A stretch of DNA of 64,000 nt from Silvibacterium acidisoli (GTDB lineage: Bacteria; Acidobacteriota; Terriglobia; Terriglobales; Acidobacteriaceae), in contig CP085323.1 in the NCBI GenBank assembly GCA_022870745.1, positions 2,852,001-2,916,000 on the forward strand, in the 5' to 3' direction. Each line of letters begins with the position of its first letter. Position 1 is the first letter of the stretch. The notes under the pieces were generated by a model. That model did not search any database. It saw only the letters and a program-made list of their open reading frames with translations, and was not told where the DNA came from. The position numbers were made by a program, and so were the translations under genes. Positions 1-64,000 of the stretch are shown here, piece by piece.

Positions 1-2
1 CT

Positions 3-860
3 TTCTTTCGCAATGTTGGTGTGACCCTCGAGATGATCAAGTGGGAGCACTCCGTTTTCGCACTGCCTTTTGCTTTGACGGGTGCCATGCTGGCCGCCCA
101 CGGCCTGCCCAGCCTGGTGCAGATCCTTTGGATCATCGTCTGCATGGTGAGCGCGCGCTCGGCTGCGATGGCCTTTAACCGCTGGGCCGATGCCTCGCTC
201 GATGCGGAGAATCCGCGCACCGCAATGCGGGCGATTCCCGCTGGGCACCTTTCGCGTGGATTCGTCGGCGGCTTCACAGTCCTGATGGCTGCGCTCTTTA
301 TCTTTGCGGCGAGCCGGTTGAACCACCTCACCCTGTTGCTTTCACCGGTAGCGCTTGCCGTGGTGCTTGCCTACTCCTATGCGAAGCGGTTTACTCGCTG
401 GTCGCACCTTGTCCTGGGCGTTGCATTGGGAATTGCGCCTGCCGCTGCATGGATCGCGGTGCGTGGATCGCTTGACCCTCGCATTGTGATTCTTACTGCC
501 GCGGTGATGTTCTGGGTGGCCGGCTTCGACCTGCTTTATGCCTGCCAGGACGCGGGGCACGATCGCCAGGCGGGTCTGTTCAGCGTGCCTGCGACCTATG
601 GAGTAGTTGCTGCTTTCTGGATTGCGCGCATCTTCCACCTGGTGATGATTGGGCTGCTGATTCTGCTGGCGCGCGAGTTTCACCTCGGTGTGGCCGCGAT
701 GATCGGCATCGGTGCTGTCGTAGCGCTGCTGGCCTATGAGCACTCGATCGTATCGCCTCGCAATCTGAGCAGGCTGAATGCTGCTTTCTTCACGATGAAC
801 GGAGTCATCTCGGTGGTCTTCTTCCTGTTTGTCGCGGCAGACCTGCTTATGCGCCGCTAG
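3..860 (+). CDS. UbiA-family prenyltransferase (5' end outside window)
   Basis: Integral-membrane aromatic prenyltransferase, probably of menaquinone or ubiquinone-type quinone synthesis. It would transfer a polyprenyl chain from its diphosphate to an aromatic acid. The diagnostic Asp-rich motif is visible as NRWADASLDAENPRTAMRA (N..D..D..N.RT), followed by PAG. Several hydrophobic helices follow, with a second conserved stretch DLLYACQDAGHD. The frame is open to base 3 (FFRNVGVTLEMIKWEHS), and family members usually begin a few residues before this, so the true start is probably upstream. A GTG at 21 is the only start inside the window. Acidobacteria often use the futalosine route, so an MqnP-like role is possible, but sequence alone does not separate UbiA from MqnP. 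Confidence 0.85.
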   Translation, partial: FFRNVGVTLEMIKWEHSVFALPFALTGAMLAAHGLPSLVQILWIIVCMVSARSAAMAFNRWADASLDAENPRTAMRAIPAGHLSRGFVGGFTVLMAALFIFAASRLNHLTLLLSPVALAVVLAYSYAKRFTRWSHLVLGVALGIAPAAAWIAVRGSLDPRIVILTAAVMFWVAGFDLLYACQDAGHDRQAGLFSVPATYGVVAAFWIARIFHLVMIGLLILLAREFHLGVAAMIGIGAVVALLAYEHSIVSPRNLSRLNAAFFTMNGVISVVFFLFVAADLLMRR

Positions 861-872
861 GTTTTTCGGCAT

Positions 873-903
873 AAAAAAGCCCGCGAAGATCGCGGGCTTT
901 TTT
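873..903. terminator. Bidirectional intrinsic terminator
   Basis: A perfect 13-bp stem (AAAAAAGCCCGCG / CGCGGGCTTTTTT) with an AAGAT loop and T-tracts on both strands. It lies between the prenyltransferase gene and the convergent csbD-like gene and can serve both. Confidence 0.9.
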
Positions 904-917
904 TAGCTTTCCGCAAA

Positions 918-1220
918 TCAGGCCGGGCGGCGATCACGGTGCTCGTCAATCTTGTCATTGACGGCGCGCTTCATGTCTTGCACCTTTTCGACAACCTTGT
1001 CGCGTGCATCCGCTGCGCGGGATTCGTGCTCGGAGCGAACTGCTTCCTTGTTGTCGTGAGCTGCATCTTTCGCATTGCCCCAGGTTTCCTTCGCAGCGCC
1101 TTTGACCTGTTCGGCCACGCCGCGATTTGCCATCTGATCGTTGCCGACAGCTTCGCCTACCTTCTGCTTGATCTTGCCGGTCACCTGATCGATTTTGCCT
1201 GTTACCTGTTCGTTATTCAT
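918..1220 (-). CDS. CsbD family stress protein
   Basis: A small (100 aa), hydrophilic, highly charged protein. The N-terminal half has the CsbD signature: a tandem pattern VTGKIDQVTGKIKQKVGEAVGN followed by AEQVKGAAKETWG. The C-terminal half is an Arg/Glu/Asp-rich helical tail (EHESRAADARDKVVEKV). CsbD proteins are abundant general-stress proteins whose biochemical role is unknown. A good Shine-Dalgarno (AAGGAG) sits 9 nt before the ATG. The gene follows the 50-residue membrane peptide gene at 1291-1443 in the same direction, 70 nt apart, and could share its transcript. Both families are typically induced by osmotic or envelope stress. Confidence 0.88.
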   Translation of the reverse strand: MNNEQVTGKIDQVTGKIKQKVGEAVGNDQMANRGVAEQVKGAAKETWGNAKDAAHDNKEAVRSEHESRAADARDKVVEKVQDMKRAVNDKIDEHRDRRPA

Positions 1221-1290
1221 GATGAGCTACTCCTTGATTGAGGAACGCCTTTGGCTCGTGCCTCTGGCAATGTCGTGCGGGGTTAAGGTT

Positions 1291-1443
1291 TCAGAGGGCG
1301 GATCGCCGTCCACTGATCAACTGAATGAGGAGCACCACAAGCGCGATTACCAGCAGGATGTGGATATACGCTCCAATCGCATGGAAACTCACGAGGCCGA
1401 CCAGCCACAACACCAGCAGAATTACAAAAATTGTCCAAAGCAT
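1291..1443 (-). CDS. Lmo0937-family small membrane protein
   Basis: A 50-residue protein starting MLWTIFVILLVLWLVGLVS and ending LIQLISGRRSAL. It has two closely spaced hydrophobic helices and a short basic tail, which is the arrangement of the Lmo0937/DUF5670 family of stress-linked small membrane proteins. It is easily missed because longer frames overlap it. Located just upstream of the csbD-like gene on the same strand. The family function is unknown. The call rests on length, the MLWTI.. start and the two-helix pattern. Confidence 0.8.
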   Translation of the reverse strand: MLWTIFVILLVLWLVGLVSFHAIGAYIHILLVIALVVLLIQLISGRRSAL

Positions 1444-1549
1444 CGTCTTTGCTCGCTTTCGTTCTGTGTTTAACTTCTACGGTGTGATATGGTGCGCGGC
1501 GTGGCCTTTGGGTTGCCGTACAATCGAAAATTCGAGGGTCCAGGAAACA

Positions 1550-2371
1550 ATGCAGATTGCTATTCAGGGAGAGCCCGGCTCTTTCAGTCACGAAGCGACA
1601 TTAGGGTTCTTTCCGCAGGCAACCATTGTCCCCTGCAGCTTCTCTCCAGAGGTGTTTCGCCTCGTCATGGAGGGGCAGGTAGAAGCCGCTGTAATCCCTA
1701 TCGAAAACTCGCTTGCCGGTTCGGTCCTCGAACACTACGACCTTCTGCTTCAGAATGACCTGCTCGTTGAGCAGGAAGCCCTGCTGCGTATCCGGCACAA
1801 TCTCATAGCGGTTCCCGGCTCCGACCTGGGTAAGGTTCGCCGCGTTTACTCACACCCCATCGCCCTGGCCCAGTGCCGCCGATTCTTCGCGGATCACCCG
1901 GAAATGGAAGCGGTTCCGTTTTATGACACAGCTGGAAGCGTGAAGCAGGCCACAGAGCTGCGCGATCCATCGGTTGCGGGCATCGCGAGCACACAGGCGG
2001 CGATTCAATATGGGGGGCAGATCCTGGCGGCAGGCATTGAGGATAATGCCGAAAACTTCACCCGGTTTTTTGTCCTGAAGCGGCGCGAGCTGGTTCAGGC
2101 GAAACCGGAGGCAAATAAAGTCAGCCTGGCCTTCACTGTTGAGAATCGTCCCGGAACGTTGATCCAGGCTCTCCAGACCTTTGCCGGGCTGGGAACGAAT
2201 CTCACCAAGATCGAATCGCGGCCAGTGCAGGGAAAGCCATGGCAGTACGTCTTTTATGTCGATTACCAGGTTTCCAGCCCGGACACGGCAGATGCCGCGA
2301 TCAGCTTGCTTACAGAGCACTGCTCCATGGTGAAAGAGCTTGGCCGTTATAAAGCCGCGGAACGCTCATGA
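1550..2371 (+). CDS. pheA: Prephenate dehydratase
   Basis: Converts prephenate to phenylpyruvate, the penultimate step of phenylalanine synthesis. It is a 273-residue monofunctional enzyme. The catalytic PDT domain spans about 1-180 (MQIAIQGEPGSFSHEA start, IPIENSLAGSV, and the catalytic TRF motif in NFTRFFVL). A C-terminal ACT domain follows (ENRPGTLIQAL, ESRP motif) for allosteric control by phenylalanine. The frame is open upstream, but the ATG at 1550 has AGGA 6-9 nt before it and matches the family N-terminus. Upstream codons would run over the antisense Lmo0937-like gene. Confidence 0.95.
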   Translation: MQIAIQGEPGSFSHEATLGFFPQATIVPCSFSPEVFRLVMEGQVEAAVIPIENSLAGSVLEHYDLLLQNDLLVEQEALLRIRHNLIAVPGSDLGKVRRVYSHPIALAQCRRFFADHPEMEAVPFYDTAGSVKQATELRDPSVAGIASTQAAIQYGGQILAAGIEDNAENFTRFFVLKRRELVQAKPEANKVSLAFTVENRPGTLIQALQTFAGLGTNLTKIESRPVQGKPWQYVFYVDYQVSSPDTADAAISLLTEHCSMVKELGRYKAAERS

Positions 2372-2400
2372 TCACCTTCTGAAATTTTCAACTCCCATGC

Positions 2401-2437
2401 CGCCCCGCCGATGAAGAGTTCGTGCGGGGCGATTTTG
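2401..2437 (+). terminator. Likely intrinsic terminator after pheA
   Basis: Stem CGCCCCGC (2401-2408) with GCGGGGCG (2424-2431), followed by ATTTTG. The T-tract is short. It separates pheA from lon. Confidence 0.6.
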
Positions 2438-2578
2438 CATCCAATGAATCCAATTAGGCCAGTTCGGTCGCTTCTAAGTTATTGATTCGTATCAAGCGCT
2501 GCCGGGCCCATGGTGTTCTTGCGACCATATTAAATGTGCTGCGTCTAATAGCTAATAATTTGATAAGAAGGCACTCAC

Positions 2579-5020
2579 ATGGCCAATGATTTCTTAAGCG
2601 AAATTTATCCGAGCGGCACCAAGCAGCGCGAGGAGCGCTCGGGCGGTAAAGCGATTCCGGTTCTGCCGGTTCGCGACACCGTGCTGTTTCCTCATGCTGT
2701 TCTTCCGCTCACTGTGGGCCGTGAGAGCTCGATCCAGCTCATCCAATCGCTCGGCGACGAAAAGACCATAGTCGTCGTCGCGCAGCGCGATGCGCGGATG
2801 GATACTCCGCAGCCTGCTGACTTGTACACCTATGGCACGCTCGCGACCATTCACAAGGTCGTCAAGATGCCGAATCAGAGCCTCTTCGTCTTCACCGAAG
2901 GTACGGAGCGCGTAAAGCTCACTCAGTTTGTGCAGACCGAGCCTTTCATGACGGCGACCGTCGAGCCTCTCGGAGACGTGATTCCGGAAAGCGGTCCTGG
3001 AACGGAAGCGCTCCAGCGCAACGTGCTTTCTGAGTTCCAGCAGATCGTCACCGCCTCGCCGACTCTGTCGGACGAGCTGCAGACGATTGCGATGAACATC
3101 GAAGACCCGGGCCGCCTGGTGGATTTCATTGCTTCCTCGCTGCCCTTTCTCTCGACGCCTGACAAGCAGGATTTGCTGGAAATGCCGGACGTTGCGGGCC
3201 GCCTGGAGCGGGTGAACAAGCACCTTGCCAAGGAGCTTGAAGTCCAGCAGCTGCGCAATAAGATCCAGTCCGAGGTACAGGACCAGGTGCAGCAGTCGCA
3301 GCGCGACTACTACCTGCGCGAACAGATGAAGGCGATCCAGAAGGAGCTCGGGGATCACGACGAGGGCCAGAAGGACATCGAAGAGCTGCGCCAGAAGATC
3401 GAAGATGCCGGCATGCCGGAAGAGACCAAAAAAGAGGCGCTCAAGGAACTGGGCCGTCTCTCGCGGATGTCTCCGATGGCCGCCGACTACTCGCTCACCC
3501 GGAACTACATCGAGTGGCTGGCGGTGCTGCCATGGTCTAAGTCTTCGGGCACGGAGGTGGATATCGTCAAGGGCAAGCAGATTCTTGACGAAGACCACTA
3601 CGACCTGAAGAAGGTGAAGGACCGCATCCTCGATTACCTGTCGGTGCGCCGTCTGAAGCCGGACATGAAGGGACCGATCCTCTGCTTTGTCGGACCTCCG
3701 GGCGTGGGTAAGACCTCGCTGGGCCGTTCGATCGCAAAGGCCCTCGACCGCAAGTTCCAGCGCATTTCGCTGGGCGGCATGCACGATGAGGCTGAGCTGC
3801 GCGGACATCGCCGGACGTACATCGGCGCCCTGCCAGGCCAGATCATTCAGAACCTGCGCCGGGCGGGAACCAACGACCCGGTGTTCATGCTGGATGAGAT
3901 CGATAAGCTGGGCAGGGACTTCCGCGGCGATCCGTCATCGGCGCTGCTTGAGATTCTGGACCCGGAACAGAACAATTCGTTCCGCGACAACTATCTCGAT
4001 CAGCCGTTCGACCTGTCGAAGGTGCTGTTTATCTGCACGGCGAACCAGCTGGATCCGATTCCGGCTCCGCTGCTCGACCGTATGGAGATCATCGACCTGA
4101 CCGGCTACACGGAACAGGAGAAGACGCATATTGCGTTCCGCTACCTGATTCCGCGGCAGATCAAGGAGAACGGCATCCTGGCGGAAAACATCGAGTTTCC
4201 GGAAGAGTCGGTCGGCTACATCGTGCGCCATTACACGCGAGAGGCTGGCGTCCGTAAGCTGGAGCAGCTCATCGGCACGGTTTGCCGCAAGCAGGCGCGC
4301 CGCATCGCCGAAGGCAACACGGAAAAGCTGGTGATTACCCATGAGGTGATTCACGAGTTCCTCGGCGGCATCAAGGTGCGCGTGGATACGGAGATTGCCG
4401 AACGCACCAAGCGTGCAGGCGTGGCGGTTGGCCTGGCGTGGACGCCCTCGGGCGGCGACGTGCTCTTCATCGAAGCCAACAAGATGAAGGGCAATGGCGG
4501 CTTCAAAATGACCGGCCAGATTGGCGAGGTCATGCAGGAGTCGATGCAGGCGGCGCTCACCTGGGTGAGGTCGAATGCGAAGTCTCTCGGCCTTGAGGAA
4601 GACTTCACGAAGGACGTGGACATTCATATCCACGTGCCTGCGGGAGCGATTCCCAAGGACGGTCCTTCGGCCGGTGTGACGATGGCGACGGTGCTGGTTT
4701 CGCTGATGACGGATCGCAAGGTGCATCCGCTGACGGCGATGACTGGCGAGATCACACTGAGCGGCAATGTGCTGCCGGTGGGCGGTATCAAGGAGAAGTT
4801 CCTGGCAGCCAAGCGTGCGGGTGTGAAGGATGTCATTCTGCCTGCCGAGAACCGGCTGAACGTGGAAGAAGACCTGATGCCGGAGCAGATCGCCGGGGTG
4901 AACATCCACTATGCCAGCTGCATCGAGGATGTTCTGAAGGTGGCTCTGCCCCGTACTGTGGCCGAAGAGGTCAAGGATGAGCAGGTCCGCGAAGAGATCC
5001 TGCAGCATGCAGAGGTGTAA
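2579..5020 (+). CDS. lon: ATP-dependent Lon protease
   Basis: Cytosolic AAA+ serine protease that degrades misfolded and regulatory proteins. It is full length (813 aa). The N-terminal LAN substrate-binding domain starts at [20 protein letters not shown] coiled-coil linker follows, around residues 220-290. The AAA module has Walker A GPPGVGKT near residue 371 and Walker [10 protein letters not shown]. The C-terminal protease domain carries the Ser-Lys dyad, with Ser697 in PKDGPSAG and Lys740 in GGIKEK, spaced 43 residues as in E. coli Lon. An AAGAAGG Shine-Dalgarno precedes the ATG. Monocistronic, bounded by terminators. Confidence 0.98.
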
Positions 5021-5044
5021 GACTTAGTTCTGCTTTAGAACCTG

Positions 5045-5080
5045 AACGAAAAGCCCGCCAACCAGCGGGCTTTTCGTTTT
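5045..5080. terminator. Bidirectional terminator between lon and the DUF418 gene
   Basis: A 14-bp stem (AACGAAAAGCCCGC / GCGGGCTTTTCGTT, loop CAACCA) with T-rich ends on both strands. The stop codon of the convergent DUF418 gene (5079-5081) overlaps its edge. Confidence 0.9.
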
Positions 5081-6323
5081 ATGCGGAAACCGCTGCTCGA
5101 CGCATCGGTTGCAGCTTCCAGTAAGTGAGTGAGCGCCATATCCACTCGAATGGACCGAAGCGGAAGCGTGCCAGCCACCACGGTGAAAAGAGCAGTTGGA
5201 AGGCCCAGATGGCGAAGACGATGCCGAACTGGTGTACACGGTCGAGTTTGCCGAAGAGCCCCAGCCCCCAGCCGTAGAATAGGAATGTACAGATGAAGGT
5301 ATGCGTCAGGTAATTCGTAAACGCCATGCGTCCCACTGCTGCCAGGCGCCTTGCCAACCCGGACAGCCAGTTTTTCTGGCAGATGAGCATCACCAGCCCT
5401 ATCCAGAAGAACGACACGAAGAGGCTTCCCCAGTAGTTGTACTGGAAGTCGAGGAAGAAGCCGACGCGGACCTCCCAGTGATGGTGGAACTTCTGCCAGG
5501 CGCCGAAGACGATGATGGGAATACCGACGAGCAGGCCGATCACTATGAACTGCCGGTAGACCCTGGCGGGTAGCTTTGCGCTGAAGACGCCCAGCTTGAA
5601 GAGTCCCATGCCGACGAGCATGAGTCCGCAGGCGCGCCAGAAGGTAAGAAAGATCTGTCCCTGTATATCCGACCCTGTGGTCTGCGTGATGCGGTCCGGT
5701 TCTTCGGCGCGCCAGCCGCTGCGATAAGTCTGAAGTTCTTTCTGAATGGCCTCCGGGGAGGGCGACCACGAGTGCTCGACAAGATCGGCGGTGCTGTCCT
5801 TCGGCCATTGCGGGAAGGTGATGTAGCTGCCGACGTAAAGCAGGGTGCTGACGGCCACGAGGATCATGCCGACAGTGAGCAGCTTCCTGGGCTTCCATTT
5901 GCGGGCGAGGTAGGCAAAGAGCCCGCAGAAGCCGTAGGTGAAGAGGATGTCGCCTGTCCAGAGCAGGTAGCCATGCAGCAGCCCGAAGACCATCAGCCAG
6001 CCCATACGCCGGTAGTGGATGGGGCCGGGCTTCCTCCCGGAAGCTTCGATCCGGCTGGTCATGAGCAGGATTCCCGCGCCGAAGAGCATCGAGAAGATCG
6101 ACATGAACTTCAGCTCGGAAAAGAGCATGCAGGCGTACCAGATGGCGAAGTTCAGGCCATGAAAGTCTCCGAAGACGGTCGGGTTCCAGTAGGAGGCGGC
6201 GATCGATGAGAAGTCCTGGATGTTCATCGAGAGGATGCCCAGCAGGGCTACCCCGCGAAGCACGTCGATGGACTCAATGCGATCCTTGAGTGAAACGGGA
6301 GCTGCCGATAGCACGGTGGACAT
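5079..6323 (-). CDS. DUF418 (YeiB-like) multipass membrane protein
   Basis: A 414-residue polytopic membrane protein with about 8-10 hydrophobic helices. It starts with the family hallmark IESIDVLRGVALLGILSMNI and ends with the DUF418 signature region RFRFGPFEWIWRSLTYW (the FGP.EW.WR motif). The acyltransferase-3-like N-terminal fold suggests an envelope-modifying or transport role, but the family has no settled function. Divergent from the molybdopterin synthase gene, with about 100 nt between them. Confidence 0.85.
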   Translation of the reverse strand: MSTVLSAAPVSLKDRIESIDVLRGVALLGILSMNIQDFSSIAASYWNPTVFGDFHGLNFAIWYACMLFSELKFMSIFSMLFGAGILLMTSRIEASGRKPGPIHYRRMGWLMVFGLLHGYLLWTGDILFTYGFCGLFAYLARKWKPRKLLTVGMILVAVSTLLYVGSYITFPQWPKDSTADLVEHSWSPSPEAIQKELQTYRSGWRAEEPDRITQTTGSDIQGQIFLTFWRACGLMLVGMGLFKLGVFSAKLPARVYRQFIVIGLLVGIPIIVFGAWQKFHHHWEVRVGFFLDFQYNYWGSLFVSFFWIGLVMLICQKNWLSGLARRLAAVGRMAFTNYLTHTFICTFLFYGWGLGLFGKLDRVHQFGIVFAIWAFQLLFSPWWLARFRFGPFEWIWRSLTYWKLQPMRRAAVSA

Positions 6324-6425
6324 GAGTTCTCTCTTGCGGGACGGTCGTTCGTCATTTTACCGTGATCGAATTTGCTGACTGTGTATGAAATTTCTCGTCA
6401 AACGACGCAGGTATTCTTAGAGAGT

Positions 6426-7124
6426 ATGCGGGTGAAGTTGCTTGTCTTCGGTGTTCTTCGGGATCTGTTCCCGGAATCTGTTCGCGAAATCGAGCTGGAA
6501 GAGGGCGCGAAGGTCGCCGATCTGCTCGGAGTGCTGAAAGCTTCCCTGCAAGGGCACGATGCCCTGTGGAGCTCGTTGGCGGTGGCGGTGAACAAGGACT
6601 ATGCAACCGTTTCCCATCCTTTGGCCAACGGCGACGAAGTTGCGCTGCTGCCTCCGGTCAGCGGAGGCAGCTCCTCCGAAATGATTTTTCTGACTCGCGA
6701 GCGGATCGACTCCGATGCGGTCGTCTCCCGGTTAAAGCAGGGCGAGGACGGCGCGGTCGTGGTTTTCGATGGCATCGTACGCAACAACACCCGCCAGCGG
6801 CAGACGCTTTTTCTCTTCTACGAATCCTACGAAGAGATGGCCATAAAGCAGATGCGCGAGCTGGCGGTGAAGGCGAAGGCCGACTTTGGCATACGCGATG
6901 TCGTGTTGGTGCATCGGCTGGGCAAGCTCGAGATCGGCGAGACAAGCGTCCTGATAGCGGTTGCGTCGGCACACCGGGGGCAGGCCTTCTCGGCGTGCCG
7001 GTGGCTGATCGACACGCTGAAACAGACGGTTCCCATCTGGAAGAAAGAGCACTTTGTTGATGGCGAGGTGTGGGTAGACGGCGAGCCGTTTCCGGCAGCA
7101 CCCGGCGAGGAGCGTAAGGAGTGA
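6426..7124 (+). CDS. Fused molybdopterin synthase MoaD-MoaE
   Basis: Both subunits of MPT synthase, which converts cyclic pyranopterin monophosphate to molybdopterin, are in one chain of 232 aa. Residues 1-81 form a ubiquitin-like MoaD domain that ends in the sulfur-carrying Gly-Gly (VSGG, residues 80-81). MoaE follows (EMIFLTRERID..., catalytic PIWKKE region). In separate MoaD the C-terminal Gly must be free to become a thiocarboxylate. Here it is internal and followed by SSS. Fusions of this type in mycobacteria (MoaX) are cleaved after the Gly-Gly, so processing is expected here too. The ATG at 6426 is chosen because MRVKLLVFGVLRDLF is the normal MoaD start. Overlaps the VWFA gene by 4 nt. 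Confidence 0.92.
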   Translation: MRVKLLVFGVLRDLFPESVREIELEEGAKVADLLGVLKASLQGHDALWSSLAVAVNKDYATVSHPLANGDEVALLPPVSGGSSSEMIFLTRERIDSDAVVSRLKQGEDGAVVVFDGIVRNNTRQRQTLFLFYESYEEMAIKQMRELAVKAKADFGIRDVVLVHRLGKLEIGETSVLIAVASAHRGQAFSACRWLIDTLKQTVPIWKKEHFVDGEVWVDGEPFPAAPGEERKE

Positions 7125-8017
7125 AGCGGCTGCTGCTGGTAGTTGCCGGCGTGATGACTCTCTCTGCGCAACAGGGGCCGCCGATACAGGTGGATGTTCA
7201 TCTCGTGAACGTCTTCGTCAACGTGACGGATGCGGCGGGCGCGCCGGTAGGCGGACTTGGTAAAGATGACTTCTCTCTCACCGAAGATGGAAGGGCGCAG
7301 AAGATCTCTTATTTCGAGCGCGAGACAGAGATGCCGCTCTCGGTGGTACTCGCAATCGATACCAGCGGCAGCGTACACAAGGATATTGGCATCGAGAAGG
7401 ATGCGGCGCATCGTTTTGTCCACGCGCTGATGCGTACGGTGGACCAGCTTGACCTGATCGACTTCAACTCAGAAGTGCGCGAGGTGGTCCCTTTTACGAA
7501 TAACGTCCGGCGCATCGACGATGGGCTTGAGAACCTGACCATGGGCCCGGCCACTGCGCTCTACGAGGCGATCTATCTGGCTTCGCAAAACCTCTCCGCA
7601 CGCCGCGGGCGCAAGGTGCTGGTCGTGATTTCGGACGGCGGAAATACCCACAAGGGAACTGACTACCCGGCGGCCCTGGAGCAGGCACTGCGCGACGAGG
7701 TGATGGTGTACAGCATCATCGATCTGCCGATTCGTGCGGATGCTGGCCGCGACACGGCGGGAGAGCATGCGCTGATCACGCTTTCACAGGAGACGGGCGG
7801 AAAGTACTACTATGCCGACGCGACCAACCTCGACCAGGCCTTCCGCAAGGTCTCTGAAGATCTGCGAACACAGTATCTGCTCGGCTACTATCCGACAAAT
7901 CGCTCGAACGACGGGCAGTTCCGCTCAATCGATGTCTCACTGACGCAGCCCGCTCCACATGGATCGGCTTACACTGTGCGCAATCGCACGGGGTACTACG
8001 CCAACAGAACCCGCTGA
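7121..8017 (+). CDS. VWFA-related acidobacterial-type secreted protein
   Basis: A 298-residue exported protein. A hydrophobic signal segment (LLLVVAGVMTLSAQQ) is followed by a Big/CarboxypepD-like strand region (VDVHLVNVFVNVTDAAGAPVGGLGKDDFSLTEDG). A von Willebrand A domain follows, with MIDAS DTSGS (residues about 84-88) and a later ALYEAIYLAS loop. This layout matches the VWFA-related domain that is expanded in Acidobacteria, whose ligands are unknown. The GTG start overlaps the moaDE stop (GTGA), implying translational coupling with a cofactor gene that has no obvious functional link. The C-terminus meets the convergent PBP gene with zero spacing. Confidence 0.85.
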   Translation: MKRLLLVVAGVMTLSAQQGPPIQVDVHLVNVFVNVTDAAGAPVGGLGKDDFSLTEDGRAQKISYFERETEMPLSVVLAIDTSGSVHKDIGIEKDAAHRFVHALMRTVDQLDLIDFNSEVREVVPFTNNVRRIDDGLENLTMGPATALYEAIYLASQNLSARRGRKVLVVISDGGNTHKGTDYPAALEQALRDEVMVYSIIDLPIRADAGRDTAGEHALITLSQETGGKYYYADATNLDQAFRKVSEDLRTQYLLGYYPTNRSNDGQFRSIDVSLTQPAPHGSAYTVRNRTGYYANRTR

Positions 8018-8032
8018 TTACTGCGGGTTCTG
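8005..8032. terminator. Inverted repeat spanning two convergent stop codons
   Basis: A perfect 10-bp inverted repeat, CAGAACCCGC (8005-8014) and GCGGGTTCTG (8023-8032). Its 8-nt loop contains the TGA of the VWFA gene (8015-8017) directly followed by the reverse-complement TAA of the PBP gene (8018-8020). Both arms are coding sequence. It probably acts as a bidirectional terminator or 3'-end stabiliser. Confidence 0.6.
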
Positions 8033-10660
8033 CTGCGGCTGGTTCTGGTCCTGCTGATTGTTCTTGTCGTCGTCGCTCTTCTTGCCGAAGAGTTTGCCCC
8101 AGAAGCCGCGCTTTTTCTTAGGCTGCTGATCGGGTTGCTGCGGCTGCTGCTGCGCCACGGCAGGCGCCTGATTGGGCTGCGGCTGACCCGGCTGCGCGGG
8201 CTGAGGCGTCATCGGCGTTGCGGGATTGGGCGCAGGTGTCGACGGCTTCTCCCCCAGTCCAAAGATGCGCTGGAAGAGATTCCGCTGGTCGCCGTTCGAG
8301 TGGTCGCAGGTGTCGGTCGGCTGTGTGCCGTCGAGGAAGGTCGCGGGGTAGTCGTCCGAGCAGCTTGCGTCGGCGATGAGGTTCGTCGCCTTATCGAGCG
8401 ATACGGTGATGACGCCTTGCGGCGGCACGAAGTCCTTCGTATCGGAGTACTCGGGCAGGGCAACGGCGCGCTTCATGAATCCACCCCAGATCGGGGCGGC
8501 GCCGTGTGCGCCTTCAATTTTCAAATCGGTGTAATCGTCGTTGCCGACCCACACCACGGTCAACAGGTTCGAGGTGTAGCCGACAAACCAGGAATCGTGC
8601 TCGGTACCAGTCTTGCCTGCCGCAGGGGCGCTGAAACCCATCGAGCGCACCCCGGCTCCGGTGCCGTGACCGCGCAGAACATCTTCCATGAGCGCCGTAG
8701 TTAGAAAAGCAGCTCGTGGGTCAAGAATCGGTTTCGTGGTGGGAGAGTAGTCAGCGACCGGGTCGCCATTTGACTCTCGAACGGAAGCGAGCATCCACGG
8801 GTCGATCTTGACGCCGCCATTTGCGAACAAGGTATAAGCGCCTGCCAGTTCGAGCGGCGAAGCGTCGTAGGCGCCGATTGCCATGGCGGGAGTCGCGCGG
8901 GCAGACTTGATGCCTGCATCGCGGGCGAGCGAGGCCACGTTATTGAAGCCGACCATCTGGGCAAGGGAGATCGTCGGATTATTCAACGAGCGAATCAAAG
9001 CCTCGCGTGCCGTCACCAGCCCAAAGTACTTGCCTTCGAAATCTTTCGGGGAGTAGGTCTGATTGTTTCCGAAGGTGAAGGTGGTCTGCTCGTCGTTGAG
9101 CATGGTTACAGGTGTAAAGGTTCCGCTGGTGCCGTCCGAGTTGGTGAGCTGTGCTCCAGCAAGGCTGGTATTGAATGCTGCTGCAAAAACGAACGGCTTG
9201 AAGGTCGAAGCAGTCGGCCGGTGCTGAATGGCATGGTTGAACTGGCTGATGCCGTAGTTGCGGCCGCCAACCAGCGCGAGGATCTGCCCGGTGTGTGGGT
9301 TGAGAGCAATGAGCGCGACCTGGGGATAGATGACCGGGCTGTTGTCTCCCTGCTTTTCGAGGCGGGCGTGACGCTTGTCAACCTGTTCATCGATCGACTT
9401 CATGCCTTCGTCAACAGCTTCTGTAGCGAGACGCTGCAACTGCGGGTCGAGCGAAGTGTAGATGCGCAGACCCTGCTGGTTGTAAGCGTTTTCGCCGAGC
9501 TTCTGGGCTAGCTGTTCGCGGACCATGTCCACAAAGTAAGGAGCTTCGCCGGCATCGACGCTGCCGGCGACGAGGTTCAGAGGGGAAGCCTTGGCTTCTT
9601 CTGCCTGCTGCTTGGTGATGGCTCCGCTCTCGACCATGGCATCGAGCACGACATTACGGCGGGCGGTCGCGCGCTCGGCGTGGCGATAGGGGTTGAGGCG
9701 GCTGGGGCTCTGGATGAGTCCGGCAAGCAGGGCGCACTGGGGCAGCGTCAGCTGGCTGACGTCCCTGCCGAAGTAGGCCTGGGCTGCTTCGCCGAATCCG
9801 TTGATGGAGAAGCTGCCGCGCTGGCCGAGCGGAACCTGGTTCGCGTAGATCTCGAAGATCTTCTGCTTGGTGTAGCGGTGCTCGAGCTGGAAGGTGATGA
9901 TGACCTGCAGGATCTTGCGGCGCAGCGTGCGCTCCGGCGTGAGGAAGAACATCTTCGCCAGCTGCATGGTCAGGGTGGACGCGCCACCCGCGAAGCGGCG
10001 ATCACCACGGAGGTCGTGCCAGGTCCAGCCGATGAGGCTGTAATAGTCGACGCCGCCATGCTCGAAGAAGCGATGGTCCTCGATAGAAGTTACTGCCTTG
10101 ACCATCAGGGGCGGCAGCTGATCGTAGGTGACGAGACGGCGCTTGGCGCGGTTCTGATCGGAGAGATCGGTGATCAGGACCGGTTCCAGTTCGTAGGCGC
10201 TCAGGTCCTGTCCATTACCGCCGGTGATCTGGCTGATCGCACCGCGGCTGAAGGTGATCGTGGCATTTTCCGGAGCGTGATAGGACTGCTGGCCAGGGCG
10301 AACCGTGATGCTGTCGGCGTTCTCGGAATACGTCCCGATAGGGGACGGCTTGCTGTCCTCGTCGGAGGTATAGCCGGCATTACGCAGATCCTGTGTGATG
10401 GTGCGCGGCGCAATCTTCTGGCCGGGGCGCAGCTCGTAGGGCGCAGCATAGATCTTCGCGGTGTTGGCGAAGAGTGGCTTCTCCAGTCGCTCGTCGACGA
10501 TGTGCTTGTACTTGGAGTAGTAAAAGCCGAACACACAGAGGGAAAAAAGAAAGCAGACACCGACGGCGATACCTGCCGCCAGCAGCACCTTGCGCAGGGG
10601 AGGCATCTCGAAACCGGTGCCATCCGCCCGTTTGCCGGGGATTTTTATTTTCAAAGCCAA
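8018..10660 (-). CDS. Bifunctional class A penicillin-binding protein (PBP1b-like)
   Basis: Inner-membrane murein glycosyltransferase/transpeptidase of 880 aa. One transmembrane helix spans about 26-47, then a UB2H-like region (ANTAKIYAAPYELRPGQ). The GT51 domain has catalytic Glu194 in EDHRFFEH and GGASTLTMQLAK. The transpeptidase domain has SxxK Ser485 (STFK), SxN at 558-560 and KTG at 683-685. A C-terminal tail of about 80 residues is rich in Pro and Gln (PTTPAPNPATP, QQQPQQPDQQP), then KKKRG and Asn/Gln repeats, which is unusual and probably disordered in the periplasm. The start is TTG with GAGG upstream; no in-frame ATG lies before it. Confidence 0.95.
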   Translation of the reverse strand: MALKIKIPGKRADGTGFEMPPLRKVLLAAGIAVGVCFLFSLCVFGFYYSKYKHIVDERLEKPLFANTAKIYAAPYELRPGQKIAPRTITQDLRNAGYTSDEDSKPSPIGTYSENADSITVRPGQQSYHAPENATITFSRGAISQITGGNGQDLSAYELEPVLITDLSDQNRAKRRLVTYDQLPPLMVKAVTSIEDHRFFEHGGVDYYSLIGWTWHDLRGDRRFAGGASTLTMQLAKMFFLTPERTLRRKILQVIITFQLEHRYTKQKIFEIYANQVPLGQRGSFSINGFGEAAQAYFGRDVSQLTLPQCALLAGLIQSPSRLNPYRHAERATARRNVVLDAMVESGAITKQQAEEAKASPLNLVAGSVDAGEAPYFVDMVREQLAQKLGENAYNQQGLRIYTSLDPQLQRLATEAVDEGMKSIDEQVDKRHARLEKQGDNSPVIYPQVALIALNPHTGQILALVGGRNYGISQFNHAIQHRPTASTFKPFVFAAAFNTSLAGAQLTNSDGTSGTFTPVTMLNDEQTTFTFGNNQTYSPKDFEGKYFGLVTAREALIRSLNNPTISLAQMVGFNNVASLARDAGIKSARATPAMAIGAYDASPLELAGAYTLFANGGVKIDPWMLASVRESNGDPVADYSPTTKPILDPRAAFLTTALMEDVLRGHGTGAGVRSMGFSAPAAGKTGTEHDSWFVGYTSNLLTVVWVGNDDYTDLKIEGAHGAAPIWGGFMKRAVALPEYSDTKDFVPPQGVITVSLDKATNLIADASCSDDYPATFLDGTQPTDTCDHSNGDQRNLFQRIFGLGEKPSTPAPNPATPMTPQPAQPGQPQPNQAPAVAQQQPQQPDQQPKKKRGFWGKLFGKKSDDDKNNQQDQNQPQQNPQ

Positions 10661-10768
10661 GCGTAACGCCTCGCTTCCATTCTAGATGTTTGGGAGGGGA
10701 GAGCTGAGAGTGGGACGACTTTCCTAATGCGGCGGCTCACGATATGTAGACGGTTCGATGCAGGAATT

Positions 10769-10792
10769 GGCGCGCATGTTGGCATGCGCGCC
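10769..10792 (-). terminator. Hairpin downstream of proS
   Basis: A 10-bp perfect stem, GGCGCGCATG / CATGCGCGCC, with a 4-nt loop, 8 nt after the proS stop. There is no strong T-tract, so it may be a terminator or an mRNA 3'-end hairpin. Confidence 0.5.
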
Positions 10793-10799
10793 TTCCTAA

Positions 10800-12569
10800 T
10801 CAGCGGCCGACGAGCTGCTTGAGCTGAGAGACAACTTCTTCGATGACAATATCTTGACTCGAAGAGGTCGCACGGCTCACCAGCTCAACTTTGCCTTCCG
10901 TCACTTTTTTGCCGACGTTTACCCGGAAAGGGATGCCGATCAGGTCGGCATCCTTGAATTTGACCCCGGCGCGCTCGTCGCGGTCGTCGAGCAGCACGTC
11001 GAAGCCGGCGGCTTCGAGCGATTCGGCGAGCTGCGTACCGGCGGCGAGCAGGTTTTGGTCGGCGATATTCGTGACCGTGACCACCACCTCAAAGGGAGCG
11101 ATCGCCGGGGGCAGGCAGAAGCCGTTGGCATCGTTCGTCTGCTCGATCGACGAGGTCAGGATGCGTTCGATGCCGATGCCGTAGCTGCCCATGATGGGCG
11201 TCACTTCCTTGCCGTTGGGATCGAGCACGCGAGCGCCCATGCTCTCGGTGTACTTGTAGCCGAGCTTGAAGATGTGTCCGATTTCGACCGCTTTCGCAAC
11301 CTTGAGAGGCGATCCGCACTGCGGGCAGGCTTCGCCCTCCGTGACATCGCGGATATCGGCTGCCACCGTCCAGGTGAAGTCGCGGCCGGGCGTTACATTG
11401 CGGAAGTGGTAGTCGAGCTTGTTGGCTCCAGCGACGAGATTCTGCCGGTTTTCGAGGCCATGATCGACCACGACGGTTACGCCGTCGCCGTTTTCCGCAT
11501 GGAAGTCAAGCTTCTTGGCGACGGTCAGACCGATCGGGCCCAGATAGCCGGCGGGTGCGTGGAAGTAGGTTTCGAGCTCGTCCGCCTGCATCGGACGCAG
11601 CTCGGCGCCGCCTGCCAGGGTTAGAAGCTTCGTTTCATTTACGAAGTGATCGCCGCGGAGGAAGGCGACAACAGGCTTCCAGGTTGACTTCTTACCGTCG
11701 CGGACTTCGACCATGTAGGCCACCGTCTTAATGTCCTGCGCGGGCAGGATCTGGAAGAACTCGGCGACATCGGCGATGGCTGCTTTGCCCGGCGTGTGGA
11801 CGAGCTCGGGCATGCCGTCGCCGGTGGGAGCGAGGTCTTCGATCGCTGCCAGCTTCGATGTTGCCTTCTCGATGTTTGCCGCGTATCCGCAGCTGGCGCA
11901 GCTTACGATCAGGTCTTCACCTGCATCGGTATAGACCATGAACTCCTGCGACTGCGACCCGCCCATGGCTCCGGAGTCTGCCTCGACGGCGACAAAGCTG
12001 AGACCGGCGCGAGTGAAGATGGAGCGGTAGACCTTGTCGTGCAGATCGTAGCTCTTATCGAGCCCGGCCTGGTCGATGTCGAAGGAATAAGCGTCCTTCA
12101 TGATGAACTGGCGCACGCGCAGCAGGCCCGACTTGGGGCGCGGCTCGTCGCGAAACTTCGTCTGGATCTGGTACCAGATCTGCGGAAGCTGCTTGTAGCT
12201 GCGCAGTTCCTTGCGGGCGATGTCGGTCATGACCTCTTCGTGCGTCATACCCAGGCAGAGCCACGCGCCTTTGCGATCCTGCAGGCGAAACATGTTCTGC
12301 CCCATGGTCGACCAGCGTCCGCTCTGCTCCCACACTTCAGACGGCATGATGCCGGGCAGCAGGAATTCCTGTCCGATCTTGTCCATCTCTTCGCGCACGA
12401 TGCCGATGATCTTGTTGATCGATCGCTGGCCGAGAAAGAGGTACGAGTAGATGCCAGCGCCCAGCTGGCGGACGTATCCGGCGCGCAGCAGGAACTTGTG
12501 GCTTGCGACTTCGGCGTCTGCCGGAGCCTCACGAAGGGTTGGGACAAAGAGTTTCGACCAGCGATGCAT
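10800..12569 (-). CDS. proS: Prolyl-tRNA synthetase
   Basis: Class II aminoacyl-tRNA synthetase charging tRNA-Pro. It has the bacterial-type length (589 aa), with an inserted YbaK-like editing domain between class II motifs 2 and 3 (about residues 222-410, [27 protein letters not shown]). Motif 1 region is [16 protein letters not shown] and motif 2 includes [25 protein letters not shown]. Motif 3 is [13 protein letters not shown], and the anticodon-binding domain lies at the C-terminus. The insert shows that this is the editing form that hydrolyses Ala-tRNA-Pro. Confidence 0.97.
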
Positions 12570-12645
12570 TGCGCGAATGAGTACTTTCCTGCGAATTTGT
12601 TGGAAACGGTTCAGCCATCATTCTAAATGCAGGTGTCGCCTCCAC

Positions 12646-14835
12646 TCAGGAGAAGGCGATCACCTCGTAGTCCGCGACTTTCGGCAGCTCCACATGCAGG
12701 CGATCGCCCGAAGTACGGATTTGAAGCTTGTGGCCGGCGCGCAGGGCCTGAGCCGAGGCGATGTGGCTTCCTGCCGGGGCTTGAAATTCAACCTGCAATG
12801 GGCCGACCGGATACGTCTTTGAGAAGAACGGACGCGTCGCGTTCGGATTGGTGTAGTTGAGCAGGTGAAGCGCAAATCCAGGCTCAGTCTGCCAGCCGAA
12901 AAGCTGGATCAGGCCGTCGCCTTCGACGATGATCGGCTGGGGCTGATCTCGCAGCATCCAGTGGATCGAGTCGATGATAAGGCGGCTCAGATCGGGGCTG
13001 CCGGATTTCCAGAAGGACCGGTCGGTGTCGCCAGGGAAGTACACGATGCGGGAAGATCCCTGCTCACGAAAGATTGCGGCGGCCTCTTCAGTGTGTGGGG
13101 TGCGAGGGAAAACCATCTCCGGCGGAAACGCAGGATAGTGCGGGATGACGCTGAGGTAGCGCTGCTCGGCTGGAACAGGACTGAGCGGCACACGGAATTC
13201 CGCACCGGGTAGGATGGTCGTGTCTTTGAACGAGGCGAGGATCGGGTGCTCGCGATCGATGTTCATGTAGCTGTTGTCGAGCGGTCCGATTCTTTCTCCG
13301 CTCACTCCGGCGCCGAAAAGATCCTTGAGTGCGAGGTCCGGTCTTGAATTTCCCCACTCGTCATACTTCGAAGTTTCAAAAGTAGCGAGAATGCATCCTC
13401 CGCTGCTTGTGTACTCGCGGATCGCGGTGCACTGCGCATCGCTCATGAAAGCGGCATTGGGAATCAGGAGGGCTTTGTACTTTTTCAGCGTCTCGGCGCT
13501 GAGGTTGTCTTCATGCACGAAGTCGAAGAGGAAGCGGCCTTCGAGCAGTGCCGCGTACATGCCTTCGAGGTATTCCGCGGAGTCGATCGTCTCTCCGTTG
13601 AGCTTTCTGGTTGCTGTGCCATTTGAACCGTAGAAAGCGACGGTCTTCTGCGGATAGAGTACGGCGATCTCCGCGAGAGAGGCTCGATTGCGAAAGTGCG
13701 ACTGGTTCGTGGCCAGCCAATCGAAGAACGCGCGTCCCGGCTCGCGCCAGCGGTTGTCCTGCACCTGCCCGCCCAGCCGGTGCAGCCACGGAACCATTCC
13801 GCTTGCAGCAGCCTGCGCTGCCCACATCGTCATCTCGGCAGGCGGTTTGCTCGTGTGGCGCCAGTCGATACTGCTGTTGCTGTAGGAGCCGACGACGTTT
13901 GTCACGGTACGCCCGTTCATAACCGATCGCGCGACGTGCCCCTGCTGCGCACACATCCAGACCGGCGTGTTGCCGGTGCGGCCCTGGTTATCCGCATTGA
14001 ACCATGCTGCGACTTCGCCCAGGCGCTTCACATCTTTCACGGTGCGCATGCCGCCGCCGAGATTGCCGACATAAACGGAGTCGGCATTATGCTCCTGCGC
14101 GGTCTTCTGCCAGAGCTGCCAGACGGTGGCGATGCGATCCATGTAGATGTCGTAGTACCTGCGATAGACGGGGTTGTGTACGTCGGTCGTCTCCGGCGGA
14201 GTGCCTCCGGTCTGTTCGCGGTAAATCTTCTGACAGTTTTCGCAGTGGCAGACTTCGAGCGCTTCGGTTCCCGGCCAGCCATTCGTGTAGAAACCGTCGG
14301 GCATGTAGTGCTGGTTGATCTCGCGATAGATGGCTGGCATCTGCTCAGTGAAATACGTGCTGAACATGCAGGTCTTGTAGAGCCACGGACATTCGTTATG
14401 CCGGCGTGGAGTGCCATCGGCATTGTGCTGGAACCATTCGGGATGTGCCTTGAACGCCTCCTCGTAGGCGTAATTGCAATCCATGCGAGCAACGACACGC
14501 ATCTTCTTCGCGCGGGCAGCCTTCGTCATCTCTCCGAAGAGATCGCGCGAGCCGAGGAACTCGCTGCGATGGTGATAAGGGACCTGCGTCGGATAGAACG
14601 CCATGATGCCGCCGCCGTTGAGCAGAACGGCATCGATGCGCAGCGACGCCCAGTAGTCCATCCACTCTTCCGGCTTCATCGTCAGCGGGTCGCGCTCGTT
14701 GAAGTTGATCTGGCCGCAGCGAAGCATCGTCTGGTACCACGGTGCGGCTTTGTCGACAGCTTCGGCGTTAAGTTTGCCTGCTGAAGTGGCGATCAGCGAA
14801 GCTGCGGACACAGCGAGAAATTCCCGACGGTTCAT
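12646..14835 (-). CDS. Secreted glycoside-hydrolase-like protein with twin-arginine signal
   Basis: A 729-residue exported protein that begins with a twin-arginine-type signal (MNRREFLAVSAASLIATSAG). The N-terminal two thirds look like a TIM-barrel glycosidase of the hypothetical glycosyl hydrolase (GHL6-like) group: PEEWMDYWASLRIDAVLLNGGG, RVVARMDCNYAYEEA, and a Cys cluster HCENCQKIY that may bind metal. The C-terminal third resembles the GATase-like trimerisation domain of GH42 enzymes (LIPNAAFMSDAQCTAIREYTSSGG). The frame is open upstream to 15054, but AGGAGCAGGA directly before the ATG at 14835 and the signal sequence fix the start. Divergent from a fucosidase, so a shared glycan target is likely. 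The exact substrate is unknown. Confidence 0.75.
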   Translation of the reverse strand: MNRREFLAVSAASLIATSAGKLNAEAVDKAAPWYQTMLRCGQINFNERDPLTMKPEEWMDYWASLRIDAVLLNGGGIMAFYPTQVPYHHRSEFLGSRDLFGEMTKAARAKKMRVVARMDCNYAYEEAFKAHPEWFQHNADGTPRRHNECPWLYKTCMFSTYFTEQMPAIYREINQHYMPDGFYTNGWPGTEALEVCHCENCQKIYREQTGGTPPETTDVHNPVYRRYYDIYMDRIATVWQLWQKTAQEHNADSVYVGNLGGGMRTVKDVKRLGEVAAWFNADNQGRTGNTPVWMCAQQGHVARSVMNGRTVTNVVGSYSNSSIDWRHTSKPPAEMTMWAAQAAASGMVPWLHRLGGQVQDNRWREPGRAFFDWLATNQSHFRNRASLAEIAVLYPQKTVAFYGSNGTATRKLNGETIDSAEYLEGMYAALLEGRFLFDFVHEDNLSAETLKKYKALLIPNAAFMSDAQCTAIREYTSSGGCILATFETSKYDEWGNSRPDLALKDLFGAGVSGERIGPLDNSYMNIDREHPILASFKDTTILPGAEFRVPLSPVPAEQRYLSVIPHYPAFPPEMVFPRTPHTEEAAAIFREQGSSRIVYFPGDTDRSFWKSGSPDLSRLIIDSIHWMLRDQPQPIIVEGDGLIQLFGWQTEPGFALHLLNYTNPNATRPFFSKTYPVGPLQVEFQAPAGSHIASAQALRAGHKLQIRTSGDRLHVELPKVADYEVIAFS

Positions 14836-14993
14836 TCCTGCTCCTGCGAGGGGATTGCGAGGCATATTTTTCGGACGCCCCACTATAAAAGGTTGGCGAT
14901 GGAACTGGCATGAACAGCCTTGCATTTCTTTTTCCGTGGCTGCTTCCTCTACAATCACGCAGTTGAACTTTGCTGCCCCTTGGAGGTCTCTTC

Positions 14994-16445
14994 GTGAAAC
15001 TGCTTCAACGATCCATCGCCGTGGCGCTTGCAGGCGCTTCGCTCGCCGTCGCATCTGCTCAGCTTGAGGGCGACAAGATTAATACCAAGCCGACAAGCCA
15101 TCCCGTGCCTTCGATTCAGGACACGGAGACGAAAGCGCAGCGCGATGCACGCATGCAGTGGTGGCGCGAGGCGCGCTTCGGCATGTTCATTCACTGGGGG
15201 CTGTATTCGATCCCTGCAGGCAGCTGGAACGGCAAGCAGGTGCCGGGCGTGGGCGAGTGGATCATGAACAACGCGTCGATCCCGGTGGCGGATTACAAGG
15301 CGCTTGCTCCGAAGTTCAATCCGACTGCGTTCAACGCGCATGACATCGTTGCGCTGGCAAAATCGGCAGGCATGAAGTACATCGTGATCACGTCGAAGCA
15401 TCACGACGGCTTCGCGATGTTCGACTCGAAGGCGAACAAGTTCAACATCGTTGACGCGACGCCGTATCATCGCGATCCGATCCGCGAACTGGCGGAGGAG
15501 TGCAGGAAGCAGGGCATCAAGCTGGGCTTCTACTACTCGCAGGACCAGGACTGGACGTATCCGGGCGGAGCGGCTTACAAGACAGGCGATCACAAGCCGC
15601 CGAAGTATCACTGGGACAAGGCGCAGGACGGCGACTACGCCACCTACCTGCACGAGAAAGCCATTCCGCAGATGAAGGAACTGCTGACGAATTACGGGGA
15701 TGCTCCGGCGGTGATCTGGTTCGACACGCCGACCGACGATATGACGCCGAAGCTTGCCGGAGAGATTGTCGCGCTCCTGAACAAGTATCCGAAGCTCATC
15801 TGGAACAATCGCCTCGGCGGAACCTACATGGGAGACACGGAGACGCCGGAGCAGTACATTCCGGCAAATGGCTATCCCGGCAAGGACTGGGAGTCGTGCA
15901 TGACGATGAACGATACCTGGGGTTTCAAGTCTGACGACACGAATTTCAAGTCGACCGAAACACTGCTGCGGAACCTGATCGACATCGCGAGCAAGGGCGG
16001 CAACTATCTGCTGAACATCGGTCCGGATTCAATGGGGCGCGTGCCTGCTCCAGAGTCTGAACGCCTGCATGCAATGGGCAAGTGGCTGGATGTGAATGGC
16101 GAAGCCATCTACGGCACGACGCCCACGCTCTTTGGAGACGAGGCGGGAAGCTTCAGCAGGACGGAGAAAGGCAAGGACGGCAAGCCGAAGTTCATTGCTT
16201 CATGGAAGTGGCGTTCGACGACGAAGGCAGACAAGGTCTACATCGAGATCTTCGAGTGGCCGGCCGATGGTGTCTTCCATCTCGACAAGCTTCCTCGACA
16301 GGTGAGCGGTGCTTATCTCTTGGCGGATAAGAGCCACAGAGCTTTGAAGACGACGCGCAGCGGCAACGGGCTGGATGTTCAACTGCCATCGATGGCACTC
16401 GATCCAATCGCAACAGTACTGGTGCTGAAGACTTCGAAGAGCTAG
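14994..16445 (+). CDS. Alpha-L-fucosidase, GH29
   Basis: Secreted exo-glycosidase that removes terminal L-fucose. The signal peptide is MKLLQRSIAVALAGASLAVASA. The catalytic (beta/alpha)8-like domain begins at WWREARFGMFIHWGLYSIPAG, with the substrate-binding EHHDGF equivalent SKHHDGFAMFDS. The predicted nucleophile is Asp244 in VIWFDTPTDD. NYLLNIGPDSMGRVP is a typical GH29 stretch near the end of the barrel. GTG at 14994 is chosen over an in-frame TTG at 14970 because GGAGG lies 7 nt before it. 483 aa. Confidence 0.93.
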   Translation: MKLLQRSIAVALAGASLAVASAQLEGDKINTKPTSHPVPSIQDTETKAQRDARMQWWREARFGMFIHWGLYSIPAGSWNGKQVPGVGEWIMNNASIPVADYKALAPKFNPTAFNAHDIVALAKSAGMKYIVITSKHHDGFAMFDSKANKFNIVDATPYHRDPIRELAEECRKQGIKLGFYYSQDQDWTYPGGAAYKTGDHKPPKYHWDKAQDGDYATYLHEKAIPQMKELLTNYGDAPAVIWFDTPTDDMTPKLAGEIVALLNKYPKLIWNNRLGGTYMGDTETPEQYIPANGYPGKDWESCMTMNDTWGFKSDDTNFKSTETLLRNLIDIASKGGNYLLNIGPDSMGRVPAPESERLHAMGKWLDVNGEAIYGTTPTLFGDEAGSFSRTEKGKDGKPKFIASWKWRSTTKADKVYIEIFEWPADGVFHLDKLPRQVSGAYLLADKSHRALKTTRSGNGLDVQLPSMALDPIATVLVLKTSKS

Positions 16446-16459
16446 GCATTTCATGAACA

Positions 16460-16497
16460 GACACGAAGGGCGCGGCTTATGCCGCGCCCTTCGTGTC
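16460..16497. terminator. Long perfect hairpin between convergent genes
   Basis: A 17-bp perfect stem, GACACGAAGGGCGCGGC (16460-16476) pairing with 16481-16497, loop TTAT. There is no T-tract on either side. Position and strength suggest a bidirectional transcript end for the fucosidase and M14 genes. Confidence 0.75.
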
Positions 16498-16521
16498 TAC
16501 ATTGGAACCGCCTCGCGTTCG

Positions 16522-19479
16522 CTACTTGCGCGCGAGGTGGTCGTAGTTGAGGATCGCGTTGAAGACCAGCGCGTAAGAGCCGATGGTTTCTCCGCGATAG
16601 ACGGGGTTGTTTGCGAAGAGCAGCACGTTGCCCTCGCCGAAGTGGGCGTCGACTACCACCGGCTTCTGCTCGATGCTTTGCGCGCCATCGAGAAGGCCGG
16701 AGAGCAGCAACTGCTTGGCAGTGTCGAAGCGCAGGATCACCTGCGGACGATACTGCGCGGGAATGAGGTTGATGTTATTGCGCGCCTGGTCTTCGTTCAG
16801 CGGCATCGCCTCCCACGGCTTCGGCTTCGGAGTGGCTTCGGGTGCAACGAAGGCGCGGTCTTCGGGACTGTCTTCATCCGTCGGACCGCCGCGTCCTGTC
16901 GGGCGCTTGGTCTCGTTGTCGATGCCGCGGCGGTTGCCGCTGCTGCTGACCGTATCGGCGATGGTGAAGGCCATGCCATCGGCGCTGTAGACGCCGAGGT
17001 CGCCCGTGTATCCGTTCGCGACAGGGCTCGATTTGTCGACGAAGATCCCATTCAGGATGCTGCCGACCACGTGAACATTGCCTTTAGGTGCAACGAAGAC
17101 GCCGGGAGCGAGGCCCAGGTCGATGGCAAACTGCGCCGTGTCTTCAGAGGTGATGAGCAGGCCGCCCTTGTTGACGAAATCGCGCAGATGATCGACGCCC
17201 GAGTAGGTAAGGCCGGGGCGCATGTCAGGCGTCTCGTCCGTCTTGCCGAGGTTGGGTGTGAGTTCGGTCTTCTGCCATGGAAGTGCGTTGCCATACATGG
17301 GCAGTCCGTTGATGATCTGCTGCGTTGTGGTGCGGCCTACTGGTGCGAAGACGATCACGTCATACTTCGCGCGCAGGTTGCTCATCTGCGCGACCGTCTG
17401 CGTGCTGATGTAGTCGTAGGGAATGTGCTGGCGATCGAAGGCCTCGCGCCACCAGCCTTCCGTCTGCGTTGCGATCCAAGTGTGCATGAAGGCAATGCGC
17501 GGAGCAGGAGCCGCATGGGCCTCAACGCCCGGCATGGACGCCAGGCTGATTGCTTCGAGTCCGGATGTTCCGATGGCCGTTTTTAGCGCAGTAGCATCGG
17601 AGTTTTCGATGAGCAGAGTGCCGGCCTCGAAGTGATGCCCGTCCGCATCGAAGGGCTTTTCTGCGACGGAGATCTTTGCGTCTTTCAGCGTATAGCGCAG
17701 GCCGAGCAGAGAAATCTCGGATGCGTTGTTGATCGCGAAGATGCTGCCGCTGCCAGTGATAGGGCTTGCTTCCGCCGTGAGGTCGCTGACCTCGGCCATC
17801 TTCACTTTGAGAATGGCCGGATCGGTCACACGGACAGTCTTCACGTGGAAGAGATCACCGAAAGACCACGCCGTGTCGTCATAGGGATGCTTCTGCGGAT
17901 CGTCCGGAGCCCAGTACTGGCGATCGAGCAGCGCATCGGCGATGCGTGAATAAGGCTGATCCATGCGCACGATGTAACGTCCAGCGGGAAGAGTGATCGG
18001 CTTAGGCGCGTCCTTCTTCTTGTCGTCGGTCTCAGGTGCTTTCGGAGTGTAGGTGAACGGCTCAGACAGCCGGCTGATCTCGACATGCTGACGCTTGAGC
18101 GTAGTCAGCAGCTCTGCCTGGCGGCTCGATAGCGGCTCGTCGAGGACGTACGCTGCGGGCCCGGAGTTCTGCGGCTTTTCGATCGAGCGCTTGCTCTTCT
18201 GGTAGTAGTTCTCGAGAAACTGCTGGCCGTTCTGCGAGAAGAATGAAAGTGTCGAGAGCAGCGCGGTCTGCTCATAGTTATTGTTATTACGCTGCGACCA
18301 GGTCACGACCGGAAGCGGAGGGTTCGGCTTGTACCAGGTACGTGCATATTCGCCCGGCTCGAGGATGCGCTTCTCCGTGTCCGCTCCGCCGTTGCCGAAG
18401 GTTTCATACAGGCGGCTGATGCCGTTGTGCATGGCGGCAAGAAACATCAGGTAGCCGGGCGACCAGGTGTCGAAATCTCCATGTGTGAAGACACCGGGCA
18501 TGCCGAATGCGGTCATCTGCTGGATGTTGTTCCAGCCGAGCATCTGCCACTCGCCGTTGAGCAGCGGATCGACCCACGCATTGTATGGGCCATCGCCAAC
18601 AGTGTTGTCGTAGAGGAACGGCACCGACTCGTGCAGGTCGTGCAGCACCTGCGCATGAAACTTCAACTGAGTTTCGAGCACGTTGCGCGTCAGGTCGAGC
18701 GTCATCGCCATGGCGTCGCGATTGTTGTCGTGTGCGACGTAGTGTCCCCAGTAGACGAGCCTCGGCCATTGCTGGCCGGGATGCGCTAGGTGCCATTTGT
18801 AGATGTCGACCATGCGATCGCGTCCGTCGACTTCGACGACCGGCGTGATCAGCACCACCATGTGGGTGCGGATGTACTGGATGTACGGCGAGTCATCGAC
18901 GGCGAGCCGGTAGGCGAGTTCCATCAACGCGGTGGGAGCGCCGGTTTCCGTCGAGTGAATCGTCCCAGTGATGTAGTAGACGGGGAACGACTGCTTTACC
19001 AGCGTGGCAGCCTTCGCGTCGTCGAGGTTGATCGTGCGCGGATCGGCCAGCTGCCCCAGGCGCGCGCTGTTCTCGTCGAGCTTCTTCAACAGGCTTTCGT
19101 CGCCGATGGCCGCCGCGATCATCTCGCGGCCTTCCTCGGTGTGGCCGATCGAGAAGACCTTTACCCGCGGTGTGCTCGATTCGAGCAGGCGAAAGTATTT
19201 GTACACGTCCTCCGCGTAGGGCAGCATGTTCGGCGCGCCGGAGACGTCTCCGAGCACCTTTGCCGGAGTAGGCACAGTCTTCGACGCCGGCAGATAGTCG
19301 GTCAGCGGCGAGTTGAAAGAAGGATCGGTCGTGTATTGCTTGATGTGATCGGTGTAGGTCTGATCGACCGGCTGCTTAGGATCGCGAGCAAAGCTGGTGC
19401 TGATGTTGGTCTGGGCGAAAAGCGCGCCGGCGCATGCGAAAGAGAGACAGAAGAAGAGCAACGACCGGGTGCGGGACAT
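16522..19479 (-). CDS. Secreted M14 family zinc carboxypeptidase-like protein
   Basis: A large exported protein (985 aa) with signal peptide MSRTRSLLFFCLSFACAGALFAQ. The M14 peptidase domain is in the first half: GHTEEGREMIAAAI, then the zinc-binding HSTE in ITGTIHSTETGAPTALMELA, with VVLITPVVEVDGRDR and DNNRDAMAM further on. The second half includes a GATase-like Rossmann segment (VDHLRDFVNKGGLLITSEDTAQFAIDLGL), as in other long acidobacterial and bacteroidetes M14 proteins. Probably a periplasmic or extracellular metallopeptidase; the substrate is unknown. An in-frame TTG lies 6 nt upstream, but the AAGGA spacing favours the ATG at 19479. Confidence 0.85.
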   Translation of the reverse strand: MSRTRSLLFFCLSFACAGALFAQTNISTSFARDPKQPVDQTYTDHIKQYTTDPSFNSPLTDYLPASKTVPTPAKVLGDVSGAPNMLPYAEDVYKYFRLLESSTPRVKVFSIGHTEEGREMIAAAIGDESLLKKLDENSARLGQLADPRTINLDDAKAATLVKQSFPVYYITGTIHSTETGAPTALMELAYRLAVDDSPYIQYIRTHMVVLITPVVEVDGRDRMVDIYKWHLAHPGQQWPRLVYWGHYVAHDNNRDAMAMTLDLTRNVLETQLKFHAQVLHDLHESVPFLYDNTVGDGPYNAWVDPLLNGEWQMLGWNNIQQMTAFGMPGVFTHGDFDTWSPGYLMFLAAMHNGISRLYETFGNGGADTEKRILEPGEYARTWYKPNPPLPVVTWSQRNNNNYEQTALLSTLSFFSQNGQQFLENYYQKSKRSIEKPQNSGPAAYVLDEPLSSRQAELLTTLKRQHVEISRLSEPFTYTPKAPETDDKKKDAPKPITLPAGRYIVRMDQPYSRIADALLDRQYWAPDDPQKHPYDDTAWSFGDLFHVKTVRVTDPAILKVKMAEVSDLTAEASPITGSGSIFAINNASEISLLGLRYTLKDAKISVAEKPFDADGHHFEAGTLLIENSDATALKTAIGTSGLEAISLASMPGVEAHAAPAPRIAFMHTWIATQTEGWWREAFDRQHIPYDYISTQTVAQMSNLRAKYDVIVFAPVGRTTTQQIINGLPMYGNALPWQKTELTPNLGKTDETPDMRPGLTYSGVDHLRDFVNKGGLLITSEDTAQFAIDLGLAPGVFVAPKGNVHVVGSILNGIFVDKSSPVANGYTGDLGVYSADGMAFTIADTVSSSGNRRGIDNETKRPTGRGGPTDEDSPEDRAFVAPEATPKPKPWEAMPLNEDQARNNINLIPAQYRPQVILRFDTAKQLLLSGLLDGAQSIEQKPVVVDAHFGEGNVLLFANNPVYRGETIGSYALVFNAILNYDHLARK

Positions 19480-19543
19480 CTGCAAGCATCCTTCGGGAGG
19501 AAAATTTCGTGGGAGAAACAGGTGTCATGAAGTCTAACAGGGA

Positions 19544-19792
19544 CTGGCCGTCCGGGCGTTGGGCCTTCGGCACCCGCTCCCGTTGGTCGCGAATGAAGTT
19601 CGTCTTTGGAGAGGCTCAAAGGGTTCGTGCCTTCCCACCCAAGCCAAAAGCGGGCTTGGATGGGGCACCCGATTGATTGCCGATATCAAGAAGGAAAGGC
19701 GCGCCGAAGCGCGCCTTTCCTTCTTGAGCTATAAACGCGAGATCGCGACCAACGGGAGCGGGTGCCGAAGGCCCAACGCCCGTAGCGGCCAG
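19544..19792. repeat. MITE-like unit with 40-bp perfect terminal inverted repeats
   Basis: The arm 19553-19592 is the exact reverse complement of 19743-19782 (40 nt, starting CGGGCGTTGGGCCTTCGGCA). Outside the arms, CTGGCCG (19544-19550) and CGGCCAG (19786-19792) continue the pairing after a small offset. The 150-nt centre holds a copy of a dispersed repeat (19627-19672) and a strong terminator (19686-19727). It contains no gene. The right end abuts the guaA stop codon at 19793. It may be a non-autonomous mobile element. Confidence 0.7.
19686..19727. terminator. Strong 19-bp hairpin inside the inverted-repeat unit
   Basis: A perfect 19-bp stem with a CGAA tetraloop (TCAAGAAGGAAAGGCGCGC pairing with its complement). 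It is A/T-rich at the base, so either strand gives some T residues. Likely the bidirectional transcript end after guaA. Confidence 0.75.
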
Positions 19793-21343
19793 CTACTCCC
19801 ACTCGATCGTGCCTGGTGGCTTTGAGGTGATGTCGTAGACTACGCGGTTGATGCCGTGGATCTCGTTTACGATGCGGCTGGAGATGGTCTTGAGCACATC
19901 GTAGGGTAGCGGAACCCAGTCTGCCGTCATGCCGTCTTCAGAATGCACGGCGCGGATGGCGCAGGTGTAGGCGTAGGTACGCTGGTCGCCCATGACGCCG
20001 ACGCTCTTGACCGGCAGCAGCACGGCGAATGACTGCCAGATCTGCTGATAAAGACCTGCCTTCTTGATTTCTTCGACGACGATGTCGTCGGCTTCCTGCA
20101 GCAATGCCACGCGCTCGGGTGTGATTTCGCCGAGGATGCGCACAGCGAGGCCCGGACCGGGAAAAGGCTGACGCTGCAGAATGTCTTCGGGCATCTTCAG
20201 ATCGCGGCCGATGCGGCGGACTTCGTCTTTGAAGAGATCGCGCAGCGGCTCGACCAGCTTGAGCTTCATCGTCTCTGGCAGGCCGCCGACGTTATGGTGG
20301 CTCTTGATGGTCTGCGACGGACCTTTGACAGACGAAGACTCGATGACGTCGGGATAGAGCGTGCCCTGCACCAGCCAGTCCACGCCGCCTGTTTGTTGGG
20401 AGATGCGTGCGGCCTCGTCGTCAAACACTTCGATGAACTCGTTGCCGATGACCTTGCGCTTGGTTTCAGGATCGGTCACGCCGGCAAGCTTCGAGAGGAA
20501 GCGCGTGCTCGCGTCGACCGCGACCAGGTTCAGGCCGAGCTTGCTGCGTAGGTTGTCCTGCACCTTGAAGAACTCGTTCTTGCGCAGCACGCCGTTGTCG
20601 ACGAAGACGCATGTGAGACGGTCGCCGATGGCCTTGTGCACCAGCACGGCTGCGACCGACGAGTCGACGCCGCCGGAGAGTGCGCAGATGGCGTGTCCGT
20701 CACCGATTTTCTCGCGGATGGCTGCGACCGTCGATTCGATGAAGTGGGCCGGCGTCCAGTCGGCTTTCGCCTTGCAGAGGTTGAAGACGAAGTTACGCAG
20801 CAGTGTCGTGCCCTGCTTGGTGTGATGAACTTCAGGATGGAACTGCACGGCCCAGATGCGGCGTTCGGGGTTCGCGATTCCGGCGACGGCATTGGCGGTC
20901 TTCGCAGTCAGATGGAAGCCCGGAGGCAGATCGATGGCCTCGTCGCCGTGCGACATCCACACGGTGAGATCGGTGGGCATGTCGGCAAAGAGCGGCAGCT
21001 CCTTGTCTACTACCGAAACTTCGGCATTGCCGTACTCGCGCTTATCGGCGGAGCGTACCTTGCCGCCCAGGTGATGGGTGATGAACTGCAGTCCATAACA
21101 AATTCCAAGGACCGGCAGGTTCATTTCCAGCACGGCAGGGTTTGCCGCCGGGGCGTCAGAGTCATAGACCGAGCAGGGGCCGCCGGACAGGATGATGCCC
21201 ATGGGCTTCTGCGCGCGAATCTCGTCGAGAGAAGCGGTGCAGGGAAGTACGACGGAAAAAACGTTCTGCTCGCGGATACGGCGCGCGATGAGCTGCGTGT
21301 ATTGCGAGCCAAAATCGAGGATGACGATCGATGAGGTGTCCAC
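19793..21343 (-). CDS. guaA: GMP synthase (glutamine-hydrolysing)
   Basis: Converts XMP to GMP. 516 aa, with an N-terminal class I glutamine amidotransferase (nucleophile Cys82 in LGICYGLQF; His/Glu of the triad in FHPEVHHT) and a central ATP-pyrophosphatase with P-loop [12 protein letters not shown]. The C-terminal dimerisation domain ends in GTIEWE. The GTG start lies only 8 nt after the stop of the membrane-protein gene and has no clear Shine-Dalgarno, so translation probably depends on coupling. Third gene of the leuS run. Confidence 0.97.
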
Positions 21344-21351
21344 AGTTCAGT

Positions 21352-22248
21352 TTACTTGACAGCGGTTGGCTGCCGAAAGCCTTTCCACAGTTCGATGAAA
21401 GCGACCAGGCGGGCCACCTGGAAGAAGTCAGACGCGGCGAGATACAGGACCGTGACGAAGCCCCACCACAGGTAAAGCGAGCCCTGCGTCATTTCGGCGG
21501 CGAACGGCACAATGGTCGCGGAAAAGACCATGGCCAGCACCACCAGCGCCATCTTCACAATGCCCATGATGAAGTTGATTTCAATGAGCTTGTTTCTGAG
21601 CGGGCCCAGGCGCAGGCTTCTGCGGATGCTTTCGCCCATGCTGCAGCCTTCGAGCAGGCCGAGCAGCGGGGCGATGGAGAAGATCCAGCTGAAAAGCGTC
21701 CACAGAACGAAGACCGCAAGCGACAGGCAGATGATGAGCGCGAAGTAAACCACCAGGTTTGGTTCGGAGCCCGAAAGCGCGTAAGCCGCTGACCACTGGG
21801 TTGCACGAAACCAGAAGAGGACCGTGCCGCTGAGAAAAAGAATGCGCCAGAGCTGCATTACCACCAGCATGAGCGGGTTCGATGCCAGAGTGGGATCGTA
21901 GCGCCGCAGTACGGCGTTGCGGCCAACCCCGGACACAATCGACCAGGCGATAACCGCGGCCGGAGCAAGCCAGGCGAAGAGCCTGACCAGCGGAGGCGCA
22001 AGCACCGCGTAGATTCCGGCAGAGATCACTGCCGCGCGGTTCGGGTCGAGCAGGGAAAACTGGTCGAGTCCGACGCCGTTCAGTTGGGCGAGAGTCACCC
22101 TGTAAATATGAAGCCCCTGCCAGCCGAGGACGGCGAGCAGGGGAATTCCGAAGAGCCAGCGCCACGTGAGTTCAAGCACCAGCAGCGAAGGCCGGCGCCA
22201 GCACTCGCCGAGCACATGCACGAACGACTGGGTGCCGCGGATGGCCAT
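21352..22248 (-). CDS. Hypothetical multipass membrane protein
   Basis: A 298-residue protein with about six hydrophobic helices (LTWRWLFGIPLLAVLGW, AVLAPPLVRLFAWLAPAAVIAW, LVVYFALIICLSLAVFVLWTLFSWIFSIAPLLGLLEG and others). A recognisable motif is EGCSMGESIRRSLRLGP on a probable cytosolic loop, which recalls GlpM/YihY-like 'membrane scaffold' proteins, but no family is assigned. Five nt separate it from leuS and 8 nt from guaA, so it is co-transcribed with both. Nothing in the sequence links it functionally to them. Confidence 0.7.
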   Translation of the reverse strand: MAIRGTQSFVHVLGECWRRPSLLVLELTWRWLFGIPLLAVLGWQGLHIYRVTLAQLNGVGLDQFSLLDPNRAAVISAGIYAVLAPPLVRLFAWLAPAAVIAWSIVSGVGRNAVLRRYDPTLASNPLMLVVMQLWRILFLSGTVLFWFRATQWSAAYALSGSEPNLVVYFALIICLSLAVFVLWTLFSWIFSIAPLLGLLEGCSMGESIRRSLRLGPLRNKLIEINFIMGIVKMALVVLAMVFSATIVPFAAEMTQGSLYLWWGFVTVLYLAASDFFQVARLVAFIELWKGFRQPTAVK

Positions 22249-22253
22249 CGCGT

Positions 22254-24875
22254 CTACTTGACCACGAAGTTGACGAGTTTGCCGGGCACGAGAATCAGCT
22301 TGACGACCTGCTTGCCTTCGAGTGCTGCCTTGATCTTCTCGTCGGCCAGCGCTGCGTCGCGCGTGGTGTCCTGGTCGGCATCGGCTGCGATGCGAACTAC
22401 CGAGCGCAGCTTGCCGTTAACCTGGACAGGAATCTCGATCGCATCTTCCTTTGCCAGTGACTCGTCCGCCTTCGGCCAGGGAGTACGCAGCAGCTCGCCT
22501 TGTCCACCGATCTTCTCCCAGAGTTCGCAGGAGAGATACGGCGCGAAGGGAGCAAGCAATAACACCAGGTCGCGCAGCGTGTCTGCAAGCACTGCGTCCG
22601 ACACTTCACCGGCTGCGATGGCCGGCTCGGCTGCGGTCAGCGTGTTTACCAGCTCCATGATGGCGGCGATGCAGGTGTTGAAGTGCCAGCGCCCGCTGAA
22701 GTCGATTGTGATCTTGGCGATCGTCTGGTGCAGCTTGCGCTGCAAGGCCTGCGAAGCCGGCGTGGACTGCGCAGCTCCGCCTGTATAGCCTGCATAGCGA
22801 TTTACGAAGCGGTAGACACGCGAGAGGAAGCGGCTGACGCCTGCGACGCCGTCTTCCTGCCAGTCGAGATCGCGGTCGGGCGGTGCGGCGAAGAGCGCAT
22901 ACGCACGCGTGGCATCGGCACCGTAGCGGGCGATCATGTCGTCGGGCGAAACTACATTGCCCTTCGACTTCGACATCTTCGAGCCGTCCTTGATGACCAT
23001 GCCCTGCGTGAACAGGCGCTGCACCGGCTCGTCATTCTTGATGAGGCCCAGGTCGCGCATCATCTTTGTCCAAAAGCGCGAATAGATCAGGTGAAGGATG
23101 GCGTGCTCGACGCCGCCAATGTACTGGTCGATCGGGAACCAGTAAGCAATGGCATCGCTGTCGTAGGGAGCCTTGTCGTCCTTCGCACTGGTGTAGCGAT
23201 AGAAGTACCAGGACGAATCGACGAAGGTGTCCATCGTGTCTGTCTCGCGCCGCGCAGGCCCGCCGCACTTCGGGCAGGTCGCGTTCACGAACTCGGGGAC
23301 ACGACCCAGCGGCGAGCCGTTCTCCTGCGTAATGGCGACATTGTCCGGCAGCAGCACCGGCAATTGATCGTCAGGCACTGGAACGATGCCGTCCTTCTCG
23401 CAGTAGAGCATCGGGATCGGCGTGCCCCAGTAACGCTGGCGGCTTACGCCCCAGTCCTTCAGGCGGAAGGTGACGGTAGCCTTGCCAAAACCTTTCTCTT
23501 CCGCGAAGGCAGCCATCTTCTTTTGCGCTTCTTCGTTGCCAAGCGTGTTGAAGTCGCCGGAGTTGATCAGCAGGCTGTCCTCAGCCGTATAAGGCAGCAT
23601 CGGCTCGGCGTCCTTGCCGGTTTCGGGATCGATGGTGCGGCGCGGCAGGATGACGATGCGTACTTCAAGGCCGTACTTCTTCGCGAATTCGTAATCGCGC
23701 TCGTCGTGCGCAGGTACGGACATGATTGCGCCAGTGCCGTAGTCGAGCAGGATGTAGTTCGCTACCCAGATGGGCAGGCGCTCGCCGCTGAACGGATTGA
23801 TCGCGTAGTGTCCGGTGAAGACGCCATGCTTCTCGATCTCTCCAATGTCGCCGGCTTCGCGTGCTTTCTTCTGTTGCTCGATCAGGGAGGTGACTTCGCT
23901 CGCCAGCTTTTCGTCGGAAGCAGCGAATTCCTTGACGAGCGGATGTTCGGGCGCAAGCTGCACGCTGGTTGCGCCGAAGATCGTATCGACACGCGTGGTG
24001 AAGACGGCAATTTTCTTGCCGGTCTTTTTCGAGGTTTCAAGGAAAGGTAAAACTTCTGTCCCTTTGCCGCGCTCGCGTTCTTCGTCCTCCGGAGCGGACG
24101 CCGAATCTTCCAGGTCGAACTCAACCTCGGTGCCTTCGCTGCGGCCGATCCAGTTCTGCTGCATGGTCCGGACTTTTTCCGGCCAGCCATCGAGCTTGCC
24201 CAGGTCGTCAAGCAGCTCCTGGGCGTAGTTGGTGATGCGCAGGAACCACTGCTCCAGGTCGCGCTGTTCTACCAATTGATCTTCGTGGCGCCAGCAATAG
24301 CCGTTGATCACCTGCTCGTTCGCCAGCACCGTCGCGCACTGCGGGCACCAGTTGACCTTGCTCTTCTTGCGATAGGCCAGTCCCTTTTCGAACATGCGGA
24401 TGAAGAACCACTGGTTCCAGCGGTAGTAATCCGGCAGGCAGGTGGTGACTTCGTTGCGCCAGTCGTAGCTCAGTCCGAGGCGATCCATCTGCCGCTTCAT
24501 GGCGGCGATGTTGCTCAGCGTCCACTCGCGGGGCGGCGTGTTGTTCTTGATGGCGGCGTTCTCCGCCGGCAGTCCGAAAGCGTCCCAGCCCATGGGGTGC
24601 AGCACGTTATGCCCCTGCATCCACATATAGCGGGCAAGCGCGTCGCCGATGGCGTAGTTGCGCACGTGGCCCATGTGCAGCTGACCCGAGGGATAGGGCA
24701 GCATTTCGAGCACGTAGTACTTCGGCTTGTTGCTGCTCGCCGGTTCCATGGCGTAGAGCTCGGGCTGCTCGGCCCAGCGCTGCTGCCAGCGGGGCTCGAT
24801 CTCAGACGGGTTATAACGGGCTTCGCGCTCCTGCGGAGAAGTCGCGGCCTCAGAAGGGTTCTGGCTGACAGACAT
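22254..24875 (-). CDS. leuS: Leucyl-tRNA synthetase
   Basis: Class I synthetase charging tRNA-Leu, 873 aa. The HIGH motif appears as HMGH in PYPSGQLHMGHVRNYAIGDAL and the KMSKS loop as SKMSKSKGNVVSPDD. The CP1 editing domain lies between them (VFTTRVDTIFGATSVQLAPEHPL, with VPAHDERD). A zinc-like Cys pair (CPKCGG) is seen around residue 530. A Lys/Glu-rich stretch near 255-285 (SAPEDEERERGKG) is a small lineage insertion. First gene of a three-gene run with the membrane protein and guaA. Confidence 0.97.
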   Translation of the reverse strand: MSVSQNPSEAATSPQEREARYNPSEIEPRWQQRWAEQPELYAMEPASSNKPKYYVLEMLPYPSGQLHMGHVRNYAIGDALARYMWMQGHNVLHPMGWDAFGLPAENAAIKNNTPPREWTLSNIAAMKRQMDRLGLSYDWRNEVTTCLPDYYRWNQWFFIRMFEKGLAYRKKSKVNWCPQCATVLANEQVINGYCWRHEDQLVEQRDLEQWFLRITNYAQELLDDLGKLDGWPEKVRTMQQNWIGRSEGTEVEFDLEDSASAPEDEERERGKGTEVLPFLETSKKTGKKIAVFTTRVDTIFGATSVQLAPEHPLVKEFAASDEKLASEVTSLIEQQKKAREAGDIGEIEKHGVFTGHYAINPFSGERLPIWVANYILLDYGTGAIMSVPAHDERDYEFAKKYGLEVRIVILPRRTIDPETGKDAEPMLPYTAEDSLLINSGDFNTLGNEEAQKKMAAFAEEKGFGKATVTFRLKDWGVSRQRYWGTPIPMLYCEKDGIVPVPDDQLPVLLPDNVAITQENGSPLGRVPEFVNATCPKCGGPARRETDTMDTFVDSSWYFYRYTSAKDDKAPYDSDAIAYWFPIDQYIGGVEHAILHLIYSRFWTKMMRDLGLIKNDEPVQRLFTQGMVIKDGSKMSKSKGNVVSPDDMIARYGADATRAYALFAAPPDRDLDWQEDGVAGVSRFLSRVYRFVNRYAGYTGGAAQSTPASQALQRKLHQTIAKITIDFSGRWHFNTCIAAIMELVNTLTAAEPAIAAGEVSDAVLADTLRDLVLLLAPFAPYLSCELWEKIGGQGELLRTPWPKADESLAKEDAIEIPVQVNGKLRSVVRIAADADQDTTRDAALADEKIKAALEGKQVVKLILVPGKLVNFVVK

Positions 24876-24962
24876 ATGAACTTCTATTGTAAATCGGGGT
24901 TTTCCCGCGGGTTTAAGAGAGGAAAATTCTTACCTCAGGGCTGAAGCCTCTGATTTTCCAGA

Positions 24963-25079
24963 TGGGTGGCCCATTCAAGCCCGGTTTTGGCTTGAGTGGG
25001 GAGGCACGAACCGCTGGGGTACCCCATGTCTCGATTCTGAGACATGGGAGTCGACGATCCCACATCTCAAAATCGAGAC
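24963..25079. repeat. Dispersed acidobacterial-type repeat island
   Basis: This stretch without a gene is built of repeats. Bases 24963-25010 (GGGTGGCCCATTCAAGCCCG onward) match the reverse complement of 19627-19672 with few differences. Next comes a perfect hairpin CCCATGTCTC (25023-25032) / GAGACATGGG (25039-25048). A degenerate inverted copy of this follows: 25028-25048 versus 25059-25079, 21 nt with about 3 mismatches. It lies between leuS and the endonuclease IV gene. Confidence 0.75.
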
Positions 25080-25108
25080 TTGCGGCATCCAGGTTTAAGC
25101 GCTCAAAT

Positions 25109-25981
25109 TTAAGCTTTGACCAGCTTCCCGACCAGACTCCGCATGGCCACCACGTTTTTCCGGTCGTCTTCAGGATCATCCACCGGTGTCTCCGCAATAA
25201 AGGCGCAATGCGCGAAGCGCGGATCGTTCAGCAGGCTGCGGAAGGGCGCAAGCCCCATCGTTCCCTCGCCGATGTGCTGATGGCGGTCGAGCTTGGAACC
25301 GAGTGCGGCCTTGGCGTCGTTCATGTGCCAGACGCGCACCTTGTCGAGGCCGATGGTCGATTCGATGTGCTGCACGGTTGCGTCGTAGCTTGCCTCCGAG
25401 GTCAGGTCGTATCCTGCGACATGACAATGGCAGGTATCGAGGCACGCGCCGACGGGCACGTGCGATTCCAGCCGCTCAATGAGTTGCGCGACCTGCTCGA
25501 AGCTGCCGCCGAGGGAAAACTCCGCGCCCGCTGTGTTTTCAATGAGGATGCGGAAGCGGTCGCCGGAAAGATCGAGCCCGTGGGTGGCTTTCGAGATCGA
25601 CTCGGCGGCCAGATCGAGACCCTGTTCGCGCGTCAGTCCGCGCCAGGAGCCGGGATGCAGCACCAGGTACTCCGCCTGCAGCGCCAGCGCTCGTTCCACC
25701 TCGCCGCGAAAGGCGATGATGGATTTCTCGCGGACCTCCTCCGACTGGCTGCACAGGTTCACGAGATAGCTGGTGTGAATAACCAGTGGCATGCAGTCGT
25801 AAAGGCCGCGGAGGCGATGCATCTCCGCGCAGTGCTCGGGAGCGATCTTTGCCGGGCGCCACATGCGCGGGCTCGAAGAAAAAATCTGGAAGGTGTTTGC
25901 GCCGATTTCCTTTGCGCGTTCCGCGGCCTTGAAGACGCCGCCCGAGGTGGAAAGGTGAATGCCGATACGCGGGGAAGCCAT
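25109..25981 (-). CDS. nfo: Endonuclease IV (apurinic/apyrimidinic endonuclease)
   Basis: Zinc-dependent AP endonuclease of base-excision repair, 290 aa. Metal-ligand motifs appear in order: VIHTSYLVNL, LVLHPGSW, ILIENTAG, CLDTCHCHVAGYDL, VWHMNDAKAALGSKLDRHQHIGEG and AETP. This is the full ligand set of the Nfo TIM barrel. The ATG at 25981 (MASPRIGIHLSTSGG) matches the family N-terminus; the longer frame to 26047 overlaps the divergent nagA gene. The start codons of nfo and nagA are only about 60 nt apart, so they share a small divergent promoter region. Confidence 0.95.
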   Translation of the reverse strand: MASPRIGIHLSTSGGVFKAAERAKEIGANTFQIFSSSPRMWRPAKIAPEHCAEMHRLRGLYDCMPLVIHTSYLVNLCSQSEEVREKSIIAFRGEVERALALQAEYLVLHPGSWRGLTREQGLDLAAESISKATHGLDLSGDRFRILIENTAGAEFSLGGSFEQVAQLIERLESHVPVGACLDTCHCHVAGYDLTSEASYDATVQHIESTIGLDKVRVWHMNDAKAALGSKLDRHQHIGEGTMGLAPFRSLLNDPRFAHCAFIAETPVDDPEDDRKNVVAMRSLVGKLVKA

Positions 25982-26040
25982 ATCGCTTAGTGTAGATTTT
26001 TGATTGGAGATGCTGCCAGCGTCCCGGGAGAAGAGACACC

Positions 26041-27198
26041 ATGCCAACGATCATTACCGCAGACCGCCTCATCAACTCCGGCCATTCGCTCGAACAGCCG
26101 GTGGTGGTGATCGAAGACGGCGTTATCACCCGCATCGGCACGCGCAAGGACATGGAAGTTCCTGCCGGTGAGCAACTGGATTTTCCCGGCGGCACACTGC
26201 TGCCGTCTTATTTCGACATCCATATCCACGGCAGCAAGAACCACGACGTGATGGAAGCGACACCGGAAACCTTTTCGACTATCGGCAATTTTCTTGCCGG
26301 ACATGGAGTCGGATCGTACCTGGCAACCACCGTCACCGCGCCCTGGGATGCGACCCTGCGCTCGCTCGAAGGCATGGCGAAGCTGATCGGCACAGAGATT
26401 GAAGGCGCGCGCCCTCTGGGCATTCACCTTGAAGGACCGTTTCTCTCGCCGCACCGCAAAGGCGCACACCCGGAAGACCTGCTGGTCATCCCCACTGTCG
26501 AAAAATTCAACGAGCTGTGGGAAGCTGCCGCGGGCCAGATTCGCCTGATGACCATCGCGCCCGAGCTGCCGAATGCGCTCGACGTGATCGCTCGCGCCAA
26601 GTCGCTGGGCGTACGCATCAGCATGGGGCATACCAACGCCGATACCGCCGAGGCAAAGGCTGGAGTGAAGGCTGGCGCGGATTCCGCGACGCATACCTTC
26701 AACGCCATGCGCCCTCTCGACCATCGCAACCCTGGCATCGTGGGCGAGGTGCTGACGAACGACGATCTTTACGCCGAGCTGATCTGTGATGGTCTGCATG
26801 TGGAACCGGAGTGCGTGCGCATTTACTGGCGCTCCAAGGGTGCCAAGCGCGCAATTCTCATCACTGACGCGATGGCTGCCGCAGGCATGCCCGATGGCCA
26901 TTACAAGCTGGGCCAGCTCGACGTGCAGGTGAAGGACGGCGTCTGCACGCTCGACGGCGATGCCCGGGTGCTTGCAGGCAGTGTGCTCACTCTCGATAAG
27001 GCAGTAAAGAACTTCGCGTCGTTTACCGGCGCAAAAATGGAAGACGTCGCGAACCTCGTCGGCCCGAACCCGGCGCGAATGACCGGCTTCGAAGACCGCA
27101 CAGGCGCACTGGCTGTCGGCCGTTCTGCCGATGTGACCGTGCTGAATGCCGCGAATGAGGTAGCCGCGACCATCCTGCGCGGGCAGCGGATTCACTGA
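26041..27198 (+). CDS. nagA: N-acetylglucosamine-6-phosphate deacetylase
   Basis: Deacetylates GlcNAc-6-P to glucosamine-6-P in amino-sugar and cell-wall recycling. 385 aa, amidohydrolase fold. Metal and active-site motifs: FDIHIHG, HLEGPFLSP, SMGHTNADT, ATHTFNAM, CDGLHV and the catalytic Asp in LITDAMAAAG. The C-terminal strand domain ends in ADVTVLNAANEV. A GAAGAG ribosome site precedes the ATG. No nagB or nagE is adjacent; the next gene is an MFS transporter 68 nt downstream on the same strand. Confidence 0.95.
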   Translation: MPTIITADRLINSGHSLEQPVVVIEDGVITRIGTRKDMEVPAGEQLDFPGGTLLPSYFDIHIHGSKNHDVMEATPETFSTIGNFLAGHGVGSYLATTVTAPWDATLRSLEGMAKLIGTEIEGARPLGIHLEGPFLSPHRKGAHPEDLLVIPTVEKFNELWEAAAGQIRLMTIAPELPNALDVIARAKSLGVRISMGHTNADTAEAKAGVKAGADSATHTFNAMRPLDHRNPGIVGEVLTNDDLYAELICDGLHVEPECVRIYWRSKGAKRAILITDAMAAAGMPDGHYKLGQLDVQVKDGVCTLDGDARVLAGSVLTLDKAVKNFASFTGAKMEDVANLVGPNPARMTGFEDRTGALAVGRSADVTVLNAANEVAATILRGQRIH

Positions 27199-27266
27199 AA
27201 ATTGGCGGAAATCGGTTATCCTTGAAGAAGTCCACTGTAAATTTCTGAACTTCTTTGAGGCGCCGC

Positions 27267-28442
27267 ATGCGTATTCCGCTTCTGGCTCTTGCTGTTTCTG
27301 CCTTCGGAATCGGCACGTCGGAATTCATCATCATGGGGCTGCTGCCGAACCTGGCGGACAGCTTCCACGTCAGCATCCCCAAGGCCGGCATGCTCGTTAC
27401 CGGCTACGCGCTCAGCGTGACGGTTGGCGCTCCCATTGTGGCCATCGCTACCGCGCGCATGGAGCGCAAGGCCGCGCTCCTGCTGCTGATGGGCATCTTC
27501 ACCCTAGGCAATCTAAGCTGCGCGCTTGCCCCCACCTACGGATTGCTGATGCTGGCGCGTGTGGTTACCGCGCTCTGCCATGGCGCATTCTTCGGCACCG
27601 GCAGTATCGTTGCGGTCAACCTGGTTCCGAAGAAGCAGCGGGCTCAGGCTATCGCGCTTATGTTCTCCGGGCTGACGCTCGCCAATGTTCTCGGAGTTCC
27701 CGCGGGAACGGCGCTCGGGCAGGCATTCGGCTGGCGCTCCGCCTTCTGGTCGATTGTTCCCATCGGCGTCATTGCTGCCCTGACGATCCTCTGGCTTGTC
27801 CCGAAACAACCCAAAGGCAGCAGCGAACTCATTCACGAGTTCCGCATCCTGCGCAAGCCGCAGGTGCTGCTGGTGCTGGCCATGAGCACCCTGTGCTCGG
27901 CCTCACTCTTCTGTGTCTTCACCTATGTCGCGCCCACGCTTGAGACGGTGACAAAGGTTTCTCCGCATGTGGTCACGATTGTCCTGCTGCTCTTCGGGCT
28001 TGGCATCACCGTCGGCAACCTGCTCGGCGGATGGCTGAGCGACTGGAAGCAGATGCCCTCGATCATCGGACTCATGGTCGTGCTGATCGGTCTGCTGGCG
28101 GCGCTTTACTTCGTCGAGCCGTACGCGATTCCGTCAATGGCGGGCATTCTGCTCTGGGGATTGGCGCAGTTTGCCGCAGGCTCTCCACTGCAGTCGCGCA
28201 TCGTCGAGCAGGCGCACGCCGCGCCCAATCTCGCTTCAACGCTAAACCAGGGTGCATTCAACTTCGGCAACGCAACCGGCGCTTCGCTCGGCGGTCTGCT
28301 GCTCACCGCCGGATATGGATATCGAGCACTGCCCTGGGCCAGTGCCGTGGTTACACTCGTAGCGCTGGTGCTGGCGGTGATTTCGCACAAGCTCGACCAT
28401 CGCGAATTGCGCGATGTGCAGACGACAGAGGTATTGGCCTAG
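27267..28442 (+). CDS. MFS transporter (AraJ/DHA1-like exporter)
   Basis: A 391-residue, 12-helix major facilitator. It starts RIPLLALAVSAFGIGTSEFIIMGLLPNLA, the signature N-terminus of the AraJ/YdhP/sugar-efflux DHA1 group (GTTEF..MGLLP). The MFS loop-2/3 signature is ARMERKAALLL and motif C resembles GLTLANVLGVPAGTALGQ. The ATG at 27267 is chosen because GAGG lies 6 nt before it; an in-frame TTG at 27255 overlaps that site. Probably exports a sugar or drug; the substrate cannot be told. Confidence 0.88.
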   Translation: MRIPLLALAVSAFGIGTSEFIIMGLLPNLADSFHVSIPKAGMLVTGYALSVTVGAPIVAIATARMERKAALLLLMGIFTLGNLSCALAPTYGLLMLARVVTALCHGAFFGTGSIVAVNLVPKKQRAQAIALMFSGLTLANVLGVPAGTALGQAFGWRSAFWSIVPIGVIAALTILWLVPKQPKGSSELIHEFRILRKPQVLLVLAMSTLCSASLFCVFTYVAPTLETVTKVSPHVVTIVLLLFGLGITVGNLLGGWLSDWKQMPSIIGLMVVLIGLLAALYFVEPYAIPSMAGILLWGLAQFAAGSPLQSRIVEQAHAAPNLASTLNQGAFNFGNATGASLGGLLLTAGYGYRALPWASAVVTLVALVLAVISHKLDHRELRDVQTTEVLA

Positions 28443-28494
28443 GCGGTTTCAAAATACCGCGAGAGTTGGCGACGTTTGGACAGCAAGAATCCTG

Positions 28495-28551
28495 GGCTTC
28501 AGCCCCTGAGGAACGGTGTCGTCGAGTGCGGTCACCTCAGCGGCTGAAGCC
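28495..28551. repeat. Palindromic intergenic repeat
   Basis: A 17-nt arm GGCTTCAGCCCCTGAGG (28495-28511) pairs with 28535-28551 with a single mismatch across a 23-nt spacer. Sits between the MFS gene and the convergent fucosidase gene. It has the look of a dispersed intergenic palindrome and no T-tract. Confidence 0.6.
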
Positions 28552-28594
28552 GCGGCCTGCCAGTTGCTCGAACTCTCAGAGATATCGCACCTGC

Positions 28595-30241
28595 CTAGAA
28601 GCTGATCCGGTACGCCGAGGCATACTTGCAGCCGGTATCTCCAGGCAGCTTGATATGCAGCCCGTCCGGCTTCTGCTCAAACGTTAAGGGCGCGCTCGAA
28701 CCGAGCAGTTCTACCGACTTAACAGGACTCGTCCCGGCAATGCCGCTGTGCAGCGATTGGATCGTCGCCTCCTCGCCCTTGGCACAAGTCATCTGGATGG
28801 CATAGAGCTTGCCGTCTTTCGTCGTGAAGCGGAAGTCCTGCGGCGTGTAGCCAGCGTTATCGGTGTCGTGGAAAGATCCCGACTGCACCTGCGTTGGGCC
28901 TTCGCCGAAGGTTGTCCACGGGCGCGTTCCGTAGATCGCTTCGCCGTTTACCTTCAGCCATCCGCCAACGGAGAGCAGCACCTGCTGCACCTCATCTGGA
29001 ATCGTGCCGTCAGAACGCGGTCCGATGTTCAGCAGCAGGTTGCCGTTCTTGCTGACCACATCGGCAAGCAACTGCACGACGAACTCCGGCGTCTTGAAGG
29101 TGTCGTTCTGAATGTATCCCCAGGACTTGTTGCTCACCGAAGTATCTGTCTGCCACACCTGCGGCAGAATGCCCTGCGCCTGTCCGCGTTCGATGTCGAA
29201 GACTCCCGAGTGCGGTGCCATGGCCGTGTACTTGTAATTGATGATGCCTATCGTGCCCCGCTTCGTGGATTCGTTGTAGTAGTACGCGGCGAAGTCGGCG
29301 AGATATGGACGAATCGAGGCCTGCCCGATCCACCAGTCGAAGTAGATGAGGTCGGGATGGTACTTGTCGACGATCTCCGACACGCGTGCCAGCCAGTCCT
29401 GGGCGTAGGCCGGGCTTACGTAAGTCCAGTCGGTGGAGAGAAGATCGCTGTTCTCGTAGCTGCGCGAGTGTGCAGGTCCATAAAATGCCGCGTACTTCGG
29501 ATCGTTTACGTCGGAAGGTTCCTTGCGGCCTTCATCGAGAAACCAATCGTGCTCGACGCGATGGAACGATGCGCCAAGGTGGAGACCTTCGGCGCGAACG
29601 GCGCTCGCCACTTCACCCGCGAGATCACGATGCGGCCCCATCTTCTTCGCTGTCCAGTCGGAGAGGTCGCTGTCGTACATCGCGAAGCCGTCGTGATGCT
29701 CGAAGACAGGAACAACATACCGTGCACCTGAATCTTTAAAAAGGCGTGCCCACGCCTGCGGATCGAACTTCTCGGCCTTGAACATCGGAATGAAGTCCTT
29801 GTAGCCGAACTTGTCGAGCGGTCCGTAGGTGCTCACCTGGTGCTTGTTGATGTCCGTGCCCTGCGTGTACATCTCGCGCGGATACCACTCGTTCCCGTAT
29901 GCCGGAACCGAGTAAAGCCCCCAGTGAATGAAGATTCCAAACTTGGCGTCGCGGTACCAGTCGGGCGCTTCGTATTTCGCAAGCGACTGCCAGTCCGTTG
30001 AGAACGGCCCGGCCTGTCCTTCTTTCCGCACCTCGCTCAGGATGGCGCGACGCTTTTCGTCGTACTTCGCGCTGGCCTTCTGCCATTCCTCATCGATCGC
30101 TGCGGCGCTCTTGCCTGAGGAAGGCGCATCGGGGCCGGCCTGCGCAAGCATCATGGCCGGCATGAGGCAGGAGGAAAGAGCCGTCAGCAGAGTCAGTCCT
30201 CGTACTGCGGCAGAGAAGCGGAAGGAAATTCGGTGTGCCAT
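28595..30241 (-). CDS. Alpha-L-fucosidase, GH29 (second copy, different subtype)
   Basis: Secreted fucosidase of 548 aa. An N-terminal export signal (LTLLTALSSCLMPAMMLAQA) precedes a helical linker (WQKASAKYDEKRRAILSEV). The GH29 domain then starts at WYRDAKFGIFIHWGLYSVPAYGNEWYPREMY. Substrate contacts EHHDGFAMYDSD and the predicted nucleophile Asp in LIYFDWWIG are present. GNLLLNIGPRSDGTIPDEVQ is the late signature. It is only loosely similar to the enzyme at 14994, and the longer active-site loops (KHQVSTYGPLDKFGYKDFI) suggest a different linkage preference. Confidence 0.93.
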   Translation of the reverse strand: MAHRISFRFSAAVRGLTLLTALSSCLMPAMMLAQAGPDAPSSGKSAAAIDEEWQKASAKYDEKRRAILSEVRKEGQAGPFSTDWQSLAKYEAPDWYRDAKFGIFIHWGLYSVPAYGNEWYPREMYTQGTDINKHQVSTYGPLDKFGYKDFIPMFKAEKFDPQAWARLFKDSGARYVVPVFEHHDGFAMYDSDLSDWTAKKMGPHRDLAGEVASAVRAEGLHLGASFHRVEHDWFLDEGRKEPSDVNDPKYAAFYGPAHSRSYENSDLLSTDWTYVSPAYAQDWLARVSEIVDKYHPDLIYFDWWIGQASIRPYLADFAAYYYNESTKRGTIGIINYKYTAMAPHSGVFDIERGQAQGILPQVWQTDTSVSNKSWGYIQNDTFKTPEFVVQLLADVVSKNGNLLLNIGPRSDGTIPDEVQQVLLSVGGWLKVNGEAIYGTRPWTTFGEGPTQVQSGSFHDTDNAGYTPQDFRFTTKDGKLYAIQMTCAKGEEATIQSLHSGIAGTSPVKSVELLGSSAPLTFEQKPDGLHIKLPGDTGCKYASAYRISF

Positions 30242-30271
30242 AGGATTGGCACGAGTGTATCCGAGGAAGGT

Positions 30272-30302
30272 GCAGGAGGCTACCGTATTGATAGCCTCCT
30301 GC
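30272..30302 (-). terminator. Hairpin downstream of the PAP2 gene
   Basis: An 11-bp perfect stem GCAGGAGGCTA / TAGCCTCCTGC with a 9-nt loop, 8 nt after the PAP2 stop codon. No T-tract. Confidence 0.55.
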
Positions 30303-30310
30303 GTTGAAAG

Positions 30311-31660
30311 CTACATGCCTGAAAGCTGTTTGGCGCGCCCTGCGGCGGCGTAGAGGTCGATCCGCGAATAGACGCCGAAGCCGGAGCCGTTGTCGAGGAA
30401 ACCGCCGCCGGGGCCTTCGGTTTCGGTGAGAATCTTGTCCGCCTGCTTGAGGGTCAGCGACGGGAAAGCGACGGTCAGCAGGTATCCGGCCTCGGGCGCC
30501 AGCTTGCCTACGTCTTCCTTCTTCTTGGCTTCCTTCACAAAGACAACTCCCAGATCGTAGGTCTGCGTGACGTTGTAGAAAGCCTGGTTCGCGGCAGCAT
30601 CGTGGAAGCGGCTGGAATCCTCCTGCGCACAGGCAGTCACTGGCTTGCCGCAGCGTGTCTCAAGCACCTTCGCCAGCTCCGTGCGCGCCTCGACTACTTC
30701 GGCGCGAAAGTCGGTGATTGCAGGAGCGCCCTTGATCGTCTGCCCCATATACAGGGGATCGTTCGCCAGCAGATGAGCCATGTCATACAGGGCAAGCGTT
30801 CTGCCGCCCAGCACATCCATCGCGTAATGCGCGCCAATGATGATGCGGTCATTGCCGAACTCTGCGCCGCGAGTCACCATCTGCTGGTAGCGCTGCGGAA
30901 CCAGCAGTGCGAGCAGCAGCGAACCGGTGTAGCCGTAGGTTGTGTGGCCGCTTGGATACGACGGGCTGTTCGTCAGGTCCATGAGCGGACCGTTGTTGTA
31001 CATGGCATTATCTACCGGTTTACCGGCGGCGTCCGTGCCGGTGATGCGGAGAACAGACGGTTCTGTCTGGAATGGCCTCGCATCGCCATATTTATCAGAG
31101 TCCGGAGCACCCGCCGGCTTGTTATAGGCCCGCCCAAACGGGTCCGGAACTCCGTGCATGTCCTTGAAGATCTGCGCTGCCTCGTCGGAAACAGGCTTTG
31201 TGCCATTTGTGGTGCCGTTCGCGAAGAAGTATTTTCCGGCGTTGGAGTTTTTTCCGGAGGTAGAGGCCGAGTAAGCGAGAAGCTCGATTACCTTTTGCGG
31301 AATCGCGTTCGCGTCCTGATTCTTATCCGTAGCGCTTGCAATGTAGGCCGCGCTCAGGCTGCTGCCCAGGCCTTCGGACAGATCCGCAAGTTTCGGCAGT
31401 GAAGAGATAGCGTCGCGCATCGACTGCTGCTGCTGCCCGGCAAGTGGATAGAGGGTAGGTTGATGGATGGTTCCCCTCTGGATCCCTCCGGTAACGTCGA
31501 GGTTTGCCTTGAGGGCGGCTTTGCCGGCATCGGTAGCCGACAGGGCTGAAACCGGAGCCAATCCTTTGAATGCCGCAAGATCCGTAGCTGTCTGCGCCGC
31601 TGCAGCGAAAACCATGGTCGAGCACAGCGCCGCCATGCCCAGAAATATTCTGCCTTTCAC
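30311..31660 (-). CDS. Secreted PAP2-superfamily (class A acid) phosphatase
   Basis: A 449-residue exported protein with signal peptide MKGRIFLGMAALCSTMVFAAAAQ. The acid phosphatase/vanadium haloperoxidase triad is visible: the K......RP-like segment KYGDARPF, then SYPSGHTTYGY and NDRIIIGAHYAMDVLGG. Probably dephosphorylates external phosphomonoesters. Downstream of the core, about 150 residues include two Cys (RCGKPVTACAQ) that may form a disulfide. The neighbouring TonB receptor is divergent. Confidence 0.85.
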   Translation of the reverse strand: MKGRIFLGMAALCSTMVFAAAAQTATDLAAFKGLAPVSALSATDAGKAALKANLDVTGGIQRGTIHQPTLYPLAGQQQQSMRDAISSLPKLADLSEGLGSSLSAAYIASATDKNQDANAIPQKVIELLAYSASTSGKNSNAGKYFFANGTTNGTKPVSDEAAQIFKDMHGVPDPFGRAYNKPAGAPDSDKYGDARPFQTEPSVLRITGTDAAGKPVDNAMYNNGPLMDLTNSPSYPSGHTTYGYTGSLLLALLVPQRYQQMVTRGAEFGNDRIIIGAHYAMDVLGGRTLALYDMAHLLANDPLYMGQTIKGAPAITDFRAEVVEARTELAKVLETRCGKPVTACAQEDSSRFHDAAANQAFYNVTQTYDLGVVFVKEAKKKEDVGKLAPEAGYLLTVAFPSLTLKQADKILTETEGPGGGFLDNGSGFGVYSRIDLYAAAGRAKQLSGM

Positions 31661-31882
31661 GATCCCTGATGCCTCCCGAAGCTTCTCTTCACAAATCTAG
31701 CAGTCCTCGACGTGCGCGGTGGGAGTCGTCACGAACTTGTCCGCCTTTCGTCACAGTCGGATGCGTCATTCGAGGATTCAGCACGTTTTTCAGGGCCATT
31801 TTGAAAAATTGATCTGCCGCCGTCAGCCAGTCCGGCTGCGCCGCGGATTCAGCCGCGATCTCAGACCGTAAGGGAGGCGTCC

Positions 31883-31912
31883 TTGACAACTCTTGTTCGC
31901 GAGGCATAAATT
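31883..31912 (+). promoter_or_regulatory. Candidate sigma-70 promoter for the TonB receptor gene
   Basis: A perfect -35 TTGACA (31883-31888) and a -10-like TAAATT (31907-31912) with an 18-nt spacer, or ATAAAT with 17. It would give a leader of about 140 nt before the receptor ATG. The rest of the 400-nt gap back to the PAP2 gene shows no gene. Confidence 0.45.
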
Positions 31913-31937
31913 TTGTCACGTTTGTATACGGATTCAT

Positions 31938-31956
31938 TTTGCGTCACGCACGCAAA
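31938..31956. promoter_or_regulatory. Candidate operator palindrome
   Basis: TTTGCGT-CACGC-ACGCAAA, a perfect 7+7 palindrome with a 5-nt centre. Located about 25 nt downstream of the candidate -10 of the receptor gene, where a repressor could block transcription. Confidence 0.35.
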
Positions 31957-32059
31957 GTATCTCCGAATGAGCATGTTGGCGGCACGCTTCAGCAGGTGCC
32001 AAAAAACTGGCGAGATGCATTCCTCGAGAAATGTATCCATTCTGAACCAGGAGTGAGTT

Positions 32060-35000
32060 ATGACTTTGTGGGGCAAAAGTGCGCGCAGGCAAATCAGCAG
32101 GCAAATTATCGGTGCGGCGGTATCGAGTCTCCTGCTTATCGTCTGCCTGATATTCGGCGCTGGAGATCTGTTTGCGCAGGTCGACCAGGGAACCATCACC
32201 GGAACCGTACAGGATCAGAGCGGCGCGGTCGTGCCGTCGGCGGATATCACGCTGACCAGCACCGACACCGGCCTGGTGCTGACCAGGAAGACGGACCAGA
32301 GCGGCGTTTACGTCTTCTCGCCGGTAAAGATCGGCAACTATACGGTCACCGCCGGCGCTGCCAACTTTCAGAAGGCGACGCTCGGCGGCATTGTGCTGAA
32401 CCTGAACCAGCGCCTCGAAGCGAACCTGACCCTGCAGCCGGGCAGCTCCACGCAGACGGTTACCGTGCAGGCGGACGCCGCGGAACTGCTGCAGACTGAG
32501 GACTCCTCGACCGGCCAGGTCGTCAGTGCGCAGACGATCAACAACACGCCGCTGAACGGACGCAACTACGTGTTCGTCGCCCAGCTGGCCTCCGGCGTTA
32601 CGCAGTCGAACGGCTCGCGCGGCCAGGGCAACGGCGACTTCAGCGCCAACGGTCTGCGTGCCGAGCAGAACAACTTCGTGCTCGACGGTGTCGATAACAA
32701 CTCGAACCTGATCGACTTCCTCAACGGCGCAACCTATGTCGTAAAGCCTCCGCCGGACGCTCTCGCCGAGTTCAAGGTACAGACCAGCAACTACACCGCC
32801 GAGCTTGGCCATTCTGCCGGCGCGGTGCTCAATGCCTCGATCAAGAGCGGCACCAACAAGCTCCATGGCAACCTGTGGGAGTACTGGCGCAACGACGCGC
32901 TCGATGCCAAGGACTACTTCGCGCTGACCAAGCCGGAGTTTCGCCAGAACCAGTTCGGTGGCACCATCGGTGGTCCGATCATCCCCAACAAGCTCTTCTT
33001 CTTCGGTGACGTGGAAGCGACGCGCATCATCTTCGGGAACACGGGCACTTACTCGGTTCCGACGCCGCTCATGCGGCAGGGCAATTTCAGCGAACTGCTC
33101 AGCCCCAGCCTCACTGGCAACAGCTCGCCTGTGACGCTTTATCAGCCGGGCTCTGACGGAACTGCGCTGCTTGCCTGCAACGGTCAGCAGAATGTTTACT
33201 GCGCCAACCAGATCAACTCGGTTGCGCAGAAGATCCTGAACATGTATCCGCAGCCGAATGCAAACGGCGGCAAGACCTACAACAACTACGTCATCAACAC
33301 GAACGACATCAACAACACCGTTAGCTGGGATGGCCGCCTCGATTGGAATGCATCGGCCAAAGATCAGGCCTTCTTCCGCATGAGCTCGTCGAACCTGCGC
33401 GGCGATTACCCGGCACCGTTTGGACCAGTGCTCGACGGCGGCGGTTACGGCTCCGACGGCCCGACCCAGAACATGGGTCAGAACTACGTCTTCAGCGAAA
33501 CGCACGTCTTCAATCCCGGCCTGATTAACGAATTCCGCTTCGGCTACAACTGGGCGCACGCGCAGTTCCTGCAGCAGAGCGCGAACACCAACGTTGCGGC
33601 CCAGGTTGGACTCGGCGGCATTCCGTTCCAGGCAAACAATGGCGGATTGCCTACGACGTCTATCTCCGGACTGAGCGGCTTCGGTTCACCCGGCTACTAT
33701 CCTTCGATCGAAGGCGAGAACGTCTTCCAGATCCTCGATAACGTCACGAAGGTGCTGGGCAACCACACGCTGAAAGCCGGCGTGAGCCTGCAGAGCATTC
33801 GCGTATCGGTGACGCAGCCGATCAATCCCCACGGCTCGTATAACTACGACGGCTTCTTCACGTCGAATCCGGCTGCAAACTTCACCGGTTACGGTGTAGC
33901 TGATTTCCTCGCCGACTCGATGTACAGCGCCGGTGTTTCGAACTACTTCGGCTTCCACGACGCGCACTGGTACTACTCCGGCTACTTCCAGGACGACTGG
34001 AAGGTTCTGCCGTCGCTCACGCTCAACCTTGGACTGCGCTACGACTACTACCAGCCGACCTATGAGCAGAACGACAACATGGCCTACTTCAACATCAATT
34101 CCATCAACGGGCCTGCTTCAGGATCGGCGCAGTACCTGCTGCCCAAGGGCGCGCGGAACACCCCACTGGCTCCTGCTTTCCTCAACCTGATCGCCCAGGA
34201 CAACATCAGCCTCAACTACAGCAACAACCGCTCGCTTGCTCTTGGACAGAAGACCAACTTTAGCCCGCGCGTAGGCTTCGCTTACAAGGCGACGCCGAAG
34301 CTCGTCGTTCGCGGCGGCTACGGCATCTTCTTCGGCGGACTCGAAAGCACCGGTGGTTCTCCGAATCCCTCGTACAACTATCCGTTTGCCTTCGCGTCGA
34401 ACTTCCCGTCGCCTGCATGCGCGAACGGAAGGTGCGCGACGAACGGCATCAGCCTGAACACCGGCTTTGCCGACGCCCTCGCAGTCGGACTGCAGAACTA
34501 TCTCTCGACGCCTTCACTGGTTGGTGGACAGCTCCAGACCAAGACGCCTTACACCGAGCAGTTCAACCTTTCGACGCAGTATGCTTTCAGCTCTACGCTC
34601 TCGCTGACGACTGCCTATGTCGCCAACGTGTCGCGCCACCTGCAGGCCCTGACAGACCAGAATGCTCCCGTCGGACTTGTCGGCCCCTCGGACAGCTCGC
34701 AGGCCATTCGCCCGTTCTCGAACTTCGGCGGCGCACAGTACGACCTCTACGAGGGTGTGGGCAGCTACAACTCACTGCAGGCGACGCTCGAGAAGCACGT
34801 CTCGAACGGCCTCCAGTTCACCGCTGCTTATACCTACTCGCATGCACTGGACGACACCGCAACTCCGCTTGACGGTGGCACCAACGACTTCCGCAATGCG
34901 AACCTGTATCCGATCGGGATCGAGTACACCACATCTGATTGGGATGTTCGCCATCGCTTCACCTTCTCCGGCGACTACCAGCTGCCCTTCGGCAAAGGCC

Positions 35001-35614
35001 AGCGCTTCCTCAACCAGGGCGGATTCCTCAACGAAGCGGTAGGCGGCTGGTCGACCGACCTGGTCTTCTACGCGCTCACCGGCAATCCCTTCACCGTTAC
35101 GCCTGACAACACCGGCGCAAACGGAGCAGGGCAGCGCCGCGCCATCCTGACCGGCGATGCCTTCGCGTCGGGCGGCTCGGCAGATGCCAGCAACCCCGGA
35201 ACTTCCTGCGCGACCTCTACCCGGAACGTCGACCACTGGTACAACCCCTGCGCCTTCGCCAATCCGCTTTCCGGTACGCTGATTCCGAACACGCAGACAG
35301 CCACGAACCCTGTGGGAACGCCCATCACCAATCCGTACCAGGCACTGGCCTACCTCGGAACCGCTCGCAACCAGGTCGCCGGTCCCGGCTACGAACGCAT
35401 CAACATGAGCGTCTTTAAGAACTTCGACACGATCCGCTCGCAGTACCTGCAGTTCCGTGCCGATATCTTCAACCTCTTCAACACCCCGGCATTCGGGCAA
35501 CCGAGTGTGGAAACCAACGCCAGCAGCGGCGGCCAGATTACGAGCACCCGCTCGCTGGGAAGCTTCACTCCCAACTCCCGCTTCCTGCAGGTCGCTCTGA
35601 AGTACTACTTCTAA
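32060..35614 (+). CDS. Oar-like TonB-dependent receptor with carboxypeptidase-regulatory domain
   Basis: Outer-membrane beta-barrel of 1184 aa. Signal segment VSSLLLIVCLIFGAGDLFAQ. A CarboxypepD-regulatory-like (Cna-B) domain follows (GTITGTVQDQSGAVVPSADITLTSTDTG). A plug domain comes next (TINNTPLNGRNYVFVAQLASGV, DGVDNNSNLIDF). The barrel ends in an aromatic residue (FLQVALKYYF), as needed for BAM recognition. AGGAG lies 7 nt before the ATG. This family is massively expanded in Acidobacteria and is thought to import oligosaccharides. The downstream galactosidase supports a carbohydrate ligand. Confidence 0.92.
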   Translation: MTLWGKSARRQISRQIIGAAVSSLLLIVCLIFGAGDLFAQVDQGTITGTVQDQSGAVVPSADITLTSTDTGLVLTRKTDQSGVYVFSPVKIGNYTVTAGAANFQKATLGGIVLNLNQRLEANLTLQPGSSTQTVTVQADAAELLQTEDSSTGQVVSAQTINNTPLNGRNYVFVAQLASGVTQSNGSRGQGNGDFSANGLRAEQNNFVLDGVDNNSNLIDFLNGATYVVKPPPDALAEFKVQTSNYTAELGHSAGAVLNASIKSGTNKLHGNLWEYWRNDALDAKDYFALTKPEFRQNQFGGTIGGPIIPNKLFFFGDVEATRIIFGNTGTYSVPTPLMRQGNFSELLSPSLTGNSSPVTLYQPGSDGTALLACNGQQNVYCANQINSVAQKILNMYPQPNANGGKTYNNYVINTNDINNTVSWDGRLDWNASAKDQAFFRMSSSNLRGDYPAPFGPVLDGGGYGSDGPTQNMGQNYVFSETHVFNPGLINEFRFGYNWAHAQFLQQSANTNVAAQVGLGGIPFQANNGGLPTTSISGLSGFGSPGYYPSIEGENVFQILDNVTKVLGNHTLKAGVSLQSIRVSVTQPINPHGSYNYDGFFTSNPAANFTGYGVADFLADSMYSAGVSNYFGFHDAHWYYSGYFQDDWKVLPSLTLNLGLRYDYYQPTYEQNDNMAYFNINSINGPASGSAQYLLPKGARNTPLAPAFLNLIAQDNISLNYSNNRSLALGQKTNFSPRVGFAYKATPKLVVRGGYGIFFGGLESTGGSPNPSYNYPFAFASNFPSPACANGRCATNGISLNTGFADALAVGLQNYLSTPSLVGGQLQTKTPYTEQFNLSTQYAFSSTLSLTTAYVANVSRHLQALTDQNAPVGLVGPSDSSQAIRPFSNFGGAQYDLYEGVGSYNSLQATLEKHVSNGLQFTAAYTYSHALDDTATPLDGGTNDFRNANLYPIGIEYTTSDWDVRHRFTFSGDYQLPFGKGQRFLNQGGFLNEAVGGWSTDLVFYALTGNPFTVTPDNTGANGAGQRRAILTGDAFASGGSADASNPGTSCATSTRNVDHWYNPCAFANPLSGTLIPNTQTATNPVGTPITNPYQALAYLGTARNQVAGPGYERINMSVFKNFDTIRSQYLQFRADIFNLFNTPAFGQPSVETNASSGGQITSTRSLGSFTPNSRFLQVALKYYF

Positions 35615-35616
35615 GC

Positions 35617-35654
35617 GCAATGAGGGACGCCCACGCGGCGTCCCTCATTGCTTT
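35617..35654 (+). terminator. Hairpin between receptor and galactosidase genes
   Basis: A 15-bp perfect stem GCAATGAGGGACGCC (35617-35631) / 35637-35651, loop CACGC, followed by TTTGCTC. It starts 3 nt after the receptor stop and ends 20 nt before the next ATG. It may be a terminator with read-through that lowers expression of the downstream enzyme. Confidence 0.7.
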
Positions 35655-35671
35655 GCTCTCTGGAGATTCTT

Positions 35672-37294
35672 ATGCCTTCGCTCCCCTCGTTGTTTTCACC
35701 TTCAAGACGCTCGACCGCACTTCTTTTGGGAGCCGCCCTGGCAACTTCTTGTTCGCTGCTCGCACAGGAAGCCCCACAGCTGAAAGAACAGAATGGCAGG
35801 CATGAACTGCTGGTCGACGGCAAGCCTTTCCTCATGCTCGGTGGGCAGATCAACAACTCCAGCTCCTGGCCGGAGACGATGAAGAACGTCTGGCCGGAGA
35901 TGGAGGGCATGCACGCCAACACCGTCGAAGCCCCCGTCTACTGGGAGCAGATGGAGCCCAGCCCCGGCAAGTTCGACTTCTCGCTCGTGGACATGCTGCT
36001 GAGCCAGGCGCGCGAGCATCATTTCCATCTCGTTCTGCTATGGTTCGGCACCTGGAAGAACGGCGAGATGCACTACGCCCCGGAGTGGGTGAAGAGTGAC
36101 ACGGCCCACTATCCGCGCATGATCGATGAACGCGGCGAGCCGATCCAGGTACTGTCTGCGAACTCGCAGGCGAATCTCGATGCCGACCGCAAAGCCTTTA
36201 CCGCGCTGGCCCATCATCTGCGCGAGGCCGATGGCACCCAGCACACCGTCGTCTTCATCCAGGTGGAGAACGAATCGGGAGCGATCGGCTCGGTGCGCGA
36301 TCACTCACCCGCCGCGCAAAAGCAGTTTGCAGGGCAGGTGCCTTCGGAGGTCGTGAAGGCCATGCACAAGTCGCCAGGAACATGGACCGAGGTCTTCGGG
36401 CCCGACGCAGACGAGACCTTTCAGGCCTACTCCATGGCCCACTACATCAACGAAGTCGCCAAGGCGGGCAAGGCCGAGTTCCCGATCCCGATGTATTGCA
36501 ACGTGTGGGTGCAGTACTCGCACGGCTACGTGATCCGAGGCCGCCAGATGCCCGGATACGACTATCCCAGCGGCGGCCCGATCCAGCCGATGATCGATGT
36601 ATGGAAGGCCGCAGCGCCGAGCATCGACATTCTTGCCCCGGACGTTTACACGGCAGATCGTGGCGCACAGAAAGAGCTGCTGGCCACTTACGCACGGCCT
36701 GATAACCCGCTGCTGATTCCTGAAACCGGCAGCGGAGACGCCTTCGCCCCCGGCCTGTTCTATGCGCTCGGCCTGGGCGCTATCGGATTTTCGCCGTTCG
36801 GCACCGATCAGACCTCATGGACTTTCAAGCCCGGCGAGGTTCCCAAGGCGCACGCGGAAAGCTACGAGCTTCTGGAGCCGATCGATCAGGTCATTGCCAA
36901 GCTGAACTACGAAGGCAAGCTCAAGACCGCCGTGGAGGAAGCAGGCAAGCCGGAAGAGACGCTGACCTTCGGGCGCTGGCAGGCTAAGGTCGGCTTCGGC
37001 TTTCCGCAGCGGGACGGCGAGCAGCACGCTCCCGGCACGGAGAAGAACCTGGGCCGCGCGCTTGTCGCGCAGCTTGGGCCGGACGAGTTTCTCGTGACCG
37101 GCATCGATGCACGCGTGACCTTTTATCTCGCCGACGGAGAGAAGGGCCACGCGCAGATTCTCAAGGCTGAAGAGGGTGTCTACGACGGAGAAACCTGGAC
37201 GCCGTCACGCATCTGGAACGGAGACCAGACCGATCGCGGACTGAACTTCAAACACGAGCACCAGGTGGTGCGCATCCGGCTTGGAACGTACTAA
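35672..37294 (+). CDS. GH35-like beta-galactosidase with DUF5597-type C-terminus
   Basis: A 540-residue secreted glycosidase. Signal MPSLPSLFSPSRRSTALLLGAALATSCSLLAQ; the Cys could make it a lipoprotein. The TIM barrel begins LLVDGKPFLMLGGQINNSSSWPETMKNVWPEMEGMHANTVEAPVYWEQMEP, typical of GH35/GH42. The acid/base Glu is in VFIQVENESG and the nucleophile Glu probably in LLIPETGSGD. The C-terminal beta domain (about 390-540) corresponds to DUF5597. GGAG sits 8 nt before the ATG at 35672. Adjacent to a TonB receptor, suggesting uptake and cleavage of galactosides such as xyloglucan fragments. Confidence 0.85.
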   Translation: MPSLPSLFSPSRRSTALLLGAALATSCSLLAQEAPQLKEQNGRHELLVDGKPFLMLGGQINNSSSWPETMKNVWPEMEGMHANTVEAPVYWEQMEPSPGKFDFSLVDMLLSQAREHHFHLVLLWFGTWKNGEMHYAPEWVKSDTAHYPRMIDERGEPIQVLSANSQANLDADRKAFTALAHHLREADGTQHTVVFIQVENESGAIGSVRDHSPAAQKQFAGQVPSEVVKAMHKSPGTWTEVFGPDADETFQAYSMAHYINEVAKAGKAEFPIPMYCNVWVQYSHGYVIRGRQMPGYDYPSGGPIQPMIDVWKAAAPSIDILAPDVYTADRGAQKELLATYARPDNPLLIPETGSGDAFAPGLFYALGLGAIGFSPFGTDQTSWTFKPGEVPKAHAESYELLEPIDQVIAKLNYEGKLKTAVEEAGKPEETLTFGRWQAKVGFGFPQRDGEQHAPGTEKNLGRALVAQLGPDEFLVTGIDARVTFYLADGEKGHAQILKAEEGVYDGETWTPSRIWNGDQTDRGLNFKHEHQVVRIRLGTY

Positions 37295-37301
37295 GAAGGG
37301 G

Positions 37302-37329
37302 AGGGCCGGATGCAACCACATCCGGCCCT
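37302..37329. terminator. Terminator between galactosidase and hemQ genes
   Basis: An 11-bp stem AGGGCCGGATG / CATCCGGCCCT, loop CAACCA, with TTTT shortly after on the + side. Lies in the 41-nt gap between convergent genes. Confidence 0.75.
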
Positions 37330-37335
37330 TCGGTT

Positions 37336-38178
37336 TTACTCGCCCAGCTTGCCGTGCAGCCACGACGACAGATGCGCCGCGCTCAGGCGAACTCCAAGAA
37401 AGAACTGGCCGAACGAAGCATACACAGCGCTCACCTTGTCAAAGCGCATCTCGTAGATCAGCTTTTTGAACACCAGCGGATCCTCGGCGAACAGGTCGAC
37501 GCCCCACTCCCAGTCATCGAATCCGATGGAGCCGGTAATGATCTGGCGAACCGAATCGGCATAGCGGCGGCCGATCATGCCGTGCTCGTGCATCATCTTC
37601 TGGCGGTCTGCCATCGGCTCGGTGTACCAGTTCACCTCTTCGCCGCGCTTACGATCCATCGGGTAAAAGCACAGGTACTTCGCCGGCGGAATCGAAGGAT
37701 AAAGCCGCGACGCCAGCGAATTGCCGATGCGCGCCGTGGCTTCGTGAATGCCTGCATTCCATTCCGGAGTGCCCGGCTCCAGTCCCTTTTCCGCAAGCGC
37801 AGCATAGGTCTTCGCTGACGACTCGTACAAGCCAAGCTCGACCACGGAAACGTAGGAATGGGTCGGCTTCAGGTAGGCGAACAGGCGCAGCTGCGCAAGC
37901 TCCAGTTCAACCCGGTTGAGATCTTCGAAGGTGTTACGGAAGTGGATCAGCAGCAGGTCCGCTTTGTGGCCAATCTCAGAGAAGAGAGCCGACTGGTTCG
38001 GATGCTCCTTGTCCGCCGGGCCATGCTCCCAGTGAGCGAACAGCTCCGAAGCCTCATGGGCAATCTCCTTCTGCTCATGCGCGGGAAGCTGCTTCCACTT
38101 CGTCCAGTCAAACTGGAACATCTGATGCAAAACAGCGGAACCCTCAAGCGTCAACGGTACTGCAGGTAATTCTGGCAA
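37336..38178 (-). CDS. hemQ: Coproheme decarboxylase HemQ (chlorite-dismutase family)
   Basis: Last step of the coproporphyrin-dependent heme pathway: oxidative decarboxylation of coproheme to heme b. About 280 aa with two ferredoxin-like repeats. HemQ signatures: LYPSIPPAKYLCFYPMDRKRGEEVNWY (catalytic Tyr region), KMMHEHGMIGRRYADSV (axial His), and TGSIGFDDWEWGVDLFAEDPLVFKKLIYEMRFD. The frame is open to 38274, but a TTG at 38178 gives MPELPAVPLTLEGSAVLHQM, close to family starts, with AGGAAG 8 nt before it. The organism therefore makes heme by the route best known from Gram-positives. Confidence 0.9.
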   Translation of the reverse strand: MPELPAVPLTLEGSAVLHQMFQFDWTKWKQLPAHEQKEIAHEASELFAHWEHGPADKEHPNQSALFSEIGHKADLLLIHFRNTFEDLNRVELELAQLRLFAYLKPTHSYVSVVELGLYESSAKTYAALAEKGLEPGTPEWNAGIHEATARIGNSLASRLYPSIPPAKYLCFYPMDRKRGEEVNWYTEPMADRQKMMHEHGMIGRRYADSVRQIITGSIGFDDWEWGVDLFAEDPLVFKKLIYEMRFDKVSAVYASFGQFFLGVRLSAAHLSSWLHGKLGE

Positions 38179-38422
38179 GGATCGATCTTCCTCTCTTCGC
38201 AGGGGAGCCGAGCTCGCCTGGAACCAATATTCAAAGGGCGTAGTGCCGAAGCGACTTCGCGTAAAACCCGTCATCTGCCAAGCGCGAACGGGACTTATCA
38301 GAATAAACGGAGACAGCTTAAGATTCTGTGATGGGGAGGGAAAGTGACGTCAATCCTGGGGGACAAAGGAGACGTCTCAGAACCAGATTAGAGTTCCGCA
38401 AGAGATCATTTGATGAATGGAA

Positions 38423-38499
38423 TGGTAGGCACGATTGGATTCGAACCAACGACCTCTACCGTGTCAAGGTAGCGCTCTAACCAACTGAGCTACGCGCCT
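38423..38499 (-). tRNA. tRNA-Val (anticodon GAC)
   Basis: A cloverleaf read on the minus strand. The acceptor is AGGCGCG / CGTGCCT (one G-U pair), the D-arm is GCTCAGTTGGTTAGAGC, and the anticodon stem CTACC / GGTAG holds TTGACAC (GAC). The T-arm loop is TTCGAAT. Discriminator A and the CCA end are encoded. A TATGAT -10-like box lies upstream at 38521-38526. The 244 nt between hemQ and this tRNA, and the stretch 38530-38689, show no gene. Confidence 0.95.
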
Positions 38500-38689
38500 G
38501 TGCGTTGTGGTGACTTGTTCATCATAGCAAAGAATTCGGGGTCTGCGCCGTCTGGACGCGGGTTATGGGGCGGTTTTTCCGGTGGAATTCTCTTTACTGG
38601 CGATCCGGTTCTTACTGCTGTAGTATCAAGTTTTTATGCGGCTGGCCGTGTGGGTGCCCCAACACCCTGCGCATCCGCAGACCGGAAAC

Positions 38690-39253
38690 ATGAAAGATCT
38701 TCGCGCCGCACCGAATCAGCTCACCCTTCTACGACTCTGCATCATCCCTTTCCTGGTGCTGGCTGTTCTCGACGGGCATTTCTGCACAGCCTTCTGGCTC
38801 TTCGTCCTCGCCGGGGTCACCGATGGGCTGGATGGCCTGCTGGCGCGTGTGCTCGAACAAAAGACCCGGCTGGGGCAGTATCTCGACCCGGTTGCCGATA
38901 AGCTGCTGCTCAGCACGCTGTTCCTGGTGCTCAACCACGCCGGGCTGATCTCCCGCCGGGTGACGGTGCTGGTCTTCGGACGCGACCTGGGCATCCTGAT
39001 CGTGGCGGCTATCCTCTACGCCAGCATCGGAATGCGGGATTTCCGGCCGAGCATCTTCGGCAAGATCAACACCTTCGCGCAGATCGTGGCGCTGCTGACG
39101 GTTCTGCTCAGCAAGTTCTACGCCCCGCCTTTCGTTCTGGCCACGCGGCATCTCGCGCTGCTGGCCACCGTGGTCTTCACGACGGCGTCCGGCTTCCACT
39201 ACGCGTTGAGGATCACGCGCAAGCTGAGTTTTTCTACTGAACCAGCGCGTTAG
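38690..39253 (+). CDS. CDP-alcohol phosphatidyltransferase family protein
   Basis: A 187-residue integral-membrane enzyme that joins a CDP-activated lipid to an alcohol. The catalytic motif D-G-x2-A-R-x8-G-x3-D-x3-D is intact as DGLDGLLARVLEQKTRLGQYLDPVADK. About five hydrophobic helices surround it. It is most like PgsA (phosphatidylglycerophosphate synthase) or a cardiolipin synthase of the same fold. Start chosen at ATG 38690 (MKDLRAAPNQLTLLR), with GGAA just upstream; an in-frame ATG at 38636 is less likely. The stop overlaps the stop of the convergent small gene. Confidence 0.85.
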   Translation: MKDLRAAPNQLTLLRLCIIPFLVLAVLDGHFCTAFWLFVLAGVTDGLDGLLARVLEQKTRLGQYLDPVADKLLLSTLFLVLNHAGLISRRVTVLVFGRDLGILIVAAILYASIGMRDFRPSIFGKINTFAQIVALLTVLLSKFYAPPFVLATRHLALLATVVFTTASGFHYALRITRKLSFSTEPAR

Positions 39254-39426
39254 GGCCGGACTTCGTCGTCGTCCGGGTCTCCATCTTTTGCCTGGGTTTC
39301 TTCGAGTGCCATGTCGCGGAATTCGTCCGAGTCAAAAACCTCGCCGCATTCCTGGCATTCCACATACTCGATGTCCTCTTCACGAGCGACAACGCGAACT
39401 TTAGGATGTTTGCAGGGGCTTCCCAT
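39250..39426 (-). CDS. Small zinc-ribbon-like protein
   Basis: A 58-residue acidic protein with a Cys-x-His (C5, H7) and a Cys-x2-Cys (C24, C27 in YVECQECGEVFDS), a likely single zinc site. The C-terminal tail is Asp/Glu-rich (DPDDDEVRP). The frame extends to 39489, but the ATG at 39426 gives a compact start (MGSPCKHPKVRVV). The function is unknown. Its stop codon overlaps that of the phosphatidyltransferase gene in the tetranucleotide TTAG (39250-39253). Confidence 0.6.
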   Translation of the reverse strand: MGSPCKHPKVRVVAREEDIEYVECQECGEVFDSDEFRDMALEETQAKDGDPDDDEVRP

Positions 39427-39554
39427 TGATAGACCGTGGAAGTTTGTATGATATCGCCAAGATTGTATACTGGGCCGATTTTCTGTCAAATGGATATCTC
39501 CTGAACGGCGTTTGGACCGAATCGAGGCGGCATTTGCGCATCGGCGCCATTCAT

Positions 39555-39583
39555 TTGAATTCGTGTGTGAGCGCTCCTATACT
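39555..39583 (+). promoter_or_regulatory. Sigma-70 promoter of the isc operon
   Basis: TTGAAT (39555-39560), a 17-nt spacer and TATACT (39578-39583), close to consensus. The start site would fall about 39590, 27 nt before the iscR ATG. Confidence 0.65.
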
Positions 39584-39590
39584 GTAGGTA

Positions 39591-39605
39591 GGACATGGAG
39601 TGTCC
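39591..39605. promoter_or_regulatory. Candidate IscR/Rrf2 operator at the isc start site
   Basis: GGACA-TGGAG-TGTCC, a perfect 5+5 palindrome at the predicted +1 of the operon. It is well placed for autorepression by the Rrf2 protein encoded next. It does not match the E. coli type-1 IscR box. Confidence 0.4.
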
Positions 39606-39616
39606 AGACTCTCACT

Positions 39617-40072
39617 ATGCTCAGGCTTACCAAAAAAGCGGATTACGGACTGATGGCACTGAAGTTCCTGGCCGAGCATCCCAATGCGGCCTCGCTCAGC
39701 GCCAAGGACATCGCCGAGGCTTACCACATCCCGCCGCAGTTGCTGGCCAAGATTCTGCAGCGCCTTACGAAAGAGGGTCTGCTGCGCTCTCATGCAGGGA
39801 TGAATGGCGGCTATACGCTCTCCCGCGATCCGGCCGGTATTTCTGCTTTTGAAGTGATTCGGGCGATCGACGGTCCGCTTTTCATCACTTCCTGTGTCAC
39901 AGACACAGGTTCCTGCGACCTGAACAACAGTTGCACCATCAAAGAACCACTGGCACGCGTCAACGACAGCATTTCGGACGTTCTCAAGAAGATTACGATC
40001 TCGGATCTGGCCGAAGCCGGCCAGGCGGCGAGCGCGAATCAGCTGATTAACATCCAGCTTGCCACATCGTAG
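39617..40072 (+). CDS. iscR: Rrf2-family regulator, IscR-like
   Basis: A 151-residue winged-helix repressor expected to sense Fe-S status and control this operon. The N-terminal HTH is [19 protein letters not shown]... [39 protein letters not shown]. Three cysteines, C93, C100 and C106, lie in the cluster loop, near the E. coli IscR ligands C92, C98 and C104, with one extra residue between the first two. First gene of the isc operon, 35 nt before iscS. The ATG at 39617 fits the family start; the frame continues upstream through the promoter. No clear Shine-Dalgarno is visible. Confidence 0.88.
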
Positions 40073-40107
40073 AAGCTTGTAAAGCAGTGCAGGAGAAAGA
40101 TTACAAA

Positions 40108-41364
40108 ATGAGCACAAACATCGACGGAACCATCAGCGTACCGGCAGGAGTCCACCTTCCGATTTACATGGACAACCATGCCACCACGCCGCTCGACCCC
40201 CGGGTGCTCGAGGCCATGCTGCCTTACTTCACTGAGAAGTTCGGCAACGCCGCCAGCCGCAACCACTCCTTCGGTTGGGTCGCGGAAGAGGCTGTCGAAA
40301 AGGCCCGTGAACAGGTCGCCAAGCTGATCGGTGCAACCGCCAAGGAAATCATCTTCACTTCCGGCGCAACCGAGTCGAACAACCTCGCGATCAAGGGTAT
40401 CGCGGAGATGTATCGCGAGCGCGGAAACCACATCATCACCCAGGTCACCGAACATAAGGCCGTCCTCGACACCTGTAAGCGTCTGGAGAAGTCCGGCTAC
40501 CGTGTAACGTACCTGCCGGTGAAGGCAGACGGTCTGATCGACATCGAAGACCTGAAGCGTGCGATGGACGACAAGACCATCCTCGTCACCATCATGTTCG
40601 CAAATAACGAGATTGGCGTGATCCAGCCGGTTGCCGAGATCGGCAAGCTCTGCCACGAGCGTGGAGTGATCTTCCACACCGACGGCGTTCAGGCTGCAGG
40701 CAAGATCCCGGTCGACGTCAATGCGATGAACATCGATGTGCTGTCACTCTCGGCACACAAGTTCTACGGACCGAAGGGTGTTGGCGCGCTGTATGTTCGC
40801 CGCCGCAATCCCCGCGTCCAGATCTCCGAGCAGATCAACGGCGGAGGCCACGAGCGCGGTATGCGTTCGGGCACGCTGAACGTTCCGGGTATCGTCGGCC
40901 TGGGTAAAGCTGCTGAACTTGCCCGCGAAGAGATGGATTCCGAGATGAAGCGTCTCGCCGGTTTGCGCGATCGCCTGAAGGCGAAGTTTGACGGCGCGCT
41001 CGACTACATTCACATCAACGGGTCGATGGAGCATCGCCTCCCCGGCAACCTGAATGTGAGCTTTGTCTATGTAGAAGGCGAATCTCTTCTCATGGGAATC
41101 AACGACATAGCGGTTTCGAGCGGATCTGCCTGCACCTCTGCGACGCTTGAGCCATCTTATGTATTGAAGGCTCTCGGGCTCGGCGACGATGTCGCGCACA
41201 GCTCGATCCGTTTCGGCTTTGGACGCTTCAATAATGAAGCAGAAGTCGACTATGTGGCTGATAAATTGATTGATGTAGTGCAGAAGCTCCGTGAACTCTC
41301 ACCTCTCTACGAGATGGTGAAAGAGGGAATCGACATCAGCAAGATCGAGTGGCAGGCGCACTAA
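40108..41364 (+). CDS. iscS: Cysteine desulfurase IscS
   Basis: PLP enzyme that takes sulfur from cysteine for Fe-S cluster assembly on IscU. 418 aa. It starts in the family pattern [23 protein letters not shown]. The PLP Lys is K218 in [12 protein letters not shown] and the catalytic loop Cys is C342 in [17 protein letters not shown]. It has the long IscS-type (group I) mobile loop. The ATG at 40108 is preceded by AGGAG; an upstream GTG at 40087 would overlap that site. 28 nt separate it from iscU. Confidence 0.96.
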
Positions 41365-41392
41365 GTCATAGATTTTACAAGGAGATATATAC

Positions 41393-41818
41393 ATGGCATA
41401 CAGCGATAAGGTTATCGACCATTACAACAATCCACGCAATGTAGGCCAGCTCGATAAGTCCAGCCAGGAAGTTGGAACTGGTCTTGTCGGCGCTCCCGAG
41501 TGTGGTGACGTCATGCGCCTGCAGATCAAGGTGAACCCTGAAACCCAGGTCATTGAAGAAGCAAAGTTCAAGACCTTCGGCTGCGGTTCGGCGATTGCTT
41601 CTTCGTCGCTGGCGACCGAATGGGTCAAGGGCAAGACTGTAGACGAAGCTCTCGATATCAAGAACACCGATATCGTGAAGGAACTGGCGCTTCCTCCGGT
41701 CAAGATTCACTGCTCGGTCCTGGCGGAAGACGCCATCCGTGCTGCGATCGGTGACTGGAAGAAGAAGAACGGCGTAGCCGAAGGTGAAGCCGTAGCGCAG
41801 CCAGTCGCAGCCCACTAA
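41393..41818 (+). CDS. iscU: Fe-S cluster scaffold IscU
   Basis: The scaffold on which [2Fe-2S] clusters are built before transfer. 141 aa. All ligand residues are present: C37 and D39 (APECGDVMRLQI), C64 (FKTFGCGSAIASSS) and C107. The HscA recognition motif appears as LPPVKIHCSVLAEDAI, with LPPVK exactly as in E. coli. The C-terminus is about 13 residues longer than usual and ends in Ala/Val-rich sequence. AAGGAG precedes the ATG. Confidence 0.96.
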   Translation: MAYSDKVIDHYNNPRNVGQLDKSSQEVGTGLVGAPECGDVMRLQIKVNPETQVIEEAKFKTFGCGSAIASSSLATEWVKGKTVDEALDIKNTDIVKELALPPVKIHCSVLAEDAIRAAIGDWKKKNGVAEGEAVAQPVAAH

Positions 41819-41833
41819 CGATTCGTAATCCTG

Positions 41834-41866
41834 GGGCGGACCGGGGAGTTGCCCGGGCCGCCCTTT
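41834..41866 (+). terminator. Intra-operon hairpin between iscU and iscA
   Basis: GGGCGG (41834-41839) pairs with CCGCCC (41858-41863). An inner CCGGG/CCCGG helix is separated by single-nt bulges, and TTT follows. It lies in the 66-nt gap. It may be an attenuating or stabilising hairpin that sets iscSU above iscA and later genes. Confidence 0.5.
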
Positions 41867-41884
41867 CAGGCTTAAAGGACGAAA

Positions 41885-42265
41885 ATGAGTACCACGCAGC
41901 TGACAAATCTGAGCGGCCAGAAGCCCGCGCCGAAGGGAATCGAAGTAACGGATCGTGCCATTGCGCGTATTCGAGTGGCCATGGCCAAGGAAGGCATTTC
42001 GCCGGCCGAGGGCGGACTGCGTTTGGGCGTGCAGGGCGGCGGCTGCTCGGGGCTTTCCTACAATATCCGCTTCGACACCCAGCCGCGCGAGCGGGACCGT
42101 GTCTACCAGTTCGACGATGTGCGGGTCTTCGTCGATCCCAAGTCTTTCATCTACCTGCACGGAATGGTTCTCGACTATGAAGAGACGCTGATGCGGCAGG
42201 GCTTCAACTTCATCAATCCGAATTCGAGCAAGTCCTGCGGCTGTGGCTCGTCCTTTTCGTCCTGA
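41885..42265 (+). CDS. iscA: A-type Fe-S carrier IscA
   Basis: A 126-residue A-type carrier that passes clusters to target proteins. The three conserved cysteines are present: C54 (GGGCSGLSY), and C118 and C120 in SKSCGCGSSFS. The N-terminal 17 residues (STTQLTNLSGQKPAPKG) are an extension relative to E. coli IscA. Placed after iscU in the operon. An AGGA-type site precedes the ATG. Confidence 0.94.
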   Translation: MSTTQLTNLSGQKPAPKGIEVTDRAIARIRVAMAKEGISPAEGGLRLGVQGGGCSGLSYNIRFDTQPRERDRVYQFDDVRVFVDPKSFIYLHGMVLDYEETLMRQGFNFINPNSSKSCGCGSSFSS

Positions 42266-42281
42266 GCCATCAGTTCCCCAA

Positions 42282-42983
42282 ATGCCAGATCAAGAAACAG
42301 AATCCGTCGCAGCATCCTGCTGGTCGTGCGGTGCCTCGCTGGGCACCGGCAGCCCCATCTGTTCCAGTTGCGGGAAGGTGCAGGCCACCTCGGCAGATGC
42401 TGATTACTTCGCGGTGTTTGAACTATCCCGCAAGCTGAACATCGATACAAAGGCTCTCGAGCGCGGTTTCTATAAGCTCAGCCGTAAGCTGCATCCGGAT
42501 CTCTACGCGCAGGCACCCGTACAGGAACAGCAGTGGAGCCTCGATCAGTCTTCGCTGCTTAATGACGCGTATCGCGCTCTTAAAGATCCCGTCCGGCGCA
42601 CCGAATACCTGCTCACGCTCGAAGGAATGAAGCTGGAGCCGGAAAAGGGCGACGCCGGTAAAGCTGCTCGTGCTCCTGCAGATCTCCTGGAAGAGGTTTT
42701 CGAGCTGAACATGCAGCTGGAAGAGATGCGGATGAACCGCAAGATGGGCGAGGACGATCCGCAGTTGCGTCAGGATCTCGTCAATGCGAAAGACCAGTTC
42801 GAGGGTCAGCTTCGCGACAACGATATCCAGATCCAGAATCTGTGGGCGGCGTGGGATACGGCGGTCGATGCAGGTGACCCGTCACAACAGGATCAGCTCA
42901 AAACACAGATGGTAGCCTCGCTGGATCGCCGGCGTTATATCCGTAACCTGGTGCGAGACGTAAACGAGACGCTCGAGTCGTAA
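42282..42983 (+). CDS. hscB: Co-chaperone HscB with N-terminal zinc finger
   Basis: The J-protein that delivers IscU to HscA. 233 aa from the ATG at 42282. The N-terminus has a CxxC-x10-CxxC motif (C13, C16, C27, C30), as in animal HSCB and unlike E. coli HscB. The J domain follows with HPD at 71-73 (RKLHPDLY), then the C-terminal IscU-binding helical bundle (LLEEVFELNMQLEEMR). The start is uncertain because neither the ATG nor a GTG at 42243 overlapping iscA has a good ribosome site. Confidence 0.9.
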   Translation: MPDQETESVAASCWSCGASLGTGSPICSSCGKVQATSADADYFAVFELSRKLNIDTKALERGFYKLSRKLHPDLYAQAPVQEQQWSLDQSSLLNDAYRALKDPVRRTEYLLTLEGMKLEPEKGDAGKAARAPADLLEEVFELNMQLEEMRMNRKMGEDDPQLRQDLVNAKDQFEGQLRDNDIQIQNLWAAWDTAVDAGDPSQQDQLKTQMVASLDRRRYIRNLVRDVNETLES

Positions 42984-42993
42984 AAGGAAAGTT

Positions 42994-43413
42994 ATGCCAC
43001 TGGTAAGAATCTCTGTCCACGACACAATGGCGCCGGAAAAGCGCAAGTCGCTTCCCACCCTCGTTTACGAGGCGATGCGTAAGACCATCAACATTCCTGC
43101 CGGCGATCTCTTCGTTGCGCTCACCGCGCATGCTGAGGGTGAGCTTGTCGTCGATCCCAGCTTCAGCCTCCTGGGTGCAGCTGCCGATCGTACTGGCGAC
43201 TTCGTGCTGGTACACATCACGATGCGCGCCGGACGCACTACTGAGATGAAGCAGTCGCTTTATAAAGAGATCGTCGAGGGAATCGGGCAGGGAACCGGCA
43301 TCGCGCCCGGAAATGTAATGATAGTGATCGCAGAAAACGGATCGCCCGACTGGTCCTTCGCGCATGGCGAGGCGCAGTTCGTGCTCAGAGAACAGGCCGA
43401 GGGCAAGAAGTGA
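42994..43413 (+). CDS. Tautomerase-superfamily protein within the isc operon
   Basis: A 139-residue protein of the 4-oxalocrotonate tautomerase/MIF fold. It begins MPLVRISV, with the catalytic Pro expected at position 1 after Met removal. It contains two beta-alpha-beta-like halves ([64 protein letters not shown]), so it is of the longer two-unit type. It lies 10 nt after hscB, and its stop TGA overlaps the GTG start of hscA, so it is translated with the chaperone pair. The substrate is unknown; no isc role is established for the family. Confidence 0.85.
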
Positions 43414-45341
43414 CAAGCATCGTAGGCATCGATCTCGGCACCACCAACTCGCTGGTCGCCTACATGCAGGGTGAGCAGCCGGTGGTCATTCCCGGCGAGG
43501 ATGGATCGAACCTCGTTCCTTCTGTCGTTGCAATTCCTGAGCCGAAGACGGTCATCGTGGGCCATGCCGCTCGTGCTCACCTGACGACGACTCCCGACAA
43601 GGTGATCTACTCGGCCAAGCGCCTGATGGGCCGCGGCCTCGAAGACATCCAGGAAGAGCTGGCGCTCTTTCCTTTCCGCATTGCGGAAGATGTTCAGCCG
43701 GGCGAGGTATTGCGCATTCAGCTCGGCGACCAGCAGTTTACTCCGCCTGAGATCTCCGCCCAGGTACTTCGCCGTCTCAAGAAGAACGCCGAGCGCTACC
43801 TTGGCACAGCCGTGACCAAGGCCGTAATCACCGTTCCGGCCTACTTCAACGACGCGCAGCGCCAGGCGACTAAAGACGCGGGCCGCATGGCCGGTCTTGA
43901 GGTCATGCGCCTCGTGAACGAGCCGACAGCAGCAGCGCTCGCCTACGGACTCGACCGCCAGAAGGACGGCATTGTCGCGGTCTATGATCTCGGCGGCGGC
44001 ACCTTCGATATCTCCATCCTCAAGCTGCATGAAGGCATCTTCGAAGTCATCGCCACCAACGGCGATACGCACCTCGGCGGCGACGATATTGATAACCTGC
44101 TGATCGCGATTGCTCTCGACGACCTTCATGGCGACCTCAATGTCGATTACCGGAAGCACCCGGAAGTCGTGCAGGCGATCCGCCGCGAGGTGATCGACGC
44201 AAAGATCGCTCTCTCGTCGCAGCAGATGGCTCGCATCAGCGTAGACCTGCCTGACGGCAAGGTCTATCGCCGCGAGATCACGCGCGAACAGTTCGAGCAG
44301 ATCATTCAGCAGGTCATCGATCGCACCAAGGGGCCATGCCTGCAGGCGCTCAAGGACGCCGATCTTCAGCCCGAGCAGATCGACGAGGTTGTCCTTGTCG
44401 GCGGGTCTACAAGGATTCCCCTGGTGCGCCGCCTGACCGACGAGCTTTTCCACCTCGGTGCGCGCGGCAAGAAGCCGCACACCGAGCTGAATCCCGACGA
44501 AGTGGTCGCGCTCGGCGCGGCTGTCCAGGCGCACATCCTCGAAGGCGGCTCGGCTGCTACCGAGGACATGCTGCTGCTCGACGTCACCCCGCTTTCGCTT
44601 GGCATCGAGGCGCTCGGCGGTGTTGTCGCAAAAATTGTGCAGCGTAATTCGACCATCCCCGCCTCTGCGACTGAGCATTTCACTACGGGCGTAGATGGCC
44701 AGACGAACGTTGCCATCCACGTCGTCCAGGGCGAGCGCGAACTCGCAAAGGATTGCCGTTCGCTGGCACGCTTCGACCTCAAGGGCATTCCGCCGATGAC
44801 GGCCGGGCTGCCGCGCATCGAGGTAAAGTTCCTGATCGACGCGAATGGCATCCTGCACGTCTCGGCGCGCGAACAGCGCAGCGGCAAGGAAGCTGAGATT
44901 GAAGTGAAGCCGACCTACGGGCTGACCGACGAGCAGGTCGAGACGATGATCCTCGACTCGTTCGACAATGCCGAGGAAGACTTCCAGCAGCGCCAGCTCA
45001 TCGAGGCGCGCAACGAGGCGAATACGATCCTCTCGGCTGTCGAGAAGGCTCCGGCCAACGCGGCATGGAATCTGCTCAGCGATGAAGAGCGTTCGCAGAT
45101 TGCCCTTGTGTCTGAGGAGCTACGCCTTCTTAAAGACGGCGACAACCTCGAGCTGCTCCGCGCAGGAACGGGCGCTCTCGACAAGGCGACCCGACGCTTC
45201 GCGGAATTGATGATGGAAGGCGCAGTAGCCTCCGCCCTGCACGGCGAGACCATGGAGTCCGCAGGTGAGAAACTAGGAGAGGGACCGACCGCGCCGCATC
45301 CCTTTGCACCGGCAGAAATCAAGAGAGATTCAGCAGAATGA
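43410..45341 (+). CDS. hscA: Hsp70-type chaperone HscA
   Basis: The specialised DnaK homologue that drives cluster release from IscU. 643 aa. The nucleotide-binding domain has [41 protein letters not shown], the ATPase loop [14 protein letters not shown] and [16 protein letters not shown] substrate-binding domain follows ([14 protein letters not shown]). The position between hscB and fdx identifies it as HscA rather than DnaK. The GTG start overlaps the tautomerase stop, and the 3' end overlaps fdx by 4 nt. Confidence 0.95.
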
Positions 45342-45772
45342 CAAACCAGAACGCCCAGGCAATCGACCTCAGCAAACCTCCGGCACCGAACATGGTGCGC
45401 GTCACCTTCATGCCCGAGGGCACTACCGTCGAGTTTGAGTACGGCACCATGCCTTACGACCACCACGGCAAGCCGATGTCGTTCCTCGATGTGGCAGAGA
45501 ACTACAACATCTTCCTCGATCACGCCTGCGGCGGATCGTGCGCCTGCACTACCTGCCACCTGCTGGTGAAGGAAGGTGCTGCGAGCGTCAGCGAAGCCGA
45601 AGAGGACGAGCTGGACCGGCTGGACCTCGCTCCTGGCCTCGAACTTAATTCGCGCCTCGGCTGCCAGGCCGTCATTACCGGCCCCGGCACCTACGTCGTA
45701 GAGATTCCCAGCTGGAATCGCAACTACGTCTCCGAAGGCAAGCCCCTCACCCTGGCCGAAAAGAAGGATTAA
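45338..45772 (+). CDS. fdx: ISC-type [2Fe-2S] ferredoxin
   Basis: The electron donor for cluster assembly. 144 aa. Predicted ligands are C64, C70 and C73 in [14 protein letters not shown] (the adrenodoxin/ISC pattern C-x5-C-x2-C), plus C109 in SRLGCQAV. The insertion [21 protein letters not shown] before the cluster loop lengthens it relative to E. coli Fdx. The start ATG overlaps the hscA stop (ATGA). Confidence 0.95.
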
Positions 45773-45781
45773 GGAGCAGAT

Positions 45782-45997
45782 ATGCCACGCGAAATCCTGT
45801 GGAATGATTCAGAAGAGATTGGCATCCAGTTGCAGGAAAAATTTCCGGATCTCGATCCGTTGACCGTCCGCTTCACCGACCTTCACCAGAAGGTCACCGA
45901 GCTTGAGGGCTTCGCCGACGACCCAACCAAGTCGAACGAGTCGAAGCTGGAAGCCATCCAGATGGCCTGGTATGAAGAGTACAAAGACGCGCAGTAA
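45782..45997 (+). CDS. iscX: IscX (YfhJ-like) Fe-S assembly protein
   Basis: A 71-residue acidic protein that binds IscS and tunes cluster synthesis. It is the typical last gene of isc operons. Family features: ILWNDSEEIGIQL, DPLTVRFTDLHQKV and the C-terminal KLEAIQMAWYEEY. AAGGAG lies 5 nt upstream. Its stop TAA (45995-45997) directly abuts the stop of the convergent yraN gene. Confidence 0.93.
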   Translation: MPREILWNDSEEIGIQLQEKFPDLDPLTVRFTDLHQKVTELEGFADDPTKSNESKLEAIQMAWYEEYKDAQ

Positions 45998-46453
45998 CTA
46001 GTCCCAGCCGAAGGCCGAGCGAAAGAGTTCAAATTCGCTCGCCTTTTCCGGTTCCAAATAGATAGACAGGATGTCGAATCGAACCGGTACATCCTGTACT
46101 GGCAGCTGCCTTAGATACTGGCGCGCCAGTCTGCGCAGCACGCGCCGCTTGTCTTCGTCGACCGCGGCCTCTGCCGTTGCGAATGCCCGGGTGGTCCGCG
46201 TCTTTACTTCGACAAAGCAGAGCGTTCCGCTCTCCCATGCAATCAGGTCGAGATCACCTCTCACCTGTCCCGACTTCCATCCTCGTGCGACGACGGTAAA
46301 GCCCTGCCGGCGCAGGTAAAAATACGCAGCCAGTTCGCCGCGGCGGCCGGTAATAAGGTGCGCTGCTTCACGGTGGTTGCGGCTGGACGCGCGTTCCAGC
46401 CGGTAGATGACGTTTTCAAATAGCCTGGTTCGTATGCCCGGGGGAGAGGTCAT
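45998..46453 (-). CDS. YraN/UPF0102 family endonuclease-like protein
   Basis: A 151-residue protein with the Holliday-junction-resolvase/restriction-endonuclease-like core: GRRGELAAYFYLRRQGFTVVARGWKSG, then GDLDLIAWESGTLCFVEVKTRT (GD-x-D ... E-x-K catalytic pattern). Family members are near universal, of unsettled function, and presumed to act on nucleic acid. It has a longer N-terminus (about 38 residues before GRRGE) than most members. Zero spacing to iscX at the 3' end. Confidence 0.9.
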   Translation of the reverse strand: MTSPPGIRTRLFENVIYRLERASSRNHREAAHLITGRRGELAAYFYLRRQGFTVVARGWKSGQVRGDLDLIAWESGTLCFVEVKTRTTRAFATAEAAVDEDKRRVLRRLARQYLRQLPVQDVPVRFDILSIYLEPEKASEFELFRSAFGWD

Positions 46454-46508
46454 CTCGACATTGTCGGTTACGAATGGGTAATCGCCAAGACACTTTAGTC
46501 ATGTGCGG

Positions 46509-49058
46509 CTATTTAATCAGCCTGGCGATCTCGCTTTCGAGCCGCGCAGTGATTTCTTCCGCGCTGGCGTTGGGGGCGAAGGTGATGGGAGAGCCCACCC
46601 GCACATGCAGCTTGCCGGAGCGGAACCACTTCTGGCGGCCCATCTTCATCTCTCCCAGACCGGCAAGACCGACGGGCAGCACCTGCGCCTTCGATTCCTG
46701 CGCCAGCAGGCCAATTCCGGGGCGAAAGCGATGCAGTTTGCCGTCTTCGGTGCGGTGGCCTTCCGGAAAAACCACCACGTTATAACCCTGGTCGAGAGCT
46801 TCGCCCGCATGTTGGAAGCTGCGCCGGAAGCCGGCGCTGCGGGGCAGCGGAAAGACGTTGAAGACCCCGGTGACGACAAGGTAGGTCAGCGGTCCGAGCA
46901 GGTTCAGGATTCCCGATCCCTGGTTGCGGCTGTGTCTCCAGTCGGCGAGCATGTTTGCCGCCATTGCCGCAGCAACATGCCGTCGCATCTTCGCAGGCAG
47001 CGCGTACAGGATCAGCGGAAGGTCATAGGTGCTGACGTGGTTGGCAACGATCAGCAGGGGCTGCGATGGCGGCTGCGCCAGCTCGCTCTCCACGCGAGGA
47101 TTCGCGAGCAGCCATACCAGCGGACGCAGAATCATCTCAGTGAAAGCCACGCGAGCCGCTTGTGACGGCCAGCTCCATGTCCATTTTGGATAGATCTCAT
47201 CTCCGGCGACGGCTTGCTGTACCGGCTTCGCCGCCTGGGCCGGCATCGCAGCGGAAGCTTCGCTCATGCCCAGCGTCGACTTCAACTGCCCCAGGGTCGA
47301 GACCTTTTCGAGCATTGCATCGCTCAAAGTCAGGCCCATGCGCTGTTCGAGTTCGGCCTGTAGCTGCACGCGCCCTAGGCTGTCGAGGTGAAGGTCTTCA
47401 CCGAGGCGCGGGTCTTCAGCCAGACCGTCCGCCGAAGCGCCGGTGATCGAGAGGATCAGAGCCAACAGGGGATCGCTCACCTCGACCACAGAGCCGCCTG
47501 CCGCCTGCTGTGCATTGACCCACTCTGCAACCTTCCGGCGCTGGATTTTACCGGTCGAGGTGCGAGGCAGGTCGAGCTCCGGCCAAACCCGCCACTGGCG
47601 GATACGCTGATAATCGGCGAGCCGCTCGTTGGCCGTGATGACGGCCTTTTGCGCAGCCTCCCGGCTGCCGCGAAAGAGCAGCACCGCAAAGGGCTCGTCG
47701 CCGCCGGATGCGGCAAGCGGGACGACCGCCGAAGCTTCGACACCGGACTGGGCGTTGAGCGCAGCTTCTACATCTTCGGGATGAATGTTGAGGCCGGAGG
47801 AGTTTACGATCACCTGGCTCTTGCGGCCGACGAAGCGCAGCTGGCCCTGCTCGTCGCGCGTGGCCAGGTCACCGGTGGCAAGCCATGGGGATTCGTTCTG
47901 CTGCATCGCCCCGTTCCGCCAGGTCGCGGTCGAGACCATGTCACCGCGCACCAGGATCTCTCCGTCCTCGCGAATCTCTACTTCGCGGCCGGGCAGCACC
48001 TTGCCTATGGTTCCTTTGCCGCGCTTGAAGGGGTGATTCAGGGTGATGAGCGCAGCGGTTTCTGTCATTCCATAGCCTTGGATCAGCGCGAAGCCGAGCG
48101 TGCTCCAGAAGGATTCGAGCTCTGCGGGTAGCGAAGCGCCGCCGCACACGAATGCCCAGAACTTGAAGCCGAGAGCGCGATGTACCCTGCGGAAGCGCCA
48201 CCAGCGCTTCCATACCTTCTCACCCGCAGCCGCATCAATTTCTATTTCCAATTCGGGATAATCGATGTTCAGCGCATCGCGAAGCAACTCGAGAACGCGA
48301 GGCACCGCCGCCAGCACCGAGATGCGCTCCCGCCGCGCCGTTTCCATCAGGCGCTGGGCCTGCAGGCGCGATTCGTAATGGACTTCGGCGGCGAGCAGTG
48401 GTGGAACCCACAGCCCCATGAATTGCCCGAAGACATGGCTCAGCGGCAGCGTATGGAGAAAGCGCAGCGGATGCACGAAGCGCTCATAGCGCAGGTATTT
48501 CTGTATCTCGCGCTCGATCGGCGTCACGCTGGCGAGTACATTGCGATGGGTGTGAACGATGCCTTTCGGCTCAGCGGTGGTGCCGGATGTGAACAGAATC
48601 TGTAGCGGGGTGTCGAGATTCAAGGTTGGTTCGACAGCAGGGCTCTGCGCTGCGGTAGAGAGGAGTCCGGCCAGCTCTTCGTACGGGAGCGTTGCAGATG
48701 CTGCATCGAGCGGCCCAAGCAAGGCAGCGTCTCCCACGATCAGCTTCGGCTGTGTTTCTCTAATGACGCGCTTCGCGAAGTCGAGGCTGCCGGCCGCGTC
48801 AAGCGGAACCGCGATGACGCCGCGCATGATGCAGCCGAAGAAGCAGCCGGCCCACTCCGGCCCGTTCTGACCCCACAGCACCACGCGGTCGCCAAGCCCG
48901 ATACCGCGCCGCATCAGTTCTGCTGCAAAGCCAGAAGCCGCATCCGCAAGCTCAGAGTAGCTGGTGGATGTGCGGCGGTTGCCGCGATAGGTAACGATGG
49001 CCGTCTGCTTGCCGTGCCTGCGGAAGTCTTCGACAAAGGTTGCAAGATGGGGACGCAT
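46509..49058 (-). CDS. Trifunctional acyl-activating enzyme, acyl carrier and acyltransferase
   Basis: An 849-residue chain of three domains. (1) ANL acyl-AMP ligase, about 1-515: TSGTTAEPKG near 158, GYGMTETA near 328, ATGDLA, and the catalytic Lys504 in TSTGKIQRR. (2) A carrier domain, about 525-600, with the phosphopantetheine Ser560 in DLHLDSLG. (3) A PlsC/LPLAT acyltransferase, about 635-849: NHVSTYD (673-679) and FPEGHRT (764-770). A plausible cycle is activation of a fatty acid, loading on the built-in carrier, and transfer to a lysolipid or other acceptor. It resembles Aas, but with the domain order reversed and a carrier added. The acceptor is unknown. Follows an SDR gene by 6 nt. 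Confidence 0.9.
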   Translation of the reverse strand: MRPHLATFVEDFRRHGKQTAIVTYRGNRRTSTSYSELADAASGFAAELMRRGIGLGDRVVLWGQNGPEWAGCFFGCIMRGVIAVPLDAAGSLDFAKRVIRETQPKLIVGDAALLGPLDAASATLPYEELAGLLSTAAQSPAVEPTLNLDTPLQILFTSGTTAEPKGIVHTHRNVLASVTPIEREIQKYLRYERFVHPLRFLHTLPLSHVFGQFMGLWVPPLLAAEVHYESRLQAQRLMETARRERISVLAAVPRVLELLRDALNIDYPELEIEIDAAAGEKVWKRWWRFRRVHRALGFKFWAFVCGGASLPAELESFWSTLGFALIQGYGMTETAALITLNHPFKRGKGTIGKVLPGREVEIREDGEILVRGDMVSTATWRNGAMQQNESPWLATGDLATRDEQGQLRFVGRKSQVIVNSSGLNIHPEDVEAALNAQSGVEASAVVPLAASGGDEPFAVLLFRGSREAAQKAVITANERLADYQRIRQWRVWPELDLPRTSTGKIQRRKVAEWVNAQQAAGGSVVEVSDPLLALILSITGASADGLAEDPRLGEDLHLDSLGRVQLQAELEQRMGLTLSDAMLEKVSTLGQLKSTLGMSEASAAMPAQAAKPVQQAVAGDEIYPKWTWSWPSQAARVAFTEMILRPLVWLLANPRVESELAQPPSQPLLIVANHVSTYDLPLILYALPAKMRRHVAAAMAANMLADWRHSRNQGSGILNLLGPLTYLVVTGVFNVFPLPRSAGFRRSFQHAGEALDQGYNVVVFPEGHRTEDGKLHRFRPGIGLLAQESKAQVLPVGLAGLGEMKMGRQKWFRSGKLHVRVGSPITFAPNASAEEITARLESEIARLIK

Positions 49059-49064
49059 GAAAAC

Positions 49065-49997
49065 TTACAGGCCCCCGAAACGCACGCCGGTGAACTCTTC
49101 CGACATCTGCCACAGCTCGAGCGAGGTCATTGCGTCGTAGGCATTGGCCTCTGCGCGCACCTCCACTGGGTAGCCACGCATTTCCTTAAAGCCGTCCGGT
49201 CCGTAAAAGCCCCCGCCATGCACCCCCGGAGAAACCGCACCATATAGCGTAGGCAAAGCACCCTGCGCATCGGATTGCCCGAACAGCGGCAGCAGCAGCC
49301 CGGAGACAAGCCGCGAAGACAGGCTGGGTTTCTGGCCGGGTCCGGCTTTAAACAGGTTTGTGTTCGAGATGCCCGGATGGACGGCGACGCTCAAGATGCC
49401 TTCGTGCATTTCCCGTATTCTGCGATCGAGTTCGAAGGCGAACAGCAGGTTCGCGAGCTTTGACTGCCGGTAGGCCGGCCAGGGCTCATACCCGCGATCC
49501 CAGTTCGGATCGTCGAGGCGAATTTTTCCCCCGCGATGCGCGATTGAGCTGACAGTCACGATGCGCGCCTCATGTGCCAGTAGCAGGACCGGCAGCAGCA
49601 ACCCCGTAAGCGCGAAATGCCCGAGATGGTTTGTGCCGAACTGCAGCTCGAAGCCATCGGCGGTAAGCTGCCGCGCAGGCGGGGCCAGAACTCCGGCGTT
49701 GTTGATGAGCAGATGGAGCGGATTGCGGTCATCCACCAGCATCGCGGCAGCACGGCGAATCGATGCGAGGCTGGCCAGGTCCAGCTCCAGGACCTCAAGC
49801 TGCGCGGATGGAATCTCGTTCAGGATGCGCTGCTTTGCCTGCGACCCTTTTTCGGCACTGCGGCAGGCGAGCAGAACAACCGCGCCTGCTCTTGCCAGCT
49901 CTTTGGCTGCATGGAAACCAATGCCGCTGTTGGCGCCGGTAACGAGCGCTCGCCTGCCTTGCTGCGACGGGATGTCTCTGGTCGTCCATTGAGCCAT
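49065..49997 (-). CDS. Short-chain dehydrogenase/reductase
   Basis: A 310-residue Rossmann oxidoreductase of the retinol dehydrogenase/protochlorophyllide-reductase-like group. The NAD(P) motif is ALVTGANSGIGFHAAKEL, with CRS after beta-2, which favours NADP. NNAG, a Ser in VSSIAHRG and the catalytic YRQSK are present. First gene of a two-gene unit with the trifunctional acyltransferase, 6 nt apart, so it may reduce or oxidise a lipid intermediate of that enzyme; this is inference from position only. Confidence 0.88.
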   Translation of the reverse strand: MAQWTTRDIPSQQGRRALVTGANSGIGFHAAKELARAGAVVLLACRSAEKGSQAKQRILNEIPSAQLEVLELDLASLASIRRAAAMLVDDRNPLHLLINNAGVLAPPARQLTADGFELQFGTNHLGHFALTGLLLPVLLLAHEARIVTVSSIAHRGGKIRLDDPNWDRGYEPWPAYRQSKLANLLFAFELDRRIREMHEGILSVAVHPGISNTNLFKAGPGQKPSLSSRLVSGLLLPLFGQSDAQGALPTLYGAVSPGVHGGGFYGPDGFKEMRGYPVEVRAEANAYDAMTSLELWQMSEEFTGVRFGGL

Positions 49998-50023
49998 AGT
50001 GGTCGTATTCCGGTCAGGCGATC

Positions 50024-51181
50024 TTACGCAGCCTGATCGTGAGCCTCGCCGAGTGTGATGCGTGCAGTGATCTTCCGGCGTCCTCGCAGGTAAGTGATCC
50101 CGATGGTGTCGCCCACCTGGTGGCGGTTCATCACGTCGGAAATATCCTGCGTATTGGTGATCTCCTGGCCATCGAGGCCAACGATCAGGTCGCCGCCAAG
50201 GTAGATCTGGATGTTGCCGAGATATGCCGTCTGGTTGCCGCCGCGCAGCCCCGCGCGCTCCGCCGCGCCGTTGGAAAACGTGCGCTGAATCAGCACGCCG
50301 TAATCTGCCGCCAATCCCATTTGCTCGGCAAGGTCAGGGCCGATCGGCAGAGAGACGATACCCAGCGAAGGCCTGCGTACGCGGCCATACTTCTGGATGT
50401 CTCCCAGTACCGCCTTTGCCGTATCGATGGGGATGGCAAAGCCGATGCCCGCGCTCTGCTCCACGTTCTCATTGGGATTCGTAGCGATGAGCGAATTGAT
50501 GCCGATCACTTCGCCGCGCGAGTTGAGCAGCGGTCCGCCCGAGTTGCCGGGATTGATCGCGGCATCGGTCTGGATGGCATTTTCAATCGGCGCGCCCTGA
50601 GGATTGTGAATCGAACGAATGGCGCTGATAATGCCCGAGGTCATTGTGCCCTGCAGGCCAAAGGGATTGCCGATGGCGTAGACCTTCTGCCCTACGACGA
50701 GATTCTTCGAATCGGCGAGTACCGCTGGACTCAGGTTCGGAGCGTCTATCTGCAGGACGGCCAGGTCATGGCTCGGATCGGTGCCGATGGCGCGCGCCTT
50801 GTAGCGGCGTTTGTCAGACGTGGTGACCTCAATCTGCTGAGCGTTCGCAACCACGTGATAGTTCGTGAGAATGTGGCCCTGCTTATCGAGAACGAACCCC
50901 GATCCCTGCCCCTGCTGCGGCACTGCCTGGAAGAAGAAATTGAGCGTCTGCGTCTGGCTTGTGATGTTCACTACCGATGCCAGAGTCTTCTTGTAGACGG
51001 AGATGTTGTTCATCTCTTCCGCGTCATACTCCGGCGCGGCATGAGCCTCGGTCAGCGTAAGCGAGGAACCGGAGGCATTGCCGGCTAGCGTACGAAGCCG
51101 GATGGGACCCGAGTCGTGCGACGTGAGATACCAGAAGCCGCCAACGATAAGAAGGACGATGACAATCCTGCGAAAGGTCAT
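50024..51181 (-). CDS. HtrA/DegP-like serine protease with PDZ domain
   Basis: Periplasmic, membrane-anchored S1C protease of 385 aa. An N-terminal hydrophobic anchor (IVIVLLIVGGFWYLTS) is followed by a trypsin-like domain with the full triad: His in ILTNYHVV, Asp in SHDLAVL, Ser in NPGNSGGPL. One PDZ domain lies at the C-terminus (GVLIQRTFSNGAAERAGLRGG... VGDTIGITYLRG), a DegS-like layout. The frame extends 4 codons to a TTG at 51193, and neither start has a clear ribosome site. Confidence 0.92.
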   Translation of the reverse strand: MTFRRIVIVLLIVGGFWYLTSHDSGPIRLRTLAGNASGSSLTLTEAHAAPEYDAEEMNNISVYKKTLASVVNITSQTQTLNFFFQAVPQQGQGSGFVLDKQGHILTNYHVVANAQQIEVTTSDKRRYKARAIGTDPSHDLAVLQIDAPNLSPAVLADSKNLVVGQKVYAIGNPFGLQGTMTSGIISAIRSIHNPQGAPIENAIQTDAAINPGNSGGPLLNSRGEVIGINSLIATNPNENVEQSAGIGFAIPIDTAKAVLGDIQKYGRVRRPSLGIVSLPIGPDLAEQMGLAADYGVLIQRTFSNGAAERAGLRGGNQTAYLGNIQIYLGGDLIVGLDGQEITNTQDISDVMNRHQVGDTIGITYLRGRRKITARITLGEAHDQAA

Positions 51182-51221
51182 AACGTGTTTCAACCACTTC
51201 TATTTTAGAGGTTTCTGAACT

Positions 51222-51878
51222 TCAGTTGCGCGATATGGCCTGAAGTTGGGCATAAACCGCCGCGGTCTGCAGACGGGCCGATTCGAGGTCGCCATCGTTG
51301 CGGATGACGTAATCGGCAAGGGGAATCTTCTCGCTGTCCGGCTTCTGCTGCGCCAGCCGCCGCCGCGCATCGGCTTTTACTTCATCGATGGATAGCTCAG
51401 GAGAGTTCTGCATCACGCGTGCCACGTACCGTTCGATACGCATATCCTCGGGCGCGGTCACGAGGACAATCCGATCGAAGCGCTCGCGCCACCCCGGCAG
51501 GCTGCCCCCCTGCGTGTCGGCCTCGAAGATCAGCGCCGACTCCACCATGGCAATCGCTGCCGGATCTTCCACGAAGAGCCTTTCTGCCCATGCCTGCTGC
51601 GCGGCGATTACCGCGGGATGCACCAGCCGGTTCAGCTCCGGGAGGCGGTGCTGACGAAAGGAAAGGTCGGCGAGCCGTTTTCGGTCCAGCTGGCCGTCAG
51701 GCCGTACCACTTCGGGGCCGAAGTGATTGACGATGGCGTCGTAGACATCATGACCTGGGCTCATCAGCGTGCGGCCAATCTCGTCGGCCTCGATCACGTG
51801 AGCGCCCAGCGTTCGGAAGATGGCTGCAACCGTCGATTTGCCGCTTCCCAGGCCGCCGGTCAGTCCAACTCGCAGCAT
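51222..51878 (-). CDS. coaE: Dephospho-CoA kinase
   Basis: Final step of coenzyme A synthesis: phosphorylation of dephospho-CoA at the 3' hydroxyl. 218 aa. P-loop GLTGGLGSGKST at residues 6-17, substrate-binding EADEIGRTLMSPG, and the LID region RRRLAQQKP. The family end motif ADYVIRNDGDLE is intact. Upstream of the protease gene on the same strand, 40 nt apart. Confidence 0.95.
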   Translation of the reverse strand: MLRVGLTGGLGSGKSTVAAIFRTLGAHVIEADEIGRTLMSPGHDVYDAIVNHFGPEVVRPDGQLDRKRLADLSFRQHRLPELNRLVHPAVIAAQQAWAERLFVEDPAAIAMVESALIFEADTQGGSLPGWRERFDRIVLVTAPEDMRIERYVARVMQNSPELSIDEVKADARRRLAQQKPDSEKIPLADYVIRNDGDLESARLQTAAVYAQLQAISRN

Positions 51879-51906
51879 TCTTCTCCAATGGAGCTACACT
51901 CAAACC

Positions 51907-52068
51907 ATGCAGCTTCCCGAAACGATTGTATGCCCCGTGTGCTTCAGCAGGCTTGCAGAGAGCGAGGACAAGCTCCGCTGCCTTGGATGCTCCCGCCTCT
52001 ATCCAATCGTGGACGGCCTGCCGGTGCTTCTGCCCGGCCGGGCCACCCTGCCCGCTTCGCAGGCCTAG
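51907..52068 (+). CDS. Trm112/YcaR-like small zinc protein
   Basis: A 53-residue protein with two CxxC pairs, C9-x2-C12 (VCPVCFSRL) and C25-x2-C28 (CLGCSRLYPIVDGLPVLLP). This is the Trm112/UPF0434 signature, including the LYPI.DG.PVLL tail. Such proteins stabilise methyltransferases or act as zinc-ribbon partners. Divergent from coaE, with the start codons about 28 nt apart. The TAG stop overlaps that of the convergent small membrane gene in a shared CTAG. Confidence 0.85.
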   Translation: MQLPETIVCPVCFSRLAESEDKLRCLGCSRLYPIVDGLPVLLPGRATLPASQA

Positions 52069-52220
52069 TGCGGATGCCCGTGAAAGAAAGGGTAGACCAT
52101 GCGGTACGCGATCAGCGTTGCGACCACGATGGCGACTGCCAGGAGCAAAAGCATGACTCCCCAGCTCGGGCCGAAGGAAGAATCGGGAGGGTTCTTCTCA
52201 GGATCACGGTTCATCTTCAT
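52065..52220 (-). CDS. Small single-helix membrane protein
   Basis: A 51-residue protein beginning MKMNRDPEKNPPDSSFGPSW. One transmembrane helix follows (GVMLLLLAVAIVVATLIAY), then a short tail YPFFHGHPH. It lies on the strand opposite two longer misleading frames. The charged/Pro-rich N-terminus, one clean helix and the shared CTAG stop with the Trm112-like gene argue that it is real. Family and function are not recognised; the His-rich tail might bind metal. Confidence 0.7.
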   Translation of the reverse strand: MKMNRDPEKNPPDSSFGPSWGVMLLLLAVAIVVATLIAYRMVYPFFHGHPH

Positions 52221-52383
52221 TGAGTCTAATCATCTCCCATCGAACGATATTTGGGTTTTGCCAAAACAGGATTTCGGACCTGAGAAAACCATCCATACCG
52301 GTTTTGCGTATCTCATGCACAAGCACCTTATCGCAACACTCCAAAAGAATCGGGGTCTCTTTATATGCGGAGGGATTCAAGGC

Positions 52384-52623
52384 ATGAATAGCAGCAGGGT
52401 AGAAAAGTTTTCTGTCGCCGAGCTGACAGGTCTTCGCAACGAGCTCCTCCAGCCCGGCATCGACTCACGGCAGGCAGCAGAAGTATTGGCTTCGTTTCTT
52501 ACCGGCCGTGGATATGGCGTCGCACCGGACACCGCGTTTGACGCGGTCGTTCGCCTCGAAGGCATGGGTTGCTCCTATGACATGATCCAGCCCGAGCTCG
52601 AACGTATTGCGTTGGTAATGTAA
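52384..52623 (+). CDS. Small conserved-looking hypothetical protein
   Basis: 79 residues, predicted mostly helical: VAELTGLRNELLQPGIDSRQAAEVLASFLTGRGYGV, then a second helical pair FDAVVRLEGMGCSYDMIQPELERIALVM. Start chosen at ATG 52384, with GGAGG about 10 nt upstream; the frame runs further back to 52099 across the antisense small membrane gene. No known domain is recognised. The 163 nt before it hold no other gene. Confidence 0.6.
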   Translation: MNSSRVEKFSVAELTGLRNELLQPGIDSRQAAEVLASFLTGRGYGVAPDTAFDAVVRLEGMGCSYDMIQPELERIALVM

Positions 52624-52747
52624 TTTGATCTGTGTCAAGTTCTTCCTGTCCTGCGAAAGGCCCAAATCGCTCAGTTGATTTGGATTGGTTCCGAATATCT
52701 TTTGGCGGAGTAATTCTCGGATTTCCTTAATCTGATATTGAGAGCAG

Positions 52748-52781
52748 AAAAAGGCGCGGCCACTGGCCGCGTCTTTTTTTT
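52748..52781 (+). terminator. Strong intrinsic terminator just upstream of the next gene
   Basis: CGCGGCC / GGCCGCG with a 3-nt loop, extended by a G-T pair, a G-C pair and AAAAA/TTTTT, ending in a run of eight T. It ends 27 nt before the ATG at 52809. It either ends the upstream 79-residue gene or serves as a leader attenuator for the next one. Confidence 0.85.
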
Positions 52782-52808
52782 GCTCCCTCAATCGCCGAAA
52801 GGATGACC

Positions 52809-53153
52809 ATGAGCAACATATTCGAAAAGCTGGGCGTCAGCATAGAGAACTTCGGAAAGTGGATGGTGGATGCCATCAAGGACACCGTCAGCCTGGCCAT
52901 AAAGGTCGCGACGATCCTGAAAGCCGAGAAGCCGCTGGAAGCCCAGTTCGTTTCAGGCCTGTCCACCATCGTGGCAGATGTGGAAGCCCTGATTGCTGCC
53001 TCGGAGTCGGCCGTCACCACTGAAGGATTCAATCTCTCGGCGGACACGGCAGCCTACCAGCAGTTCCTTACCTTGATCGCCGACTTCAAAAAGCTCGCCC
53101 CGATCGTCCAAGAAGCCGTCGACATTCTCGAAGGCAAGCAGACGGCCGCCTAA
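52809..53153 (+). CDS. Hypothetical helical protein
   Basis: 114 residues, no Cys, mostly amphipathic helix: MSNIFEKLGVSIENFGKWMVDAIKDTVSLAIKVATIL, and a C-terminal FLTLIADFKKLAPIVQEAVDILEG. The ATG at 52809 is preferred over one at 52803 because AAAGG then has a 6-nt spacing. The regular Ala/Val spacing could suit a bundle or membrane-surface protein. No family is recognised. It sits between two terminators, so it is transcribed alone. Confidence 0.65.
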   Translation: MSNIFEKLGVSIENFGKWMVDAIKDTVSLAIKVATILKAEKPLEAQFVSGLSTIVADVEALIAASESAVTTEGFNLSADTAAYQQFLTLIADFKKLAPIVQEAVDILEGKQTAA

Positions 53154-53180
53154 ATCACAACGGGACCCTTGCAGGAACAG

Positions 53181-53208
53181 GCGCCCGGACCCGCGATCCG
53201 GGCGCTTT
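53181..53208 (+). terminator. Terminator after the 114-residue gene
   Basis: A 9-bp stem GCGCCCGGA (53181-53189) / TCCGGGCGC (53197-53205), loop CCCGCGA, followed by TTT. Confidence 0.7.
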
Positions 53209-53264
53209 CCTGAAATTCATCCAGATTTGCCTCAAATGTGCGACCCTGCTGCATCGAAGGAAAT

Positions 53265-54035
53265 ATGCCAGGACTCTCACAGCGCGTCGCTATCGTTACC
53301 GGATCCAGCTCCGGCATCGGGCAGAGCATCGCCATCCACCTTGCCCAGCAGGGAGCGAACGTGGTCATCAACTACTCGCGCTCCAAAGATGGGGCGGAGC
53401 AGACGCTTGAAACCGTGCGCAAAGCCGGTGTCGACGGTCTGATCGTGCAGGCAGACGTCTCGAAAGTAGACCAGGCCCGCAGCCTGGTCGAACAGGCATG
53501 GATCAAGTTTGGTAAGGCCGACGTGCTGGTGAACAACGCCGGGTACGAAAAGCGCTCGGATTTCCTCGAGGTCAGCGAAGAAGACTACGACAATGTGCTC
53601 GGCGTGAATCTGAAAGGACCGTTCTTCCTCACGCAGGCGTTCGCCAAGCGGCTGAGCGAGGCGAATCTGCCGGGACGGGTCATCAACATCAGTTCCGTCC
53701 ATGAAGACATGGCCTTTCCCCACTTCGCCAGCTACTGCGCCAGCAAGGGAGGCCTGCGCATGCTCATGCGCAACCTCGCCGTGGAACTGGGTCCGATGGG
53801 CATCACCGTGAACAACATCGCGCCGGGCGCCATCGCTACGCCGATGAATAAGTCGCTGCTCGAGGATAAGCCCAAGCTCAATGCGCTGCTCTCGCAGATT
53901 CCCCTGGGGCGTCTGGGTACTCCGGAAGAGGTGGCGGCGATGACGGCCTATCTGGCTTCTGAAGACGCGAGCTACGTCAATGGAGCGACCCTGCTGATTG
54001 ACGGCGGCCTCACGCGCAACTATCACGAGCAATAG
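53265..54035 (+). CDS. SDR family oxidoreductase (glucose-dehydrogenase-like)
   Basis: 256-residue classical SDR: AIVTGSSSGIGQSIAIHLAQQGANVVINYSRS (cofactor motif), NNAGYEKRSDFLEV, active-site SSVHEDMAFPHFASYCASKGG, and the C-terminal YVNGATLLIDGGLTRNY. The N-S-Y-K tetrad is complete. It is most like bacterial glucose 1-dehydrogenases and related sugar SDRs. GAAGG lies 5 nt before ATG 53265. Located 61 nt upstream of treZ on the same strand, so possibly in one sugar-related transcript. Confidence 0.9.
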   Translation: MPGLSQRVAIVTGSSSGIGQSIAIHLAQQGANVVINYSRSKDGAEQTLETVRKAGVDGLIVQADVSKVDQARSLVEQAWIKFGKADVLVNNAGYEKRSDFLEVSEEDYDNVLGVNLKGPFFLTQAFAKRLSEANLPGRVINISSVHEDMAFPHFASYCASKGGLRMLMRNLAVELGPMGITVNNIAPGAIATPMNKSLLEDKPKLNALLSQIPLGRLGTPEEVAAMTAYLASEDASYVNGATLLIDGGLTRNYHEQ

Positions 54036-54096
54036 CAACTGCCGCAGCCCGGAGTGGATCAAACCCGGCAGCACAAGCAACAAGTCAGGAAGGCCA

Positions 54097-55827
54097 ATGC
54101 ACACGTTTCGCGTCTGGGCGCCGAACGCCCGGAAGGTTCAGGTTAAAGTTGGGGAGAAGCTGCATCCGCTGACCGCGCAGCCCCACGGATGGTGGCAGGC
54201 CGCGGTCGAAACGGCGAAGCCGGGAAGCGACTACGTCTACCGTATCGACGACGACACGCTCGATCTGCCCGATCCACGCTCTGCGTTTCAGCCGGAGGGA
54301 GTGCACGGCCCGTCGCGAGTGGTCGATCACGCCGCCTACCCATGGAAGGATGCTTCATGGAAAGCTCCTTCGTTTGAAGACGCCATCGTCTACGAGCTGC
54401 ATATCGGCACCTTCACTCCCGAAGGTACCTACCGCGCCGCGCAGCAGCACATCGGCGACCTGAAGGATCTGGGCATCACCCATGTCGAATTGACCCCGGT
54501 ATCGGCGTTTCCCGGCGTACAAGGCTGGGGATACGACGGCGTCGATCTGTACGCGCCGCATGCGCCCTATGGTTCGCCGGACGAGCTGAAGGCCTTCGTC
54601 GACGCCTGCCACGCAGCCGGCCTTGCCGTGCTGCTCGACGTGGTCTATAACCACCTCGGCCCTTCGGGAAACTACACCGGCAAGTTCGGCCCATACTTCA
54701 CCGCCAGCCACCACACGCCGTGGGGAGACGCCGTCAACTTCGAGGAAGGCGGCAGCGACGAGGTACGCCGCTTCTTCATCGACAACGCGCTCATGTGGCT
54801 GCGCGATTATCACTTCGACGGATTGCGCCTCGACGCTGTTCACGCCTACGTCGATCGCTCGGCGATCCATTTCATGGAGCAGCTGGCGACGGACGTACGC
54901 GCACTCGAAAAGCAGACCGGCCATACCTACGCTGTCATTGCCGAAAGCGACCTCAACGATCCGCGCGTGGTCGCTCCGATCGATCGCGGCGGCTATGGAT
55001 TCGACGCGCAGTGGAGCGACGACTTTCAGCACGCGATCTTCTCGCTGCTGGCGAACGATCGCAGCGGCTATTATGCGGACTTCGGTTCTTTCGCAGATTT
55101 AGCGAAGGCGCTCGAACGCGCATTCGTCTACGACGGGCAGTATTCCGCCTATCGCGATCACGCTCATGGCCGCCCCATCGTCGATCTGCCCTCGTGGAAG
55201 TTCCTCGGCTATTCGCAGAATCACGACCAGGTCGGGAACCGCGCGCAGGGCGAGCGGATTTCTCACCTGGTGAGCGAAGGCCGCACAAGAATCGCCGCCG
55301 CCGTCGTGTTGACCGCGCCGTTCGTACCGATGCTGTTTCAAGGTGAGGAGTGGGCGGCGTCGACGCCGTTTCAGTACTTCACCGATCACGACGATCCAGA
55401 TCTCGGTCGTGCCGTTTCAGAAGGCCGCAAGAAAGAATTTGTCGCCTTCGGATGGAAGCCGAGTGAAGTGCCCGACCCGCAAAGCCCGAAGACATTCGAG
55501 GATTCAAAGCTCAAGTGGGAAGAGCGCAGCCAGCCGCAACACGCGGCAATGCTCGACTGGTATCGCAGGCTGATTCATCTGCGAAAGACCACAAAAGATC
55601 TCGCTCCCGGGCCTCTCGAAGCGACGAAGGTCCGGTTCGAAGAAAAAGAGAAGTGGATGATGATCGAACGGGGCAGCATCCGGATCGTCTTCAGCCTGGC
55701 AGAAGAGCCGGTCACTGTAGATCTCGGAAGCAACACGAAGATACTGCTGCAATCGTCGGACGGAATCGCCTTGTCAGGACATACCCTGAAGCTGACACCG
55801 GATTCTGTAGCGATCCTGCGGGTCTGA
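54097..55827 (+). CDS. treZ: Malto-oligosyltrehalose trehalohydrolase
   Basis: GH13 enzyme that releases trehalose from maltooligosyl trehalose. 576 aa. An N-terminal E-set domain (HTFRVWAPNARKVQVKV) precedes a catalytic barrel with VYELHIGTFTPEGTYRAA. Active-site elements: DVVYNHLGPSGNY, nucleophile Asp in FDGLRLDAVHAY, acid Glu in VIAESDLND, and SQNHDQVGNRAQGER. LFQGEEWAASTPFQYFTDH is specific for TreZ. GGAAGG precedes ATG 54097. Its partner TreY is not in the window. One nt separates its stop from the convergent cobA-type gene. Confidence 0.95.
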   Translation: MHTFRVWAPNARKVQVKVGEKLHPLTAQPHGWWQAAVETAKPGSDYVYRIDDDTLDLPDPRSAFQPEGVHGPSRVVDHAAYPWKDASWKAPSFEDAIVYELHIGTFTPEGTYRAAQQHIGDLKDLGITHVELTPVSAFPGVQGWGYDGVDLYAPHAPYGSPDELKAFVDACHAAGLAVLLDVVYNHLGPSGNYTGKFGPYFTASHHTPWGDAVNFEEGGSDEVRRFFIDNALMWLRDYHFDGLRLDAVHAYVDRSAIHFMEQLATDVRALEKQTGHTYAVIAESDLNDPRVVAPIDRGGYGFDAQWSDDFQHAIFSLLANDRSGYYADFGSFADLAKALERAFVYDGQYSAYRDHAHGRPIVDLPSWKFLGYSQNHDQVGNRAQGERISHLVSEGRTRIAAAVVLTAPFVPMLFQGEEWAASTPFQYFTDHDDPDLGRAVSEGRKKEFVAFGWKPSEVPDPQSPKTFEDSKLKWEERSQPQHAAMLDWYRRLIHLRKTTKDLAPGPLEATKVRFEEKEKWMMIERGSIRIVFSLAEEPVTVDLGSNTKILLQSSDGIALSGHTLKLTPDSVAILRV

Positions 55828-55828
55828 G

Positions 55829-56575
55829 TTACTCGTCCACGGAAAGCGATGCCAGCGCGGCTTCGATCTCCGAAGCCGCCGGCATCTTCTGAAAAGCCCA
55901 TCCGGCAAGCACCAGCGTAGGAGCAGGTCCTGCATCTGTCCTGGCCAGCTCACCCAGGGTGGTGTGAGCGATCTGTTGGTCGGGCTGCGCCGCGCGCGAA
56001 ATGGCGATACACGGCAAGTCATCAGGCAGCCCGGCCTGCTTCCATTCCGCGGCAAGCGCCGAGAAGTCGCGTCCCGGCATGTAGACCACGCGCGTAGGCT
56101 CGGCAATGGCCGGAGGTCCCCCAGTGGCGTGATGCCCCGAGCTGAAGACAATGCTCGACGCTGCACGCCGGTCCGTCAGCGAGCACTGTAACGCCGAAGC
56201 TGCCGCAAATGCCGCTGTAATGCCCGGAACGACCTCAAACTCCACGCCGGCTTCGCGCAATGCGTCCATCTCTTCGGCCGCCCGGCCAAAGACCAATGGA
56301 TCGCCGCTCTTGAGCCGCACGACGTGATGACCCTGCCGCGCCTCGTCGATCATTAGCTGGTTGATCTCGGCCTGCGTAATCTTCTTCGCGCCGCAACGCT
56401 TGCCGACGTTTTCTCGTCTCGCATTGGGAGCCGCCAGTTCGAGCACTGCTTCCGTCACGAGATCGTCGTACAGCACCACGTCCGCGTGTTTCAGCAGACG
56501 CGCCGCACGCACGGTCAGCAATTCGGGATCGCCAGGGCCTGCGCCCACCAGAAAAACCTTTGCGGGAGTTTTCAT
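55829..56575 (-). CDS. cobA: Uroporphyrinogen-III C-methyltransferase
   Basis: SAM-dependent enzyme methylating uroporphyrinogen III to precorrin-2, the entry to siroheme. 248 aa. SUMT motifs: VFLVGAGPGDPELLTVRA, VLYDDLV, GKRCG, VVRLKSGDPLVFGRAAEE, VPGITAAFAAAS, and VVYMPGRD. The ATG at 56575 overlaps the stop of the preceding dehydrogenase gene (ATGA), indicating coupling. Together the two genes correspond to the split halves of CysG, here supplying siroheme to the adjacent reductase. Confidence 0.95.
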   Translation of the reverse strand: MKTPAKVFLVGAGPGDPELLTVRAARLLKHADVVLYDDLVTEAVLELAAPNARRENVGKRCGAKKITQAEINQLMIDEARQGHHVVRLKSGDPLVFGRAAEEMDALREAGVEFEVVPGITAAFAAASALQCSLTDRRAASSIVFSSGHHATGGPPAIAEPTRVVYMPGRDFSALAAEWKQAGLPDDLPCIAISRAAQPDQQIAHTTLGELARTDAGPAPTLVLAGWAFQKMPAASEIEAALASLSVDE

Positions 56576-57186
56576 GCGCGCTTCTCCCAGGCAAGCTTGC
56601 GCGAAGGGCAGTCCTGCGATTCGCACAGCTCTCGCTGCGCCAGCTTGTGCAGCAGCATCTTGCGCTCTTCACCCGAGGGATATGCGGCCAGCACCTCGCG
56701 CCGCAATTCTCCTACGGATTGAAGCCAGGGCCCGAGATCCTGAGGGAGCTGCTCGTCGATCTCCTGCCGCAGACGCTGCGCCAGGGCCGGGCTTTCTCCG
56801 TTGGTGGAGATGGCAATCTGCAGGTCGCCGCGGGTCACAATCGATCCGAAATAGAAATCGCAGTGCGGAGGATCATCGACCGAGTTGCACAGGATGTTGC
56901 GGCGTACTGCTTCGCTGTAAACAGCAGCGTTCACATCAGGACGATCCGTGGCCGCAACGACCAGGAACACTTCGTCGAGATCGGCCTCGGTGAACTCGCG
57001 CTCGATGAGCTCGATGCGTCCCGCGCGCGCCAGTTCAGAGAACTCAGCACGCGCCTGGGGAGCGATCACGCGCAGCCTGGCTTCCGCGCCGAGCAGGGAA
57101 GGGATCTTCTGCAAAGCCACTTCCCCGGCTCCAACCAGCAGGCACTGGCGTCCCGCGAGTTTCACGAAGATGGGGAAGAGGCTCAT
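56572..57186 (-). CDS. Precorrin-2 dehydrogenase / sirohydrochlorin ferrochelatase (CysG N-terminal type)
   Basis: A 204-residue Met8/CysG-N-like protein that oxidises precorrin-2 and inserts iron to give siroheme. The Rossmann motif is GRQCLLVGAGEVALQKIPSLL. The catalytic region VAATDRPDVNAAVYSEAVRRNILCNSVDDPPHCDFYFGSIV is typical, followed by IAISTNGESPALAQRLRQEID. The C-terminal tail carries three Cys-containing turns (RELCESQDC). 8 nt downstream of the reductase gene and overlapping the methyltransferase gene. Confidence 0.93.
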   Translation of the reverse strand: MSLFPIFVKLAGRQCLLVGAGEVALQKIPSLLGAEARLRVIAPQARAEFSELARAGRIELIEREFTEADLDEVFLVVAATDRPDVNAAVYSEAVRRNILCNSVDDPPHCDFYFGSIVTRGDLQIAISTNGESPALAQRLRQEIDEQLPQDLGPWLQSVGELRREVLAAYPSGEERKMLLHKLAQRELCESQDCPSRKLAWEKRA

Positions 57187-57194
57187 GGTCTGGT

Positions 57195-58856
57195 TTAGTC
57201 TCCGGCCGGTGCAGCAGCCAGAACTTCACCGGCGAGACGCACGCGAATCGCTTCCGCGTCATGGCGTGAGAAGTAGGCACGCAGGCTCTCATCCGGGTTG
57301 CGTTCCTGGAGATAGCTGCTCAGCAGGCGCTCAATCGCGGCCGGTACTTCAGTCGCGGGCGCACGATAAGCGATGGGCCGTGCGACTGCGGAATACTTGC
57401 CGACAGCTCCGCCGACGACGAAATTGAAAGCGTCCACCATCTGGCCTTCATGCTTCACCTTCTTGCCTTCAAGACCGATGTCCGCAATCCAGTGCTGTCC
57501 GCAGCCATTGGGGCAGCCGGTCACGTGCAGCTTCAACTGCTGGTCGAAGCTTGGCATGCGCTCTTCGAGCTCATCTACCACCCAGCGTGCAAAGCCCTTG
57601 GTCTCGCTGATCGCGAGTTTGCAGAACTCGGTGCCGGTGCAGGCGACGGTTCCACGCCAGAAGCTCGATCCTTCGACGCGCAGGCCGATCGTTCCCAGGT
57701 CTTCCACCAGGGCCGAGATATTTGCCTTGGGGATGTTGACCAGCAGAATATTCTGCCCGATCGTTGCGCGAAGCTGTCCATCTCCGTATTTGTCGGCGAG
57801 ATCGGCAAGCGAGGCAAGCTGATCGCCGGAGAGGCGTCCGCGCAGCACCGTCGCTCCAACCGAATACAGGCCATCCTGCTTCTGCGGATGCACGCCGGTG
57901 TGATCGCGCAGAACCTCGTCGGGAATGTTTTCTTCCGGCGCCGAATCGAGCTTATAGCCCAGGCGGCGCTCCAGCTCTTCGAGGAAGCTCTCCGCGGTCC
58001 AGTTTTCCTTGAGGAAGAGATACTTCAAACGAGCCTTATCGCGGTTTTCGCGCAGGCCCTGCTGATCCTTGAAAATGCGCGCAATCTCTTTGGCAACGGC
58101 TACTGCCTGGTCCGGACGGACGAAAGCGTCCAGCTTCACGGCGAGGTGCGGCTCTTTCGAGAGCCCACCGCCCACGCGGATCGTGTAACCAACTTCTTCG
58201 CCGCGGCGTGCGCCGGTGAAGGCAATGTCGTTGATCTCGGGATAGGAGCACCAGACCGGGCAGCCGGTGGCGCAGATCTTGAACTTGCGGGGCAGGTTGT
58301 AAAACTCGGGGTTAGCGATCAGCTCCTTCGCCAGCTCCAGCGCCAGCGGCGAGGCATCGAGAATCTCCTCGTGATCGATTCCCGCCAGCGGGCATCCGGT
58401 CACATTGCGGACCACATCGCCGCAAGCGCCCTTGGGGGACAGGTTGATCTTGTCCAGTGCGTCGACAATTTCAGGAATCGACTCGATCGTCAGCCAGTGC
58501 AGCTGAATGTTCTGCCGGGTAGTGATGTCAGCCAGATTGCGGGCATGAGTCTTCGTTATGTCGGAAATTACGCGGAGCTGGTGCGAATCGATGATGCCGT
58601 TGGGCATGGCGATGCGCATCATGAAGTATTCGCTGGCCAGGCCTTCGCCGCCCTTGCCGCCGACCGCGCCGATGCCGTCACCCTGCGTGTAAATGCCCCA
58701 CCACTTGAAGTAGGCGCCCGCCCATTCGGGCACGACGCTGGCACGGCCTTCGCGGGCGAATGCACGAACCTCGTCAAAAATCTCCCAGGGATTCTTCTCG
58801 CGCTTCAGGCGCTCCATGCGCTGGGCTTTGGTCTCTTTTACCGGTACGTCGGCCAT
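57195..58856 (-). CDS. Ferredoxin-type nitrite/sulfite reductase (siroheme, [4Fe-4S])
   Basis: 553-residue cytosolic enzyme for six-electron reduction of sulfite to sulfide or nitrite to ammonia. It contains two NIR/SIR repeats. The cluster/siroheme ligands are C406 and C412 (ACTGTEFCKLAI) and C448 and C452 (VTGCPNGCGQHW). A first-half Cys set (TGCPLAG, ATGCPVWC) is also seen. The family cannot be split by eye between NirA and Sir. The cysteine-rich leader upstream and the linked siroheme genes favour sulfite reduction. First structural gene of a three-gene operon. Shine-Dalgarno AGGGAG is about 17 nt upstream and therefore not optimal. Confidence 0.93.
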   Translation of the reverse strand: MADVPVKETKAQRMERLKREKNPWEIFDEVRAFAREGRASVVPEWAGAYFKWWGIYTQGDGIGAVGGKGGEGLASEYFMMRIAMPNGIIDSHQLRVISDITKTHARNLADITTRQNIQLHWLTIESIPEIVDALDKINLSPKGACGDVVRNVTGCPLAGIDHEEILDASPLALELAKELIANPEFYNLPRKFKICATGCPVWCSYPEINDIAFTGARRGEEVGYTIRVGGGLSKEPHLAVKLDAFVRPDQAVAVAKEIARIFKDQQGLRENRDKARLKYLFLKENWTAESFLEELERRLGYKLDSAPEENIPDEVLRDHTGVHPQKQDGLYSVGATVLRGRLSGDQLASLADLADKYGDGQLRATIGQNILLVNIPKANISALVEDLGTIGLRVEGSSFWRGTVACTGTEFCKLAISETKGFARWVVDELEERMPSFDQQLKLHVTGCPNGCGQHWIADIGLEGKKVKHEGQMVDAFNFVVGGAVGKYSAVARPIAYRAPATEVPAAIERLLSSYLQERNPDESLRAYFSRHDAEAIRVRLAGEVLAAAPAGD

Positions 58857-58882
58857 GATCTTTTCTGCTTTCTCCCTAAGTA

Positions 58883-58907
58883 CAAAAGCCCACCTTGCGG
58901 GTGGGCT
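58883..58907 (-). terminator. Attenuator-type terminator before the reductase gene
   Basis: On the minus strand AGCCCACC pairs with GGTGGGCT (8 bp, loop CGCAA) and is followed by TTTTG. It lies after the leader-peptide stop and 26 nt before the reductase ATG, so it would abort transcription before the structural genes. Confidence 0.75.
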
Positions 58908-58934
58908 GAGCGGTCGATGCGAATCTGTAGCGTT

Positions 58935-59006
58935 CTACTCGCAGCTCCGGCCCAGCGTGAAACAACACGCGTGACAGGCAGCAATGCAAATGGAGTAGAA
59001 AGGCAT
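58935..59006 (-). CDS. Cysteine-rich leader peptide
   Basis: A 23-codon reading frame on the minus strand, beginning MPFYS and containing ICIAACHACC, then ending GRSCE. Five of 23 residues are Cys, including a CHACC cluster and a final Cys two codons before the stop. A predicted promoter places +1 at this ATG, so translation would be leaderless; in fact only AAGAA precedes it. A downstream terminator and then a siroheme reductase gene follow. This is the arrangement of a ribosome-mediated attenuator responding to charged tRNA-Cys. An in-frame ATG at 59027 lies within the promoter and is unlikely. Known cysteine leaders upstream of sulfur genes are described mainly in Actinobacteria; this sequence is not recognised. 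Confidence 0.65.
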   Translation of the reverse strand: MPFYSICIAACHACCFTLGRSCE

Positions 59007-59013
59007 TTCTTCA

Positions 59014-59042
59014 AGGATATTGCGCATAAAGAAAGCGGTCAA
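59014..59042 (-). promoter_or_regulatory. Predicted promoter of the reductase/siroheme operon
   Basis: On the minus strand, -35 TTGACC (59037-59042), a 17-nt spacer and -10 TATCCT (59014-59019). Seven nt later comes the leader ATG. The -35 element lies inside the stem of the upstream receptor gene's terminator. Confidence 0.55.
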
Positions 59043-59077
59043 GCTTGAACCTTGGAGGTTCGAAGCCTGACCGCTTT
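59032..59077 (-). terminator. Terminator of the TonB receptor gene
   Basis: On the minus strand AAAGCGGTCA pairs with TGACCGCTTT (10 bp), with a further imperfect inner stem (GAACC / GGTTC), then CTTTAT. It begins 13 nt after the receptor stop codon. Confidence 0.8.
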
Positions 59078-59089
59078 GTTGAGAACGAG

Positions 59090-62000
59090 TTAGAAGCTGA
59101 AGACAGCCTGTACATACACCCGGCGGCTGGCAGACGAGGTACCGAAGATTCCCTGCTGCAGGGCATTCGACTTGCCGAACTCCGGTGAGCCGAGCACCCC
59201 GGTCGGCGGGGCCAGGTTGATGTCGTTAAACAGGTTCAAAGCCTGAGCGTTCAACGTTAGCGTGTAGCGTCCATGGGTCGGACCCTGCTGCTGGCCCTGT
59301 CCGCCGTGACGTCCGCCCGGTCCACCGGGGCCACCCTGGTTGCCGCTCAGGCCGCCCGGCCCAAGACCGCCGCCCGGAGGTCCACCCTGACCGCCACCAC
59401 CGCCGCCGTGTCCGCCTCCCCCACCGCCGGGCCCGAAACCACCCTGCGGAGCCGCGCCAGCGACTTTGGGGCCGAAGCTGATGGTCTTGCTCACACGAGC
59501 ATTGACTGTTATGAGATTCGGACCATCGCCATAGTAGTTCGGCACGAGCTTTTCACCCGCAGCCAGGCCAGCCGTGGGATCTAGATTGAAGTTGCCGTAC
59601 GCGGTCTGGACTGTGTCCGTATCGCCCGCCTGGGCAAAGGTAGGACGGTCGTTAAAGAACGAATCGCCGTTGTTGTCCTGCCCGGTCGTGATGTTAAACG
59701 GGGAGCCTGACTGCACGACGATAAAGGGGCTCACGCGGATGTTCCACGGAGCCGACCAGCTGCCCATCAGGAAGAGACGATTACGTACGTCGAAAGATGC
59801 CCGTCCGTAGTCCGCCTTCAGGTTGGCGGAATTACTCGGATTGCCAGTCACCGTGCCTACGTCGCTGTTGGCCCAGCTTACCGAATCGAAGCCGAAGATC
59901 GAGAGCTGTCTGCCGAAGCGGGCATTGAAGTTCATCATCAGCTGGTTTTGCTTGAAGACGCCTTCGGAGTAGTACTGGTAAACATTTGGATCGGCAGGGT
60001 TGTACCCGGCCAGGTACGGCGCATTGGCGTTGCGGGTCGTGAGCTGGTGATTGCCGAGCGAGTTAATGTAGGTCAGCGAGAAGGTTGAGGCACGCGTAAT
60101 CTGCCGCTCAATGCCCACCGCAGCCTGCTGGGTAACCGGCGCATGCAGGTTCGGGGAGATCTGGTAAACGGCAGAATTACTTGTACTTGCATCCGTGCCT
60201 TCGCAGGCTGCCAGGTCGGTTGAAGTAATGCTGGTTGCCGAGTAGCAGGAAGGGTCGCGGATTACGACTTCCTTCTGTGGTGAGTCGGCATTCTCGTTGA
60301 GCCGTTTTGCCTGAAGGATTTCGGCGATCTGGAAGCGGTCATAGAAGAATCCGTAGCCGCCACGGATCACGGTCTTGGGCGGCTTACCTTTCCCTCCGAC
60401 GCCCCAGGCGAAGCTCAGGCGCGGCGCCCAGTCGTTCTTATCCTGAATGTTGGACTGCGATTCCCAGCGGACGCCGTAGCTGAGCGTCAGGTTCTTGTTG
60501 GCGCGCCAGTCGTCCTGGTAGTAAAGACCCACATCGGTCAGGCTGGAGACGATATTCGGGCTGCCATAGGCCAGGTTGAGCTGGCTGGGACCGCCGCCGG
60601 TAGCGCGAATCTGTGCCCAGCTCTGCCCCGTACCCAGGCCGCGGATCGTATTCCCGTAGGCCTCAGCAGCCGTGGTCGTGACGCAACCCACCGTGTCGCT
60701 CGTGCACTGGTTGCCGCCAAAGGTAAATTCTCCGTTGAAACTGGAGCTGGCCGTGTTGGCATCGCGTTGATAGCGAAGACGCCCGCCAAAGTTGATCGAG
60801 TGTGTCTTGAGCGCAATCTCGGTCAGGTTCTGCAGCTCGTAGTGCAGCGTGTGATCGCTGATCGTCTGGTCTGGATAACCGCCGAAGGCTTCGAGGCCGG
60901 AGACAGCAGTCTCCGGAGCAGTGGACGACGGAGTGGTCTTCGAGAAGTCGCGCAGGAACTGGAAGCGGGTCTCGTTAATCACCTTGTCGCTCAGGATCTG
61001 CGTATCGCTGATCTGAACGGTGTGCTCGGTCGACGAGGTGTTGTAGGCCTGATCCCGCAGCGAGAACTGGCCCACGCCCTGGTTCTTGTCGTTGTCGTCA
61101 TAGAACTGGTAGCGAACACTCAGCGTGTTCTTGTCTCCCAGCTGCAGGTCGATGCGTGGGCTGATGTTGGTCCGCCCGTGTGGTGTCACCACCGCGTCGT
61201 TGAAGGAGACCGGGGTGTAATCGGCGGTGTTGTTGTAAACACCCGCGGCAAAATTGCCATTGACCTCGCCCTGCAGCCGGTAGGCCGCGACGATGGCGTC
61301 GTCCTGAATGGCGCGATGCTCGGCGCTGACGAAATACGAGGCGTGCTTGTTGATCGGCCCGCTTACCGTGCCGTTGTACTGGTAGCTGTAGTAGTCGGGG
61401 ATGTTCTTGTCGAAGGGGTTACCGGTGTTCAGCTGCGAGGGATTTCCCATGCCCATGAACTGGGCGCGGAACTTGTCCGTGCCCGGCTTGGTCAGGATCT
61501 CGATGCGGCCATAACCCAGCTTGTCATATTGAGCAGAGAACGGATTCTGGTTGATCCGGATCTCGCGAATGGCGGATTTCGGAGGCAGTTCGCCCGCCGT
61601 AAAGCCGTCGATATAGATCTGGCCGCCATTCGGCCCGGCGCCCGGCCCGGCCAGAGCGTTCAATTCGTTCGAAAGCTCGTCCGGATCGTCGGAAAGTGCG
61701 TCGAGATCAGCGCCTTTCAGCACCAGGCTATTGGCGTTGGCCGTCGGATCGACGCTGACGGTCGGAGTGTCCTCATTCACCACTACCTGCTGCTTCTCGA
61801 CGGCAATGTCCATCTTCACGTCAAACTGCAGATTCTGGCCGCTCTTTACCGTGACAGCTTTCGAGCTCGAAGAGGCAAAACCAGGCGCGGTCGCGATCAC
61901 GATATACATGCCCGGCGTGACGCCGCGGGTGGTATACCCGCCGTCCTGGCTCGAGGTCGCGGTGGCGACGGTATGACCGTCCGGGGTAGTCAGGCTGACG

Positions 62001-62146
62001 CTCGCTCCGGGAATGACTGCTCCCGAGGGATCTGTGACCGTTCCATGTAAGGTGGAGGTCCCCGCCTGCCCCAGCGCCGAAAAGCCCAGGCCGGCCGGCA
62101 GCAGGATTAAAAGACAAAAAAGGCATCGCATGAATTTCAAATTCAC
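59090..62146 (-). CDS. Oar-like TonB-dependent receptor with glycine-rich insertion
   Basis: Outer-membrane receptor of 1018 aa. The signal region FMRCLFCLLILLPAGLGFSALGQ is followed by a CarboxypepD-regulatory domain (TLHGTVTDPSGAVIPGASVSL). The plug has AGPGAGPNGGQIYIDGFTAGELPPKSAI, and a long barrel ends in VYVQAVFSF. Near the C-terminus, about 55 residues are almost pure Gly with some His, Pro and Gln (GGGGGGHGGGGGGQGGPP), an extended loop not seen in the receptor at 32060. The GTG at 62146 is used (GGAG 4 nt upstream); an ATG at 62131 is an alternative. It follows the DUF5666 gene by about 55 nt. Confidence 0.9.
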   Translation of the reverse strand: MNLKFMRCLFCLLILLPAGLGFSALGQAGTSTLHGTVTDPSGAVIPGASVSLTTPDGHTVATATSSQDGGYTTRGVTPGMYIVIATAPGFASSSSKAVTVKSGQNLQFDVKMDIAVEKQQVVVNEDTPTVSVDPTANANSLVLKGADLDALSDDPDELSNELNALAGPGAGPNGGQIYIDGFTAGELPPKSAIREIRINQNPFSAQYDKLGYGRIEILTKPGTDKFRAQFMGMGNPSQLNTGNPFDKNIPDYYSYQYNGTVSGPINKHASYFVSAEHRAIQDDAIVAAYRLQGEVNGNFAAGVYNNTADYTPVSFNDAVVTPHGRTNISPRIDLQLGDKNTLSVRYQFYDDNDKNQGVGQFSLRDQAYNTSSTEHTVQISDTQILSDKVINETRFQFLRDFSKTTPSSTAPETAVSGLEAFGGYPDQTISDHTLHYELQNLTEIALKTHSINFGGRLRYQRDANTASSSFNGEFTFGGNQCTSDTVGCVTTTAAEAYGNTIRGLGTGQSWAQIRATGGGPSQLNLAYGSPNIVSSLTDVGLYYQDDWRANKNLTLSYGVRWESQSNIQDKNDWAPRLSFAWGVGGKGKPPKTVIRGGYGFFYDRFQIAEILQAKRLNENADSPQKEVVIRDPSCYSATSITSTDLAACEGTDASTSNSAVYQISPNLHAPVTQQAAVGIERQITRASTFSLTYINSLGNHQLTTRNANAPYLAGYNPADPNVYQYYSEGVFKQNQLMMNFNARFGRQLSIFGFDSVSWANSDVGTVTGNPSNSANLKADYGRASFDVRNRLFLMGSWSAPWNIRVSPFIVVQSGSPFNITTGQDNNGDSFFNDRPTFAQAGDTDTVQTAYGNFNLDPTAGLAAGEKLVPNYYGDGPNLITVNARVSKTISFGPKVAGAAPQGGFGPGGGGGGHGGGGGGQGGPPGGGLGPGGLSGNQGGPGGPGGRHGGQGQQQGPTHGRYTLTLNAQALNLFNDINLAPPTGVLGSPEFGKSNALQQGIFGTSSASRRVYVQAVFSF

Positions 62147-62201
62147 AAAGCTCCGTAACACGAGTGGGATTGTCTGCCGCTCGGGCGGCTATTTTCCGTT
62201 C

Positions 62202-63383
62202 TTAGGGTGTTCCCGCGTCTGCACCCGCTCCACCGCCCCCGATACCTGACCAGGAAGCAGAGAAGACGCTCTCACTGGCCGAGGATGAGGAGGCCAGGAC
62301 GGGTTCGACGCCAGCCAGCAGGGTGACCGCGGTGGTTTCCGACGGGGTTCCCTGCGTGGCAACGATCATGACCGCATCGCCTTTATGAAGGTCTGACGCG
62401 GTAATTACAGGTGTACGCTGCAGCATCTGTGAAAGATCGCCGTTTCTCTGGCCTCTTTCGCCGCTGGCGTGGTTTTCTGCCCCAGTCGACGCGCCCGGCT
62501 CCTGCGCTCCTCCGCTGGAGCCCGATCCGCTGGCCCGCTTGAGACGGGCTGCAAGTCCCTGTGCCATTTCGGGAGGAAGCTTGTGCAACTGACTGTCGCT
62601 GTTGATGTGGATAGAAACCGGCTTCTTGGTGGCCAGATCGGTCACCTGAACCGTATTCGCTGCCGCATCCACAGACACAACTGTGGCTGCGATATTGCGG
62701 AAGCTGCCCGCGACGATCTCTTCGGCGGTGAGGTCCGAGCCATCCGGGCCGCGGTCTCCGCGTGCGCGCAGCTGGTCGCCGGGATGAATCTGGTCGAAGG
62801 AGGATGGTTTGGCCGCGGAAAACTCAATCGAATTCGGGTCGTAGCGGCGGATGACCGTCTTCGTGGAGGTGTGGATCGTCAGTAATCTCGATCCGGCGGT
62901 CACGACAATCGTCTGTGCCGCTGGGTCTACCGATTTGACCAGTCCGCCCACTCCTCGTTTCTGCCAGTCCGCGCGGTCGGCATTCTGCTTCTCTGCAATG
63001 TCGGCCTGTTTCATCGCGATAATGGTGGTCGCGGTCAAAGAAGTGCCATCGCTGCCTGGTGTGGTGACAGCCAGGATGCGGTCGCCGATCGCGAGATCGG
63101 TCAGCTGGATAGGAGTCGCTCCAGCCAGTGTTTTCGCCCCCGGCGCCATGCGCAGAACCCTTGCGCTGTCCCCGGCGGTCAGGGTGGAAGAGGCGCCGGA
63201 GTCGGTCTTGATTGTGATGCTGCGCCCGTCAATGGCTGTAACGGCGCCGACGACACGGTTGGAGGGCGAAGCAGCCTGCTGCTGCGCTGCAAGATGGGCA
63301 GCCGGAAGCGCCACGAGCGTCGTGGAAGCCAGTGCAAGACTGCGGCAAATTTTGAATGCAGACGAGTAAATCATTGAGCCCAT
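62202..63383 (-). CDS. DUF5666-like repeat protein, exported
   Basis: A 393-residue secreted protein with signal IYSSAFKICRSLALASTTLVALPAAHLAAQ. It contains about three to four beta-barrel repeats of DUF5666 type: VVGAVTAIDGRSITIKTDSG, GLVKSVDPAAQTIVVTAGS, ATVVSVDAAANTVQVTDLA, each followed by a 'GD..' strand. A Ser/Gly-rich low-complexity linker lies around 290-320. The start at 63383 has GGGAG 9 nt upstream. Function unknown; it precedes a TonB receptor, so a surface or periplasmic binding role is possible. Confidence 0.75.
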   Translation of the reverse strand: MGSMIYSSAFKICRSLALASTTLVALPAAHLAAQQQAASPSNRVVGAVTAIDGRSITIKTDSGASSTLTAGDSARVLRMAPGAKTLAGATPIQLTDLAIGDRILAVTTPGSDGTSLTATTIIAMKQADIAEKQNADRADWQKRGVGGLVKSVDPAAQTIVVTAGSRLLTIHTSTKTVIRRYDPNSIEFSAAKPSSFDQIHPGDQLRARGDRGPDGSDLTAEEIVAGSFRNIAATVVSVDAAANTVQVTDLATKKPVSIHINSDSQLHKLPPEMAQGLAARLKRASGSGSSGGAQEPGASTGAENHASGERGQRNGDLSQMLQRTPVITASDLHKGDAVMIVATQGTPSETTAVTLLAGVEPVLASSSSASESVFSASWSGIGGGGAGADAGTP

Positions 63384-63438
63384 CGAACCTATCTCCCGCT
63401 TGCCGAGCATGCTCAACTGGTGGCCGCGCTATTCCAAA

Positions 63439-63463
63439 GACGTTCTCCTAGTGCGAAAGTTTC
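63439..63463 (-). promoter_or_regulatory. Possible ECF-sigma promoter of the DUF5666 gene
   Basis: On the minus strand GAAAC (63459-63463), a 17-nt spacer and GTC (63439-63441), resembling the ECF consensus GGAAC/GTC. The predicted start lies about 50 nt before the ATG. Nothing else is seen in the 307-nt gap 63384-63690. Confidence 0.3.
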
Positions 63464-63690
63464 ACTACGCCTGCGCACGGGAAACGAAAAGATAACAGCC
63501 CGCGGTCCTTATCTTTGGGTCACCGGGAGGCATCCCAATTACGATGCCCCGAATCGGGGTGTGCGAACTTCGGACGCGATTTCTTCCAAACAGGTATCAT
63601 TTCCGAAGGCCAATTTTTTCCCGGCCGTTCCTGCACTAAATCGCAGATAAGCCAAAGTTTGAGCCAAACACACGAGGAAGCCTCACTAGA

Positions 63691-64000
63691 ATGGCAATTA
63701 CCAGTGTAAGCAGTTCCGCGAAAGTCTCCGCTTCGCCCGGGGGCAATTACAGAAGCGCCTTCGCAATGGTCACCACGTTGTTCTTCATGTGGGGCTTTCT
63801 GACCTCTCTCAATGACATCCTCATTCCGCACCTCAAAGCCGTTTTCGACCTCGACTACACCAAGGCCCTGCTGATCCAGTTCGCATTCTTCTCCTCTTAT
63901 GCGGCCTTCGGTGTTCCATCGGGCAAGATCGTCGAATGGATCGGTTATCAGCGGACAATGGTGGCTGGCCTGTTCACCATGGGACTCGGCGCGGTGTTGT
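63691..64000 (+). CDS. FucP-like sugar permease (3' end outside window)
   Basis: The first 103 residues of an MFS transporter of the fucose:H+ symporter (FHS) family. The diagnostic stretch MVTTLFFMWGFLTSLNDILIPHLKAVFDLDYTKALLIQFAFFSSYAAFGVPSGKIVEWIGYQ is nearly complete: MWGF...LND.L.PHLK is the FucP/GluP N-terminal signature. A 20-residue Ser-rich cytosolic head precedes the first helix. It fits with the two fucosidases in the window, although the true sugar could be another hexose. GAGGAAG lies about 11 nt upstream. The frame runs off the end at 64000. Confidence 0.9.
   Translation, partial: MAITSVSSSAKVSASPGGNYRSAFAMVTTLFFMWGFLTSLNDILIPHLKAVFDLDYTKALLIQFAFFSSYAAFGVPSGKIVEWIGYQRTMVAGLFTMGLGAVL

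Follow-up and report, generated by a model that had tools for sequence, protein, structure and literature searches.

A predicted cysteine-codon attenuator with a probably leaderless leader peptide ahead of a probable sulfite reductase operon in Acidobacteriota

Introduction

Attenuators of the trp and his type in Proteobacteria are organised in RNA segments that pair as 1:2, 2:3, and 3:4, with the regulatory codons in segment 1 and a Shine-Dalgarno site for translation of the leader peptide. Short reading frames that carry cysteine codons have been described in other settings. The leaderless polycysteine sORFs of mycobacteria, in the Actinobacteria, are presented as translational regulators (Canestrari et al. 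2020, as related in the available portions of PMC9031893, PMC13236596, and PMC9094748). Candidate Cys leader peptides also lie before cys operons in Actinobacteria; the authors found no conserved terminator hairpin for them and left the mechanism open (PMC1262725). In Rhodobacterales, the element uORFC-8-2 upstream of cysS has tandem Cys codons and an intrinsic terminator, and ribosome-mediated attenuation is proposed for it in the portion of the report available (PMC8632094). We found no description of a Cys attenuator in Acidobacteriota in the literature searched, which was largely open-access.

Here we analyse a locus of Silvibacterium acidisoli that lies in a 64,000-nt stretch of DNA (the window). 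An earlier note on this DNA had read the locus as a probable tRNA-Cys-sensing attenuator of a siroheme reductase operon. That reading is supported by a Cys leader, a terminator, and an antiterminator that are conserved in relatives, from which we infer a response to cysteine. As judged from sequence, the element is predicted, with a probability of about 0.92, to attenuate transcription through a translating ribosome, with charged tRNA-Cys as the signal sensed.

Results

The leader peptide gene and its promoter

The leader region has the following features:

58935..59006, minus strand: leader peptide gene MPFYSICIAACHACCFTLGRSCE, probably leaderless, conserved in relatives
58962..58988, minus strand: presumed regulatory Cys codons 7, 11, 14, and 15 (58988-58986, 58976-58974, 58967-58965, and 58964-58962); Cys retained, flanks variable
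59014..59019, minus strand: -10 box TATCCT, 17-nt spacer, ending 7 nt before the leader ATG; spacing conserved
59037..59042, minus strand: -35 box TTGACC, within a terminator-like inverted repeat behind the upstream gene

The 23-codon minus-strand frame with five Cys codons described in the earlier note is found at 59006-58935 and reads MPFYSICIAACHACCFTLGRSCE followed by a stop codon. The promoter upstream of it is an addition to that note, which had none; this TTGACC-17-TATCCT site is the one promoter-like site in 3 kb, with a mean of 0.6 in shuffles. The window holds 12 distinct frames in which a run of 14 residues includes 4 or more Cys, so Cys codons by themselves would prove little, and of these 12 the leader at 59006-58935 is the only one with a promoter and a strong terminator together. 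Contiguous Cys codons amount to a single CC pair in the window leader, and CCRCC or CCCC is found in many relatives. Behind the outer-membrane gene upstream, a long inverted repeat read by eye at 59032-59077 overlaps the leader -35 box, and read-through from upstream across this repeat could matter to the leader promoter.

Pattern scans gave a mixed return. In the genome that contains the window, a single contig of 5.36 Mb, the strict leaderless pattern had 6 matches, one of them the window leader, versus 8 in the reversed control, so that the leaderless pattern alone is uninformative. The CC-x-CC pattern was swamped (205 matches versus 81 in the control), and of the two sORFs ahead of the outer-membrane gene, the second contains the first match listed. 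One of 149 genomes had a match to a strict phylum pattern. The search for the sulfate ABC family was too unspecific, although a leader did turn up at one locus from it (L157). The window was also scanned for leaders enriched in an amino acid other than Cys and equipped with both promoter and terminator, and none was found.

Genes behind the leader

As the earlier note had it, a nitrite/sulfite reductase gene and siroheme genes come after the terminator:

57195..58856, minus strand: NirA-family nitrite/sulfite reductase, 553 aa, probable assimilatory sulfite reductase
56572..57186, minus strand: siroheme synthase N-terminal type (precorrin-2 dehydrogenase)
55829..56626, minus strand: uroporphyrinogen-III C-methyltransferase

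The reductase has the Pfam domains NIR_SIR and NIR_SIR_ferr, and its best relative of solved structure is 1zj8, 'Probable ferredoxin-dependent nitrite reductase NirA' (E 1.4e-87), which we take to be the M. tuberculosis protein that acts on sulfite. We regard the window enzyme as a probable sulfite reductase because siroheme genes follow it and because, at the related locus L054, cysD-cysN-cysH precede the reductase.

Conservation of the arrangement in relatives

Relatives were collected through reductase homologues, which occur in 9 of 9 genomes of the genus. In the family, 340 of 398 genomes had any match and the best 30 places were taken as loci; from GTDB contigs, the best 80 of 591 confirmed stretches were used. 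Among the resulting 117 loci, 116 match the reductase at 1e-20. We left out L010-L013, which are distant homologues, and L086, L095, and L107, where the upstream DNA was too short. The 109 loci kept, 102 of them with distinct upstream regions, are the closest relatives rather than an even sample.

In 76 of the 102 regions, the 300 nt upstream of the reductase contain an ORF of 10-45 codons that includes 4 or more Cys, versus 5 regions on the antisense strand and 10-18 in five shuffles. Terminator-like hairpins at most 170 nt upstream were found in 94 regions, 88 of them strong; the controls gave 11 (5 strong) for antisense and 25 (4 strong) for shuffled sequence, again out of 102. The distance of the terminator from the reductase start varies from -8 to -115. 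A promoter, a short gap, and a Cys leader stand in register in 81 of the 102 regions, and 80 of these have the terminator too. On a wider and looser rescan of the 21 regions outside the strict arrangement, 11 show a Cys leader with a strong terminator (L053, L054, L093, L099, L104, L020, L058, L060, L077, L114, and L115), and no such pair was seen in L025, L034, L078, L083, L088, L092, L094, L105, L106, and L111, although L034 has a 4-Cys frame. The comparison proposed in the earlier note, for conserved Cys codons with variable flanks upstream of orthologous reductases, thus came out in its favour in most of the 102 regions.

Across the 80 leaders, Cys makes up 23.7% of 1741 residues, with 3-10 per leader and a mean length of 22.8. 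Length, Cys number, and Cys spacing vary among relatives, and the other residues change or track RNA helices; examples are MELTACCRCCMPRRAQR and MSDSCNLRALCCCTCCCCACVCAGAGRLLT. Non-Cys stretches that are conserved in the genus, such as LSRTCE, coincide with antiterminator strands. One leader is shared by a contig of the same genus and a record labelled Silvibacterium sp. (L006 and L040). Leaders are also present where identity is 58-62%, at loci that carry the label Sulfotelmatobacter (Candidatus Korobacteraceae) or Acidobacteriales. The leader is absent from L106, labelled Methylomirabilota, and from L111, labelled Rokuibacteriota, and the NirA-like paralogues L010-L013 have no convincing leader.

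In the phylum outside the family, 33 of 80 genomes have a reductase match, and 30 loci were fetched. A Cys-rich leader followed by a strong terminator was found at three of these (L222, L227, and L228), which represent two families, and the remaining 27 gave no leader. The L222 leader precedes a reductase-PAPS_reduct pair and the L227 leader a PAPS_reduct-reductase pair. The leaders at L227:329-415 and L228:2301-2212, from a different family of Acidobacteriota, have seven Cys codons in a row (CCCCCCC) and a very strong terminator.

Leaderless start and codon choice

With the promoter picked blind to the start codon, 70 of 97 regions have an in-frame ATG or GTG 6-7 nt past the -10 box; a start codon at this spacing occurs in 7 and 0 of 97 in the other two frames. 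The usual transcription start is about 7 nt beyond the -10 box, a spacing that probably places the 5' end of the mRNA at the start codon. The leader mRNA is therefore probably leaderless, to judge from its promoter geometry. Leaderless genes are put at 9.7-19.4% in three Acidobacteria genomes by a published prediction (PMC3160421). Elsewhere in the S. acidisoli genome, two small antitoxin-like frames recognised by eye (74 and 78 aa, L182 and L183) have leaderless promoter spacing.

Codon choice also sets the leaders apart from the genes that follow: TGT:TGC is 276:136 in leaders versus 57:747 in the 80 reductase frames. The preference for TGT could reflect slower reading of a rare codon or weaker RNA structure.

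Terminator and alternative folds in the window

The stretch between the leader and the reductase includes the following elements:

58887..58907, minus strand: intrinsic terminator stem-loop AGCCCACC CGCAA GGTGGGCT, 8 pairs
58879..58886, minus strand: T-rich terminator tail TTTGTACT, interrupted, 5 T in 8
58902..58954, minus strand: antiterminator hairpin TGGGC...GAGC-TGCGA-GTAG / CTAC-TCGCA-GCTC...GCCCA, from the fold and swap-test covariation
58993..59000, minus strand: segment 1 TTCTACTC, which in an untranslated leader pairs with GAGTAGAA at 58940-58933

The 8-bp terminator stem with a U-run reported earlier is borne out, with the stem at 58907-58887 and 5 T in the 8 nt of the tail. It begins 27 nt past the leader stop codon and ends 30 nt ahead of the reductase. 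The earlier note had also proposed two pairings, TGCGA-GTAG with CTAC-TCGCA and TGGGC with GCCCA. Both are present in the predicted fold, not as separate helices but as parts of one antiterminator, a single interrupted hairpin (58954-58902) that joins TGGGC, GAGC, TGCGA, and GTAG to their partners, the last partner being the GCCCA of the terminator. Folded without the terminator 3' arm, the antiterminator has -29.4 kcal/mol (z -1.88), and 13 of 100 shuffles pair equally many terminator-arm bases. The fifth Cys codon (58943-58941) lies inside this hairpin and may be kept for structure.

The pairing of segment 1, TTCTACTC, with GAGTAGAA is a further addition to the earlier note. In the predicted fold of the untranslated leader, the terminator and this 1:2 hairpin both form; the whole window leader folds with z -2.35, and 2 of 200 shuffles are as good. 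The predicted pairing probability of the terminator 5' arm is 0.36 with no ribosome, 0.60 with a stalled ribosome, and 0.06 with the ribosome at the stop codon. Rfam covariance models, including T-box and riboswitch models, gave two sub-threshold matches in 58500-59400 (E 0.045 and 1.3). None was above threshold in this search. A T-box and a riboswitch were considered as candidates and dropped.

Alternative pairing across leaders

The competition between leader folds suggested in the earlier note was followed up by alternative folding across relatives: terminator and antiterminator are conserved, and their pairing covaries over the whole set. Counting from the first base of the first clustered Cys codon, antiterminator folds started 12 nt downstream and ran through the whole terminator 5' arm. 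Over 80 leaders the mean z was -1.16, with z < -1 in 40 and > 0 in 14, and 5.6 terminator-arm bases paired with the leader coding sequence versus 2.4 in shuffles.

In a swap test of each leader tail against terminator-side segments, own pairs had -19.4 and swapped pairs -15.9 kcal/mol (centred, -3.38), with 0 of 5000 permutations for n=78 (L069 and L101 dropped) and the own segment beating the median swap in 59 of 78. The positive control, terminator arms, gave 0, and two negative controls gave 4617 and 4998, of 5000. The whole-set test ignores kinship, so the within-group results are stricter: these were 5, 19, 244, 1035, and 1351 of 5000 for groups A, B, C, D, and E, an effect that is weak or absent in C, D, and E and not significant in D and E. 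RNAalifold found no consensus for the trimmed group C alignment (-0.87 kcal/mol), a failure that we think is due to bulges shifting along the 3' strand. The 1:2 pairing of the 5' part of the leader with its own tail gave 0 of 5000 in the swap test (n=71). The sequences suggest a 1:2, 2:3, and 3:4 pairing scheme in the leaders.

Ribosome positions were modelled with the stalled state defined as a ribosome at the first clustered Cys codon. The mean probability that the terminator 5' arm pairs with upstream RNA is 0.40 with no ribosome, 0.61 in the stalled state, and 0.26 with the ribosome at the stop codon, and it is higher in the stalled state than at the stop codon in 75 of 80 leaders. Pairing is still at least 0.4 in 19 of 80 with the ribosome at the stop codon, and in 38 of 80 with no ribosome. 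In five leaders of the window's genus (L003, L004, L005, L007, and L008), stalled pairing is lower, at 0.20-0.38.

Cysteine leaders at other sulfur operons

Ten genomes were searched for PF01507, and 18-kb stretches around cysD were examined. Nine of the 10 have a Cys-rich sORF ahead of cysD; with at least 4 Cys in 14 residues within 300 nt before the cysD start region, the sense strand gave 9, the antisense strand 1, and shuffles a mean of 0.05 (maximum 1), of 10. In the tenth genome (G040) the leader lies farther upstream, before an ABC-transporter gene (L157 and L178). Terminator-like hairpins scoring 16-21 accompany 5 of the 9 cysD leaders (L173-L177); the hairpin is weak in L179, and none was detected in L172, L180, and L181. 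The cysD leader of S. acidisoli, MRIICHRCCCLRACPTSHGCQFASA (L172:6940-7017), precedes an operon of cysD, cysN, cysH, and TauE-like genes. Neither a terminator nor a fitting promoter was detected for it, and its control is possibly translational.

Leaders also occur in other arrangements. The gene order behind the leader is cysD-cysN-cysH-reductase in L054, and in L099 and L104 the leader is followed by a PF03601 gene that directly precedes the reductase. In L175 and L176 (about 11830-12090), divergent promoters, each with a Cys-rich leader, lie between cysD and a second transcription unit, and in L176 the second leader faces an outer-membrane barrel gene. A related S. acidisoli barrel gene (L172:3468-6623, OMP_b-brl_4 / CarboxypepD_reg) has tandem candidate Cys-rich sORFs, MSLALQICSCCCVSPMQLA and MTASIHNSTCLAACCCRPCCRAL, ahead of it at L172:3204-3411. 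This outer-membrane gene may encode a receptor for a sulfur source.

Discussion

Computation shows the leader, its promoter spacing, the terminator, the covarying alternative pairings, and an association with sulfur operons at the loci examined. By sequence criteria, the Cys-codon attenuator is real and widely conserved. Transcription would start at or beside the leader ATG (59006), and a ribosome could load once the 5' end emerges. When Cys-tRNA-Cys is plentiful, the ribosome would pass the Cys codons and reach the stop codon, which lies inside the antiterminator; there it would cover the antiterminator 5' strand, allowing the terminator at 58907-58887 to form and transcription to end before the reductase. 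When Cys-tRNA-Cys is scarce, the ribosome would stall at the upstream Cys codons and the leader tail would pair with the terminator 5' arm. With the antiterminator formed, polymerase would continue into the reductase and siroheme genes. If the leader is not translated, the 5' hairpin would sequester the leader tail and the terminator would form, giving a basal off state. The many UGU codons of the leaders, which the reductase genes seldom use, may make the response more sensitive. We infer the leaderless start in vivo, the stalling, the termination, and the response to cysteine from this arrangement.

A different use of the same leader would be to act mainly on translation, by release or masking of the reductase ribosome-binding site, with the hairpin being no true terminator. 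In mycobacteria, leaderless ORFs with Cys codons are said to control the translation of genes behind them (PMC9031893, in the part available), and a terminator was not detected for the cysD leaders of L172, L180, and L181. Against this, a strong GC stem with a T tail is found in 88 of 102 regions versus 4-5 in controls, how far it lies from the reductase start varies, and the swap test indicates pairing of the leader tail with the terminator-side segment; we consider the translational reading improbable for the reductase leader. It is less probable still that the frame encodes a functional Cys-rich peptide that binds metal or thiols. Five Cys in 23 residues, and their retention in relatives, would fit such a peptide, but length, Cys number (3-10), and spacing vary, the other residues change or follow RNA helices, the frames are heavy in TGT, a codon rare in the reductases, and they sit ahead of sulfur operons in the loci examined. 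The functional peptide was dropped as a candidate.

The least credible alternative is a chance frame beside a terminator of the upstream outer-membrane gene. The window does contain 12 Cys-rich frames of this kind, and the -35 box lies within the upstream terminator-like stem; yet the upstream gene has its own separate terminator-like stem, and the leader is conserved in genus and family against controls, which already contradicts a chance origin. The attenuator remains our preferred reading, and the leader probably turns on sulfur-assimilation genes under cysteine shortage in many soil Acidobacteria.

We give even odds to a broader proposal: that in Acidobacteriota a whole cysteine regulon, comprising outer-membrane uptake, sulfate activation, sulfite reduction, and siroheme synthesis, could be under leaderless Cys-coded attenuators that head each operon, with a transcriptional read-out at some operons and possibly a translational one at others. 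UGU choice would then be tuned for sensitivity, and the linked outer-membrane barrel would be the port for some sulfur source.

These findings describe a complete-looking Cys attenuator in Acidobacteriaceae, and also at loci that bear the labels of other Terriglobales. Its apparent leaderless start would couple the loading of the ribosome to the very first nucleotides of the RNA. The element would give a function to many small unannotated frames, connect neighbouring genes (outer-membrane barrel, TauE, and PF03601) with sulfur metabolism, and serve as a natural reporter of cysteine in soil bacteria that are hard to manipulate.

The design is known for other amino acids and partly for cysteine elsewhere, and the literature searched gave no account of it in Acidobacteriota. 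Like attenuators of the trp and his type, it has a short ORF enriched in codons for the end product (5 of 23 in the window and 23.7% over 80 leaders), a predicted intrinsic terminator between the leader and the structural gene, and a mutually exclusive antiterminator just after the regulatory codons, as seen over the whole set and not significant in groups D and E. Those leaders differ in carrying a Shine-Dalgarno site, and the amino acid and the phylum are different. With the polycysteine sORFs of mycobacteria, as far as the available accounts describe them, it shares a short Cys-codon ORF, here predicted to be leaderless, ahead of cysteine and sulfur genes; the mycobacterial sORFs answer to cysteine supply, as the Acidobacteriota leader would. 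Unlike them, for which those accounts give no obvious terminator, the Acidobacteriota regions have terminator-like hairpins in 94 of 102 cases and a covarying antiterminator, and belong to another phylum. The actinobacterial candidates in the accessible part of PMC1262725 are similar in having a short Cys-codon ORF upstream of cys operons, with Cys runs near the stop codon. The available description of uORFC-8-2 matches in having Cys codons in a small ORF followed by an intrinsic terminator; it concerns a cysteinyl-tRNA synthetase gene in Alphaproteobacteria and in that portion mentions no leaderless start, whereas the targets here are sulfur-assimilation operons.
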